A stretch of 64,000 bases of DNA from the NCBI GenBank assembly GCA_024760905.1, contig CM045729.1, positions 74,774,050-74,838,049 of the forward strand, read 5' to 3'. This DNA is from Plotosus lineatus. Its lineage: Eukaryota > Chordata > Actinopteri > Siluriformes > Plotosidae. The translations under genes and the position numbers were made by a program. The notes under the pieces are model-generated. The model searched no databases. It saw only the letters and a program-made list of their open reading frames with translations, and was not told the origin of the DNA. Each line of letters starts with the position of its first letter. The stretch's first letter is position 1. Below are positions 1 to 64,000 of this stretch, piece by piece.

Positions 1-159
1 AGAAGGGAGCAACTTTGTAGACTGGTCTATATTCAAGTGTATATGTGTCTGAGGGCAGAGTAGATGGGTTGCTATGGTTCACAGTCAGTGGGGTAGATGT
101 GGTTGATTAAAGTGCACGGGGTTTTTATTGCACATAACCGGTATTTTCACAGACAGTTA

Positions 160-513
160 CTAAGTGGCGTTGTACAGTCTGACAGCGGTGGGGATGAACG
201 ACCTGCGGTAGCGCTCCTTCCTGCACTGAGGATGTCTCAATCGTCCACTGAAGGAGCCACTCAGCTTCTCTACAGTCTGGTGCAGTGGGTGAGAGCTGTT
301 GACCAGGATGGATGTGAGCTTTGCTACCATCCTCCTCTCACTCACCTCCTCCACAGAGTCCAGTGGGCAGCCGAGGACAGAGCTGGCCCTCCTGACCAGC
401 TTATTCAGTCTCTTTCTGTCCCGCTCTGTGCTGCCTGGGGCCCAGCAGATGGCAGCGTAGAGGATTGAAGAGGCTACCACAGAGTCATAAAAGTCCTGAG
501 CAGAGGTCTGCAT
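160..513 (-). pseudogene. L2 reverse transcriptase C-terminal fragment
   Basis: The 117-residue open stretch encodes the region after the RT palm (FYDSVVASSILYAAICW, then a KLVRRASSVLGCPLDS block and RRSFIPTAVRLYN at the end). This is the usual C-terminus of L2-type LINE proteins. It is out of frame with the upstream RT blocks because of indels around 470-680. Confidence 0.75.
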
Positions 514-676
514 ACTCCGAAGGACCTAAGTCTCCTCAGAAGGTGGAGACAACTCTGGCCCTTCTTGTACAGGGCGTTGGTGTTGTGGGACCAGTCCAGT
601 TTATTGTTAAGGTGAACACCCAGGTACTTGAAACTGTCCACTGTCTCAATGTCCTGTCCCTGGATGTTCACTAGTA

Positions 677-702
677 AGTGTGTGTGTGTGTGTGTGTGTG
701 TG
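677..702. repeat. (TG)n microsatellite inside the L2 coding region
   Basis: Thirteen TG/GT dinucleotides lie within the former RT reading frame and encode a His-Thr run on the minus strand. The tract probably expanded after the copy died. Confidence 0.9.
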
Positions 703-969
703 TTCGAGTGCTTCTCCTGAAGTCGACCACCATCTCCTTCGTCTTCCTAGTGTTCAAGCACAAGTGGTTGCGCTCACACCAGTCCACGAAGTCAACGATG
801 ACCGACCGGTACTTCAGCTCGTTCCCCTCTGACACACGGCCCATGATGGCGGAGTCGTCCGAGAACTTCTGGAGGTGGCAGCTGTCTGTGCTATATATGA
901 AGTCCGAGGTATAAATGTTGAAAAGGAAGGGTGAGAGGACGGTGCCCTGCGGTGCCCCCGTGCTGCAGA

Positions 970-2411
970 CTACCACCTTTGACTTACAGCTGCGCAGCCG
1001 CACATACTGTGGAGGTATGTGTAAGGTAGTCGATAATCCAGGCAGCAAGATGCCCGTCCACTCCCACGTCCTTCAGCTTCCCCCGCAGACGCGCTGGCCT
1101 GATGGTGTTGAAGGCGCTGGAGAAGTCTAAGAACATGACCCTCACAGCGCTGCCAGCGATCTCCAGGTGGGTGAGTGCCCGCTGCAGAAGGTAGATGACG
1201 GCGTCTTCTACCCCGATGTTGGGCCTGTAGGCAAACTGCAGCGGGTCTAGGGTGGGGCTCACCATAGAGCGGAGGTGTTTCCATGGTCTTCATGAGGTGG
1301 GAGGTCAGGGCGACAGGTCTGTAGTGGGCTGGTTCCTTCGCTTGAGCTGTTTTGGGAACCGGAACCACACAGGAGGTCTTCCATAGGACGGGAAAATTCT
1401 CCAGGCTGAGGCTCAGGTTGTACAGGTAGCATAGTACCTCACAGAGCTGGTCTGCACAGGTCCTCAGCAGCCTGGGACTGATGCCATCTGGTCCTTCAGA
1501 TTTCCTCTGATTTAGCCGCCTCAGCTGTCTCCTCACCTGGTCTGATGTGAGGGAGAGGGGGGTTGGGGTGGGCTGCAGAGGGAGGGGGATGTGTCTGTTG
1601 GGCTGTAGCAGTCAAGTGAAGTTGGCCTGGGGAGGGGGGAGGTGTCTGCTGGTCTGGAGACGTGTGAAGAGGGGAGTGGAACGGGGAGGGGGGCAGAGGG
1701 GGAGGGGGGAGAATCAAACCTGTTGAAGTAACAGTTTAGTTCATCCGCCCAGCGCTGGTCACCATCAGCTGTCCCTCTGACACTCTGCCCAAATCCAGAC
1801 ATGGTCTTTAGTCCTCTCCAGACGTCCCGCATGTTGTTCTGAGCCAGCTTCTCCTCCATCTTCTTCCCATAGTCCCTCTTGGCCCTCCTGATCCTCCACT
1901 GGAGCTCACGCTGGACCTTCTTCTGCTCCTCTCTGTCCCCCGAGATGAAAGCCCTCTTTTTCTGGTTCAGGAGGACTTTGAGCTCAGGGGTGACCCATGG
2001 GTGGTTGTTGGAGAAGCACCGTACCCTCCGTGTTGGCACAGTGCTGTCCACGCAGAAGTTCATGTAATCGGTGATACAGTGTGTGAGGCCGTCAATGTCA
2101 TCACCAAAGGAGTTACAGAGCATGCTCCATTCTGTGGTCTGGAAACAGTCCCTAAGCCTCTCGTTGGTCTCCTCGGTCCACACTTTCACAGTCCTCTTCT
2201 GCACAGGTTCCTTTCGCACCCTGGGTGTGTATTGGGAGAGCAGGTAGACCAGGTTGTGGTCTGAGCATCCCGGTGGGGGGAGGGGGGTGGAGCTGTAAGC
2301 GTCCTTCACATTAGCATACAGCAAGTCCAGAGTTTTATTGTGTCTTGTGGTGCACTTCACGTATTGCGTGATATGAACCCTATTGAGATGCTGTTCATTC
2401 CCGAAAACCAT
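970..2411 (-). pseudogene. L2 endonuclease end, linker and RT N-terminal part
   Basis: Two overlapping frames (2411-1533 and 1536-970) together cover the end of the endonuclease (GCSDHNLV), a long basic linker, a proline-rich low-complexity stretch near 1600-1720, and the RT fingers (EGPDGISPRLLRTCADQL, VVPVPKT, HYRPVALTS). A frameshift near 1270 throws the motif A region into another frame (984-1265). Family assignment is by recalled similarity to fish L2 elements. Confidence 0.75.
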
Positions 2412-2424
2412 CCAATCTGGTTCA

Positions 2425-2970
2425 TCTTAAAAAATTTTTCAAGAGAAGAGTGAGACAAACTCCCATCAGAGCGATGTGAAAGACTCACCGCCTCTCATCG
2501 CAAACGCCTGACTGCAGTTATTGCTGCAAGAGATGGTTCAACCAGTTATTAGATTTAGGGGGGCAATTACTTATTCACACAGCCCTTGCAGGTTCAGATG
2601 TTTTTCCCTCTTCATAAATGCAGTTGTCACTGAAAACTGCATTTTGTGTTTACTTGTATTTTATTTTTGTAGAATATTTAGGTTTGCTTGATCACAGGCA
2701 GAAGGCCGAGAGGAAGACCAAAGAGAAGATTTATGGATGTGGTGAAGGCGGACATGAAGGTCGTTGGAGTAAGAGTAGAAGATGTAGAGGATAGGGTGAG
2801 ATGGAGGCAGATCATATTGCTGTGGCGACCCCTGAAGGGAACAGCCGAAAGGAAAAGAAGAAGAAGAAGAAGACGATTTAGGTTTGCTTGATCTGAAATG
2901 GATGACAGTGACAAACCTGCAAAAAAATGTCAGAAATTGTTCGGGGGGCAAAACATTTACACAGCACTGC
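2425..2970 (-). mobile_element. Tc1/mariner-type remnant, one end
   Basis: The right edge reads, on the minus strand, as a terminal repeat beginning ACAGTGCTGTGTAAATG followed by GTTTTGCCCCCCGAAC. The inner part has GGGGGGCAATTACTTATTC. Both are typical of a common fish Tc1-like end. Only one terminus and a scrap of transposase-like sequence near 2430-2520 remain. An RTE tail is inserted at 2694-2875. Confidence 0.5.
2694..2875 (+). mobile_element. RTE (Expander-like) 3' end, 5'-truncated
   Basis: This 182-bp insertion carries the last codons of the RTE ORF (a GRPKRRFMDVVK block), the terminal sequence GCTGTGGCGACCCCTGAAGG and an (AAG)n tail. It is flanked by an 18-bp direct repeat, ATTTAGGTTTGCTTGATC, at 2676-2693 and 2876-2893. 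The clean target-site duplication shows target-primed reverse transcription of a strongly 5'-truncated copy into an older Tc1 remnant. Confidence 0.93.
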
Positions 2971-3264
2971 ATATAAAATTTAATATTGGAAATTAAAAAA
3001 GTTTCTTAATTTAATGCTGATTGCTTTTTTATTGATTAAACTTCCGAGATGAAAAGTCCACCAAAAGTCTGTTTGATATAATTTTCCTATTTCTTACATT
3101 TTTCTTAAATTCTGCTTATGCATTCTGTATGGTGTTTATTACAGAACTAATATGAATTAAAAAGTACCTAAAGAAAACATTCAGGGCTGCACATAAAAAT
3201 AAAAACTCGAATACCTAGCATTCATTGGATCTACTCCAGTGATCCAGAATGCAGACGGCAATCA
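2971..3264. other. AT-rich, nothing recognised
   Basis: AT-rich DNA with no ORF of note, no repeat family I recognise and no RNA gene signature. Confidence 0.5.
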
Positions 3265-3567
3265 AATTACAGTCGGCCCCAAACCTACGAAATTAATCCG
3301 TTACAGAGCCCTTTTCGTATAGCAGGGATTTCGTAAGTAGGGGCCGCACCTTTCATGTTAAACGCCCAATTTGTTCCAAGGCTCCAGTCTTTGGATTGGA
3401 CAAACCCCATAAACCCTTTAAAAATGATAAAAGTACACCAATTTTGTATGAAATATGTGTTAAAAGTAAAAGAAAATTATTTATTAAACCATTTAAACAT
3501 TTTATTAACATATTAACCCATTTTATTAACATATTTATTAATTAAACCATTATTAAACATTTTTACC

Positions 3568-3568
<1 letters not shown>

Positions 3569-3625
<57 letters not shown>

Positions 3626-3628
3626 CAC
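3569..3628. repeat. (AC)n microsatellite
   Basis: A nearly uninterrupted run of about 28 AC units with one GC interruption near the 3' end. Confidence 0.95.
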
Positions 3629-3634
3629 GAGATG

Positions 3635-4060
<426 letters not shown>

Positions 4061-4461
4061 GATCGGAATTCCAGATGAGCTCAAATGCGCCCACATTTAT
4101 TAAACATTTACTGAAATAAAACAACTTAAAAAACTAAAAACTAAAGAGTGAAGCTTCCTTCTGTCTCTATCTGGGAGGCCAGCAGGGCGGGATGTTGAGA
4201 GACAGCCAATGAGAGAGCAACTCTCGTGTCCTGTGAAATTTTGATTGTCGCATTTGAATTTTGAATGCCTTTTCGTAAGAGGGGGTTGCTTCGTATCTTG
4301 GGGACGGAAACTCAGGAAAATGTTTTTTTGTAATCCGGGGATTTCGTACACAGGGGTTTTCGTAGGTTGACAACCATGTGACAGTTGCTGTTATATATTG
4401 AACTTAAAGGAAAGCACACTTAGCAACTTTCAGTTCTTTGGCCATAAGTATTCTCAATATT

Positions 4462-4816
4462 GTTCATTTTGTTAATTTTCTGGAACCACTTAAGCCTAAT
4501 TGGGGTCACAGGGAAGCTTGTGCAGTCCCAGCCGACTCCAGGCGAGGGCAGAGTACACCCTGGACAGCTCGCCAGGCCATCGTAGGGCAGAAACATGCTG
4601 ACAGCTTTGCAGCTACTCTTGTCGAAAGTCAGCAAAGGTTCTTTTATAGCCTCACAGCACAGACAGTGAGAGACATGGCCGGCTTTTAATAACCCAGTTA
4701 GCTGCACTTGGGGGGGAGAGGGGGGGTTGTGACAACCTGTTGAGAGTGGGGCTTGAACCCCTAACCTTAGGAGCAGTGATCCAGCACCTTCACCATCAGG
4801 CCACCACTGCCGCAGA
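4462..4816 (-). mobile_element. tRNA-derived SINE, family A
   Basis: On the minus strand it begins with a tRNA-like head (A-box-like GGTGGCCTGATGGT, B-box-like GGGTTCAAGCCCC), followed by the family body and a tail resembling TAAGTGGTTCCAGAAAATT. A direct repeat ATTCTCAATATT flanks it at 4450-4461 and 4817-4828. The G-run at 4710-4726 sits at a spot that is G-rich in several copies. Confidence 0.92.
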
Positions 4817-4937
4817 ATTCTCAATATTATTGCAGCTTTAAATGAGGATGTTCCTGAAACTAAGAGGTGAAGAAATATCTGGTGCAGCAAGAAGGCAGAA
4901 AATTAGCAGGCATCTGCAAGCACAGTACTAATGGGAC

Positions 4938-6026
4938 TGTAACACAGGTAAACACATGGTTACTAATTTTATTGGAAAAAACCCTAGTTTCCAACACTCC
5001 CTGAAAGCACTAGTTTCCTAGTCCCCTTGAGCGCGTCATAGGCACGTGCTGCATGCGACCAGCAGAGCGTGTAGGAGAGCGTAAAGAGCAGGACGCATAC
5101 AGAGCCCTCGGCGACACAGTGAGTCAACGATCAAAAATGTGATTAAGTGAACTTTTAACAAGTTTAACTAAGTTTGTGTGCTTTTCAGAGCCTTGTATGT
5201 GTTTTGTTCTCTCTCAATCGAACCGGGTGGAGAGAGTTTGTTTTCTTGGAAGCTCCGGTGAGTCATTGCAATATGAAGCTAGTTTAAGAACCTATGCTAA
5301 CTTTACACGTGGTGACTTTTAAAGCTGTGTGCACTAATTTTGTCTTTAAAAGGCTAAGACCAGTCGGAGTACATAACAAAGATTGTGCTGTGCACAAAAT
5401 GAACCTTACATTTTATTTTTCTAAATGTTTTGTTGAAAGCACTTTTGCTAATGCACTAAAGTAGTGCAGATAAGCTGTGTTGTTTTGTATTACATTCCAT
5501 TCAGTGCCTTTCATGCACTTTTGTCACTTTATTTAGGAATTATTGTTGTTAAATATTTTATTCATTGTGTCTGTACTGCATGTGCAGACTGGTTTTAGTG
5601 GATCTGGATTTGATCTTTGAAGCTGGTTTCGACACGGATGGCGAGCCAAATCCAGTGAGAACTCTTGGTAGATCCAGAAGCAGTGTGGCCAACTGTTCTC
5701 TGGATGCGAGAGTAGATCTACAGACCCAACCACTTCAAATCACAGGATCCCAGATAAGAACAGATAAAAACACCTTTATCCCAAACGGATCACAATCCTG
5801 GAAAAGACTCCCGGGTTCACACGAATCAAACCTTAGAGACTTAAGCTTATTTTATTTTATTGTTAATTTGTAAAGAAAGTTCTACAACATTGTTTGCACT
5901 GTTTCTTGTAGTATTGTTAGTTGTAATAAATCTGCCGGCTGTTCAAATTCAAATCTCCACAATTCATTTTACTCCTCTAGAACCTAGTATAAAACCTAGC
6001 ACAGCTATATCAAGCTGGTGTTACAT
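4938..6026 (+). repeat. Left LTR of the palindromic element
   Basis: A 1089-bp unit with perfect 8-bp inverted ends (TGTAACAC/GTGTTACA). It contains a possible intron-like signal (acceptor-like TGTGCTTTTCAG near 5180) and an AATAAA poly(A) signal near 5927. The segment just after its end (TCAAAGTGGCGAGCCAGCC) is where a primer-binding site and leader would be. LTR status is inferred from termini, poly(A) signal and the gag-like ORF that follows. Confidence 0.7.
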
Positions 6027-6144
6027 CAAAGTGGCGAGCCAGCCAGGAGGAGTTTTGGCTACATTTTGCCTCTAAATTAATAATTTGGCATACAGTTTGG
6101 CAGTTTTATGACAGTTTTTGTAGAACTTTTCCCACAAAAGAAAT

Positions 6145-6763
6145 ATGGATATCATTGAACGTGAAGGTATCAAAGTACCAAATGCTGTATTAATTAGTGG
6201 TTTTCTGGTACTGAGACTGATGAAGAAGTTATTAAGTTTTACAAAAGTATGGTTCTATTACACCAACAGTGAAACTTACTACTTCTGACCCTGACTTTGA
6301 AAATACAGCCGTAGTTGAGTTTGAGTATGGCACTGCTATTGAGTCAATTCAGGCTGAACTACCATGTCAAAGAGCAACATCTGACCCAAAGGTTGTTCAC
6401 AAAATTCAGCTCTTATTCCCACTTTATAGTGATAAGTTAACAGCTGATCTGACCAAGTCTTTTCTCTTTGATTTAAAGGGAATTGCCAAAGCAAGCGGAA
6501 TAGATTATGAGAAATTGTTGCTTGGTGAACTTAACAAACTTCAGGCCTCTGCTGCTGAAAGTGAAGGTATAGCTTCCACTGACGCTACTCCAGTAACTGA
6601 AAGTTTAACAGGTGATTCTGTTGTGACACAAACAAATAGGGAAACTCTCACAACTACCTCAAACTCTGATATTCCCAGTTCTCCAATCAACAGCAGACCA
6701 ACTCCTATTTTAAATCCAGATCCACTAAAAAACCAGTCTGCACATGCAGTACAGACACAATGA
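6145..6763 (+). pseudogene. gag-like ORF (PNMA/ZCCHC-type N-terminus), frameshifted and truncated
   Basis: An ATG at 6145 starts a frame whose wording (VPNAVLISG, then an ETDEEV-type block) resembles the N-terminal domain of PNMA/ZCCHC12-like proteins, a gag-derived family. At least two small indels between about 6190 and 6250 break the frame. The last ~490 bases (from 6269) stay open. The open frame runs past about 6713 into the inverted LTR arm, so its last ~17 codons are antisense LTR. There is no zinc knuckle, protease or polymerase. The family call is by recalled similarity. Confidence 0.6.
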
Positions 6764-7394
6764 ATAAAATATTTAACAACAATAATTCCTAAATAAAGTG
6801 ACAAAAGTGCATGAAAGGCACTGAATGGAATGTAATACAAAACAACACAGCTTATCTGCACTACTTTAGTGCATTAGCAAAAGTGCTTTCAACAAAACAT
6901 TTAGAAAAATAAAATGTAAGGTTCATTTTGTGCACAGCACAATCTTTGTTATGTACTCCGACTGGTCTTAGCCTTTTAAAGACAAAAATAGTGCACACAG
7001 CTTTAAAAGTCACCACGTGTAAAGTTAGCATAGGTTCTTAAACTAGCTTCATATTGCAATGACTCACCGGAGCTTCCAAGAAAACAAACTCTCTCCACCC
7101 GGTTCGATTGAGAGAGAACAAAACACATACAAGGCTCTGAAAAGCACACAAACTTAGTTAAACTTGTTAAAAGTTCACTTAATCACATTTTTGATCGCTG
7201 ACTCACCTCGTGTCGCCTTTTCGAGGGCTCTGTATGCGTCCTGCTCTTTACGCTCTCCTACACGCTCTGCTGGTCGCATGCAGCACGTGCCTATGACGCG
7301 CTCAAGGGGACTAGGAAACTAGTGCTTTCAGGGAGTGTTGGAAACTAGGGTTTTTTCCAATAAAATTAGTAACCATGTGTTTACCTGTGTTACA
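6713..7394 (-). repeat. Right inverted LTR arm (first part of LTR only)
   Basis: The reverse complement matches 4938-5611 almost base for base. The clearest difference is at about 7195-7225: this arm carries extra bases and keeps a splice-donor-like GAGGTGAGTC where the left arm has CAGTGAGTC. The rest of the LTR (5612-6026 equivalent) is missing. Confidence 0.9.
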
Positions 7395-8236
7395 GGACTC
7401 TGAAATTAATAACTGGAATCAAATGACTGACTGGCAGATTAAGAAAGAAATTTGAACAGCTAAACATATAATATACTCTGCATGAGTCTCGAAGCAGCAC
7501 TCAGTCTGTGGTCAATCATTGAATTATGGAAATCTGTTGAATGCTTTTTTTCGAGATGCATATGAAGTTCATTTACTCTTCATCACTATACTGGTTCTAT
7601 GTAATGCTGAGTAAATTAGATTCCAGATTCTATGTACTACAGTTTCCGAAATAATTTGAGTAATAGAATTTATTCATTTGTGCTTAATGCTAAAAATATC
7701 GCTGCCTTTCATGTAACATGTACTTGAACAATTGAATATGCTCAACACTTCACGCCAAGGCTTCAAACACTTATTGACACAAATAAGAGGAAAATAGCTA
7801 TTCGTTTCAATGAAAAAGAAAAGCAGGTGGTGCTTTCAGGATTGTGGAGAAAGCAATTTTTAGAAGGCAATTTTCAATGACTTTCAGTAAACCCCCTCCC
7901 ACAATTCCATGAGCACAATGAGAGTCGTTCTACAGTTAAAAAGGAAATGGTAGTAGGCATTGCAAGAATGATATTGTACTGACTGAATGTTCTCTTTCCC
8001 CCACTTAGACACAGTCTTTGCTAGATTAATATGAGAACAGGAAGTAATAAGCAAGTCGTACTTCCAAGTCACAATCATGTGACTAGCAGCATGAACCTGC
8101 CCTTGATGTAAAAGTAGGGGAAATCAAATACTGCGCTGCGAGAATACAGTTTGATTAGCATGCCTACAAGTTTTTTTTCTTTTTGCTAATCTACTGCTTT
8201 CATCATGCCTAAAGGATACTGTGGAGTGAAATGTAC
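7395..8236. other. No recognised feature
   Basis: AT-rich DNA with no long ORF, no terminal repeats and no SINE or LINE wording. Apart from the GGAC TSD at its left edge, nothing can be supported. Confidence 0.5.
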
Positions 8237-9572
8237 GTCTAATACAGTGTTTTTCAATTATTTTCTGTGGCACCCCCTTTAGGAAGAAAAAACATTTCAC
8301 GCCCCCCCCCCCCCACCACCACCCTGCGAGCGACCATAAATAGTATTATATGTCTCTAAAAATTGTTATTAGTACACCCCTGCATAACATTGTATCTTTA
8401 TTATGATTAACAACAAAAATATAAAGAAATATAGTTCAACTGACTTCTTCTTCTTTTCCTTTCGGCTGTTCCCTTCAGGGGTCGCCACAGCAAACCATCT
8501 GCCTCCATCTCACCCTGTCCTCTGCAACTTCTCTTACTCCAATGACCTTCATGTCCTCCTTCACCACATCCATAAATCTCTTTTTTGGTCTTCGTCTAGG
8601 CCTTCTGCCTGGTAGTTCCAACCTCAGCATCCTACTGCCAATATACTCACTATCCCTCCTCTGTACATGTCCAAACCATCTCAATCTAGGCTCTCTGACT
8701 TTGTCTCCAAAACAAATTACATGGGCTGTCCCTCTGATGGACTCATTTCTAATCCTATCCATCCTCGTTACTCCCAGAGAGAACCTCAACATTTTCATCT
8801 CTGCTACCTCCAGCTCTGCCTCCTGCCTTTTCCTCAGCCCCACTGTTTCTAAGCCATACAGCAGGGCTGACCTCACCACCGTCTTGTACACTTTTCCTTT
8901 CATTCTTGCTGACACACTCCTATCGCACATCACACTGGACACTTTTCTCCAACCAGGTGCTTCTTCACCTCTTTTCCACACTCTCCATTGCTCTGGACTT
9001 TTGAGCCTAAGTACTTAAAATCCTCCACCCTCGTTATCTCTGCTCCCTGTAACATCACCGTTCCTCCTGGGTCTTTCTCATTCATACACATGTATTCTGA
9101 TTTTCTGAGGCTAACCATTCCTCACCTTTCCAGGGCATACCCCCACCCCTCTAGATTTTCCTCCACTTGTTCTCTGCTCTCACTGCAGATCACAGTGTCA
9201 TCTGCAAACATCATAGTCCATGGAGATTCTTGTCTAACCTCATCTGTCATCCTGTCCATCAACATAGCAAACAAGAAGGGGCTCAGAGCTGACCCTTAAT
9301 ACAGTCCCACTTCCACCTTGAACTCTTCTGTCACACGAACAGCACAGCTCATCACTGTCTTACATCTCTCATACATGTCCTATAGCACCTTCTTTCCCAT
9401 AACTTCATCATATGGCTCATCAACTTTATCCCTCTGTAGTTGCTGCAACTCTGCACATCTCCCTTGTTCTGAAAAATGGGCACCAGCACACTTCTCCTCC
9501 ATTCCTCCGGCATCTGCTCACTCTCTAAGACCTTGTTGAATGTTCTTGTCAGAAAATCTACTGCTACCTCGC

Positions 9573-10400
9573 CTAGACACTTCCATACCTCCACAGGTAT
9601 ATCATCAGGACCACTGCCTTTCCATTTTTCATCCTCTTCAGTGCCCTCCTCACCTCACCCTTACTAATGTTTGCTACTTCCTGCTCCTCAATGGTCACCT
9701 CTTCTACTCTTTTTTTCTCTCTCTCATTTTCCTCATTCATCAGCTCTTCATAGTACTCTTTCCATCTTTCCAGCACACTTCTGTCATCAGTCAATACATT
9801 TCCCTCTCTGTCCTTTATCAATCTAACTTGCTGCACGTCCTTCCCATCTCTATTTCTTTGCTGTGCCAACCTGTATAGATAATTTTCTCCCTCTTTACTG
9901 TCCAAACTATCATACAAGTCATCATACACTCTCTGTTTGGCCTTAGCCACTGCTACTTTCACCTTACGCTGTGTCTCCCTGTACTCCTGTTTACTCTCTT
10001 CGGTCCTCTCAATGTCCCACTTCTTCTTAGCTAACCTCTTCCTTTGTACACACTCCTGCACTTCCTCATTCCACCACCAAGTCTCCTTATCTACTTTCCT
10101 TCCAGAGGACACACCAAGTACTCTCCTACCTGTGTCCCTGATCACATTTGCTGTGGTTTTCCAGTCATCTGGGAGCACTTCCTGACCACCCAAAGCCTGT
10201 TTCAACTCCTCCTTGAAGACAACCCAACCCTCTTCCTTTTTCAACTTCCACCACTTTGTCTTCTGCTCTGCCTTTGCCTTCTTCACCTTTCTCATCATCA
10301 GCGTCATCCTGCACACCACCATCCTATGCTGTTTGGCAACACTCTCACCTGCTACTACTTTGCAGTCACTGACTTCCTTCAAATTACATCGCCTGCACAA
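9573..10400 (-). pseudogene. RTE linker and RT fingers, open fragment
   Basis: The 275-residue open stretch starts in the region after the endonuclease, runs through a lysine-rich linker, the WKEYYEELMNEENE block and RALKRMKNGKAV, and loses frame just before the RT fingers motif. This is the same arrangement as in the more complete copy at 29262-31133. Confidence 0.8.
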
Positions 10401-10440
10401 GATGTAGTCTCCTGTGTGCTCCTACTTCCGCTTCTATAAG

Positions 10441-11299
10441 TCACCCTATGCTCTTGAAGAAAGTATTTACCACAGCCATTTCCATCCTTCTTGCTAAATC
10501 GATCAACATCTGTCCTTCTGTGTTCCTGTCCTGAGTACAAAACCTGCCCATCACTTCCTCGTCCCCTCTGTTGCCTGCACCAACATGTCCATTGAAGTCT
10601 GCACCAATGACCACTCTTTCACCTCTGGGGGTATTCTGCATCACTTCATCTAAGTCACTCCAGAATCTCTCCTTCTCTTTTAGCTCACATCCTGCCTGTG
10701 GGGCATAAGCGCTAACAACATTGAACATCACACCTTCAATTTCTAACTTGAGACTCATCACTCTGTCTGACAGTCTTTTCACTTCTTGACCATTCCTGCC
10801 AAACTCCTCCTTCAAGATGACTCCTACTCCAATTTCTCTTCCCATCCACACCATGAAAAAACAGCTTAAACCCTGCTCCTAAGCTTTTAGCTTTGCTACC
10901 TTCCCACCTGGTCTCCTGAACACACAGTATGTTCACCTTCCTCCTCTGCATCATGTCAGCCAGCTCTCTATCTTTTCCTTGCATAGTTCCAACATTCAAA
11001 GTCCCTACTCTCAGTCCTCGACTCGTGCTTTTCCTCTTCTCTCTCTTCCTACCAACACGTCTCCTGCCTCTCCTTCTTCGACATCTTCGACCAACAGTAG
11101 TCCAATTTCCACCAGCACCCTGTTGGCTAACAGCACTGATGGCAGTCATTGTTAACCCGGGCCTCGACCGAGCCGGTATGAGATTTGTGTTTCCGGTTTG
11201 CATTTTGTAGTTTGGCAAAAGTTTTACGCCGGATGCCCTTCCTATCGCAACCCTCTGCATTTCTCTGGGCTTGGGACCGACATAAGGGGGGAGAGACAC
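10441..11299 (-). pseudogene. RTE endonuclease (APE type), frameshifted
   Basis: Two overlapping frames (11299-10736 and 10854-10441) encode an apurinic-type endonuclease: KVNILCVQETRWEGSKAKS (catalytic Glu region), NVVSAYAPQAG, and GADFNGHVG. The frame changes near 10850. This domain nicks target DNA in RTE retrotransposition. Confidence 0.85.
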
Positions 11300-11425
11300 T
11301 GGTTAGTGCCCCCCCCCCCGCCTCATGGCTGCATTAAATATAGTTCAACTTGCAATAAAGAAAAACTTCATTAACATGGCTGTTTAATCTGTAATAGAAA
11401 ATTTTTAAAGTGCACCAATGTGCCT

Positions 11426-11774
11426 TTCGGGCAGTGGTGGTCTAGTGGTATAAGGCGCCGGATCGCTGATCCAAAGGTCTGGGGTTTGAGTCCCACTCTC
11501 CACAAGGTTGTCACTGTCCTCCCAGTGCAGCTAACTGGGTTATCAAAGGCCGGCCATGTCTCTCACTGTCTATGGTGTGAGGCATGTAAAAGAACCATTG
11601 CTGACTTTCGACAAGAGTAGGCTGCAAAGCCGTCAGCGTGTTTCCGCCCTGCGATGGTCTGGTGAGCTGTCCAGGGTGTACTCTGCCCTCGCCCTGAGTT
11701 GGCTGGGATGGGCACCAGCCTCCTCGCGACCCTAATTAGGATAAAGCGGTTACAGAAAATGACCTGAACTGAAC
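11426..11774 (+). mobile_element. tRNA-derived SINE, family A
   Basis: A full-length 349-bp copy: tRNA-like head with TGGTCTAGTGGTATAAGG (A box) and GGGTTTGAGTCCC (B box), family body, and tail AAGCGGTTACAGAAAATGA. A perfect 9-bp TSD, AATGTGCCT, lies at 11417-11425 and 11775-11783. It sits inside hAT copy A. The corresponding site in hAT copy B (about 46045) has no SINE. Confidence 0.95.
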
Positions 11775-12125
11775 AATGTGCCTGAAATAAAAAAAAAATC
11801 CATATTTAAACTCATTTAAATTATAAGATATAATATCTGAATATCTCCGTCTCTCTCCACCCTTCTCTGCGTTCTTATTAGAAAATGTTCCGTGTTGTTT
11901 ACATACAAAAAAACACTACACCATAGCCTGACAATGAGAGCACTACTGCCAACTAGTGGAGTAGAGGTGCAATTACACTTAAAACTCAACAGTATTCCAG
12001 AAAAGCATGTTCCCAAGGGTCATACGCATTTCTCCCGAGGCATCACACTGCGCCCCCCTGGCATCATACCGCCCCCCCCCCCCAATGGGGGTGTGCCCCA
12101 CTATTTGAGAAGCACTGGCCTAATG

Positions 12126-13185
12126 TCAAGAAAGACAATCATTTAAAGGGCGGTATCTTTCCACTCACTACGAAAAGACACAGATAAGTGGGTTAATGGG
12201 TGCCAACAAGCGGTGTGCATTAAAGCCCGATGAAGCAGTCAGTCCAGGGAAGATATAGGAATTTAAATCAAATTATAATTACTTTTATGGCCTGCATTTT
12301 TTTTTTCACTGATGAATTTATATTTTTGGTGGACTTAAATTTTGACATATATAATAGACATAGTGGATACACAACTGTACTTAATTTAATTCTACTTATG
12401 CTGCTGTTAACATATACCCGTAATAATATTTATGACAAGAGATTTGAGACCTTCTTTACAGTTTATATGAAATGTATTTTAAACACATAAATAAACATAA
12501 ACAAACATATCAGTTTACAGTTGGGCCTTTACCTTTAAGACAATTATAGCAAATATAGTTATGAAATATGAAAAGTTTGATGAAAAGGCTTTAAGACACA
12601 TTTAGACCAAATAAGCTTAGATTTACTGCAGCTTCTGAAATGTGTAGGAGAGGAAAATGAGAGTGAGACTGAGAAAAAATAGGAAATTATAAAGATCAGG
12701 GTTGCCATGACAGTGTTGCCATAAACAGACTTCCACATTATAAGTTGTAATGAAGTATCAGTAAAGCAAAAATGCGTTTTCTAAATGGGTAGAACTTTTA
12801 TCACTGCTTTTCCAATCCAACAAACATGTTGATGATGATTTATGGCTTGTACTAAGTGTTCCTGAGAAAGGCTCCATCACCTGGGTCTCACACGGCTCGA
12901 CAGTAAGAGTAGGTGTAAGTGTGCTGGGCACTTCCATTGGAATACTTGAGTAACACGAAGCTAGTTTGACAATCAGATGCGTGTGGCTTCCTTTCTTGGG
13001 AAAGATTGATTGTGTTAAAAATTGTTTTGTGGCAATCGCCAGATCAATTGAACCACATTGGTTTTTATCAATCACTAACATGTCTTCATTTGCATATTTC
13101 CACTGTTTTGGGATCGATCACCTACAGATCCACTGGAATGGCTACAGTAGTCCAAGAGATGACTTGCAACTATCAACCAGCTAAG
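12126..13185. other. No recognised feature
   Basis: AT-rich DNA without repeat-family wording or convincing exons. The longest minus-strand frame (12758-13081) shows no domain I know. Confidence 0.5.
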
Positions 13186-13186
13186 C

Positions 13187-13188
<2 letters not shown>

Positions 13189-13249
<61 letters not shown>
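13189..13249. repeat. (TA)n array left of the hairpin
   Basis: About 30 uninterrupted TA units directly abut the hairpin element on its left side. Confidence 0.95.
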
Positions 13250-13254
<5 letters not shown>

Positions 13255-13298
13255 AAAATAAAAGGACAGGACAAAGACTTTCTATTGAAACTCCATTT

Positions 13299-13353
13299 AT
13301 CACTACAGATCTGTTTCGAGGGGTGGTGAAACCATCCTCTCTCTTCAGGTGAT
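13299..13353 (-). ncRNA. Hammerhead ribozyme motif, minus strand (mirror copy)
   Basis: This is the exact reverse complement of 13396-13450 and keeps every core base: CTGAAGA at 13348-13342, GAAA at 13317-13314, and the GTA cleavage triplet ending at 13304. Transcription from either strand would therefore contain one ribozyme in sense orientation and one antisense copy able to pair with it. Confidence 0.75.
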
Positions 13354-13395
13354 TATAGAAGAATCTAATCTTCTTCTATCTAATCTCTCTCTATA

Positions 13396-13450
13396 ATCAC
13401 CTGAAGAGAGAGGATGGTTTCACCACCCCTCGAAACAGATCTGTAGTGAT
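13396..13450 (+). ncRNA. Hammerhead ribozyme motif, plus strand
   Basis: Core CTGAAGA (13401-13407) fits CUGANGA. Stem II is 13408-13431 (pairs GAG/CTC and TGGT/ACCA, loop TTC). GAAA is at 13432-13435. Stem III starts ACAG...CTGT (13435-13444), then A at 13445 as the H17 base, so the NUH triplet is GTA with predicted cleavage after 13445. Stem I pairs ATCAC (13396-13400) with GTGAT (13446-13450). Stem III is only 3-4 bp, but ACAGATCTGT is a 10-nt palindrome, which would let two molecules form the dimeric hammerhead known for newt satellite and Penelope-type motifs. Activity is not shown by sequence alone. Confidence 0.75.
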
Positions 13451-13553
13451 AAATGGAGTTTCAATAGAAAGTCTTTGTCCTCTCCTTTATTTTTGTTATT
13501 TGCTCTACCAAAAGTATTGAGCACTCTCCTACGGAAGGATCTACTCAGAAAAG

Positions 13554-13757
<204 letters not shown>

Positions 13758-13761
13758 TATA

Positions 13762-14397
13762 CAGTGATCCCTCGCTACTTTGCACTTCAGTTCCTGCGGC
13801 TTCAATGCATTATGAGTTTTTCAAAAATATTCATCGAAAAAAAAAGAAATTAAGGAAAAATAGGGGAAAAGTGAAGAAAAATGCCACAAAAAAGGCCAAT
13901 TATGCAAAAACTCCCAAACAAACAAAAACAAAAAACAACCCAAAACCACCCAACAAAAAACTACAGGGATCCCTTGCTACTTCACACTTCAATTCATGCG
14001 GTTTCAGCGCATCGCAGTTTTTTAAATAATATTAATCAAATTAAAAAATAAGAAAATTAAGGAAAAATAAGGGAAAAGTTAAGGAAAATGCCACAAAACA
14101 TCGCCAATTATGCAAAAAAACCCCCAAACAAAAACAAAAAACAACCAAAACCCCCAACAAAACTACTTACATTTTTATATCAGGTGCGTGTCTGTATGTG
14201 TGTGTATTTATATTTTATTTACATCTTATGCATTATTTTTGAATGTTTAATTGTTATTATAAGCATTTATAGCATTGAATATGTATTTATTAATATTATA
14301 TACACACATACATGTACGTATACATTAGTTGATCCTAATTCGTGGAAATTTGGTGGTTTGCGGGGATGGGGGTTGGGGGGTGTCTCAGCCCCTAATG
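13762..14397 (+). mobile_element. Tigger-like MITE (GGATCCCTCGCTACTTCG family), tandem partial copies
   Basis: Two starts of the same element lie in tandem at 13762 (CAGTGATCCCTCGCTACTTT, preceded by TA) and 13964 (CAGGGATCCCTTGCTACTTC). Both are followed by the family's A-rich interior (AAAAACAAAAACAACC-type). The second runs to about 14397 without its usual right terminus. Complete relatives lie at 22469-22967, 32365-32834 and 42696-43661. TA targets and the terminal wording suggest TcMar/pogo, but no transposase is seen. Confidence 0.7.
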
Positions 14398-14579
14398 AAT
14401 GAAAATGAAAAACTAATGAAAAACCAATGAATTAACTTATTATCATGAGAAAATACACTGTCTGAATGCATGTCCACTAAGAGCTTCCGTATATACAAAA
14501 GGAAAAACATTACCAGAATTTAACGGTAATATGATTTACATGTAAAACAAATACAAATAAAAACGCTCAGGCTTTTTTT

Positions 14580-14890
14580 GTGTGGAGTTTGCATGTTTTC
14601 CTCATTTTTCTGGGTACTGTGGTTTCGTCCCACAGTCAAAAAAAAAAAAAAAAAAAAAAAATCCACATTAGGCTAATTGAGCATTGTCCCTCGGTGTGAG
14701 TGTGAATGGCTGTGCATGTTGGAACTTGAATAATCTGGCGAGCTGTTCAGGGTGTACTCCACCTTCATGCAGTGTTGGCTGAGATAGGTTCCACTCTTCT
14801 AGTGAGTCAAGTAGGATTAAACGTTTTAGCAAGTGAGTGAGAAAGTGAGCGAGTGAGTGAGTATCGGAGGAAAAAAATAGAGTACCTGGT
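14580..14890 (+). mobile_element. V-SINE-like repeat, 5'-truncated
   Basis: It contains the conserved core (GTGTGGAGTTTGCATG, then TCCCACAGTC), a poly-A expansion at 14638-14660, and a tail (GGCGAGCTGTTCAGGGTGTA ... AAGTAGGATTAAACG). That tail is shared with SINE family A. The tRNA-like head is missing. Confidence 0.65.
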
Positions 14891-15362
14891 AGAAGCCCAC
14901 ACAAGCATGGGGAGAACATTCAAATGCTACACAAAAGGTCCAAACGGTAGCAAAAACCTGTGGAGAAGAAAGGGCCGTCTGGACTGTTACTGATAATTCA
15001 AATTTTCTTATCAGAAGATTAACACTTCCTATAATAATTATAATTCCCCCCACAGACGCTTTATTTTTAAATCAATTTTCATAAAAACAAACACAACATA
15101 CCTTGGATAATTGCCAAGGTGTATGCAATGTTTTATTCAAAAACTCATTATCATATTATTTTTATCAAGAGTTCTATATTATGTGCTTTCTCATAAACAT
15201 CACATTTGTTTCGCCGAGTTGATCTGTTTTGTAATTATTGCACCTAAACCAATTAAAATAAGTTTCTGTCATGTTGCCTGTTTTTGGAGTTGAGTTAGTA
15301 TACCTCAGGTACCAAATACATGAAATAAACTATTCATGATGCCTTGGTCACCGTGTTCAGAG
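14891..15362. other. No recognised feature
   Basis: AT-rich, apart from a V-SINE-like GAGAACATTCAAATGCTA fragment near 14910. Nothing else can be supported. Confidence 0.45.
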
Positions 15363-16051
15363 AATGAGAATAATCCGTTCCCAGGTCCCCATAAAACATA
15401 ATTTTCTACTAAATAAGCCTTAAAACTACACAAAAATATACCTTATTTTATGTATAATAAATGTGCTATTGTATTGTAATTAAAGAAATAAACTGTACTG
15501 TATAATAAAGTCGTTTTATTTACCTTTGTGATGGTAGTTGATGGCTTGATGGAATGGAGTGGGAGGAGGAGGGAGGGAGGGACTTACTGTTTGGAAGGAG
15601 TGTTTGGAAACGCCTACTGTTTGGAAACACCCTTAGCCACACACGCACCCTTAATAGCTTCCTTGTTCTTAAGGATGGTAGCAATGGTAGACTTAGCGTA
15701 CTGGTACTGGGACGCTGAGTCACACAAACGCACACCTCGTTCGTGTTTTTCAATGATCTCCGCCTGTGCTGGGGTCTTTTTCGGTCCCATAATAGCAAAA
15801 GTACACTCAATATGGTCCAAAATGTCTATCAAACACAAACCACGTCCGTACTCAAAGAAAGGGGGTGACGAACTGGGACGCCGTGAGCGTGCGTCAACTT
15901 TTCGTGGCTGCCACCGTGGCGCTGTTCGACCGCGTGGTTTGGTTCGTCCGCCGAAAACTAGTTCGTCAGCAGAGACGATATGCTCGTAAATTTAATGTTC
16001 TTGAGGCGAAAAGTTTGTGAGCTTAAGCGTTCGTCAGCGGAGGTTTTACTG
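15363..16051 (-). mobile_element. Tigger-like MITE with HTH ORF, copy 1 (one end missing)
   Basis: The right end, GCGGAGGTTTTACTG followed by TA, is the inverse of CAGTAAAACCTCCGC. The left ~85 bp including the other terminus is absent. The minus strand holds a short ORF (15838-15614) with GPKKTPAQAEIIEKHERG and STIATILKNKEAI. This looks like the N-terminal helix-turn-helix of pogo/Tigger transposases, ending in a stop after about 60 residues. Nearly identical copies lie at 25849-26638 and 51449-52237. Confidence 0.85.
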
Positions 16052-16109
16052 TACATAAAACAGAAAAAAAGGACTTTTAATGCTGTTATTATATATGTAA
16101 ACTTAGATG

Positions 16110-16830
16110 AGGGTGTTTCTGTATCAATACTCCTCCTTTCCTTGTGTGGGTTTCCTCTGAGCACTCTGGTTTCCTCCAACAGTCCAAAGATTTGAACATT
16201 AAGCAAATTCTTCTTCTTTTTCTTCTTCCTTTCCTTTCAGCTGTTCCCTTCAGTGGTGGCCACAGCTAATCATCTGCCTCCATTTCACCCTATCCTCTGT
16301 ATCATCTCATCTTACTCCAACTACCTTCATGTCCTCCTTCACCACATCCATAAATCTTCTCTTTGGTCTTCCTCTGGGCCTTCTGCCTGGTAGTTCCAAC
16401 CTCAGCATCCTATTACCAATATACTCACTATCCCTCCTCTGTACATGTCCAAACCATCTCAATCTAGCCTCTCTGACTTTGTCTCCAAAACCTCTTACAT
16501 GTGCTGCCCCCCTGATGTACTCATTCCTGATCGTATCCATCCTCGTTACTCCCAAAGAGAACCTCAACATTTTTATCTCTGCTACCTCCAGCTCTGCCTC
16601 CTGTCTTTTCCCCAGGGCCGCTGTTTCTCAACCATACAACATCGTTGGGCTTAGGCTAATTGACCGTTTTAAATTGACCCCAGGGGGATATGAGTGTGAA
16701 ATGTTATGTGTATGTTGCGAGCTGTTCAGGGTGTACCCTATCTTTTCCAAGTGCTGACTGAGATAGGCTCCAGACTACCTGTAACCCTAATAAGATTCAG
16801 CAGTTTGGAAAATAAATGAATAAAAGGGGG
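16110..16830 (+). mobile_element. V-SINE-like repeat split by an RTE tail
   Basis: The left half (16110-16204) has CTTGTGTGGGTTTCCTCTGA and CCAACAGTCCAAAGA. The right half (about 16645-16830) resumes with TTAGGCTAATTGACCG and ends with the shared tail (GCGAGCTGTTCAGGGTGTAC ... AATAAGATTCAGC). The two halves are continuous once the RTE at about 16205-16643 is removed. Confidence 0.65.
16205..16643 (-). mobile_element. RTE (Expander-like) 3' end, 5'-truncated
   Basis: It starts with the (TTC)n tail and GGCTGTTCCCTTCAG (minus-strand 3' terminus) and runs back through RRFMDVVKEDMKVVGVR, ELPGRRPRGRPK and MLRFSLGVTRMD to about 16643. Inserted in a V-SINE. The TSD is not clear. Confidence 0.9.
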
Positions 16831-17905
16831 TACATCAGTATAACCTACAGCAAGTACATTACAATTTACTGTATTTTCACTCCATCCATGGATTGGGCCC
16901 CATCCCAAAAGGTTCATGGGATTCCTCTTTCCTGAGAATGAAGAAGAGGCAGTTTTTGTATTCCCTCAAGCATATTCAGAAGTATCCAGATACTTAACAA
17001 ACCTATGTAATGGTCTATGGATTCAGTGTATCATGCAATGGAGTCAGAGATGTTCTGCCGGTTTGTGCCCCACCAGCCTCTTAAAAATGAAATGGCACTG
17101 TTGGGGGAACCTACTTGAAAGCCACTACAGGCCACTGTTGGAGGACAGAGTGCATATGAGATGGACAAACATCATGTTCTCCACAGCAGATCTATTGCAT
17201 CCATGAGCACTGAAATATTCTGTCAGAACTGAGAGGAAGTAGTCAGGATGTAAGTTCAGAGCATGTTGTCGATTAAAACTTCCAGGATGTAATTGTTAAC
17301 ATGATCCAAATGGTGAAACCAAGAAAAAAAAAAAGAGAAGAATCCACATTGAGAACTCATGCTCTGCAAACCCAGAAGAAGAGATGTACAATGGAGGGGA
17401 TCATCTGAGGAGATAATGTGACATGATCAAGTTAACTCCCTCAGAAAGAAACACATTCGTTCACTCCAGGCTTCAAAAAGCCCGAATGATATATTTAAAC
17501 GTCTGAAAAATTTGAATCTCAAATGCCATCATGTTCTGTGACCTTTGGAGTTAGATCAATGAGATGATTAAGTTATATTGACATGCCAACTTCAAGGATC
17601 CCACATAATTCGACCATGCCAGCACAGTATGAGTCATACGCCTGGTACAATGAGCAGAAATGTGTGTGAGACTGATTTAAATTAATCAAAACATCCATTT
17701 CCTCTTCCTCTCAGGCACTATGCACAAGCAATTGCAATTCTAATACATTTACATAATGCAATACTGTAGCATAAAAAATTCTCAACTTGGTGCTGGAATC
17801 TGACATCTACAGTTAAATAAAAAGACTTGACCAGTCAACAAAACAATATAAAACAAAACAAAACAAATTACACACACTTTTGAATGTAGTGGCCAATACC
17901 CTCGA
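16831..17905. other. No recognised feature
   Basis: The longest plus frame (16916-17206) has no domain I recognise and no codon or splice support. The rest is AT-rich. Confidence 0.5.
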
Positions 17906-17912
17906 AAACTGT

Positions 17913-18190
17913 GGGGCTGGTAGCATAGTGGTTAGAGTGTGGCGCTCATGATCGGAAGGTTGTGTGTTCAAATCCCACTTCGACCCCCACTGTGCTAAAA
18001 CCCCTGGGCAAGGTCTTAACCACAAGTTTCCCCTTGTTCACCCAGCAGTATAAATGGGTACCAGTAAAAATATCCTGGGAAGCTGATCTACGATGGACTA
18101 GCGTCCCATCCAGGAACTTCTGGTTGCTTCACGCTACAGAAACCGGGGATTACCACTAGGCTCAGGTGTAAAAACCCAACAGACTTTACC
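17913..18190 (+). mobile_element. tRNA-derived SINE, family B
   Basis: The head contains TGGTAGCATAGTGGTTAGAG (A box) and GGTTGTGTGTTCAAATCCC (B box). The body includes CCCTGGGCAAGGTCTTAACC and GTATAAATGGGTACC, and the end GGTGTAAAAACCCAACAGAC. Minus-strand relatives occur at 41612-41943, 47905-48127 and 55395-55716. Confidence 0.85.
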
Positions 18191-18450
18191 TACCTCCCCT
18201 CCAAAGCTGCCTCTTTGTTTCCCTTTTGCCATCCTTCCCTCCCTATGAACTTGACCAGCTAGCATTCCTGGGCTCACAAGGATGGCACATATTTGAGCCT
18301 GTGATCTCTAGATGATCGAAGGAACACATTTCAGTCGCCCCAGACAGGAGACCAAACATCCACCTGTTTACATTTTGGTATTTTTATATTTTTGTATGGT
18401 ACCCATACAAACATGTGGATAGATGGATGATCATATGATTCCTGAAAAAT

Positions 18451-18606
18451 CAGGTCTTCTTCTTCTTTTCCTTTCGGCTGTTCCCTTCAGGGGTCGCCAC
18501 AGCAAATGATCTGCCTCCATCTCACCCTGTCCTCTGCATCTTCTACTCTTACTCCAACTACTTTCACGTCCGCCTTCACCACATCCATAAATCTTCTCTT
18601 TGGTCT
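18451..18606 (-). mobile_element. RTE 3' end, short 5'-truncated copy
   Basis: (TTC)n tail, GGCTGTTCCCTTCAGGGGTC, then the last ORF codons to CTTTGGTCTTC at 18606. About 156 bp long. Confidence 0.88.
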
Positions 18607-19433
18607 TCAACGTTTTATTAAGTTCTCCAAAGTATAGATCATTTAGACATTTCCAGCATTTATTCACACTCTGGGGATGTGATGCTCTTGATTTCTTGCC
18701 AGGCTAAAATTCAATTGTGTCTGTAAATGGATCTCTTTTATCATCTTTCAAAACATGCTGTTACTCAAAAACTTTGTTTTTTTTTTTCCTCTTCACTATT
18801 TAAGTCAAAGGGAAATAAAGTGTGTATAATCTCCTCCTCTTTGGTTAAAAATAACTTTGACAAGAAGGATAAGAACGCTTTGCCTGGTCTGGTAAAGGGT
18901 TTCCCGGAGAGGTGTAAATTATGAGAAAGTCTTTGAGGTTCTCATCTGTGGCTTTGCAAAATGTCATCTATTGTCCTTTAGCCCCTGGACCTGTCTTTCT
19001 TCTTTCACATTTGATGAGGAAAAAAAAGAGACAAAAGCAAGGTGATCATTTACAATATTTCACAGGCTTATAGTGATGTGCTTTTTCTATTTTACACATA
19101 TAACCAGAGATATTACAACACACTCTGTAAGAGAACGTTTCGGGGGTCAGTGCTTTGTAATAGTCAGTAAGTTTTGCGGCAGGTTTTTCTGTAAGAAGTT
19201 ATGCCAAGCATTTTATCTTTATTAAATTGAATACAGAGAATAACGACAGGCAGGGAGCTGAACAATGTCTGTTTATGGTCGCTCTAATGGCAGTGATAAT
19301 TGAAAACATCAGTGCTGTCCTGATTATGAAGCCTCAGTGACACAGTAATTAAAAATGTCTCATTTTTTCTCACTGAAGATGACAACCTTATCCATCACAT
19401 CAAGTGTGACTCTAAATGGATGAAAATGTTCTT

Positions 19434-19435
<2 letters not shown>
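18607..19435. other. No recognised feature
   Basis: AT-rich DNA. No repeat family, RNA gene or exon can be supported. Confidence 0.5.
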
Positions 19436-19478
<43 letters not shown>

Positions 19479-19510
19479 TGATGATGATGGTGATGATGAT
19501 GATGATGATG

Positions 19511-19543
<33 letters not shown>

Positions 19544-19545
19544 GT
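19436..19545. repeat. (AAT)n(GAT)n(ATT)n compound trinucleotide array
   Basis: AAT/TAA units (to about 19476) pass into GAT units with one GGT, then into ATT/TTA units to 19544. The two outer tracts are reverse complements and can fold on each other around the GAT block. Confidence 0.95.
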
Positions 19546-19864
19546 CATTGCCAGATTGCTCTGGACAGAAATAATACATGTCTGGACATGCTGACTGTAG
19601 CAGTGCTCCCTTTAATGTCTTTCCAAATGTGAAACCACTTGTGAAAGAAAGAAAAAGGCAACCAGTGTGATTGAAAAAAATCTCAAACATCTAACTTCAT
19701 TTAAAAATTTTATTTGAAAAGAAAAATGAGGACTATAGGGTTTACTTATAAAAACCAAAAGCTTCAGGCTCGACTCAACTTGTCTGAATGAGCCTAACTG
19801 AACTTAATGAGACTGATGCGAGGCACTGTAGCAGAGCATTCTACATGCATTTCATCATTTTCTG

Positions 19865-20193
19865 TAACCACTTAATACTAATTAGGGTTGCAGGGAGGCT
19901 GGCGCCCATCCCAGCCGACTCCGGGCGAGGGCAGAGTACACCCTGGACAGCCCACCAGGCCATCACAGGGTGGAAACTCACTGACAGCTTTTCAGCTACT
20001 CTTGTCGAAGGTCAGCAATGGTTCTTTTACATGAACCTCACTCCATAGACAGTGAGAGACCTGGCCGAACTTTTGATAACCCAGTTGGCTGCACTGGGGG
20101 AGACAGTGACAACCTTGTGGAGAGTGGGACTCGAGCCCCCAACCTTACAATCAGTGATCCAGCGCCCTGTACCACTAGGCCACTGCTGCCCCG
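19865..20193 (-). mobile_element. tRNA-derived SINE, family A
   Basis: Full-length minus copy with tail at the left (TTTTCTGTAACCACTTAATA) and tRNA-like head at the right. A perfect 13-bp TSD, TACATGCATTTCA, lies at 19852-19864 and 20194-20206. Confidence 0.95.
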
Positions 20194-20301
20194 TACATGC
20201 ATTTCAAGGAAACGTTATCCTGTAAATCAAACCATATAAAATATATTCTGTAGTAATAGCTAAATATTATAAGCTTTACTGCACAACTTCTTTAAAAAAT
20301 T

Positions 20302-20615
20302 ATGGTGGCCTGCTGGTAGGGTGCTAACTTACTGATCTGAAGATTGGGGGTCCAAGCCGCACCATCAGCTGTCCTCCCCAGTGCAGCTAACTAAAGGCCA
20401 GCCATGTCTCTCACCGTCTGTAGTGAGAAACATGTGAAAGATCCATTGTTGTCTGTAAAGAGTAAGCCTTTGAGCTGCAATCAGATTGTTTCTACCCCGC
20501 GATAGCCTGGCGAGCTGTCCAGCATGTACTCGGCCCTCACCCAGAGTTGACTGAAATGAGCACCAGCCTTCTTGCAACCCTAATTAGGACTAAGCGGTTC
20601 AGAAAATTAATGAAT
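20302..20615 (+). mobile_element. tRNA-derived SINE, family A (diverged)
   Basis: The head is TGGTGGCCTGCTGGTAGGGT and GGGGGTCCAAGCCGC. The body ends with CCTAATTAGGACTAAGCGG and TTCAGAAAATTAATGAAT. More diverged than its neighbours. TSD not certain. Confidence 0.85.
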
Positions 20616-20827
20616 ATTACAAATTATTTAACTAATTTGTGGCCCCATGCCCCATGCATGAACCTGATAACACACAGATTCATGAATAGAATAATCTGTA
20701 AATTTCTTATATCCGAATTAGAAATTGATTTTAGGATTATGGCGACTTTCATACAAATGCATCTTATTAAACAGAAATTTACGTTGAAGAAATTTTCAAC
20801 AACTTTTTCAAACATGACCAACTAAAA

Positions 20828-20960
20828 TTGCCCTGCGGTGGCCTGGTGAGCTGTCCAGGGTGTACTCTGCCCTCGCCCAGAGTCAGCTGGGATGGGCGCC
20901 AGTCTCCCCATGACCCTAATTAGGATTAAGCGGTTACAGAAAATGAACTGAACTAACTAA
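20828..20960 (+). mobile_element. SINE family A tail, 5'-truncated
   Basis: Contains only the 3' segment GCCTGGTGAGCTGTCCAGGG to AAGCGGTTACAGAAAATGAA, about 130 bp. Confidence 0.85.
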
Positions 20961-21019
20961 AATCTTGGGAGCATGTGGGTTATCAGGTTCATGTGCGGCG
21001 GCACAGAAATAAAAGTCCA

Positions 21020-21260
21020 TATGTGACGCGCTCCACCGAATGTAGGCGGTGTCGCAACTGACACCGGAGCTTTTGAAACAAAACGCGGCTTATTCAGACT
21101 TCCAAACTTTCAAGTAAGCAAGTGAATGTTGAGTACTAAACAAGTGTTCAAAGCGCACTTACTTACTTGACAGATCGGAAGTCCGGATAAGTCGCGTTTT
21201 GTCTCAAAGGCTCCGGTGTCAGTTGCGACACCGCCTACATTCGGTGGAGCTCGTCACATA
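21020..21260. repeat. CpG-rich foldback element
   Basis: Arms 21020-21124 and 21156-21260 are imperfect reverse complements, starting TATGTGACGCGCTCCACC and ending GGTGGAGCTCGTCACATA, with a 31-nt loop. The arms are CpG-rich in an AT-rich setting. There is no ORF. It is probably a foldback/MITE-type transposon, but I do not recognise the family. Confidence 0.8.
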
Positions 21261-21864
21261 TTTTCTTGATAAATTCTTCATAATATAAGATTACACTATA
21301 AAACTAACTGATACTACTTTATTAAAAAAAAAGTGGCTTTGGCATTGAAAATAATGAATTGAGGTTGGCTACAGCATCTCATTAATGCAAGATTTATAAA
21401 TCTTCAGAAAATCACATCTCACCAGTGCTCTCCAGTTCCATCATATGAAGTATTAAACGATATCAGTGTGATTATTGAATCGAGACGGAATACGTTGTCC
21501 ACTTCTTCTTTTCATAAATACTAAGACATACGATATACGCTAATCAACTATAACGTATAAATCCGACAGGTAAAGTGATTAGCATTTATCTCATTACATG
21601 ACATCTGTACGGAGTGAAATATATTTGTGAGAAAGAGTCAGTTCCCAGATTTGATGTGAAGCAGGAAAAAAAAAAAGAGCAAGGAAAAAACATATATTTT
21701 TGACAAGGACCAAATTGTCATGACTCGAAGACCAAGTAATAGCAAAGGGAGTGATTAGCGGTCCGCGTGGTCTGATCCCATAAAAGAGCAAAAATTGAAA
21801 AAGTGAATGCTAGCTATGATAAAAGGGTCTTAGAACACTTAGCGCATTGCAGATTTCAACACAT
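21261..21864. other. No recognised feature
   Basis: AT-rich spacer between the foldback element and the hybrid SINE. Nothing supported. Confidence 0.5.
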
Positions 21865-21881
21865 CAGTGTATCAGTAGACC

Positions 21882-22233
21882 GGGGCAGTGGTGGTCTAGT
21901 GGTATAGGGTGCTGAATCGCTGATCCAAAGGTTGGGGGTTCGAGTCCCACTCTCCACAAGGTTGTCACTGTCCCCCCCATGTGCAGCTAACTGGGTTATC
22001 AAAGGCGGGCCATCTCTCTCACTGTCTATGGTGAGAGGCATGTAAAAGAACCATTGCTGACTTTCGTAAAGAGTAGCTGCAAAGTCGTCAGCGTGTTTCT
22101 GTCCCTTGCTAAAAAGGGTTGTGACAGGAAGGGCATCCGACGTAAAAAAAAAAACCTCTGCCAAATCAAATGTGCGAATCAAATGATTCGCTGTGGTGAC
22201 TCCCGAGTAAAAGGGAAAAAGCCGAAAGGAAGA
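21882..22233 (+). mobile_element. Hybrid SINE: tRNA head and family A body with RTE-derived tail
   Basis: The first ~220 bp match SINE family A (TGGTCTAGTGGTATAGGG, GGGTTCGAGTCCC, and the body up to GTCAGCGTGTTTCTG). After that the usual tail is replaced by AGGAAGGGCATCCGACGTAA (RTE 5' UTR) and then ATTCGCTGTGGTGACTCC with GCCGAAAGGAAGA (RTE 3' terminus). A 17-bp TSD, CAGTGTATCAGTAGACC, at 21865-21881 and 22234-22250 encloses the whole composite, so it inserted as one molecule. The same junction recurs at about 51297. Confidence 0.92.
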
Positions 22234-22250
22234 CAGTGTATCAGTAGACC

Positions 22251-22468
22251 AGTCAGAGGGTGCAGGCTTGACCATGTCTACACTCTTAATCAATGATGTC
22301 CCTGATGACACTAATCCCTTTCAGTCAGATAATGCACCCTGACATACGGCGAACACTGTGGGTTTGACGGAAAATTGACTTCCAAACTCTCCATTTGTGG
22401 ATGTGCTGGACAAACAAGCCTAACTCATGAAGAACCTACATTTTAATTTCTAGATATCAAAGGATATG
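22251..22468. other. No recognised feature
   Basis: Short unique stretch. Nothing supported. Confidence 0.4.
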
Positions 22469-22967
22469 CAGGGATCCCGCGCTACTTCGCGTTTCAATTC
22501 ATGTGGCTTCAGTGCATCGTAGTTTTTTAAAAAAAAAATTAATTGAATTAAAAAATAAGGAATTTAAGAAAGAATACGGGAAAAGGTTAAGGAAAATGCC
22601 GCAAAACAAGGTCAATTATGCAAAAAAAAAAAAAAAACCCCAAAAAAACAACCCAAAATAAACAAAAACAAAAAGCAACCCAAAACCCTCCATCAAAACT
22701 ACGGACATTTTTATGTGCGGTGCGCATCGGGATGCATGTGAGCACGAGTCTGTATGTGTGTGTATTTATATTTTATTTACATCTGATGCATTATTTTTGA
22801 ACTTTTAATTGGTATTATAAGCATTTATAGCGTCGAATATGTATTTATTGATATTATATACACATATACATGTACATATATGTCAGTCAGATCCTACTTC
22901 TTCGTGGAATTCCACGGTTGTGCGGGGATCTCGGTCCCAATTAACCGCAGAAAGTGAGGGATCCCTG
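22469..22967 (+). mobile_element. Tigger-like MITE (GGATCCCTCGCTACTTCG family)
   Basis: Termini CAGGGATCCCGCGCTACTTC and the inverse GAAAGTGAGGGATCCCTG, with TA on the right flank (22968-22969) and TG on the left. About 0.5 kb with an A-rich interior. No ORF of note. Confidence 0.82.
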
Positions 22968-23149
22968 TACTGCTAACTGTTTCATGTTAGATAGCGCAGC
23001 AGAACCATGCCTGGTATGGTTAAGGCTTTTTCGGCAACACAAGGAGGACCGACACAATATTAGGCAGGGGGGTTAATGATATATTCTGTAAATAGACAGA
23101 TGGTCATTTTTGGGTAAATTGGGATATTTGGCTTCAATATCACCCTGGA

Positions 23150-23485
23150 TTCATTCATTTTCTGAAAAGCTTAATTACAATTATGGTTGGTGGGACACTG
23201 TGGCGCCCATCCCAGCCAACTCCAGGCAAGGGCAGAGTACACCCTGAACAGCTCACCAGGCCATCTCAGGACAAAAAACAAGCTGATGCAGCTACTCTTG
23301 ATGAAAGCCAGCATTGATTCTTTTACAGCCTCACACCATACACAGAGAGAGACATGTCCGGCCTTTGATAAAACCACTTAGCTGCACCTGGGGGGACAGT
23401 GACAACCCATTGAGAGTGGGACTTGAACCCCCAACCTTGGGATCAGTGATCCAGAACCTTACCATCCGACCACCACTGCCCAAAT
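23150..23485 (-). mobile_element. tRNA-derived SINE, family A
   Basis: Diverged minus copy: CATCCCAGCCAACTCCAGGC on the tail side and GGGACTTGAACCCCCAACC plus CCACCACTGCCC at the head. Confidence 0.88.
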
Positions 23486-23489
23486 ACAA

Positions 23490-23690
23490 TTCATTCATCT
23501 AATAATCCACTTCCTACATATGACCAATGAAAGTTGGCAAACTATCCTACTAGGGTCACTATAAATCTGCATGAAGACAGGAAACATCCTGAACAGCTCC
23601 CCAACCCATCAGGGGGCCAACCTCGGGGCAGTTTGGAAAAGCCGTTTAGTCTAATGTGCATGTTTTTAGAAAGTGGGAGGAAACAATAGT
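23490..23690 (-). mobile_element. V-SINE-like fragment
   Basis: Minus-strand tail and core scraps: AGTCTAATGTGCATGTTTTT, GAGGAAAC at the right, and CTACTAGGGTCACTATAAAT at the left. 5'-truncated. Confidence 0.5.
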
Positions 23691-23691
23691 G

Positions 23692-24030
23692 TATAGGTTA
23701 GCACATCTGCCTCAGAGCAAGAAGGTCATTAGTTCAAGTCTTGTGCTCAGGTGTTATTGTATGGAGTTTGCATGTTCTCCCTGTATTTGTTTCTTCCAGG
23801 TATGCTGATTTCCTTCAAAAGTCCAAAGACATGCACATTAGGGTAGTTGGCTGTTCCAAATTGACCCTAGGTGTGTTGGTGAGTGTGATTGGTTGCATGA
23901 GTGTGTGTGTGTGTGTTGATCTATGATGGATTGGTGAGCTGCTCAGGGTGTATTCCACATTTGCACAGTGTTAACTGTAGACTCCAGCCTCCCTGCAACC
24001 ATTAAGTGGTTCAGCAAACAAGTGAGTATG
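23692..24030 (+). mobile_element. V-SINE-like repeat, nearly complete
   Basis: tRNA-like start (TAGGTTAGCACATCTGCCTC, GGTCATTAGTTCAAGTC), core TGTATGGAGTTTGCATGTTC and AGTCCAAAGACATGCACATT, a (TG)n tract near 23903, then a tail with GGTGAGCTGCTCAGGGTGTA. Confidence 0.75.
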
Positions 24031-24071
24031 AGGGCATACTCCTGCCTGAGCTTTAAACAGAAATTACATTA

Positions 24072-24420
24072 TTTTCTGTAACCGATTAATCCTAATTAGA
24101 GTCGCGGGGAGGCTGGCGCCCATCCCAGCCGACTCCGGGCGAGGGCAGAGTACATCCTGGACAGCTGAACAAGCCATCGCAGGGTGGAAACATGCTGACG
24201 GCTTCGCAATTACTCTTGTCAAAAGTCAGCAATGGTTCTTTCACATGAACCTCTCACCATATACAGTGAGAGACATGGCCGGTCTTTGATAACCCAGTTA
24301 TCTGCATGGTGGAGGGGGTGGGGTGGGTGGGGGGGCAGTGACAACCTGTGGTGAGAGGGGCCCGAACCCCAATCTTTGGATCAATTATCCAGCACCTATA
24401 CCACAAGGACACAACTGCCC
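24072..24420 (-). mobile_element. tRNA-derived SINE, family A, with long G-run
   Basis: Tail at left (TTTTCTGTAACCGATTAATC), head at right (GGGGCCCGAACCCCAATC). The block GGAGGGGGTGGGGTGGGTGG at 24311-24330 continues to 24335 and has enough G-runs for a quadruplex. Confidence 0.9.
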
Positions 24421-24425
24421 TGAAT

Positions 24426-25180
24426 GATGAAATGTGGATTTTAAAGAAGATGCGTTCTTGAATTGACAGGTAAATGTTTTTCCTCTTTTTGAGGGCTCTA
24501 TAAACAACCTGAGAAATATTAATGAACTTTTGAGACCATGTTAATATAATGATGGTCGTCAGGGAAAACTAGCTTGAGACCTAAACAAAAAGTATCTCAA
24601 AACCACTTGTTGGAACAAAGTGCTTCAGATCAGTTTTACAGAGAAAGACCACAGGAAGACCACAGGCCATTACAAAAATGACCTTAATTAAGCAGCACAG
24701 CAAATCGTTTCAAAACACTGAAAACCACTTTCCAAATAAGAAACGAGAGGGTACCATCGTGACCTCCATGAGCAATGCTATAAATCTTCCACAATGAAAA
24801 CAGGTTCAGCAACAAATCACATTTGAGCCTGCAGTCTTTTTTGGGAAGAGAAATTGCCAGTTTAATGTCTGTTCAAAGACACAGAGGACAATAATTGAAA
24901 CTTTGAAACAGGTTATTTTTAAAAAATCAGAGCCATAAAAATAATTTTATCAAGAGCTTTTTGAACTTGTTTTGCAACCGCCTGTGTTTTAAGTAAAAAA
25001 ATAGAGGCATGATTTGCATGCAAAGAACAAAAAATGGCAAATGTATAGAACAGAGCTTCACACGATGCTAAAGTTGTGTTGTGAACTGCCAAATTTGTTC
25101 AATACAGACTCGACTAGGTGTAAGCAAGATGTAAGAAAACACAGATAGATGTAGAGCCCTGACATAACTGTAATGACAAT
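24426..25180. other. No recognised feature
   Basis: Unique-looking AT-rich DNA without ORFs or known repeats. Confidence 0.5.
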
Positions 25181-25183
25181 ACA

Positions 25184-25290
25184 GGTAGTGTCCGACTTAC
25201 AACCACATTTGATTCTGACCAACAGGTCGTAGGATGGTTTGGAGGTAAGTCGGGTCTGTACAGGTATTACTACTAGTATGTATTCTGGAC
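25184..25290. mobile_element. Left end of a Tigger-like MITE (GTCCGACTTACAACC)
   Basis: Begins CAGGTAGTGTCCGACTTACA after TA and continues with a GGTAAGTCGGGTCTGTACAG segment. A right-end counterpart in inverse orientation, GGTCATAAGTCTGACATTAC, lies at 31612-31631. I infer a single element split by about 6 kb of later insertions. Confidence 0.5.
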
Positions 25291-25304
25291 CTTTTTACAC
25301 ATTC

Positions 25305-25555
25305 ATTCATTTTCTGTAACCGTTTAATCCTAATTAGGGTTGTGGGGAGGCTGGTGCCCATCCCAGCCGACTCCGGGCGAGAGTAGTGTACACCCTGGAC
25401 AGCTCACCAGGCCATCACAGGGTGGAAACATGCTGACAGCTTTGCAGCCTACTCTTGTCAAACGTCAGAAATGGTTCTTTTACATGAACCTCACACTACA
25501 GAGAGTGAGACATGGATGGCCTTTGATTACTCAGTTAACTGCACTGCGGGTTTTT
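25305..25555 (-). mobile_element. tRNA-derived SINE, family A, 5'-truncated
   Basis: Tail at left (TTTTCTGTAACCGTTTAATC), body to GTTAACTGCACTGCGGG near 25550. The tRNA-like head is absent. Confidence 0.85.
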
Positions 25556-25591
25556 ACAAGTACTTGTCAAAATTTTGGTTGCAATCTTTCC

Positions 25592-25596
<5 letters not shown>

Positions 25597-25659
<63 letters not shown>
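25597..25659. repeat. (TA)n array abutting an RTE 3' end
   Basis: About 31 TA units end directly at CCTTTCAGCTGTTCCC, the minus-strand RTE terminus. Confidence 0.95.
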
Positions 25660-25661
<2 letters not shown>

Positions 25662-25848
25662 TTTCAGCTGTTCCCTTCAGGGGTTGCCACAGCGAATCAT
25701 CTGTCTCCATCTCACCCTATCACCCATCTTCTTCGCTTACACAAACTACCTTCATGTCTTCCTTCACGACATCCATAAATCTTCTCTATGGTCTTCCTCC
25801 AGGCCTTCTGCTGGGTAATTCCTACCTCAGCATCCTACTACCAATATA

Positions 25849-26638
25849 CAGTAAAACCTCCGCTGACGAACGCTTAAGCTCACGAACTTTTCGCCTCAAG
25901 AACATTAAATTTGCGATCATATAGTCTCTGCTGACGAACTAGTTTTCGGCGGACGAACCAAACCACGCAGTCGAACAGCGCCACGGTGGCGGCCACGAGA
26001 AGCTGACGCACGCTCATGGCGTCACAGTTCGTCACACCCCTTTCTTTGAGTGAGGAAGTGGTTTGTGTTTGATAGACATTTTGGACCATATTGAGTGTAC
26101 TTTTGGTATTATGGGACCGAAAAAGACCCCACCACAGGCGGAAATCATTGAAAAACACGAACGAGGTGTGCGTTTGTGTGACTCAGCGTCCCAGTACCAG
26201 TACGCTAAGTCTACCATTGCTACCATCCTTAAGAACAAGGAAGCTATTAAGGGTGCGTGTGTGGCTAAGGGTGTTTCCAAACAGTAGGCGTTTCCAAACA
26301 CTCCTTCCAAACAGTAAGTCCCTCCCTCCCTCCTCCTCCCACTCCATTCCATCAAGCCATCAACTACCATCACAAAGGTAAATAAAACGACTTTATTATA
26401 CAGTACAGTTTATTTCTTTAATTACAATACAATAGCACATTTATTATACATAAAATAAGGTATATTTTTGTGTAGTTTTAAGGCTTATTTAGTAGAAAAT
26501 TATGTTTTATGGGGACCTGGGAACGGATTATTCTCATTTTAATGGTTTCTTATGGGAAATAAATGTTCGGAAGACGAACTTTTCGCCTTACACACACTTT
26601 CTGGGAACCAATTATGTTCGTGAGCAGAGGTATCACTG
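25849..26638 (+). mobile_element. Tigger-like MITE with HTH ORF, copy 2 (complete)
   Basis: Termini CAGTAAAACCTCCGCTGACG and the inverse of CAGTGATACCTCTGCTCACG, 790 bp, with TA on both sides (25847-25848, 26639-26640). The host RTE sequence CCAATATA|TTCACTATCC is restored when the element and one TA are removed. This proves the boundaries and the TA target typical of Tc1/mariner-class elements. The plus strand holds the short HTH ORF at 26063-26287 (internal ATG at 26111). Confidence 0.95.
26111..26287 (+). CDS. Short pogo/Tigger-type HTH ORF inside the MITE
   Basis: From ATG 26111 the ORF encodes 58 residues starting MGPKKTPPQ, with EIIEKHERG, SASQYQYAKSTIATILKNKE and a stop after GVSKQ. 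The wording resembles the N-terminal CENP-B/psq-like helix-turn-helix of pogo/Tigger transposases. The DDE catalytic domain is absent. The same ORF with few changes is open in the copies at 15614-15838 and 51800-52024. Whether it is translated is unknown. Confidence 0.45.
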   Translation: MGPKKTPPQAEIIEKHERGVRLCDSASQYQYAKSTIATILKNKEAIKGACVAKGVSKQ

Positions 26639-28335
26639 TATTCACTATCCCTCCTCTGTCCATGTCCAAACCATCTCAATCTAGCCTCTTTGACTTTGTC
26701 TCCAAAACCTCTTACATGTGCTGTCCCTCTGATGTATTCAATCCTGATCTTATCCATCCTCGATTACTCCCAAAGAGAATCTCAACATTCTCATCTCTGC
26801 TACCTCCAGCTCTGCCTCCTGTCTTTTCCTCAGTGCCACTGTTTCTAAAGGAGAGAACATCGAACCAAACTGTTGTTCACAAATGACAACCTCTGCCCTT
26901 AGTCAAGCTTCCACTATTCTTTCCCATAATTTCATCATATGGCTCATCCACTTTATTCCTCTGTAGTTACCACAACTCTGCATGTCTCCCTTGTTCTTAA
27001 AAATGGGCACCAGCACTTATCCTCCATTCCTCTGGCATCTGCTCACTCTCTAAGACCTTGTTGAATGTTCTTGTCAGAAAATCTACTGCTTCCTCTCCTA
27101 GACACTTCCATACCTCCACAAGTATATCATCAGGACCAACTGCCTTTCCACTCTTCATCCTCTTCAATGCCCTCCTCACTTCACCCTTGCTAATTTTTGC
27201 AACTTCCTGGTCCTCAATGGTCACTTCCTGTACTTTTTTCTCTCTCATTTTCCTCATTCATCAGCTCTTCAAAATACTCTTTCCATCTTCCCAGCATACT
27301 TCTGTCATCAGTCAATACATCTCCCACTTCTGTCCTTAATTACCCTAACTTGCTGCACGTCCTTCCCATCACTATTTATCTACAGTGCCAACCTGTATAA
27401 ATCAGTTTCTCCTTCGTAACTGTCCAACCTAGCACACAAGTCATCATACACTCTCTGGCTTTTGACACTGCTACCTTCACCTTATGCTGTGCCTCTCTGT
27501 ACTGCTGTTTACTCTCTTCAGTCTTCTCAATGTCCCACTTCTTCTTAGCTAACCTCTTCCTTTTTACACACTCCTGCACTTCCTCATTCCACCACTAAGT
27601 TTCCTGATCTACTGTCCTTCCAGAGGACACACCAAGTACTCTCCTACCTGTCTCCATGATCACATTAGCTCTAGTTGTCCCGTAATCTGGAAGCACTTCC
27701 TGACCACTCAAAACCTGTTTCAATTCCTCCTTGAAGACAACACGACACTCTTCCTTTTTCAGCCTCCACCACTTTGTCTTCTGCTCTGCCTTTGCCATCT
27801 TCACCTTCCTCACCATCAGTATCATCTTGCACACCAGCATCCTATGCTGTTTGGCAACACTCTCACCCACTACCACTTTGCAATCAACAGCTTAAACCCT
27901 GCTCCAAAGCTTCCAGCCTTGCTACCTTTCCACCTGGTCTCCTGAACACACAGTATGTCCACCTTTCTCCTCTGCATCATGTCAGAGAACACTCTATCTT
28001 TTCCTGTCATAGTTCCAACATTCAAAGTCCATACTCTCAGTCCAAGACTCATGCCTTTCCCCTTCTCTCTCCTCCTACGGACATGCCCCCCCTGCCTTTC
28101 CTTCTTCGACCAACAGTAGTCTATTTTCCACCAGCACCCTGTTGGACTGCACTGATGGCGGTTGTTGTTAACCCGGGCCTCGACCGATCCGGTATGACAT
28201 TCTTATTGATGAGTTGCATAACAAATTTGGCAAATGTTTTAAATTGGCTGCCGTTCCTGACACAACCCTCTGCATTTATCCAGGCTTCAGACCGGCATGA
28301 GGATGAACACTGGCTTGTGCCACCCTTCATGGCTG

Positions 28336-28336
<1 letters not shown>

Positions 28337-28392
<56 letters not shown>
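28337..28392. repeat. (TA)n array between two head-to-head RTE copies
   Basis: About 28 TA units lie between the 5' ends of a minus-strand and a plus-strand RTE. Confidence 0.95.
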
Positions 28393-28395
<3 letters not shown>

Positions 28396-28540
28396 CATAC
28401 CGGATCGGTCGAGGCCCAGGTTAACAACGACCGCCATCAGTGCTGTCAACCAACAGGGTGCTGATGGAAATTGGACTACTGTTGGTCGAAGACGTCGAAG
28501 AAGGAGATGTGTCCATAGGCAGAGAGAGAAGAGGAAATGC

Positions 28541-29053
28541 GTGAGCCTAGGACTGGGAGTAGGGACTTTGAATGTTGGAACTAGGCAAGGAAAAGATAGG
28601 GAGCTGGCTGACATGATGCAGAGGAGGAAGGTGGACATACTGTGTGTTCAGGAGACCAGGTGGAAAGGTAGCAAGGCTAGAAGCATAGGATCAGGGTTTA
28701 AGCTGTTTTATAATGGTGTGGATGGGAAGAGAAATGGAGTAGGAGTCATCTTGAAGGAGGAGTTTGTCAGGAATGTTCTAGAAGTGAAAATAGTGTCAGA
28801 CAGAGTGATGAGTCTCAAGTTAGAAATTGAAGGCATGATGTTCAATGTTGTTACTGCTTATACACCACAGGCAGGATGTGAGCGAGAAGAGAAGGAGAGA
28901 TTCTGGAGTGAGTTAGATGAAGTGATGCAGAATACCCCCAAAGATGAAAGAGTAGTCATTGGGGCAGACTTCAATGGACATGTTGGTGCAGGAAACAGGG
29001 GGGACGAGGAAGTGATGGGCAGGTTTGGTATCCAGGACAGGAACGCAGAATGA
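28541..29053 (+). pseudogene. RTE APE-type endonuclease fragment
   Basis: About 170 residues: GTLNVGTRQGKDRELADMMQ, DILCVQETRWKG (catalytic Glu), NVVTAYTPQAG, VVIGADFNGHVG. It stops at 29051-29053, before the SDH-type end of the domain, and the downstream ORF is in another frame. In intact RTE elements endonuclease and RT form one protein. Confidence 0.88.
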
Positions 29054-29261
29054 CAGCTGTTGGTAGATTTTGCAAAAAGGATGGAAAAGGCTGTTGTGAA
29101 TACATTCTTCCAGAAGAGAGAGGAGCATAGAGTGACTTATAAAAACGGAGGTAGGAGCACACAGGAGACTACATCTTGTGCAGGTGATGTAATTTGAAGG
29201 AAGTCAGTGACTGCAAAGTAGTAGCGGGTGAGAGTGTTGCCAAACAGCATAGGATGGTGGT

Positions 29262-31133
29262 GTGCAGGATGATGCTGATGGTGAGGAAGGTGAAGAAGGC
29301 AAAGGCAGAGCAGAAGACAAAGGGTGGAAGCTGAAAAAGGAAGAGTGTTGGGTTGTCTTCAAGGAGGAGTTGAAACAGGCTTTGGGTAGTCAGGAAGTGC
29401 TTTCAGATGACTGGACAACCACCGCCAATGTGATCAGGGAGACCGGTAGGACAGTACTTGGTGTGTCCTCTGGAAGGAAAGTAGATAAGGAAACTTGGTG
29501 GTGGAATGAGGAAGTGCAGGAGTGTGTACAAAAGAAGACGTCAGCTAAGAAGAAGTGGGACATTGAGAGGACTGAAGAGAGTAAACAGGAGTACAGGGAG
29601 ACACAGCGTAAGGCGAAGGTAGCGGTGTCAAAGGCCAAACAGAGGATGTATGATGACTTGTATGATAGGTTGGACAGTAAGGAGGGAGAAAATGATTTAT
29701 ACAGGTTAGCACAGCAGAGAAACAGAAATGGGAAAGACGTGCAGCAAGTTAGAGTGATAAAGGACAGAGAGGGAAATGTATTGACTGATGACAGAAGTGT
29801 GCTGGGAAGATGGAAAGAGTACTTCGAAGAGCTGATGAATGAGGAAAATGAGAGAGAAAAAAGAGTAGAAGAGGTGACGGTTGAGGACCAGGAACTAGCA
29901 AAGATTAGTAAGGGTGAAGTGAGGAGGGCATTGAAGAGGATGAAGAGTGGAAAGGCAGTTGGCCCTGATGACATACCGGTGGAGATATGGAAGTGTCTAG
30001 GAGAGGAAGCAGTAGATTTCCTGACAAGAACATTCAACAAGGTCTTAGAGAGTGAGAGGATGCCAGAGGAATGGAGGAGAAGTGTGCTGGTGCCCATTTT
30101 TAAGAACAAGGGAGATGTGCAGAGTTGTGGCAACTACAGAGGGATAAAGTTGATGAGCCATATGATGAAGTTATGGGAAAGAATAGTGGAAGCAAGACTA
30201 AGGGCAGAGGTCAGCATTTGTGAACAACAGTTTGGTTTCATGCCAAGAAAGAGCACCACAGATGCAGTGTTTGCCTTGAGGATGTTAATAGAGAAGTACA
30301 CAGAAGGTCAGAAGGATCTGCATTGTGCCTTTGTGCATCTGGAGAAAGCATATGACAGGGTGCTGAGAGAGGAACTGTGGTATTGCATGAGAAAGTCTGG
30401 AGTGGCAGAGAAGTGTGTTAGAGTGGTGCAAGCCATGTATGAGAGATATAAGACAGTGGTGAGGTGTGCTGTCAGTGTGACAGAAGAGTTCAAGGTGGAG
30501 GTGAGACTGCATCAAGGGTCAGCTCTGAGCCCCTTCTTGTTTGCTATGGTGATGGACAGGCTGACAGACGAGGTTAGACAAGACTCTCCATGGACTATGA
30601 TATTTGCAGATGACATTGTGATCTGCAGTGAGAGCAGAGAACAAGTGCAGGAAAACCTAGAGAGGTGGAGGTATGCCCTGGAAAGGAAGGGAATGAAGGT
30701 TAGCCTCAGTAAGACAGAATACATGTGTATGAATGCCAAGGACCCAAGAGGAACGGTGAGGTTACAAGGAGCAGAGATAAGAAAGGTGGAGGATTTTAAG
30801 TACTTAGGCTCAACAATCCAGAGCAATGGAGAGTGTGGAAAAGAGGTGAAGAAGCGTGTGCAGGCTAGTTGGAATGGTTGGAGAAAAGTGTCCAGTGTGA
30901 TGTGTGATAGGAAGGTATCGGCAAAAATGAAAGGAAAAGTGTACAAGACGGTGTTGAGGCCAGCGATGTTGTATGGTTTAGAAACAGTGGCACTGAGAAA
31001 AAGACAGGAGGCAGAGCTGGAGGTAGCAGAGATGAAAATGTTGAGGTTCTCTTTGGGAGTAACGAGGATGGATTGGATCAGGAATGAGCACATGAGAAGG
31101 ACAGCGTTTTGGAGACAAAGTCAGAGAGGCTAG
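29262..31133 (+). CDS. RTE reverse transcriptase ORF (623 codons, apparent motif A mutation)
   Basis: Linker (1-230), then RT: SGKAVGPDDIPVEIWKCLG near 230-245, IFKNKGDVQSCGNYRGIKLM near 285, QFGFMPRKSTTDAVFALRM near 325, motif A FVHLEKAYDRV near 357-367, LHQGSALSPFLFAMVMD near 415, and motif C FADD at 448-451, followed by the thumb and C-terminal block. In motif A codon 359 (30336-30338) is CAT (His). Related RTE copies and the Rex3 copy here have FVDLEKA, so a metal-binding Asp is probably lost. The ORF ends at 31133 where a small deletion shifts the frame. The endonuclease is detached upstream. Likely inactive despite its length. Confidence 0.88.
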   Translation: MQDDADGEEGEEGKGRAEDKGWKLKKEECWVVFKEELKQALGSQEVLSDDWTTTANVIRETGRTVLGVSSGRKVDKETWWWNEEVQECVQKKTSAKKKWDIERTEESKQEYRETQRKAKVAVSKAKQRMYDDLYDRLDSKEGENDLYRLAQQRNRNGKDVQQVRVIKDREGNVLTDDRSVLGRWKEYFEELMNEENEREKRVEEVTVEDQELAKISKGEVRRALKRMKSGKAVGPDDIPVEIWKCLGEEAVDFLTRTFNKVLESERMPEEWRRSVLVPIFKNKGDVQSCGNYRGIKLMSHMMKLWERIVEARLRAEVSICEQQFGFMPRKSTTDAVFALRMLIEKYTEGQKDLHCAFVHLEKAYDRVLREELWYCMRKSGVAEKCVRVVQAMYERYKTVVRCAVSVTEEFKVEVRLHQGSALSPFLFAMVMDRLTDEVRQDSPWTMIFADDIVICSESREQVQENLERWRYALERKGMKVSLSKTEYMCMNAKDPRGTVRLQGAEIRKVEDFKYLGSTIQSNGECGKEVKKRVQASWNGWRKVSSVMCDRKVSAKMKGKVYKTVLRPAMLYGLETVALRKRQEAELEVAEMKMLRFSLGVTRMDWIRNEHMRRTAFWRQSQRG

Positions 31134-31371
31134 ATTGAGATGGTTTGGACATGTACAGAGGAGGGGTAGTGAGTATATTGGTCGTAGGCTGTTGAGGTAG
31201 GACCAGGCAGAAGGCCTAGAGGAAGACCAAAGAAACGATTCGTGGATGTGGTGAAGGAGGTCATGAAGGCAGTTCGTGTCAGAGAAGAGGATGCAGAGGA
31301 TAGGGTGAGATGGAGGCGGATGATTTGCTGTGGCGACCCCTGAAGGGAAAAGCCGAAAGGACAAGAAGAAG

Positions 31372-31560
31372 AAGAAGATATATATGTAAAATAAATGGGC
31401 ACCAGGATACTTCTCCTCCATTCCTCTGGCATCCTGGCATGTATATATATATGTGTGTGTGTGCCCGTTTGATGCTCACAAATAGGCTAGAATCACGTCA
31501 GCTCGGCTGATGATATTCACATACATCATACCCAAGTATATAAGCTATGTATTAATTATA
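31372..31560. repeat. Short (TA)/(TG) tract and RTE scrap
   Basis: ATATATATG after the AAG tail, then a displaced RTE fragment (GGGCACCAGGATACTTCTCC to CCTCTGGCATCC, minus orientation, 31396-31432), then ATATATATATGTGTGTGTG. Confidence 0.6.
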
Positions 31561-31640
31561 TTTTTAATTCATGGGTGGTCGTAAAGTCACAAAATCGTAA
31601 GTTGCGCAGGTCATAAGTCTGACATTACCTATCTTAGGTG
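31561..31640. mobile_element. Right end of the split Tigger-like MITE
   Basis: Contains GGTGGTCGTAAAGTCAC and ends GGTCATAAGTCTGACATTAC, roughly the inverse of the left end at 25184. Confidence 0.45.
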
Positions 31641-31894
31641 ATGACTTTGCTGCCGATGCCAACAGAGCAGAATAAGCCGGCTTTATTGAGATAGTGCCCT
31701 GTAAAGTCTGATGCCACATCTCATAACTCTTCATTTAGCTGAGTCAGCAGCCTAACATGTCTCAGGGCTCACACAGTATTTCACTTTTATTTTGATCAGA
31801 AAATTATGGTTGATGCTGAATGTTTGCATGCAGCACACATCGACAAAATGGTAAAAGCTTCATTGTTTGTTCTCCCAACTCCATTTTCCTTCAT
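31641..31894. other. No recognised feature
   Basis: Short unique stretch without supported features. Confidence 0.4.
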
Positions 31895-32215
31895 TCATTA
31901 ATTTATATTACCGCTTAATCCTACTAGGGTTATGGGGAGGCTGGAGTCCATCCCAGCCAATGCTGGGTGAAGGGAGGGTATACACTGAACAGATTAACCA
32001 GTCCATCACAGGGCCAACCAACAAACATTCATATTCACACTTCAAGAACATTGTCTAAGAGCTAGTTTGTGTAATGAGCATGCCTTTGAAACCAAATTAA
32101 CCAGAAGAAACCCATGCAGGCATGGGGAAAACAAATTCAACAAGCACCCGGGTTAATCGAAGGACTTGAACAGAACATTCTTGTAGTCAGATGGGCATGC
32201 TAACCGCTACACCTA
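31895..32215 (-). mobile_element. V-SINE-like repeat
   Basis: Tail at left (TATTACCGCTTAATCCTACT, GGAGGCTGGAGTCCATCCCA). Core scraps include GAAACCCATGCAGGCATGGG. tRNA-like head at right (GACTTGAACAGAACATTC, TGCTAACCGCTACACC). Confidence 0.75.
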
Positions 32216-32364
32216 AATAAATACTTCCTGTTTTATTTCATACAAACATACACTCTTTTTTCCCCCTTCAGTGATCCTTTAAAGAAAACAACATTTAAAA
32301 ACTAGTACTGTATTAGCTTTAATTCAGTACATCAGAACTCCTGTGTACCATATGTGTGTGTATA

Positions 32365-32834
32365 CAGTGATCCCTCGCTACTTCGTGCTTCAGCTTCTCC
32401 AGCTTCAGTGCATCGCAGGTTTTTCAAAAATATTTATCAAAAAATAAAAAAACAAGAAAATTAAGGGAAAATATGGAAAAAATTAAAGAAAATGCCACAA
32501 AACAAGTCCAATTATGCAAACAAAAACCCCAAACAAACAAAAACAAAAATACAACCCAAACCTCCCAACAAAACTACTTACATTTTTATGTGAGGTGCAC
32601 AGCTGTGTGTGCGCGTCTCCGTATGTATGTGTATTTATATTTTATTTACATCTTATTCATTATGTTTAATTGTTAAGCATTTATAGCATTGAATATGTAT
32701 TTATTGATATTATATACACATACACATGTATGTACGTATACGTCAGTGGGGGGGGGGGTTAATCATTCTTTGTGGAAATCGGCAGTTGCAGGGGGTTTCG
32801 GTCTCCCGTTAACTGAGGAAGTGATGGATCCCTG
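32365..32834 (+). mobile_element. Tigger-like MITE (GGATCCCTCGCTACTTCG family)
   Basis: Termini CAGTGATCCCTCGCTACTTC and inverse GAAGTGATGGATCCCTG, TA on both sides (32363-32364, 32835-32836), 470 bp. Interior A-rich, with a G-run at 32747-32758. Confidence 0.87.
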
Positions 32835-32864
32835 TATACACCAAGTTTACATACAGAGTGTTAC

Positions 32865-33170
32865 GCAGAAAGGTAGCATAGTGGATAGCAAGTCCACCTC
32901 ACAGCCATGGAGACTTGGGTTTGAGGCCTATGCTTGGAGAAGTTATCTCTGAGTAGAGTTTGCATGTTCCCAATGCTTGTGAGAGATTTCTTTGTGTTTT
33001 TATTGGGTGATTTTTTTTTTTATTGGGCATTCTGTTTTTCCCCCACAGTCCAAAAACATGCACAGTTGGCTAATTGTCTGTTCCAGATCACCGCTAGGTG
33101 TGCGTGAAAATGATCGTGTATGTGTTGGCCCTGCAATGCTCTGGCTAGCTGTCCAAGGTGTATTATGAAC
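32865..33170 (+). mobile_element. V-SINE-like repeat
   Basis: Head GGTAGCATAGTGGATAGCAA and TTGGGTTTGAGGCC, core AGAGTTTGCATGTTCCC and CCACAGTCCAAAAACATGCA, tail GGCTAGCTGTCCAAGGTGTA. Confidence 0.75.
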
Positions 33171-33241
33171 AGTTTGTCACTGTGTGTTTGTTCAGATTCT
33201 GTGTTATTGTTCTGATGTTTTTGCCCCTAAAGAAGTACTGT

Positions 33242-33624
33242 TGTTATGGTCTGTGCTTGCTGGCGGTGTTTTAACTCTCTCTCTCTCTGTCTCTCTCTCA
33301 CCATACACTGCAGGCGCTGGCGAGGGGCGTGGCTGTTACCTGCAGGCAAAATCCAGAGAGCGCACCTAAATTCACTCAGCAATCAGTGAGCTATAAAGAG
33401 GAGCGGCGTGCTCCCCTCCAGCGTCAGAAGATTGTCCTTCCCATGTGATTCGGTTTCCCTGTAATCTCTCTGACTCCTGGTATCCTGCCTTGTCCTCGAC
33501 CAGTTTTCCGCTTAAGAATTATTCCCAGTGATTGTGTTTTCCCCTGTGCTAAAATAAACTCGTTGAATCTTCGTACATGGTCTCTTGCATCTTTGGGTCT
33601 GACTCATATGCTCTCGTCATCACA
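33242..33624 (+). repeat. Solo LTR, family shared with 61670-62032
   Basis: Starts TGTTATGGTCTGTGC and ends in CA, with a TATA-like CTATAAAGAGGAGCGG near 33392 and AATAAA near 33554. A (CT)n tract at 33279-33299 explains its extra length. Flanking pentamers ACTGT (33237-33241) and ACTTT (33625-33629) look like a 5-bp TSD with one change. No internal retroelement sequence is present. Confidence 0.82.
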
Positions 33625-33629
33625 ACTTT

Positions 33630-34030
33630 ACTTGAAAATAAATATTTTGCCATGTATTATATTATGTTTCTCACATCTTACATTATGCACTCAGGGATGT
33701 GCACAAGATTCAAGAATCAAAGTCAAAAAAGAGGAGACTTTTAAACTTCTTCGTATGATACATTTTTTTGAGTTGCACAGTTCCTGCAAGAATCCTATCT
33801 TGCTTTCATCCCCGCTTTAATGTACACTGCATGATTAAAAAAAAAAACAGACACGGGGGATATGAATGAATACAACTAAAATCCTATTCGGTTAATGCAC
33901 ATTTTATCATTAGGAGAAGTGTTAACTAAAGGCAGAGCCATTTCTGAAATATGATATAAAGAATAATATATTTAAGTATGAAGTATCATAAATCATTCAC
34001 TATTATTATGCTTTTTTCCCCATTCATTCA
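33630..34030. other. No recognised feature
   Basis: AT-rich, nothing supported. Confidence 0.45.
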
Positions 34031-34033
34031 TTC

Positions 34034-34400
34034 ATTTTCTCAACCGCTTAATCCTAATTAGGGTCACGGGGAGGCTGGCGCCCATCTCAGCTGACTCTGG
34101 GCGAGGGTAGAATACACCCTGGACAGCTCACCAGGCCCTTGCAGGGCAGAAACACGCTGACGGTTATGCATCTTTCCTCTTTCGAAAGTCAGCAAAGATT
34201 CTTTTACATGAATCTCTCACCATAGACTGTGAGAGACATGGCCAGCCTTTGATAACCCAATTAGCTACTCCCGGGGGTGGGGGTGGGGGGTGGGGGTGGG
34301 GGTGGGGGGGTGTTGCAGTGACAACTTGTTGAGAGTGGGGCTTGAACCACCAACCTTGGGATCAGTGATACAACACCTTACCCCCAGGCCAGCACTGCAT
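34034..34400 (-). mobile_element. tRNA-derived SINE, family A, with expanded G-tract
   Basis: Full-length minus copy (tail TTTTCTCAACCGCTTAATCC, head GGGGCTTGAACCACCAACC). The (GGGGGT)n-like expansion at 34273-34310 lies where most copies have a short G-run. Confidence 0.9.
34273..34310 (+). repeat. G-quadruplex-prone G5T repeat
   Basis: Six runs of 5-7 G separated by single T, a strong quadruplex pattern on the plus strand (C-rich on the SINE sense strand). Confidence 0.9.
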
Positions 34401-34970
34401 GTTTTTTTTTTTTTGTTTTTGTTTTTTTTAAGAAAAAACATTACAGGAATATACAAAGAATATCTTAGAGCATTCAACACATAAGCACACACTACTATAT
34501 ATTCACAGGAGCTCGTAACCAGATCTCGGCAGCACAAACACCTCTACGCAATTGTACAAAAAAACAAACAAAAAAAAAAAGCAAACAAAAATGTCAAAAA
34601 CCGTGACTTTATTATACAATTTAATTTTTCATATGTATACAGAAAACCAGCCGTAAACACAGAGCCTGCAGTATGATAAGCATTCAGAAAATGATTTGCA
34701 CAAAAGATCAAAACATGCCAAAAACGTCACAACCTAGATTTAAATGAGGAAATAGGCAAGAGCCTTTGACTGGATAATTAGTGAATACTCTGCTTCAGAT
34801 GGCAGCATGTTATTTAAATTTAACTGATGCAGTGAGTAGCTTTTCATTTCTTCATCCACAGTGTTGCAGACGTGTCCTCTGGTCATGGAAAATCACTATC
34901 TCACTCACTCATTTTCCAAACATATAAAATAATGATGAATAATATTTGAATTAAAATCATTTCATATAAA
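34401..34970. other. A/T-rich, no recognised feature
   Basis: Poly-T and poly-A runs near 34405-34435 and 34558-34580. No gene or repeat family supported. Confidence 0.45.
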
Positions 34971-34981
34971 ATAATAAGAAA

Positions 34982-35080
34982 GGCATAGTGGTGGCCAGGT
35001 GGTAGGGTACTGATCCCAAGGTGAAGGGTTCATGCACCACTATGAGTGGGATTAAGAGGCTTATAAAGTGAATGAATGAC
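34982..35080 (+). mobile_element. Ultrashort SINE family A derivative
   Basis: Only 99 bp: tRNA-like head (TGGTGGCCAGGTGGTAGGGT, GAAGGGTTCATGCACC) joined directly to the tail (GGGATTAAGAGGC, AATGAATGA). A 9-bp repeat, AATAAGAAA, flanks it at 34973-34981 and 35081-35089. The whole body is missing. Confidence 0.75.
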
Positions 35081-35099
35081 AATAAGAAAGTAATGTCCA

Positions 35100-35620
35100 C
35101 ACACATTACACAAGAACTCACAGAATTGTCCTGACAACAGCTGTATGGCCATAAGAAAAGAGCTGTTCATGAGAATAGTTGGGATTCAGTTTGCTAGGGA
35201 GCATAAAGATCACTCTTGAGAGCAGTAGAAAAAGGTAACGTGATCTGACGAGTCCAGATTTACCCTGTTTCACACTAATGGGTGGAATCAGGTTAAGAGG
35301 GAAAGCACACGAAGAAATGGAATCATCATGCATAGTGGCCACTGCACAAGTCAGTGGAGATAAGAGCTGTAATGGCTCCAGTTGGTCACGTCAAGGCTCA
35401 ACAACATTAATGTGGCAATAAATTGAAGTTGGCTTGCCACCTGAATGTAGTGAATGAGCAGGTTATCAGATCAATGGATTTTTCTTTCCTGATGCCATAA
35501 ATACAAAATTGGAGCTTAAATAGTGAAAGAGTGGCTCAGGGAGTTCACAGATGAACCGGAACCATTGAATCCTGACCGTGACATTGCAGAAATTTTTATC
35601 AAAATGATGCCATGACTAAA
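35100..35620 (+). pseudogene. Eroded Tc1/mariner-like transposase region
   Basis: Near 35240 a frame reads SDESRFTL, the first catalytic Asp motif of Tc1-like transposases. Surrounding scraps (TGGCTCCAGTTGGTCACGTC and downstream) are too decayed to place. No termini found. Confidence 0.4.
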
Positions 35621-36164
35621 GCATGCTGACTGAACAACAAAACTATTGGAGTTGGCAATTTGTTTTTAATCATATCTCTTGGATCCAAGACCAATAGCAT
35701 GCACAAGAAACATTGCACCAAAACAGGAACATCATTTTTCTGATTTAAAAAAAAAAAAACCCCAAAACATTTATCCCGATATATTGGATCAGGTAGTAGA
35801 GGATAGCTTTGCCACCTCAGAACTCCACAGCTATATCCTGAATGCAGCTGAGAGATTTTCTGTGCACGTTCTCTAAGTGTCACCATGGGATGTCTCATCT
35901 TCCTAAAATAGGAGGGGAACTGACTACTATAAGTGACTCCAAGTGTAATGTATCTTGCAATAGACTGTAGTCCTCCTATCCAAAGTGTATTCCCGTCTCA
36001 ACCCAATGTTCAGGGGATAAATGTTGGATCCATTGTTATCCTGACTAGAATTAAAGTGCTTACTGAAGATGAATGAATATTTAGGCCTTTCAGTCTCTAG
36101 GTATCCTTAGCCCTTGTGTGATCTTTTATAGAATTATACGTGCAACAAGTATTTTATTTTATTA
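35621..36164. other. No recognised feature
   Basis: Nothing supported beyond a poly-A run at 35748-35759. Confidence 0.45.
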
Positions 36165-36263
36165 TACAGTGGTACCTTACATTACGAAATTAATCCGTTC
36201 CAGAGCCTTTTTCTTAACCCTGGATTTTTCGTAAATTGAACTGTATTTTACATGTAAAGCCCC

Positions 36264-36794
36264 GGTCACACAGCATTCCACGTGTAAATCACGTACAAAA
36301 AATTCTGAAAATCTGGCGGATGTGGTCGTAACTCTTAACTTTTGGTCAATTTTGGCTTGGCCGTGCTTTGTACGTGATTTTTACGTGGTAAGGCCGTCGG
36401 CGGCTGTTCCACTGCTAAAATACTGCCTAAGCACGGCTAACCATGCCCAGCAACGTGTAAGGCAACTTAGGCAAAACACGTGTTCGAACGTAGGAAAAAA
36501 ATCCTCCAAGTTACCACAGCTAATCACAGTCTCATCACGCCTGTATCACTGCCGATCACGTCTTGAGAGCGGACGTAAAATGGGCACTCCACTGCCATAG
36601 CACTGCCATAGCACTGCCATAGCACTGCCTTATCACAGGAGGCATCCTCATAAAGTTCTGAAAGGCTCTTGGAGCTCATCTGGAATTTCGATCCCTCATG
36701 GAATCAAATTAAAGTTGAGTTTGTCAAGCAGGGAATGCGCTTTGAATTCACGTCTTGTGAGTGTGGCCCACAGCGCGTGCGTGCGCGCGCGTGC

Positions 36795-36843
<49 letters not shown>

Positions 36844-37665
36844 ACGCTTTAGTTTAGTTTTTTAAGTTGTTTTAATTCATGAGACAGTCATAAAGCCCCT
36901 GCTTAGGTCTCCTCCCAATCCAGTCACACACCCAGATGTTCCATACCACCCCCTCCTTCTTCTTCTTCTTCTTCTTCTTCTTCTTCTTCTCTTATACGTG
37001 GGCCTGTATCAGTTGGTTCTGTTGGTGGTGGAGCATGAAGATGAGGACATTATGGCATTGAGGGTTTATGTTCACCCCTTGACATCTAGACTGCAAGTGC
37101 CGAGGTCTCAGAAAATGACGGTATTTTATATGCCGTGAATCAGAAGTGATACAGAAGTGATGAGGCAGTGATCAGTCGAATTTAGATCGTGATCAAGACG
37201 TTGTTTAACGGGTTTAGGTAGTGCTATGTACGTGCTATGTACATGGAAAAGTCCATTTGTCAGTGATAAGCCGCTATTTCTCGTGATACCAATGTGTAAC
37301 ACCCGCCCAATGGCCGTGCTCTGGACGAGACAGACCGTGACAGACCCCTAAACTTTTGCGTATTATCATGTCTCCCCAAGTTTTTATCACTGCCAGAACA
37401 CGGATTATTACGTGTGTTTTACGTGTGTTGCACGTCTTTAGCACGTCTTTACCACGTGGTTGTCCGCGGTCTAAAGTTTTGAGCAGTTCAAAACTTTTTT
37501 CCACATCCAGCGCCGTTCAAATTTTTCTCCACGTCCTGCTACGTCTAAAAATCGACTGTAGCACATCTTAAACTCGACATCAACACGAACAACACCGTCT
37601 GCTTCATGGGAAACCATTTTTGGAAGGGTTTTGGCCGTGATTAAGCCATAAAACACTATGTGACC
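36264..37665. mobile_element. ACGT/E-box-saturated MITE nested in the compound MITE
   Basis: Begins GGTCACACAGCATTCCACGT and ends ACACTATGTGACC, short inverted termini. Outside the central block the sequence is crowded with ACGT tetramers, many as CACGTG, CACGTC or TACGTG (for example 36279-36295, 36369-36387, 37408-37459). The middle (36664-36881) is a fragment related to the element at 3265-4380, with (GA)n. A (CTT)n tract lies at 36957-36990. No ORF suggests a transposase. Confidence 0.6.
36798..36841. repeat. (GA)n microsatellite
   Basis: About 21 GA units after an alternating GCGCGCG/GTGCG stretch. Confidence 0.95.
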
Positions 37666-37817
37666 AACCCATAAAATGCATGATTCGTTCCGAGGCCCTC
37701 AATACTACTTCCTTCTGCTTCAATATTTTACTCATGGTAGACGGGTTTGGCCATATTCCTTTGCGATATCACGAGCCCGCTTCCTCTTTTCACTCGCACT
37801 GGAAATCACACGTGCGT

Positions 37818-37894
<77 letters not shown>
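37818..37894. repeat. (CA)n(TG)n mirror array centred on CACGTG
   Basis: About 21 CA units meet about 17 TG units at ACACGTGTG, giving a perfect palindromic microsatellite that can extrude a cruciform or adopt Z-DNA. It continues into GCGTGCGCGCGC. Confidence 0.95.
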
Positions 37895-37898
<4 letters not shown>

Positions 37899-38180
37899 CG
37901 CGCGCTTGTGTTGATCATGTCTTCTTAGCAGAGTTATAATCTTACAAATGTTTATGGAAGGTTAAAAGCCTGAGTCAAAAAACAGTAACTCTGTCCTTTA
38001 CACGAAAAGCATTCCGGGAGATGCAGCTCCATAATAGCCAATGGGAGGAAGGTGCGTCATCCCTCCTAGCCAATGGGAGGCCAGCGGGACACGATGTTGG
38101 AAGATAGTCAATGAGAAAGCAGCTCGTGCATTGTTTGAATGTTTGAATGGCTGGGACTGTCGTAAGGTGAGGTACCACTG

Positions 38181-38575
38181 CATTTGCCTGTGGCAAACAG
38201 TAATAAATAAATAAAATAATTGTAATTGCCTGTGGTACATGGATTTTTCCGGGGGTGGGGGTGGTGGATTCAAAAAGTATTTGTAAATAATATCTATCCA
38301 AGTTACCTCATGCACATTCTCAAACATCTGCAGTCATGAAACCAGTGTGATGGGCCCTGCTGGTAGATTGACACTTCAGAAATTGCTCTGGTAAATGAGG
38401 AAAGAGTTCAAGAGAACAGTTTGCGGAGTATTACAGAAGGGATTCAGCATTGAATGCTTGCACTCCAGGGTCCACAGGATCTGCAAGTTATCACATCAAT
38501 ATTGGACCAGAACCAAGGTTAAGTCCACAGGTCCAGTCTGTGGGGAAACCCCATGGAGAAATGTAATCACTAGAA
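38181..38575. other. No recognised feature
   Basis: Scraps near 38330-38570 look like decayed transposon sequence, but I see no diagnostic motif. Confidence 0.35.
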
Positions 38576-38579
38576 TATA

Positions 38580-38757
38580 GATTAAAGAACCATTGCTGGC
38601 ATTGTATAGAGTAGGCTGCATTGGCATCAGCATATTTCTACCCTGTGATGGCCTGGTGAGCTGTCCAGGGTGTACTCTGCTTTCGGCCAGAGTTGGCCAG
38701 AGCCAGCCTCCCCGTGACACTAATTAGGATTAAACGGCTTAAAAAATGAATGAATTA
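38580..38757 (+). mobile_element. SINE family A, 5'-truncated
   Basis: Starts in the body (AAAGAACCATTGCTGGC) and ends with the tail TAATTAGGATTAAACGGCTT. Confidence 0.85.
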
Positions 38758-39055
38758 ATTACTTTGGACAGGGTAATAAGAACAGGTCTTTTATTTATTT
38801 ATTTATTTATTTACTGTTTTTTTTTAATAGTTTGGACAGACAAGGTTCCTAAAATGACCCACAAAACAGCTCAGCTATGTAACAACCGAAATGCAATAGC
38901 CCACGGTTTGTCTTAAACGAGTGCAGGTTGGTTGTAGATACAGATTTTATTTCTCATGCTTCTTAGAGAATAGCATAATGATTGTGTATTAGTCTGAGCC
39001 CCCTTTCCAGATAGATGTCTTTGAAGTTTTTAATACATTTAGCTCGTTTTAAGGT
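38758..39055. other. Possible pth2r 3' flank with poly(A)-signal candidates
   Basis: On the minus strand, (TTTA)n at 38788-38813 and TTTATT near 38946 read as AATAAA hexamers 0.55-0.7 kb past the pth2r stop. Which one, if any, ends the transcript cannot be told from sequence. Confidence 0.3.
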
Positions 39056-39059
39056 GTAG

Positions 39060-39385
39060 AGGGGTGGTATAGTGGCATAGTGGTACACATGTCTGCCTCA
39101 CAGCAAGAAGATCCTGGGTTTGTGTCCCGGGCTTGGAAGTTTCTGTGTGGAGTTTCCACGTTCTCCAATTGATCGCAGAGGTTTACTCCAGGTACTCCGG
39201 CTTCCTCCCACAGTCCAAAGACATGCACATTAATCTCATAGGCTGTACCAAATTTTTCCTTTGTGTAAATGGTTGTGTGGGTTTTGGTCCCACGATGGTC
39301 TGGCAACATTTTCAGGGTATACACACCACCGTCTCCCAGTATCAGCTGTGATAGGCTGCCTTAGTATGATTAAGTCATTCAGCAA
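39060..39385 (+). mobile_element. V-SINE-like repeat, full length, near the pth2r 3' end
   Basis: Head (ATAGTGGCATAGTGGTACAC, GATCCTGGGTTTGTGTCCC), core (TTCTGTGTGGAGTTTCC, CCCACAGTCCAAAGACATGC), tail (TATCAGCTGTGATAGGC). It begins about 115 bp past the pth2r stop and is antisense to the gene, so it may be part of the 3' UTR. Confidence 0.8.
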
Positions 39386-39500
39386 TAGACTGAGTAAGTT
39401 ATGTGTAGCAGTAATGGGCTGAAATCACATGGCTTGAGGTATAATGTAATATCATTGGGTACATGTTCCACTATTAAGTCTCAGGTCCAGATATTGTTAA

Positions 39501-39893
39501 CTACAAGGTCTCCTCGTCATCTTCAGGGGCACTACTGCGAAGTACAGGTAGTGACTCCTTCAGAAGAATGTCATCTACCTGCTTTGCACTGTCCTCTGAT
39601 TCTTCAGGAATAGATGGCGGTAGGCTGTCAGCATCTGAAGTGCTAAGTACATAGCCCGGCAGGGACATGTGGGCACTGATGGAGGGGACTCCTTTGCTTC
39701 GGTAGACCTGGCTGGAGAAGAGTGTGGTGGAGCGTGTACCAGGTGCTCTGGCGGCCAGGTGCGATTGGCTGCTGGTGCTGTTGTTGATACCTGTTGGCAC
39801 TGAACCATAACGGTAAGTGCCACAAACTACTGGACCCTTCCAATCGAAGGCGAGGTTCCACCGCATCCAGGTCTTTTTGATTTCTGTCTGGAC
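39501..39893 (-). CDS. pth2r: Parathyroid hormone 2 receptor, last coding exon
   Basis: The exon follows a TTTCAG acceptor (intron AG at 39895-39894), is in frame (phase 0) with the 42-nt exon upstream, and encodes 130 residues to a TAG at 39503-39501. It starts VQTEIKKTWMRWNLAFDWK, the helix 8 and membrane-proximal tail of class B1 receptors. NNSTSSQS, a LPGYV block and QVDDIL then match the PTH2 receptor tail better than PTH1R. PTH2R is a Gs-coupled plasma-membrane receptor whose known ligand is TIP39 (Pth2). This segment is the cytoplasmic tail that binds regulators such as arrestins. The orthology call is by recalled similarity to the mammalian protein. Confidence 0.93.
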   Translation of the reverse strand, partial: VQTEIKKTWMRWNLAFDWKGPVVCGTYRYGSVPTGINNSTSSQSHLAARAPGTRSTTLFSSQVYRSKGVPSISAHMSLPGYVLSTSDADSLPPSIPEESEDSAKQVDDILLKESLPVLRSSAPEDDEETL

Positions 39894-40029
39894 CTGAAAT
39901 GGAGAGATGGATACTTCTCAGTAATAGTTCGTCAACAGAGTACTGGGTCCCCAAAATAATGAGAGAAAATATTATTATAATATTTTATTATATAATTTAA
40001 AAAATAATAAATAATATTATCATTCATCA

Positions 40030-40145
40030 TCTGATTAATTTGCTGAACTGCTTAATTCTATTAGGGTTCCGGAGAGGCTGGAGCTTATCTTAGCTGACTC
40101 TGGGTGAAGGTTGGAAACACCCGGAACAGCTCAACAATCTTTCGC
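40030..40145 (-). mobile_element. V-SINE/SINE shared tail fragment
   Basis: Minus-strand tail only: CTGCTTAATTCTATTAGGGT and GACTCTGGGTGAAGG to GGAACAGCTCAACAATC. Confidence 0.65.
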
Positions 40146-40310
40146 ATATTTCAATTTAGAAACATCGACGAATATACATACATCGATTTACTTCTTGTTT
40201 CGGGGTACCAGCCAGACTGGAGTCTATTTATGTCCTTAACCTTTCTGCAGCCCATTGGCATCCCATTAGTAATGGTTTCACGTTCTGCTGTAATGTGAGA
40301 ATATGATGGT

Positions 40311-40640
40311 ACAGTAGGTCCTTGTCTATTCACAGTTTTGCACTCACGGTTTGAGTATTCGCAGACGGCCAAGCAACTGACATGTCACACAAATTCAGCC
40401 AATGGCTGTCCTCCTTCCTGCTGATTGGTTGAGATGATGTAACACCCCTTTTTCCTCATTCGCGCACAAGTTGTCAATGACCCTTTATTTTGTGTGTTTT
40501 AATTACCAGTTCAGCTCTATGATGCCACTCAAACACTGTGCGTCTTCTCTGGCTAAGCGATAGAAAACGCTGGATGTCTTTTCTGAAGAAATAAGACTTT
40601 CTCCTGAAGAAATGACAGTTTCCTCTGAACTGTGGAATTA
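40311..40640. mobile_element. One end of a Tigger/pogo-like MITE
   Basis: Starts CAGTAGGTCCTTGTCTATTC after TA, followed by GTATTCGCAGACGGCC. Terminal wording is typical of pogo-like elements. The opposite terminus was not found. Confidence 0.4.
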
Positions 40641-40924
40641 AAGTCTTTTTCAATTATTATTCCAGTGCAGTATCTAAGTTAATGTTTAGAATGTTTGTGT
40701 GTGAAATTTTATGTTCTATTGCATATTTAACAAATGATACCAAAAAGATAAACTTTATTACGCTTCATGTCCTTTCACATTGAACTTGGAGTGACATCTT
40801 GGAATGACGTCTCCAAGATGGCACTGCCTAGAGGGTGACGTCGTGGAGTTCTCAGAGTCAAATTGTTTCTTTGTTCATTTTAATTTGTTTTATTTGCACT
40901 ATGCTTGTCTATGACCGGTTGTCC

Positions 40925-41275
40925 CTACTACAGCTATGAGATCAGAGTCTTCTGAAGTTTAGCACCTTCCTATCCTGAGCTAATATGCTATGAGTTCTCA
41001 GAGTCTCCGGCGCTTGGTTAGAAGTGGAAGGTTAGCATTTCCGGTCATACTGCTCGAAAATGTTCAGTCCCTGCGAAACAAGATGGACGAGCTTCATGCT
41101 CAGATTGCAGTGAAGAGGAATCTACAGGACTGCTCCATGCTGTGTTTCTGTGAAACATGGCTCGAGGAGTGTACACCCGATGAGGCGATTGCACCAGCCG
41201 GCTACACGGCCTTCATCCTCTACAAGCCCAAGCGCCGGAGTCGTCGTTTGGCCCCTTCCTGTTTGGGCTTATAGC
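40925..41275 (+). pseudogene. L2-type LINE endonuclease start, fragment
   Basis: The frame at 40990-41271 reads LLENVQSLRNKMDELHAQI, MLCFCETWLEE (catalytic Glu) and PAGYTAFILYK, the opening of an L2-type APE endonuclease. It stops at 41272 and the rest of the LINE is absent. Confidence 0.75.
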
Positions 41276-41284
41276 ATATGGACA

Positions 41285-41434
41285 GCAGGGAAGAAACACG
41301 CTGACGGCTGTGCAGCCTACACTTGACCAAAATCAGCAATGGTTCTTTTACATGCCTCTCACCATAGATTGTGAGAGACATGGCTGGCCTTTGATAAACC
41401 AATTAGCTGCACTGCTCACCGGGCCACCACTGCT
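41285..41434 (-). mobile_element. SINE family A internal fragment
   Basis: Body segment (GAAACACGCTGACGGCTGTG to GGGCCACCACTGCTCC) without tail. Joins directly to a V-SINE head fragment. Confidence 0.75.
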
Positions 41435-41560
41435 CCGAGACCCCGGGAAAAAATTAAAACAATCAGGCACAGGAGAACATGCAAGTGAGGCCAGGATTTG
41501 AACACAGGACATTCTTCCTGTGTGGCGAACATGCTGTCCACGCCACCGTGCCTGAATCAA
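41435..41560 (-). mobile_element. V-SINE head fragment
   Basis: Contains GGAGAACATGCAAGTGAGGC and, reading minus, the B-box-like GTGTTCAAATCCTGGC followed upstream by GTGGCGTGGACAGCATGTTC. Confidence 0.55.
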
Positions 41561-41611
41561 TTTTATTTTACTTTAAGTAATGTATATGTATGCATATATG
41601 TATAAAAAAAA

Positions 41612-41819
41612 GGTAAGGACCGTTGGGCTTTTTACACCTGAGCCACTATGCTCACCCCTGGTTTCCATAGTGTGAAGTGACAAGGAGTTCAACTCCTCCT
41701 GGATGGGACGCTAGTCCATCCCGGGTTACCTTCCCAGTATATTTTTACTCGTACCCATGTATACTGCTGGGTGAACTGAGGCACACTTGTGGTTAAGACC
41801 TTGCCCAGGGGTCTTAGCA

Positions 41820-41859
<40 letters not shown>

Positions 41860-41943
41860 TGGGGGGTGTGTGTCTAACTGGGATTTGAACACACAACCTC
41901 CCGATCATGAGTACAGCACCCTAACCACTACACCACCGACCCC
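41612..41943 (-). mobile_element. tRNA-derived SINE, family B, with (GT)n
   Basis: Matches the copy at 17913 in reverse. Head at right (GGGATTTGAACACACAACCT). A (GT)n array at 41823-41858 replaces part of the segment after the B box. Confidence 0.87.
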
Positions 41944-42293
41944 ACTTCACATATATGTCTGTTTTTGTATAGTGCTTTGATAATGGTATTGCCACAAAGC
42001 AGTGTTACAGTGTAAATAGTTTTGGTTCTAAATTTTAAACATATGAATTTATTCATGTTTGTTTTATTTATTCATGCACGTATAAAATATTTTAAATGTC
42101 CCTAAAGTGCAAGTCAGTGCTGACAGTGGAAAGGAAAATGTCCTTGGGACAACCTTTATCATCTGTGTGACACTAGACAATGTACAGAACTCTTTTCTAA
42201 CCCTATATGTTATATATGAGCAAATGACTTTATGCGTAGTATAATATGAGAAAGATCAGGATGTAATAAGATCTTTATATATCACTAATACAG

Positions 42294-42296
<3 letters not shown>

Positions 42297-42335
<39 letters not shown>
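42297..42335. repeat. (ATC)n microsatellite
   Basis: Thirteen ATC/CAT units within the pth2r intron. Confidence 0.95.
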
Positions 42336-42336
<1 letters not shown>

Positions 42337-42541
42337 GAAAGTTATAATGTATATTCATCACCAGTAACACCGTGCCACCCCACTACAATGTGTCATTGGC
42401 CCTTACATAATCACACTTAGTTCATTCGTAATTCATGGTTTAAACAAAGGAAATTGTGTTTCAGGATACAGTATTGAAGGGGAATGGGACAAAACCCTCA
42501 AAACAGCATGAACTTGCACAATAGAAATCTCGTTGACTTAC

Positions 42542-42583
42542 CTCTCCATTGCAGTAACAGTAGATTATGGACACAAAGAAGCC
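42542..42583 (-). CDS. pth2r: Parathyroid hormone 2 receptor, 42-nt TM7 exon
   Basis: Exactly 42 nt between acceptor CCTAG and donor GTAAGT. It encodes GFFVSIIYCYCNGE, the cytoplasmic half of TM7. A 42-nt exon at this point is a hallmark of PTH receptor genes, and its phases (0/0) join the exons at 56087-56225 and 39501-39893 without a break. Confidence 0.95.
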
Positions 42584-43044
42584 CTAGGTGAGGGGAAAAA
42601 AAAAGGGAAATGAACACAAAATTTTTGACACACACTTGATTGCTTATTTGGATTCAGTATGTGAATAAAAGATTCATCACTGTTTATATAAAATACAGGG
42701 ATCCCTCGCTACTTTGCTCTTCAGTTCATACAGCATCAGTGCATCGCGGTTTGCTTTTTTTTTTTTAATATTCATTGAATTAAAAAAAAAGGAAATTAAG
42801 AAAGAATGGGGGAAAAAAAGTTATGGAAAATACCACAAAACGAGGCCAATTATGGAAAAAAAACCCTAAACAGACACAAAACAAAAAACAACCCAAAACC
42901 TCCCATCAAAACTAGTTACATTTTTGTGAGGTGCACGTCTGAGTACATGCACGCACATGTGTGTTTATTTATATTTCATTTACATCTTATGCATTATTTT
43001 TGAATGTTGAATTGTTATTATAAGCATTTAAAGCATTGAATATG

Positions 43045-43390
43045 TTCATCAGTTCATTTTCTGCACCCGCTTAATCCTAATTTGGGTCGCAGGGAGGCTG
43101 GCGCCCATCCCAGCCAACTTCGGGCGAGGGCAGAGTACACCCTGGACAGCTCGCCAGGCCATCGCAGGACGGAAACACGCTGACGGCTTTGCAACCTACT
43201 CTTGTCGAAAGTCAGCAATGGTTCTTTGACATGCCTCACACCATAGACAGTGACAGACATGGCTGGCCTTTGATAACCCAGTTAGCTCCACTGGGGGGGG
43301 ACAGTGACAACCTTGTGGAGAGTGGGACTCGAACCCCCAACCTTTGGATCCGCGATCCAGCGCCCTCTACCACTAGACCACCACTGCCCC
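43045..43390 (-). mobile_element. tRNA-derived SINE, family A, full length
   Basis: Complete minus copy with a 12-bp TSD, GCATTGAATATG, at 43033-43044 and 43391-43402. Head GGGACTCGAACCCCCAACC, tail TTTTCTGCACCCGCTTAATC. One of the least diverged copies in the window. Confidence 0.96.
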
Positions 43391-43443
43391 GCATTGAATA
43401 TGTATTTATTGATATTATATACACATATATATGTACATATACA

Positions 43444-43552
43444 CAGGAAGGGCATCCGACGTAAAAACCTCTGCCAAATCAAACGTGCGAATCAGATGAT
43501 TCGCTGTGGCGACTCCTGAGTAAAAGGGAAAAAGCCGAAAGGAAGACAGACA
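43444..43552 (+). mobile_element. RTE-derived SINE tail, 5'-truncated insertion
   Basis: This 109-bp segment equals the tail of the hybrid SINE (CAGGAAGGGCATCCGACGTA, ATTCGCTGTGGCGACTCC, GCCGAAAGGAAGACAGACA). A 19-bp TSD, ATATATATGTACATATACA, flanks it at 43425-43443 and 43553-43571. Confidence 0.93.
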
Positions 43553-43663
43553 ATATATATGTACATATACATCAGTCAGGAGGGGCCTTGGGGGGGGGGG
43601 GGTCCTTCTTCGTGAAATGGGATCCTGGTCCCAATTAACCGCGGAAAGTGAGGGATCCCTGTA

Positions 43664-44138
43664 TACATAAAACCATGATGTATATATACCCTTCATAACA
43701 TTTTATACTTCTGTATAAATACGACCCAAAACATCAGGTTTTCACACAGGTCTTGAAAGTAGATAAAAGAACCCAATTAAACAAACGAGACAAAACAAAC
43801 ACATAAGAAAACAAACAAACAAAAAAAAACGGAAAAAAAAAAAATCCCCTTTCTGTTGGATTTTATTTATTCAGGCAAATCATCCATTATTAGTATAACA
43901 TATAACAACAGTGTGAACCTCTCGGATTACCAGTTAAATTTGAAGGTGAAATCAGAGTCACATGTTTTGTATGTATTCAATCAACTGAGTCATAATCAGA
44001 TTTGAGTGAGCAGTCAGTTTTATATAAAGAATTGGAATCAGCACACAAATGTGAGGAAACTCACCAACATCCCAAAGGTAAAATTGTTCTGTATGGCAGA
44101 AGCTTTAAGTTATAATAATAATTATAGGACTGATCAGC
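43664..44138. other. No recognised feature (intronic)
   Basis: A-rich stretch near 43800-43845. Nothing else supported. Confidence 0.45.
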
Positions 44139-44372
<234 letters not shown>

Positions 44373-44464
44373 CATGGGCTCTGTGGAATCTGCATGTTTT
44401 CCTTGTGCTTGCCTGACACTATTTATGAGCTTATTTTTCATATACTGACATTTTTGTATACTGC

Positions 44465-45155
44465 ACAGAGACCTGCCATCTTCAGAGGTTTTCTGATGAC
44501 TCTGCAGGAGTCGGATGTATCGGTGGAATCGAGGAGATGGAATAATGGCCTGCGGTGGATTCCTTCGTCACACAGTTAGAGCAGAATCATCTGCAGCTTA
44601 ATGTGACAAAGACCATGGAACTGATTGTGGATTCTAGGAGATCCAGAACACCAGCTACCTACCGCTGTTTCCATCCAGGGTGACAATGCGGAAATGGTGG
44701 AGGATTAAAAATACCTTGGAGTTCTTATTGACAATAAACTAGACTGGGATAAGAACACTCCTGCACTTTATAAGAAGGGCCAGGGCCGTCTCTATTTTTT
44801 GAGATTTACCATCTGTCAGACACTGCTCAGGATGTTTTATGAGTCTGTTGTGGCCAGCGCTATCCTCTATGCTGTTGCATGCTGGGGTAACAGGCTGGGG
44901 ATTGCAGTTGCCAACAAACTGGAAAAACTGATCCGCAAGGCTGGTAATTTTGTATGGATGAACCCTCTGACGCTGGCGTCGGAGATGCGAATGTTGTCCG
45001 TAATCAAGATATAATGAACAAAACCTCCCACTCACTGCACAAACTGCTAATCAGTCACAGGAACAATTTGAGTAGAGGCTGGTTGCACGTAAATGCAACA
45101 CTGACTGAGACAGGAAATCATTCCTACCCGTGGCTATTAAACTGTACAACTTCTC
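44465..45155 (+). pseudogene. L2-type LINE reverse transcriptase 3' part, decayed
   Basis: Frames across 44490-45150 contain DNKLDW, ALYKKGQ, LLRMFYESVVASAILYAVAC and KLEKLIRKAGNFV, the thumb and C-terminal blocks of L2 proteins. Multiple frameshifts. Confidence 0.8.
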
Positions 45156-45162
45156 CATATGG

Positions 45163-45670
45163 CAACATCATCATCATCATCATCATCATCAGCCTGTCAT
45201 GCCACTGCTGTCAGATGGCCTCCACAACCATCTCCACTCAATTTGATCTTGGGCGATTCTCATCCAGTTCTTCCAAATCTCTTCTTCGATTACATCCCTC
45301 CATCTTCTCTTTGGTTTACCTCTCGCTCTTGTGCATCCTCTTGGGTACCATTCTGTAGTTATTCTGGCCCATCTGTTGTCCTGCATCCGTGCTACATGGC
45401 CAGCCCATTTGCTCTTCAGGCCTCTAACAGTTTGGATGACGTCTTTGATTTTTGTCCTTTCTCTGATGATTTAATTTCTGATCTTATCTTTGAGGCTGAT
45501 ATTTAGAATGCTTCTTTCCATACTACTTTGTGCAACTGCCAACTTCCTGGATTGCTGTTTTGTGAGTGCCCAGGTTTCTGCTCAATATGTCAAAGATGGA
45601 AAGATGACAGTGTCCATGATTCTTCTTTTCAGGCTGATTGAAATGCTTCTTTCTTTCAGAAAGTGACTGT
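45163..45670 (-). mobile_element. 3' end of a non-LTR element, clade unassigned
   Basis: An (ATC)n tract at 45166-45190 is the likely tail. The minus strand then reads MQDNRWARITTEWYPRG and GKPKRRWRDVIEEEIW, the conserved C-terminal block of APE-type endonuclease/RT proteins. It differs from the RTE and Rex3 copies in this window. 5'-truncated near 45670. Confidence 0.6.
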
Positions 45671-45772
45671 GGCAACAACATCCACTGTAACACATTGACA
45701 TTCTAGTGGTTATCTTTATTGATAATACTGTACATATCAACCACTGGCAGGATCATCAGCATCTGTTTATAT

Positions 45773-47040
45773 CAGTGCTTCTCAATTATTTTCTGTCGCG
45801 CCCCCTCTAGGAAGAGGACAATATTTCGCAAACCCCCCCCCCCCCCCCAATATGAATAGTGTTATTTATCCAAAAATTGTTATAAGTAATCCTCTGCATA
45901 CACTGTATTATGTCCTTATTAACATAACAAATCCTTATTAACATTGTGGAATACAAAAAAATGTAAGAAATATTGATCAACTTCCAACAAAGAATAATTT
46001 TAACAATTTTTTAGTCTTAAAACAAAAAGATTTAAAGTGCATCAAATTACCTGAAATAAAAAAGCATCCTTTTTTAAACTGTAAACATTTTTTGACCAAC
46101 AATTTGAACAATGTTATACAGAAAAATAAACTTAAATAAAATCAATAAATGATAATTAATTCAAATTGATCAACAATATTAACTCAGAAGCACAATATAT
46201 AAAATACTTTAACCTACAAAACAAAAATGAATAAAACAATTTGTATTATTTTTTATTATTATTATTTTGTCAAAATGATTAAGTCCAGATTAATGACTAT
46301 AATGAGCACGTTTCGCAGTGGACAGCTTTTTGAAGCCGGGTTTAAAGCATGATGCTGAACTCTCAGCTCCTGCTCAATGCTGAACTGGGACCTGGACTTA
46401 TTTCCGCAGCAGTGACGTCATCCAGCATGACCGAGACCATGTCTGCAGCAGGTTGGATCAGTTCCTCTGCCCTGCTGTGGAGTTTTCTGCACTGAGCAGT
46501 TTGGTACTCCTCCTTATCTGATGCTAACACAGCTCGATGGTTTACTGAAGTATCATTCACAAAGAGGGTTGGTTGTTGGCAATACTCGGCATGTTTCTGA
46601 TGAAAAAACTCACGCGGCTCATCACGTGACCGGATCTAATGTCTTTAAGAAATGCCTGAATTTATTTGGGTTCATTACTGTCCACTGCCAATGTTTTCAG
46701 ACACAGTAAACACAGCGGCCTTTCCTTGATTCTCACCGCAGCACAGTGGAGCCGAGTGCTACATCCGCTTCATCATACCTCCTCGACTTAGCTTTCTAGA
46801 GACTTTAGCTTGTCTCACCGTCTCGATCTCTCTCCGCCTCTCTTTCTGTCCCTGTTAAAAATTTCCATGGTGGGTTTATTAAATTCACTTCATATTTTAC
46901 CTCTGGGCACACTCTAACAGTGAGGAAGCCACTGCCACCTGCTGTAGTGGATGTAGAATTACATTTTATTGTAATACGGCAAAAAAAGCATGTTCCCTGG
47001 GGTCACACGCACCGCGCCCACCACTATTTGAGAACCACTG
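45773..47040. mobile_element. hAT-type element, copy B
   Basis: Termini CAGTGCTTCTCAATTATTTT and the inverse of CAGTGGTTCTCAAATAGTGG, with a perfect 8-bp TSD, GTTTATAT (45765-45772, 47041-47048), diagnostic of hAT. 1268 bp. Poly-C at 45834-45849. The minus strand contains a transposase relic at 46560-46363. Confidence 0.95.
46363..46560 (-). pseudogene. hAT (Charlie/ZBED5-like) transposase fragment
   Basis: The stretch LHSRAEELIQPAADMVSVML resembles the conserved N-terminal region of Charlie-type transposases (HTIAEELILPAA...-type wording). Only about 65 codons remain, without zinc finger or catalytic domain. Confidence 0.55.
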
Positions 47041-47056
47041 GTTTATATAGATTTCA

Positions 47057-47206
<150 letters not shown>

Positions 47207-47904
47207 ATGCAGATTCTTTATGTACAGTTATTTTCTTAAATTTTCTCTGAGGAGACTTTATCTTTATCTCACTTTTACTTGTATGGAGGAAATATGTGCA
47301 TACAATTTCTTCTGAGATAAATAAACTATTCTGATTTGAGTTCTGATTAAATGCAGATGCAATAATTTCCCTTGCGAATTAATACAGTATTGCAAAATTA
47401 GAAAAAAAAAGTTGAAGATGAACATCTTGTTGCTTTGTGAGAGTTATGACTTGCATACACTATAACTTATACAGTACAAATTAAGAGTGCCTGATTTAAA
47501 CTGATATGCACGTGTGTCAGCATGAAAATCTAAGTCTATGCATGTAAATGAATTAGCACTGCCAAAATCAGGAAAAGAAAGCACATACAAGTATATCATA
47601 ACTAATCCTCAGTTCTGACTTGCTTTTAGTGACCATGGTATCCATACTTTCTGGTTTGACACATACTGTAATAAACCACAATGAGAAAAAAAAAAAACAA
47701 CAAAAAAAAAAAACAAGTAAAGTTGCAAATGTCTTCAATATAATAGCAACGATTCAGGTTTCATTACAGGAGAGCTCCATACTTATACGGATGCCATAAA
47801 GCTATGATCTTGATATTGTTGTCACATCTATACTCACATGCCCACACAGGCAACCCAATTAATAAAGAAAATGGTGGGAAAAATATATCGTGCAATTGCT
47901 CTGT
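47207..47904. other. No recognised feature (intronic)
   Basis: AT-rich. Poly-A near 47685-47714. Nothing supported. Confidence 0.5.
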
Positions 47905-48127
47905 CACCACCAGCTGAGTGCAAGTGAACTCCACATGCATCCGTCAATTGTAGGATACCTTGCCAGTATTTTTTACTGAAACTCATTTATATTGCTGTGT
48001 GGACTGAGGCACACATGTGGTTAAGACCATGCCCAGGAGTCTTAGCATGGTAGGGGTCAAATGGGGATTTAAACCCACGACCTCACAATCACGAGCCAAG
48101 CACCCTAGCCACAACACCACTGCCTCC
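47905..48127 (-). mobile_element. tRNA-derived SINE, family B, diverged
   Basis: CTGAGGCACACATGTGGTTA, CCAGGAGTCTTAGC and the head complement GGGATTTAAACCCACGACCT. 3' side truncated. Confidence 0.8.
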
Positions 48128-48362
48128 GCCAATAAAATAAATAACTAACAATTATTAATGATTTATGAGATTGATAAGCTTGACTGAAGTCTTTTTATGC
48201 AAACAATTGATTGAACAATGATTAATTGATTGATTGATTTATATTGTTAGTTGGTTAGTTATTGGTAAGCCTCTGTTAGTCATTATCAGAAGGTCACAGA
48301 TGAGCAAAAAGCTACACAGGGATATCACAAGACAATTTGCTTGGATCAGTTTTATGTCAATG

Positions 48363-48917
48363 CTCAACAATCCAGAGCAATGGAGAGTGTGGAAAAGAGG
48401 TGAGGAAGCGCGTGCAGGCAGATTGGAATTGTTGGAGAAAAGTGTCCGGTGTAATGTGTGATAGGAAGATATTGGCAAGAATGAAAGGAAAAGTGTACAA
48501 GACGGTGATGAGTCCAGCGATGTTGTATGGTTTAGAAACAGTGGCACTGGGGAAAAGACAGGAGGCAGAGCTGGAGGTAGCAGAGATGGAAATGTTGAGG
48601 TTCTCTTTGGGAGTCACGAAGATGGATAGGATCAGGAACGAGCACATCAGAGGGACAACTAGTCAGAGAGGCTAGATTGAGATGGTTTGGACATGTACAG
48701 AGGAGGGATAGTGAGTATATTGGTAGTAGGATGCTGAGGTTGGAACTACCAGGCAGAAGGCCCAGAGGAAGACCAAAGAGGAGATTTATGGATGTGGTGA
48801 AGGAGGACATGAAGGTAGTTGGTGTAAGAGAAGAAGATGCAGAGTATAGGGTGAGATGGAGGCGGATGGTTTGCTGTGGTGACCCCAGAAGGGAACAGCC
48901 GGAAGGAAAAGAAGAAC
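48363..48917 (+). mobile_element. RTE (Expander-like) 3' end, 5'-truncated
   Basis: A 555-bp insertion with a 15-bp TSD, AGTTTTATG(T/C)CAATG, at 48348-48362 and 48918-48932. It encodes the C-terminal block (NGECGKEVRKRVQADWN, MLRFSLGVTKMDRIRN, GRPKRRFMDVVKEDMKVVG) with one deletion near 48658. The tail is short and degenerate. Confidence 0.94.
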
Positions 48918-49261
48918 AGTTTTATGCCAATGTTTACAGGATCGATGGACATGTGGATGAATATACACCTTTCTTTCTATGAACTAGAAAAATAAATAAT
49001 GTAATATAAAGAATAATAACATGTATACTTCCCTCCACAATTATTGGCACTCCTGGTTAAGGTGTGTGCTTTAGCTTCTAATAAATTCAGTTTTTTTTTC
49101 TAAATACAATAGGACCACAATGAACAAAATAGGTAAATTCAAGTGCATTTATTTGGTGTGGATTCGTTTACATCAAACCATGTGTGCCACACTTATTATC
49201 ACTTGTGATGTTAATAATGAAGTTAATTTTCTCCAACCCCCTTTAACCAACAAAACAGCAC

Positions 49262-50171
49262 CTAATCTTCTCCTATAATGTTCCGTAAGCCAGGAGAATA
49301 CAGAAAGAGAGATTTTGGTCCATTCCTCTCTGCACAATCTCTGTAAATCATCCGGTGAACTGGTCCTCTCCTCTGCACTCTCCTCTGCAGCTCACTCCAC
49401 AGGTTTTCAATGGGGTTGAGGTCTGGGAGCTGAGATGGCCATGGGAGGGGCTTGATTCTGTGTCTGGTGAACCATGTCTGTGTAGATTTGGCCACATGTT
49501 TGGCATTGTCTTGTTGAAAAGACCCAGTGACGGCCCATCTTCAGCTTTCAGGCAGAAGCCACCAGATTTTGATTTAAAATGTTCTGGTATTTCAAAGCAT
49601 TCATGATGCCATGCATCTTAACAATGTTCCCAGGGCCTCTGGAAGAGAAACAGGCCCACAGTATCACTGATCTTCCATACTTCACAGTGGGCATGAGGTG
49701 CTTTTCTGCATACTCATTTTTTTTTTGTGTTCAGCCAGGCCAACTTAGCGTTTGTTGCCAAAAAGCTCTATTTTGGTCTTATCTGACCAAAGCACATGGT
49801 CCTAGCTGAAGTCCCAGTACCACTTGGTGAACTCCAGACATTTATGTTTATGATTGTGAATGAGAAAAGTATTTTTTTCGTGCATGCCGCCCAAACAGCT
49901 TGTTGGGATGTCGATGGCGCCTGATGGTTATTTTGGAGACTTTGTGAAACCAAGAATCTACCATTTTTTGCAATTCTTTAAAAGTGAGCTTTGGAAAACT
50001 TTTAATTTCTCTTACCATATTCCTGACTGTGTGTGGTGGCAAAATAGCTTTGTGTTCACATCTAGCCTTGTTTAGCACTATTCCAGTGATTTCTTTGACA
50101 GTAAATATGCGCAGGTGCAGGCGAGTTGCTATTTTCTTGGAGCCATTGTCTGACTTTGAAGGTTGATACAC
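49262..50171 (-). pseudogene. Tc1 transposase, frameshifted
   Basis: N-terminal HTH region at 50171-49848 (ITGIVLNKARCEHKAILPPH, TIRRHRH), middle in other frames, and the C-terminal catalytic block at 49495-49262 ([18 protein letters not shown] with the final Glu of DDE). Not functional. Confidence 0.8.
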
Positions 50172-50246
50172 ATCTGCCTTATTGAATGGTGGGTTCCTTT
50201 GTCTTTCCCATGTGTGGTAGAGTAGATAAGAGAAATCGCCTCTGTG

Positions 50247-50247
<1 letters not shown>

Positions 50248-50293
<46 letters not shown>
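50248..50293. repeat. (TA)n array
   Basis: About 22 TA units at the junction of the Tc1 and hAT elements. It obscures the hAT left terminus. Confidence 0.93.
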
Positions 50294-50295
<2 letters not shown>

Positions 50296-50689
50296 CCAGG
50301 GAAACAGCAAGTTATGAATTAATAATAAAATATTCCTAGCCAGATGTGGCTCTTTTGATGACTGTATCTCGCTATCAGATAAATCAGGTGGCCTTTCTTA
50401 ACAGAATAACAAATACATAATTTCACTGTAATTTAAATAAAAATACAAAAAAAGTCATCAAATTAAACAAAAACAGATGAATAAATCTCGCACATTTAAA
50501 TCTATACATCTATTTTCAATGCCATGTCACTGTGGCGTGCAGCGGAGAGCCAATCCTTTCTGTACGCCAGTGTGTGGGCGGGTCCGATACCATGAAACTC
50601 TAATTTTATTTGATTATAAAAACAGCCACAGACTGCGCAAGTTGTTTTTGAATAAAGAGGTAAATTTCCCTTGTTTTTGATCAGCTGAT

Positions 50690-50970
50690 TTGCATGAAGC
50701 CAAGCACAGCTGGAAAGCAAACACAAATGGACAGACATGGAAAAACTTCAACCCGCAGACCAGCTGGTTGCCAAAACTTGGGACGCGCTTCCTGTCACAC
50801 ACCAAACACTGCAGTGTGAGTCCTGTCATCTTGACCATGTTTGGCTCTACACATATGCAAGCAGTCCTTCTCATCTGAAAAACATCAAGACCAACCTGCG
50901 GTCACGTTTAACAGATGGAAGCCTAAACGCCTGCATGAAGCTGAACCTCAGCACGTATCAACCAGTCTAA
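50690..50970 (+). pseudogene. hAT transposase C-terminal (dimerisation) fragment
   Basis: HLKNIKTNLRSRLTDGSLNA and LNLSTYQPV form the hAT dimerisation block found in ZBED/GTF2IRD2-like transposases. A frameshift near 50850 separates it from the preceding ILTMFGST block. Confidence 0.7.
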
Positions 50971-51149
50971 AAAGCCATCAGCAATGCAGCACCAGAAATC
51001 GCATTCATAGTAAGAAGTACTTTTCTTATGAATAAATAACTTCGTTGTGAAGATGTCAGCTCAAATAAATTCAGAGTCTTATTATACTCTCAAATTGTTG
51101 GTCTTCTTTTCAATTTAGTTGTATACAGTATTAATATATATATATATAT

Positions 51150-51415
51150 ACTGTCACTGCCCCCCCCAGTACAGTTGACTGGGTTATCAAAGGTGGGCCA
51201 TGTCTCTCACTGTCTATGGTGAGAGGTTGATGTAAAACAACCATTGCTGACTTTCGCAAAGAGTAGCTGCAAAGCCGTCAGCGTGTTGCTGTCCCTTGCT
51301 AAAGGGTTGTGTCAGGAAGGGCATCCGACGTAAAAAAAAAAACAAAAAACCTATGCCAAATCAAATTGTGAATCATTCACTGTGGCCACCCCTGATAAAG
51401 GGAAAAAGCCAAAAA
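51150..51415 (+). mobile_element. Hybrid SINE, second copy, 5'-truncated
   Basis: Starts in the family A body (TGTCACTGCC, TGACTGGGTTATCAAAGG), then passes at GTGTTGCTGTCCCTTGCTAA into GGTTGTGTCAGGAAGGGCAT and the RTE-type end (CACTGTGGCCACCCC). The junction is the same as in 21882-22233. Poly-A interrupts the tail at 51333-51350. Confidence 0.85.
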
Positions 51416-51448
51416 GAAATGGCTCTCAGAGGATTAGATTTCAAAATA

Positions 51449-52237
51449 CAGTGATACCTCTGCTCACGAACATAATTAGTTCCCAGAAAGTGTGTGTAAG
51501 GCGAAAAGTTCGTCTTCCGAACATTTATTTCCCATAAGAAACCATTAAAATGAGAATAATCCGTTCCCAGGTCCCCATAAAACATAATTTTCTACTAAAT
51601 AAGCCTTAAAACTACACAAAAATATACCTTATTTTATGTATAATAAATGTGCTATTGTATTGTAATTAAAGAAATAAACTGTACTGTATAATAAAGTCGT
51701 TTTATTTACCTTTGTGATGGTAGTTGATGGCTTGATGGAATGGAGTGGGAGGAGGAGGGAGGGAGGGACTTACTGTTTGGAAGGAGTGTTTGGAAACGCC
51801 TACTGTTTGGAAACACCCTTAGCCACACACGCACCCTTAATAGCTTCCTTGTTCTTAAGGATGGGAGCAATGGTAGACTTAGCGTACTGGTACTGGGACG
51901 CTGAGTCGCACAAACGCACACCTCGTTCATGTTTTTCAATGATCTCCGCCTGTGGTGGGGTCTTTTTCGGTCCCATAATAGCAAAAGTACACTCAATATG
52001 GTCCAAAATGTCTAGCAAACACAAACCACTTCCGCACTCAAAGAAAGGGGTGATTTAACTGTGACGCCGTGAGCGCGCGTCAGCTTCTCGTGGCCGCCAC
52101 CGTGGCGCTGTTCGACCGCGTGGTTTGATTCGTCCGCCGAAAACTAGTTCGTCAGCAGAGACTATATGATCGCAAATTTAATGTTCTTGAGGTGAAAAGT
52201 TCGTGAGCTTAAGCGTTCGTCAGCGGAGGTTTTACTG
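51449..52237 (-). mobile_element. Tigger-like MITE with HTH ORF, copy 3 (complete)
   Basis: Left terminus CAGTGATACCTCTGCTCACG after TA, right terminus GCGGAGGTTTTACTG followed by TT rather than TA. 789 bp. The minus-strand ORF 52024-51800 is open, as in copies 1 and 2. Sequence is nearly identical to the copy at 25849-26638 in reverse orientation. Confidence 0.93.
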
Positions 52238-52576
52238 TTTGTCTTTTTTCGGCTCTCTTAGTGAAAAAGGTTCCCGACCCCTGTCCTAGATGCTCTGATA
52301 AACTTTTTAAACTACTGTACAAATGACACTAATACTTCAATTACATTTATTTCCTAGGAATTGTTAGGGTGCCAATAATTGTGGAACACATGATTTTATG
52401 AAAAACAATTATTTCTTAGTCAGGAATTCCCCTCCCCTAAAATTCACTTGAATTGAAGATTACATTTATTTCTACAATTTTCATTGTGAGAATAGATTCT
52501 GCAATAAAATTTTTATTCATTTTAAGGCTTTTAACACATCTTAAACAGAGCTGCGTATAACTATGGAGGGCACACA

Positions 52577-53595
52577 CTCAAATCTTTAACTGATGTACAA
52601 ATATAGGAAACAGAATAATGACTTGTTCATTCAGGCACGTCCATGCAAGGTTGGAGAATTTTATTTTTGCCCCTGAAGTGATTTTAGTATTCAGAGAATC
52701 TCCTAATGAGATTCAATCCACAATACACAGGTTGATTAAAAGAAGTGTTTAGAGTAATACGTGTTTTAGTTATACAGCACGATTAAATCCAACTGTGTTT
52801 TCTTGTACTAAATGCTAACAGAGAACTCATTGTGCATTCACACGGCACAAAATTAAGAAAATTTTCCACCAGACCTGGTGTTAGACGAAAATTTTTTTTC
52901 TGGACCCCACTTTTTCTGGAATGAGTAATTATGCGATAATTTGTTATTATTATTTTTTTCCTTGCACTTCTTCACCTGTCAATATCTTTGGTTTACAATA
53001 ACTATTATGATTGAATAAGAAACATACTGTACATCTAATCCAATCCTATATCATATATAACTCTTTATTTATTATTCTTCTGATCAAAATAAAAACGTAG
53101 TGAACATAGAATAACAATGCAAAAAAAAAAAAGATGTAAACAAGAACTAGATTGAGTCTCTAGATCTCGAGCCTAATTATGTTCTCAAACCTTCACATGG
53201 AAATCAGTAACCTCGGGTGATTATCAAAGTCTCGAGATAGCATTCTACATAATCAAATTATTTGTGATATTTTCCTTCAGTTTTAGCTTCTGTCCTGTTC
53301 CTGTCCTGAGTCAACACCAATTTATTGCACGTGAATTTTCCCCGTTGTCGAAAGATGTCACATCAACGTAAACAAAATAAAACATGGACGGTCTTTAACT
53401 ATCAGTGTGACTTTATCAAGTTTATGAAGTCTCATATCTGATATATATAGATGACGGTGGATTGTTCATTTTACTGAAAAGGCCTTCTGCCTGACACGGG
53501 GCTCGGTATTGAGTTGGATTTTTTCGGACCTCCCACAAAAATGCCGGCAAATGCCGGTGGACCAGCACTAATTTCGCACCCTGCAGAATATTCAT
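52577..53595. other. No recognised feature (intronic)
   Basis: AT-rich. A possible transposon end, reading minus as GTGCGAAATTAGTGCTGGTC, lies near 53560-53580 without a partner. Nothing firm. Confidence 0.45.
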
Positions 53596-53912
53596 TCATT
53601 CTTAACCGTGGAGTCCGAATTAGGGTCATGGATAGACGATTCTGTGCAAGAGCAGAGTACACCCTGGACAGCTCTCCAGGCCATCGCAGAGCAGAATCCT
53701 GCTAATGGCTATGCAGCCTACTCTTTACCAACAACAGCAATGGTTCTTTTACATGCCTGTCTACATAGAACCTGAGACACATGGCCAGCCTTTTTATAAC
53801 ATAGTTAGCTGCACTGCAGGGACAATAGTAACATCCCACTGATAGTGGGGCTTGAACCCCCAACCTTGGGACCAGTAATCCAGCACCCAACCATTGGGAC
53901 ACCATTGCACTG
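53596..53912 (-). mobile_element. tRNA-derived SINE, family A, diverged
   Basis: CAGAGTACACCCTGGACAGC, TTTTACATGCCTGTC and head complement GGGGCTTGAACCCCCAACC. The tail region is altered (TTAACCGTGGAGTCCGAATT). Confidence 0.85.
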
Positions 53913-54780
53913 TAACTGATATGTTTTATCACATATTCTTCTGACATTCCAAATAAATGAACACAAGTGGAAAAAATCTGCTTCCTTCTATTATGTCCTT
54001 TCATTTTTATTCTTATTGCTTCACAGTCCTGGTTGAGTATAGACCAACCATTTATTATTATTTTTTGGCTCTACATTTTTGTTTGATTTGGCAGATCAGC
54101 AAAACTATGTTTAATGAGTCGCATATACAGCATCCTACAGAGTCATTGGCAGAAATTGGGGAGTGACAGTTATATGTAACAGCATTGCAGTAGTGAAAAA
54201 CCCCCAAAAAAGAACAAAAAACAAAACAAAAAAAAAAAACAAACAGTTATCAGTTTACTGGTACATTTTGGAAAGACGGATATTACCGTTAAAAGGTTAC
54301 GTTTTGAATTCATTAGAAACAGGATACATTACAATTGGATGCACAGTACGAACACAATTCCACTATTCGAAAAACATCTGCATGACAGGTGTTGTGTTGT
54401 AAAGTGTGCAAGAACGTGCACAGCCTATTAAAGTTGAACTGCAGAGTTTAGAAATGTCTCCAGTTACTTGTGTCTGGGTAAAAAATGGTAATAAACAGTC
54501 AATGTGCATCACCTCGTGTCTCTGCTAAAAGTAAAAGACTTGTAATGATTAGTAATTGTACAAGATTACATTTTTAGAGGCATCCTTCCAACCCTTATTT
54601 ATTGGTAGCCCTGATCTGGTCTTTCCCCCCCCCCTTGATATTCTGTGTAAACAAAATCAAAACGCAAAACCTACCAAAAGGATTAGAATAAAATCCACCT
54701 CTTGGTGAAGTAGCTTGATCTCACACTGAAAATAAATAAATAAAAAATTTCCATCCTTTAATCAAATTACATTTATTCAC
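53913..54780. other. No recognised feature (intronic)
   Basis: Unique-looking intronic DNA. A pseudo-exon-like segment at 54671-54725 is discussed under rejected items. Confidence 0.45.
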
Positions 54781-54786
54781 ATATTT

Positions 54787-54930
54787 AGGGGCAGCTGTAG
54801 TCTAATGGTTAGAGAAGTGGTTTTGAGACCAAAAGGTCGCTGGTTTGAGTTCCGGAATCGCAGCAAAAAAATGTGGCAGTGTGAGAATGAGCTACACCTT
54901 TACCTCCTCCACGTTCATGAATAAAGAACA
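54787..54930 (+). mobile_element. tRNA-derived SINE, third family (C)
   Basis: Head GCTGTAGTCTAATGGTTAGA (A box) and GTCGCTGGTTTGAGTTCC (B box), followed by AAAAATGTGGCAGTGTGAGA and a CTCCTCCACGTTCATG segment. 3'-truncated. Confidence 0.75.
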
Positions 54931-54944
54931 CTTCAGCAAGTGTT

Positions 54945-55266
54945 ACACTTCTGTAACCGCTTAACCCTAACTAGGGTCACAGGGAGGCTGGCGCCCATCC
55001 CAGTCTGCTCTGGGCGAGGGCAGAGTTTACCCTGGACGGCTTGCCAGGCCATTGCAGGGCGGAAACACGCTGACGGCTTTGCAGCCTACGCTTGTCAAAA
55101 GTCAGCAATGGTTCTTTTACATGAACCTCACACCATAGACAATGATAGATATGCCCGGCCTTTGATAACCCACCAGGGTCACTGACAACCTGTGGTGAGT
55201 GGGACTTGAACCTCCAACCTTAGGATCAGTGATCCAGCACCTATACCACTAGGCCACCACTGCCCC
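54945..55266 (-). mobile_element. tRNA-derived SINE, family A
   Basis: Tail CTGTAACCGCTTAACCCTAA at left, head complement GGGACTTGAACCTCCAACC and CCACCACTGCCCC at right. Confidence 0.92.
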
Positions 55267-55394
55267 GATGCACTGACAATAGTACTTTATTTTTTCTGGA
55301 AGGCAACCAAACTTTGATAATATATAACATCGTGGTGTAATAAAATATGCAGGTGTTGCATGGACACCATGATGCATGCACCCACATAAAGGTA

Positions 55395-55716
55395 AAGTCT
55401 GATGGGTACATCAGTAAAGTCTGATGGGTTTTTACACCCGAGCCTCATGGCTCGTCAGGCCGGTGCTTATCCCCAGTTTCCATAGCGTGAAGCGACCAGG
55501 AGTTCAACTCCCCCTAGATGGGATGCTAGTCCATTGCAGGTTACCTTCCCAGTATATTTTTACTGGTACCCGTTTATACTGCTGGGTGAACAGAGGCACA
55601 CTTGTGGTTGAGACCTTGCCCAGGGGTCTTAGCACAGTGAGGGTCTCGGTGGGATTTGAACTCACAACCTCCCGATCATGAGCGCAGCACCCTAACCACT
55701 AAGCCACCTGCCCCAC
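55395..55716 (-). mobile_element. tRNA-derived SINE, family B, near full length
   Basis: Starts with a duplicated AAAGTCTGATGGGT. Contains AGTTCAACTCCCCCTAGATG, GACCTTGCCCAGGGGTC and the head complement GGGATTTGAACTCACAACCT with CCCTAACCACTAAGCCACC. Confidence 0.9.
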
Positions 55717-56086
55717 ATAATGCACCCAGATAAGCCTTCACATCAAAAAACAACCAAAAAAAAAAAAAAAAGGTTGGGAAAAGCTTATTTTCATTGTTGA
55801 TGTCCCAATTCTATTTTTTAATTTACAAAAAATTCATTTTTTGTATTTTCTTCAACACATTATTTTTTTGTTTGTTTTATAAGGCCATAAAACACAGTTC
55901 TAAGAAAAGTTTTAGTGAATTCCATAATGTCTGCTCAATTTTCCCTAACACTTTTTTACAAGGAGTGCCAACAGTTGTGAGGTGCGTCATATATACCATG
56001 TACAGTGTAATTGTATCTTATCTTGTATGGTAAATTTAAAATTTAATTACATTAATGATGTGAATGCTTAAGCAATGATCCAGTAC

Positions 56087-56225
56087 CTGGAAAGAGTTGA
56101 AGAAGAGCTCGCAGTACATGCGTACTTCCCAACTGAGTCCCTTAAAGGTGTGTGGCATCCCAACAAACACAATGTAGTGCACACCAAAAACGAACACCAA
56201 TACCAGTGTGGATTTAGCCAGTTTC
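56087..56225 (-). CDS. pth2r: Parathyroid hormone 2 receptor, TM6/TM7 exon
   Basis: 139 nt between acceptor AAATAG and donor CAG/GTACTG. It starts with the last base of a split Arg codon, then encodes 46 residues: [20 protein letters not shown] (end of intracellular loop 3 and TM6), [19 protein letters not shown] (extracellular loop 3) and FFNSFQ (TM7 start). Length, phase and wording match the corresponding exon of mammalian PTH receptors. KLAK and the GVHY motif are typical of class B1 receptors. The preceding TM5 exon is not in the window. Confidence 0.95.
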
Positions 56226-57005
56226 CTATTTGGAAAAACAAACAAACAAACAAACAAACAAACAAAAAACAGATGGTGAAGATTAGAGAAGACGGTACAC
56301 TATTTTCTCTCTTGTTAATATGGAGGCATGAGTGAATCGATCACATACGGAGCAATACACAATTCTTGCTATTCCGTAAATAATATACCTGCGATTTTAA
56401 CTAGCCAGCACAATGCAGTACATCACTTTAACCCTGAGATGAGGTAAGTTTATACGTCAGTAATTTTCTGTCAACACTTTATTCTGAACCTTTATTTGGA
56501 ACCGGTCCCACATGTATGGAGTGATGGAAAGCCAGAAGTCTAATTTAACTTGGCTCACCTGCATACTGGTATGATTTTGGGATGTAGCATAGACCTTCTG
56601 CTATCCCGCCCAGCATTCCAAAGTATTAGAATAATTTCAATGTGACATCATAGGGATCATATCAGAGACTGTCATGGTGGCAAAGATAATACTGCGCTTG
56701 AAAAATTCTCAAGTGATCTACCAACAATCCACCAGCACAGTCCCACAGAAGACTCATCTAGGTACTACAAGAATGTTCCAAACAAAATGTAAAACTTGTG
56801 CAATAATTGGGAAGGTTGAGGGAATAAATCTAACACAGGAAAGTAATAAAAGAGTTATTAATTTAATTCCAAATTTAATTCTATATTACATATAGAAAGT
56901 ATTATATATTGAACAGTCAGTAATATTGTCGTTTGATGGAACAGTATATAATAAGCTTTCTTCTATCTATAATCATTAAAAAAGTTCAAATAAGGTATGA
57001 TATAT
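56226..57005 (-). other. pth2r upstream intron, start
   Basis: (AAAC)n at 56238-56262 close to the acceptor; otherwise AT-rich without recognised repeats. The TM5 exon was sought here and not found. Confidence 0.5.
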
Positions 57006-57009
57006 CCAG

Positions 57010-58047
57010 GGATCCCTCAATGCAGCCTTGAGGGGGGTGGGGGGGACTAAACAGCCCGGAAAAATGCAGAGGGTTGTGTCAGGAAGGGCATCCGACATAA
57101 AACCAATGCCAAACTTTATCATGCAAATCACAAATATTACCTCCATACCCGATCGGTTGAGGAATGGGTTAACAACGACTGTCATCAGTGCTGTTAACCA
57201 ACAGGATGCTGATGGAAATTGGACTACTGTTGGTCGAAGAAGGAGAGGCGGAGGCGTGTTCATAGGCAGAGAGAGAAGAGGAAAGGCATCAGTCTAGGAC
57301 TGAGAGTAGGGACTTTGAATGTTGGAACTATGCAAGGAAAAGATAGAGAGCTGGCTGACATGATGCAGAGGAGGAAGGTGGACATACTGTGTGTTCGGGA
57401 GACCAGGTGGAAAGGTAGCAAAGCTAGAAGCTTAGGAGCAGGGTTTAAGTTGTTGTATCATGGTGTGGATGGGAAGAGAAATGGAGAGTGCAATGGACAG
57501 TGTGGAAAAGAGGTGAAGAAGCATGTGCAGGCAGGTTGAAATAGTTGGAGACAAGTGTCCAGTGTGATGTGTGATAGGAAGGTATCGGCAGGAATGAAAG
57601 GAAAAGTGTACAAGACGGTGATGAGGCCAGCGATGTTGTATGGTTTAGAAACAGTGGCACTGAGGAAAAGACAGGAGGCAGAGCTGGAGGTAGCAGAGAT
57701 GAAAATGTTGAGGTTCTCTTTGGGAGCAATGAGGATGGATAGAATCAGGACTGAGCACATCAGAGGGACAGCACATGTAAGATGCTTTGGAGACAAAGTC
57801 AGAGAGGCTAGAGATGGTTTGGATATGTGCAGAGGAGGGATAGTGAGTATATTGGTAGTAGGATGCTGAGGTTGGAAGTACTAGGCAGAAGGCCAAGAGG
57901 AAGACCAAAGGGACCATTCATGGATGTGGTGAAGGAGGACATGAAGGCAGTTGGTGTAAGAGAAGAAGATGCAGAGGACAGGGTGAGATGGAGGCAGATA
58001 ATTTGCTGTTGCGACCCCTGAAGGGAACAGCCGAAAGGAAAAGAAGA

Positions 58048-58048
<1 letters not shown>
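57010..58048 (+). mobile_element. Internally deleted RTE (5' end joined to 3' end)
   Basis: The 5' UTR and endonuclease start (57219-57480: GTLNVGTMQGKDRELADMMQ, FKLLYHGVDGKRNG) run straight into the RT C-terminal block (GQCGKEVKKHVQAG) at about 57485-57500. The intervening ~2 kb is gone. The remaining C-terminal codons and the GCGACCCCTGAAGGGAACAG end are present. Confidence 0.92.
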
Positions 58049-58121
<73 letters not shown>

Positions 58122-58131
58122 CATCATCATC
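58049..58131. repeat. (TA)n array between RTE and Rex3 3' ends
   Basis: About 30 TA units, TGTATATATA, then (TCA)n, which is the Rex3 tail. Confidence 0.93.
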
Positions 58132-58636
58132 ATCTTCCGCTTAGTCCAGGGTCAGGGTCAGGTCGCGGGGGCAGCAACCTTCGCAAAGAGGTCCAGACGT
58201 CCCTCTCCCAAACCACTTCCTCCAACTCTCCCGGGGGGACACCGAGGCGGTCCCAGACAAGCCGAGAGACATAGTCCCTCCAGCGTGTTCTAGGTCGACC
58301 CCGGGATCTCTTCCCGGTTGGACATGCCCGAAACACCACACCAGGGAGGAGTCCGGGGGGCATTCTGACCAGATGCCCGAGCCACCTCAACTGGCCCCTC
58401 TCAATGCGGAGGAGCAGCGGATCTACTCTGAGCTCTCCCCGGATGGTGGAACTTCTCACCTTATCTCTCAGGGAGAACCCCGCCACCCGACGAAGGAAGC
58501 TCATTTCAGCCGCTTGTATCCGTGATCTTGTTCTTTTGGTCATTACCCAAAGCTCGTGACCATAGGTGAGGGTTGTAACGTAGATCGACTGGTAAATTGA
58601 GAGCTTCGCCTTGCGGCTCAGCTCCTTCTTTACCAC
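58130..58636 (-). pseudogene. Rex3 C-terminal block
   Basis: Encodes KKELSRKAKLSIYQSIYV, THGHELWVMTKR-like text, RGQLRWLGHLVRMPPG and RGRPRTRWRDYVSRL. Separated from the RT ORF by a frameshift and stop near 58640-58700. Confidence 0.85.
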
Positions 58637-58696
58637 GACGGACCGGTACAGGCACCGCTAAACAGCAGAGGCTGCAGCGATCCGTCTGTCGATCTC

Positions 58697-59776
58697 TCAC
58701 TCCATCCTTCCCTCACTCGTAAACAAGACCCCAAGATACTGAAACTCCTCCACTTGGGGCAGGACCTCATTCCCGACCCGGAGGGTGCATTCCACCATTG
58801 TCCGACTGAGAACCATGGCCTCGGACTTGGAAGAACTGATCTTCATCCCAGCTGCTTTGCACTCGGCTGTGAATCGCTCCAATGAGAGCTGGAGGTCCCG
58901 ACTTGATGAAGCCAAAAGGACAACATCATCCGTAAAAAGCAGAGACGATATCCGACGGCCACCAAACCAGAACCCCTCATCGCCTCGACTGCGCCTAGAA
59001 ATTCTGTCCATAAAAATTATGAACAGAATCGGTGACAAAGGACAGCCTTGGCGGACTCCAACTCCCACTGGAAACGAATCCGACCTGCTGTTACCTATAT
59101 GGACCAAACTCTGGCTCCGGTGATACAGCAACCGAATAGCTTGTAGCAACGGGTCCGGAACGCCGTACTCTCGGAGCACGCCCCACAAGATCGTTCGAAG
59201 AACACGGTCGAAAGCCTTCTCCAAATCCACAAAGCACATGTGGACAGATTGGGCAAACTCCCATGTCCCCTCCAGAATTCTGTGGAGCGTATAGAGTTGG
59301 TCAAGAGTGCTACAGCCAGGACGAAAATCACATTGTTCCTCCTGAATCCGAGGTTCGACTATCGGTCGGATCCTCCTCTCTAGTACCCCTGCATAGACTT
59401 TCCCAGGTAGGCTGAGGAGTGTAATTCCCCGATAATTGGAACACACCCTCCGGTCCCCCTTCTTAAAAATTGGGACCACCACCCCAGTTTGCCAATCCAG
59501 AGGTACAGCCCCTGATGACCACGCGATGTTGCAGAGATGTGTCAACCATGACAGTCCTACAACATCCAGAGTCCTGAGATATTCCGGGCGGATCTCGTCC
59601 AACCCCGGAGCTCGACCACCGACGAGCTTTTTGACAACCTCAGTGACCTTCTCTCCAGTGATGGGCGAACCCTCACCCGAACCCCCAGGGTCTTCCTCTT
59701 CCACGGAGGGCGTGTTGGTGGGATTGAGGAGGTCCTCAAAGTATTCCCTCCACCTCTCGACAACATCCCCAGTCAA
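58697..59776 (-). pseudogene. Rex3 reverse transcriptase, 359-codon open segment
   Basis: Contains WREYFEDLLNPTNTPS, KLVGGRAPGLDEIRPEYL, VVPIFKKGDRRVCSNYRGIT, motif A MCFVDLEKAFDRV (intact Asp), VGVRQGCPLSPILFIIFMD and motif C FTDD, where most elements have FADD. Truncated at both ends relative to an intact Rex3 protein. Confidence 0.88.
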
Positions 59777-60220
59777 GGTAAGCAGCCCCCCACCTCCACT
59801 GTAAACAGTGTTTGTGAAGAACTGCTTCCCCCTCCTGAGGCATCGGATGGTGGTCCAGAACCTTTTTGAGGCCGACCGATAATCACTCTCTAGGCCCTCA
59901 CCGAACTCCTCCCACGCCCGAGATTTTGCATCTGCGACAGCCTCGGCTGCAGCTCAGGAGTCCCACAAGCTAATAAAACCCGATAGCCCTCCTTCTTCAG
60001 CTGAACGGCCCCCTTCACCGCAGGTGTCCACCACCAGGTTCGGGGATTACCGCCACGACAAGCACCGATGACCTTACCTCAGTAATGGAGGCACGAAACA
60101 TGGCTCATTCAGATTCCATGTCCCCCGCCTCCTCCAGGATGTGGTTGTAGCTCTGCCGGTGGTGGGAGTTAAAGGCCTCTCGGACAGGGGACTCCGCCAA
60201 ACGTTCCCAGCAGACCCTGA

Positions 60221-60760
60221 TTACACGCTTGGGTCTGCCAGGTCTGGAAGGCAACCTCCCCCACCACGAAGCCAACTCACCACCAGGTAGTGATCGGTAG
60301 ACAGCTCAGCTCCTCTCTTCACCCGAGTGTCCAGAACATATGGTCGCAAGTCCAATGACACGACTACAAAGTCAATCATCGAACTGCGACCTAGGGTGTC
60401 CTGGTGCCAAGTGCACTTATGGACACCCTTATGTTCGAACATGGTGTTCGTGATAGACAAACTGTGACGAGCACAGAAGTCCAACAACGAAACACCATTC
60501 GGATTCAGAATGGAGAGGCCGTACCTACAGATCACACCCTTCCAGGTCACACTATCGTTGCCCACATGGGCATTGAAGTCTCCCAAGACAGCGAGTGAGT
60601 CTCCCGAGGGAGCGTTCTCCAACACCCCCCCCCCCAAAGACTCCAAAAAGGGTGGGTACTCTGGACTGTCATTTGGTGCATAAGCACAAATAACAGTCAG
60701 GACACCCCCCCAAAGACGGAGGGAAGCTACCCTTTCGTCAACCGGGGAGAACCCCAACAT
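60221..60760 (-). pseudogene. Rex3 APE-type endonuclease, C-terminal part
   Basis: [52 protein letters not shown]: the catalytic Asp/Asn and His motifs of the endonuclease. The N-terminal part is in another frame (61110-60913, TLGTWNVTSLAGKEPDLVRE). Confidence 0.88.
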
Positions 60761-61428
60761 TTGGGCACCGAGACTGGGGCAACAAGAATACCCACACCGG
60801 CTCGCCGCCTTTCCCCATGAGCAACTCCAGAATAGAAGAAGGTCCAGCCTCTTTCGAGATGGATGGTTCCAGAGCCCAAGCTATGCGTTGAGGTGAGCCC
60901 GACTATATCTAGTCAGTACCTCTCCACCTCACGCACCAAATCAGGCTCCTTTCCCGCAAGAGAGGTGACATTCCATGTCCCGAGGGTCAGAGTAAGTAGC
61001 CGAGGATCGGTCCGACAGAACCCATGCCTTTGGCTGCCACCCAACTCACATTGCACCCGACCCCTAAAACTCCTCCCACGGGTGGTAGGTCCATGGGAGG
61101 GCGGACCCATGTCTCCTTTTCGGGCTAGGCCCGGCCAGGCTCCATGGGCATAAGCCCGAACACCAGGCGCTCACCTTCGAGCGCCTCCCCTGGGCCTGGC
61201 TCCAGGAGGGAGCCCCAGTGACCCGCGTCCGGGCAAGTGAGACTGCTTCAAATGTTTACTCCGAGATGGCATAGGGGTCTTCTGAATCGCACTTTGTCTG
61301 GACCTTTACCCAGGACCTGTTTGCCTTGGGTGACCCTACCAGGGGCATTATGCCCCCGACAACATAGCTCCTAGGATCATTAGGTCACGCAAACCCCTCC
61401 ACCATGATAAGGTGGCGATTCAGGGAGG

Positions 61429-61537
<109 letters not shown>

Positions 61538-61669
61538 TAGTCCTTCTCAAAAAATTAGCATATTGTAATAAAGTTCATTATTTTCTGTAATTCATAATGA
61601 ATAAATTCATATATTTTAGATTCATTGCACACCAACTGAAATATTTCAAGTCTTTTATTGTTTTAATAC

Positions 61670-62032
61670 TGTCATGGTCTGTGCTGGCTGGAGACACTAA
61701 CCTTTCCTCAGTTCATTGCAGGTGCGGGCGAGTGGCGTGGCGATCGCCGGTAGAGGAGTTTCGGAGCGGAGCGCACCTGGTCCTAATTGGCAATCAGCGG
61801 CAGCCAGCTATAAATGGGAGCGGCATGCTTCCCTCCGCTGTCAGAAGATTGATTCCAGTGACCCTGTTCCTCGACGTTCTCTCTGATCCCTGGCCCACGC
61901 TTCGTGCACAACCAGTTCCCGCCATTCTGCGTTTTCTAGCGATTTCCAGTTCCGAACGTTTAATAAATCGTTGAATCTTCTTACATGGTCTCCTGCATCT
62001 TTGGGTTTGACGCATATACTCCAGGCATGACA
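61670..62032 (+). repeat. Solo LTR, 363 bp, perfect 5-bp TSD
   Basis: Starts TGTCATGGTCTGTGC, ends CAGGCATGACA, with TATAAATGGGAGCGGC (TATA-like) near 61810 and AATAAA near 61961. TSD AATAC lies at 61665-61669 and 62033-62037. The intact opposite Tc1 repeat shows the uninterrupted site. Probably Gypsy-like from size and termini. The family repeats at 33242-33624. Confidence 0.95.
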
Positions 62033-62178
62033 AATACTGATGATTTTGGCATGCAGCTCATGAAAACCCAAAATTCCTATCTCAAAAAATTTGCATATTT
62101 CATCTGACCAAAAAAAAAAAAAAAAAGTGTTTTAATACAAAAAAGTCAACCTTCAAATAATTATGTTCAGTTATGCAC

Positions 62179-63130
62179 TCAATACTTGGTCGGGAATCCT
62201 TTTGTAGAAATGACTGCTTCAATGCGGCGTGGCATGGAGGCAATCAGCCTGTGGCACTGCTGAGGTGTTATGGAGGCCCAGGATGCTTCGATAGCGGCCT
62301 TAAGCTCATCCACAGTGTTGGGTCTGGTGTCTCTCAACTTTCTCTTCACAATATCCCACAGATTCTCTATGGGGTTCAGGTCAGGACAGTTGGCAGACCA
62401 ATTGAGCACAGTGATAGCATGGTCAGTAAACCATTTAGCAGTGGTTTTGGCACTGTGAGCAGGTGCCAGGTTGTGCTGAAAAATGAAATCTTCATCTCCA
62501 TAAAGCTTTTCAGCAGATGGAAGCATGAAGTGCTCCAAAATCTCCTGATAGCTAGCTGCATTGACCCTGCCCTTGATAAAACACAGTGGACCAACACCAG
62601 CAGCTGACATGGCACCCAGACCATAACTGACTGTGGGTACTTGACACTGGACTTCAGGCATTTTGGCATTTCTTTCTCCCCAGTCGTCCTCCAGACTCTG
62701 GCACCTTGATTTCCGAATGACATGCAAAATTTGCTTTCATCTGAAAAAAGTACTTTTGGACCACTGAGCAACAGTCCAGTGCTGCTTCTCTGTAGCCCAG
62801 GTCAGGCGCTTCTGCCGCTGTTTCTGGTTCAAAAGTGGCTTGACCTGGGGAATGCGGCACCTGTAGCCCAGTCCACTGCTTTTACAGGTCCCCCAAGGTC
62901 TGGAATCGGCCCTTCTCCACAATCTTCCTCAGGGTCCGGTCACCTCTTCTGGTTGTGCAGTGTTTTCTGCCACACTTTTTCCTTCTCACAGACGTCCCAC
63001 TGAGGTGGCTTGATACAGCACTCTGGGAACAGCCTATTCGCTCAGAGATTTCTTTCTGTGTCTTACCCTCTTGCTTGAGGGTGTCAATGATGGCCTTCTG
63101 GACAGCAGTCAGGTCGGCAGTCTTACCCAT
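62179..63130 (-). pseudogene. Tc1 transposase, frameshifted, second Asp changed
   Basis: N-terminal HTH at 63130-62882 (KTQKEISERIGCSQSAVSSH, GRKHCTTRRGDRTL). Then the first catalytic motif VLFSDESKF near 62740, a second block FQHNLAPAHSAKTT near 62470 where Tc1 proteins normally have Asp before the LAPAH motif, and [17 protein letters not shown] near 62360 with the final Glu. At least two frame breaks. It cannot be active. Confidence 0.88.
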
Positions 63131-63456
63131 GATTGCGGTTTTGAGTAATGAACCAGGCTGGGAGTTTTAAAAAGCCTCAGGAATCTTTTGCAGGTGTTTA
63201 GAGTTAATTGGTTGATTCAGATGATTAGGTTCATAGCTTATTTAGACTACCTTTTCATGATATGCTAATTTTTTGAGATAGGAATTTTGGGTTTTCATGA
63301 GCTGTCTGCCAAAATCATCGGTATTAAAACAATAAAAGACCTGAAGTATTTCAGTTGGTGTGCAATGAATCTAAAATATATGAAAGTTTAATTTTTATCA
63401 GTACGTTACAGAAAATAATGAACTTTTTCACAATGCTAATTTTTTGAGAAGGACTA

Positions 63457-64000
63457 GTATATACCTACATGGGGTGCAGGTGCCATCTTGCACCACCATG
63501 TTTCCACAGTAGTCCAGAGCCATATAATTTTCTCTCGGTTGAAATCTGAAACCAAAGCACGATATGCTATGACATACTGCACACTGTACCTTTAACGGCA
63601 CATGAATCAAAACGGATTGCTTCTGCATACTTTATTATGACTTTGTAAACATGGGTGACGTGGCCATTACTAAATACTGCCATCTGGTCAGATGGGCACC
63701 TGTGATATATTGCGTACTGCAGTGGGACAGCATCCAATAGCACGGAATTGATTACTGTTATTAACCACATCAAATTGCATGCTTTTGCAGTATGCTTGTT
63801 CCCTGACTGAACACTTCTACAGATAAATGGCCTTTTAACCCTCTAAAGCAAACGGTAGTAATTATCATCACTTTATGTGCACGATCTGGCATCTTTCCCC
63901 TCGATTTGCAATGAAAGTGCAGTTAAACGACTGCTTTGTTGATTTATTGAACTTAAATCAGCAAACAGACAGCACCACAGCGAAAATGGTGTCTGATAGT
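63457..64000. other. pth2r upstream intron, nothing firm
   Basis: Unique-looking sequence. A splice-flanked open segment on the minus strand (about 63464-63550) does not match any PTH receptor exon (see rejected items). Confidence 0.4.

Follow-up and report, generated by a model that had tools for sequence, protein, structure and literature searches.

Head-to-head units with hammerhead-like motifs in Plotosus lineatus: a probable Penelope-like insertion product, from a family with palindromes centred at a predicted ribozyme cut

The 64,000-nt stretch of Plotosus lineatus DNA analysed in the current study (the window) carries two inverted copies of a 174-nt repeat unit, each with a hammerhead-like motif. 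The locus belongs to the kind of structure described for Penelope elements, in which two pLTRs lie head-to-head and one of them bears a tail, and it is probably a single pLTR insertion by a Penelope-like element, made by priming at two ends and with hammerhead-cut ends among those used. To the described structure are added here a near-strict pairing of two start sites, palindrome centres that are distinct and appear templated, and an excess of palindromes at the predicted cut. It is evenly balanced whether the family also preserves a fossil record of hammerhead self-cleavage, in which each cut RNA was reverse-transcribed from both ends of a DNA break so that the palindrome centre marks the cleavage site; the ribozyme would then be an alternative maker of 5' ends, and insertion would be two-ended with a fixed start for each end.

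The inverted arms (13255–13359 and 13390–13494) are 105 nt each and 97% complementary. Aligned to the family unit (numbered q1–q174, with the hammerhead at q13–q67 and the predicted cut at q62/q63), the left arm is a tail-less copy of q1–q116 (13250–13365, minus strand) and the right arm a tailed copy of q7–q172 (13390–13552, plus strand). The tail, a 3' extension of about q119–q174 which as a rule is found on one arm per pair, lies at 13497–13554 (plus strand). The arms meet at a spacer (13366–13389) that differs from those of the other copies examined. A (TA)30 tract (13190–13249) borders the 3' end of the left arm, and a (TA)n-rich tract (13556–13761) that of the right. The sequence-only reading had recognized two identical hammerhead-like motifs in one inverted repeat, the same 55 nt with core and three stems being present in both arms. 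This is borne out within the 105-bp arms, at 13396–13450 on the plus strand (descriptor scan) and 13299–13353 on the minus strand (descriptor scan and inspection), and its predicted cuts, after 13445 (plus) and after 13304 (minus, between 13304 and 13303), agree with ours.

Both motifs have the layout ATCAC-CTGAAGA-(stem II)-GAA-ACAGATCTGT-A^GTGAT. In the right motif, stem I pairs 13396–13400 with 13446–13450 and the core CTGAAGA occupies 13401–13407, followed by stem II, GAA, stem III (ACAGATCTGT) and the predicted cut. Stem III would form three pairs with a palindromic tetraloop as a monomer and ten pairs as a dimer. Type I hammerheads are defined by CUGANGA, GAA, an A-U pair at 15.1–16.1 and H17, together with three stems; these core letters and stems are all present, by descriptor and by sequence, and the motif is, on that basis, type I hammerhead-like. 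A descriptor of core and three stems finds only these two sites in the 64 kb, both strands included, and one match in 60 first-order Markov windows of 64 kb. The simulated rate, very rough as it rests on a single event, would give about 350 matches in 1.33 Gb, so the motif by itself is no proof of a hammerhead. A covariance score below threshold had been named beforehand as evidence against the motif, and such a score was obtained: no hammerhead match in the window reaches the Rfam gathering thresholds, and Hammerhead_1 (RF00163) aligns over its full length at 13395–13450 (plus strand) with 10.7 bits, against a gathering cut-off of 34. Hammerhead was also not among the matches listed by Rfam for three further loci. 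A match to mir-3817 (50.3 bits, gathering 90) was taken as a hairpin artefact and rejected. When the isolated 55 nt are folded with RNAfold, stems I and II form and part of the core pairs in place of stem III; a 310-nt transcript folds into a long hairpin. Among 16 non-identical arms, changes fall at 17 of 188 core positions and 79 of 1,514 elsewhere; the core has varied at least as much as the rest, U16.1 being among the altered positions, so no constraint is visible in the inserted copies, as judged from these 16 usable arms.

A 58-mer of the motif occurs in 6,136 exact copies in the 1.33-Gb genome (3,076 forward, 3,060 reverse; control 0). A family search returned 80 matches, representing both strands of 40 palindromic copies (40 scored of 1,321 first-look candidates); at 29 loci among these the arms are near-invariant and the centre is different in every copy. 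Pairing was studied at 100 listed 58-mer places of the 6,136 (loci L030–L116), none of them beyond the first 14 Mb of contig C1; the sample needs at least one intact motif per locus. Eight loci were left out as repeats of places already counted (L036–L038, L040, L044, L045, L047 and L059), and arm alignments shorter than 22 nt were dropped (25 nt in one analysis). In the sample, 53 pairs are head-to-head and 38 units or fragments stand unpaired; some of the latter are bystander fragments, and others may have a partner below the detectable length. The motif is thus multi-copy and inverted pairs recur as a family, a point that had been put up for checking, but the tight inverted pair, thought unusual in the sequence-only reading, is the commonest arrangement in the sample, and head-to-head inverted pLTRs are already described for Penelope in the part of PMC3846280 consulted. 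Tracts of (TA)n lie to the left of 46 and to the right of 47 of the 53 pairs, and at both outer ends of 42; these counts mix possible target TA with TA made at insertion. Adjacent head-to-tail units were absent from the loci of the 100-place sample, where units are instead head-to-head, and a retrozyme tandem array is ruled out within it. Same-strand units farther apart do occur (L034, L043, L064, L085).

By sequence comparison, the 174-nt unit is the 3' end of an element that encodes a reverse transcriptase (RT) and a GIY-YIG-type endonuclease. The same body sequence lies upstream of ten units, spread over nine of the sampled loci. In the body at C1:6842200-6845200, an RT piece with the motif YRDDGL is followed by a GIY-YIG-like piece that ends about 310 nt upstream of a tail-less unit on the same strand; a frame break separates the two pieces in this copy, and a tailed inverted unit is joined head-to-head to the truncated 5' side of the body. 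Longer joins of this type, an inverted unit plus a body with an RT-encoding arm, were found at L119 and L120. None of the copies inspected is complete with a direct pLTR on its 5' side. The sequence-only reading had linked the motif to the RT and GIY-YIG sequences of Penelope-like elements (PLEs), and had regarded a repeat never near PLE sequences and never multi-copy as the contrary outcome; the repeat is in fact multi-copy, and it lies beside both pieces at C1:6842200-6845200. Two Penelope traits are therefore present, namely inverted pLTRs with a tail on one (46 of 53 pairs, see below) and an RT with a C-terminal GIY-YIG domain, the latter as pieces at this locus and in one frame in a homologue, P0001 (74% identical). 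As separate observations, the RT-encoding arms of L119 (contig C5) and L120 (contig C2) begin within a few bases of one point (..KAHFFLNPDKT..), as if at another fixed 5' end or from a shared ancestor, and at L105 a divergent parent body is followed by a near-unchanged unit (98%), as if units had been swapped between subfamilies.

The RT piece has 108 matches in the genome, some being pieces of one copy, and the full-length stop-free matches have open frames of up to 718 aa. Its homologues show 73–75% identity, including a Nematostella protein (73%); the one named fish match listed, from the pipefish Entelurus, has 64%. The higher identity to the Nematostella protein than to that of Entelurus may point to horizontal transfer. 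A Foldseek search with the model of P0001 recovered retroviral RT (probability 0.96) and the GIY-YIG nuclease T4 EndoII (0.66–0.87), with a best E-value of 0.043. The Pfam GIY-YIG match to the element piece is weak (13 bits, E 0.13, cut-off 22.6), and among 39 homologues two match, the better at 8.4e-4. Pfam RVT_1 matched neither the three element pieces nor the 39 homologues; NCBIfam and a phage collection gave no match, and the GIY-YIG region had no relevant match among sequences of solved structures. A single-sequence fold of the GIY-YIG piece was uninformative (pLDDT 54).

The units end at two distinct 3' positions. Among unpaired units, 23 end near q174 (the tail), 12 within q105–130 and three elsewhere. 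In 46 of the 53 pairs, one tailed arm (end at q150 or beyond) is combined with one tail-less arm (end at q105–130); of the other seven, two are tailed on both arms, two on neither, and three have an arm ending at q89. Leaving out the last three, 46 of 50 pairs are mixed against 22.5 expected if the ends were independent, and the probability of at least 46 of 50 is 2e-10 even at the most favourable proportion of 50%. The first 29 loci gave a similar picture, with a tail on one side in 28 and none in one. Arms cut short at the 5' side are more often tailed (19) than tail-less (4, one of which, L112, is an internal deletion), with one further pair having both; the excess is partly a detection bias, because a tail-less arm whose cut lies past about q93 falls under the detectable length; for cuts before q93 the counts are 9 and 4. 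Breakpoints of 10 of the 19 cut-short tailed arms fall in q97–135, near the inner start, a clustering that is suggestive only.

The centres of the palindromes were compared in 58 pairs with both arms starting at or before q7, out of 83 pairs in L001–L116. All 46 spacers of at least 8 nt are distinct. For the 41 of at least 12 nt, the longest match to the initial 60 nt of the unit averages 8.44, against 5.96 (sd 0.17) expected from a first-order model; no excess was seen against the rest of the unit (5.93, 6.06 expected). In the 53 sampled pairs, the starts of the two arms differ by more than 8 nt in 23 (e.g. q80/q1, q132/q2, q1/q45), in one of them (L112) through an internal deletion. The distinct spacers and unequal arm starts indicate that each palindrome was made anew. 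The preferred reading is that two cDNAs were assembled into the palindrome at insertion, the junction probably being sealed by synthesis that copied nearby sequence.

These centres bear on two other explanations. A fold-back DNA transposon or MITE, moving as a palindromic unit and flanked by TA duplications, with the hammerhead match a coincidence, would account for the inverted repeat, the TA flanks, the high copy number and the homogeneity, and a chance hammerhead motif is not negligible genome-wide. Such an origin is very improbable, as the 46 spacers share no common centre, which rules out descent from one palindromic master, as some copies are truncated or have a single arm, as the two ends are unlike, and as an RT/endonuclease element carries the unit at its 3' end. 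Self-priming, whereby the 3' end of one cDNA snaps back and primes the copying of that cDNA into a second arm, has been proposed for rotifer Penelope palindromes, where it is argued from junction palindromes in the portion of PMC3846280 available. In our sample it would suit the 30 of 53 pairs whose arms start within 8 nt of each other, as well as the double-ended q63 pairs described below. It is nevertheless unlikely as the general explanation: fold-back needs a later deletion to give the unequal starts, which exclude it as the only route, and in 46 of 53 pairs the end of the tail-less arm is fixed at an internal position (about q114–118). For equal-armed pairs, self-priming is possible.

At their 5' side, short units share sequence only as far as a defined point, the A of ATTCTTC being kept in 77 of 103 (long copies excluded). 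The preceding base in these units is G in 34, A in 20, T in 17 and C in 6, and in a stricter set it is G in 22 of 49 arms, against a background of 20% (p 5e-5, 33 spacers), compared with C in 13 of 13 long copies. The G excess hints at a copied cap. This sharp 5' boundary, with a mixed base before it, would also be expected if the short units were not pLTR copies of a coding element but a separate family, SINE-like or retrozyme, mobilised in trans. The 6,136 exact motifs against 108 RT matches lend this some weight, and PLEs have been suggested to mobilise retrozymes, according to the text of PMC7761336 at hand. Such a family is doubtful, if worth keeping in mind, since the same unit sits at the 3' end of the coding element, the sample holds no adjacent head-to-tail dimers, and the short form would also arise if reverse transcription of the element's own RNA began within its 5' pLTR.

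To examine the predicted cut, we counted genome-wide the palindromes that match the pattern reverse arm - N{0,12} - arm, with the centre set to a given position of the unit. Centred at q63 there are 120, against 3, 10 and 6 at the only three control positions used (q31, q73 and q83, respectively). Among 50 listed of the 120 sites, 13 are centred on the 10-nt stem-III palindrome, a class that would fit the annealing of two self-complementary cDNA ends; stem III may thus help to join them. Of the 74 arms at the remaining 37 sites, 60 begin at q62 or q63, and the spacers there are varied (0–12 nt). Starts at q63 are what run-off on hammerhead-cut RNA would predict, and the excess of palindromes at this position suggests that the hammerhead cleaves in vivo in the animal. 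Two of the listed sites, C1:51132887 and C1:51133116, are 229 bp apart and have an identical centre. The single-copy version of the test, in which a TA flank is joined directly to the unit, gave 42 distinct sites at q63 against 21 (counted by eye) at q73; it is a weak test, as TA microhomology could explain much of this excess. Mixed pairs of q1 and q63 arms were absent among the 53 sampled, where 10.4 would be expected of independent arms, a rough figure obtained by extrapolation from 29 full pairs in 1% of the genome. Their absence suggests that both arms of a pair come from one RNA.

Arrest of RT at the folded hammerhead could also produce a peak at q63, with no ribozyme cleavage, as stem III is met directly after q62 and arms starting at q62 are nearly as frequent as those at q63 (28 and 32 of 74). 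Stem III is, however, merely some 3 bp with a tetraloop, and a stop at stem I would yield q68 and not q63. Both arms reach q62 or further upstream in only 9 of the 37 centres, and in 10 of 37 a lone A or T separates two q63 ends, as run-off plus the addition of one base would give. Arrest is accordingly rather unlikely, yet a serious competitor to cleavage. Among the titles and abstract openings covered by an incomplete literature search, none concerned genomic copies ending at a Penelope hammerhead cut.

The RT/endonuclease association, the two 3' termini, the apparently templated spacers, the unequal starts and the q62/q63 excess may be brought together in one sequence of events. The element, encoding RT and a GIY-YIG-type endonuclease, would produce an RNA with a type I hammerhead close to the 5' terminus. 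The two DNA ends at a (TA)-rich site would each prime reverse transcription on the same RNA, one at the outer start (about q174, giving the tail) and the other at the inner start (about q114–118), and both cDNAs would run toward the RNA 5' end. There they would run off at the RNA's own terminus (q1/q2, probably the transcription start), or else stop early; perhaps a few per cent of events would instead involve run-off at q63, the end left by hammerhead cutting. The two cDNA ends would then be joined by error-prone synthesis copying nearby unit sequence, the outcome being, at every insertion, a fresh head-to-head palindrome and a spacer of its own. Priming on both strands, the use of one shared RNA, its capped 5' end and ribozyme cleavage in vivo are the steps that we infer. 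In L1 twin priming, two primings at one target give inverted pieces that are joined inside and do not overlap. The process proposed here resembles it in having two primings per target and inverted pieces joined internally, but differs in that both arms often span the same q1–q116.

The role of Penelope hammerheads has been termed a mystery (in the part of PMC7761336 drawn on), and the origin of inverted pLTR pairs is treated as unsettled in the portions of PMC3846280 and PMC11167929 available. In a young family with thousands of near-identical short insertions, the start and end points of reverse transcription, and the coincidence of these ends with ribozyme cleavage, become measurable from sequence. 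As far as the available text of PMC3846280 goes, Penelope of Adineta vaga is alike in its head-to-head inverted pLTRs, with an optional short tail on one, in its junction palindromes, and in its RT and GIY-YIG endonuclease. It differs in that the short head-to-head pair by itself outnumbers every other product in our sample, the tail is about 56–60 nt here and 31 there, the asymmetry is counted here (46 of 53), and the unequal starts argue against self-priming for some pairs. Poseidon PAc of Anolis, from the sections of PMC11167929 consulted, shares a hammerhead near the ORF start and two internal RT starts that define a tail; its AT-rich targets, and its cleavage and extension of both target strands, would also have a counterpart in the process proposed here. 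Those sections report no RNA-seq reads at the hammerhead cut, whereas here genomic palindromes pile up at that point, and the start sites lie about 50 and 110 nt downstream of it. Metazoan non-LTR retrozymes, as presented in the part of PMC7229834 seen, are similar in unit size, in low GC and in a type I hammerhead whose short stem III carries a palindromic tetraloop; they are tandem repeats, in contrast to the head-to-head pairs or single units described here, which are tied to an RT/GIY-YIG element.

Other repeats are present in the window. Just beyond the right (TA)n-rich tract (13762–14160) are two diverged repeat copies about 200 bp apart, starting CAGTGATCCCTCGCTACTT and CAGGGATCCCTTGCTACTT, which we take to resemble a hAT end. 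Two LINE-type reverse transcriptase regions occur at 28541–31133 and 58697–59776, the former with an exo/endonuclease domain upstream; a LINE frame in the window has up to 85% identity over 97% of its length to fish proteins, the named matches listed being from teleosts. A tRNA-like match (33.2 bits) at 43314–43387 may be either a tRNA gene or the start of a SINE derived from a tRNA.
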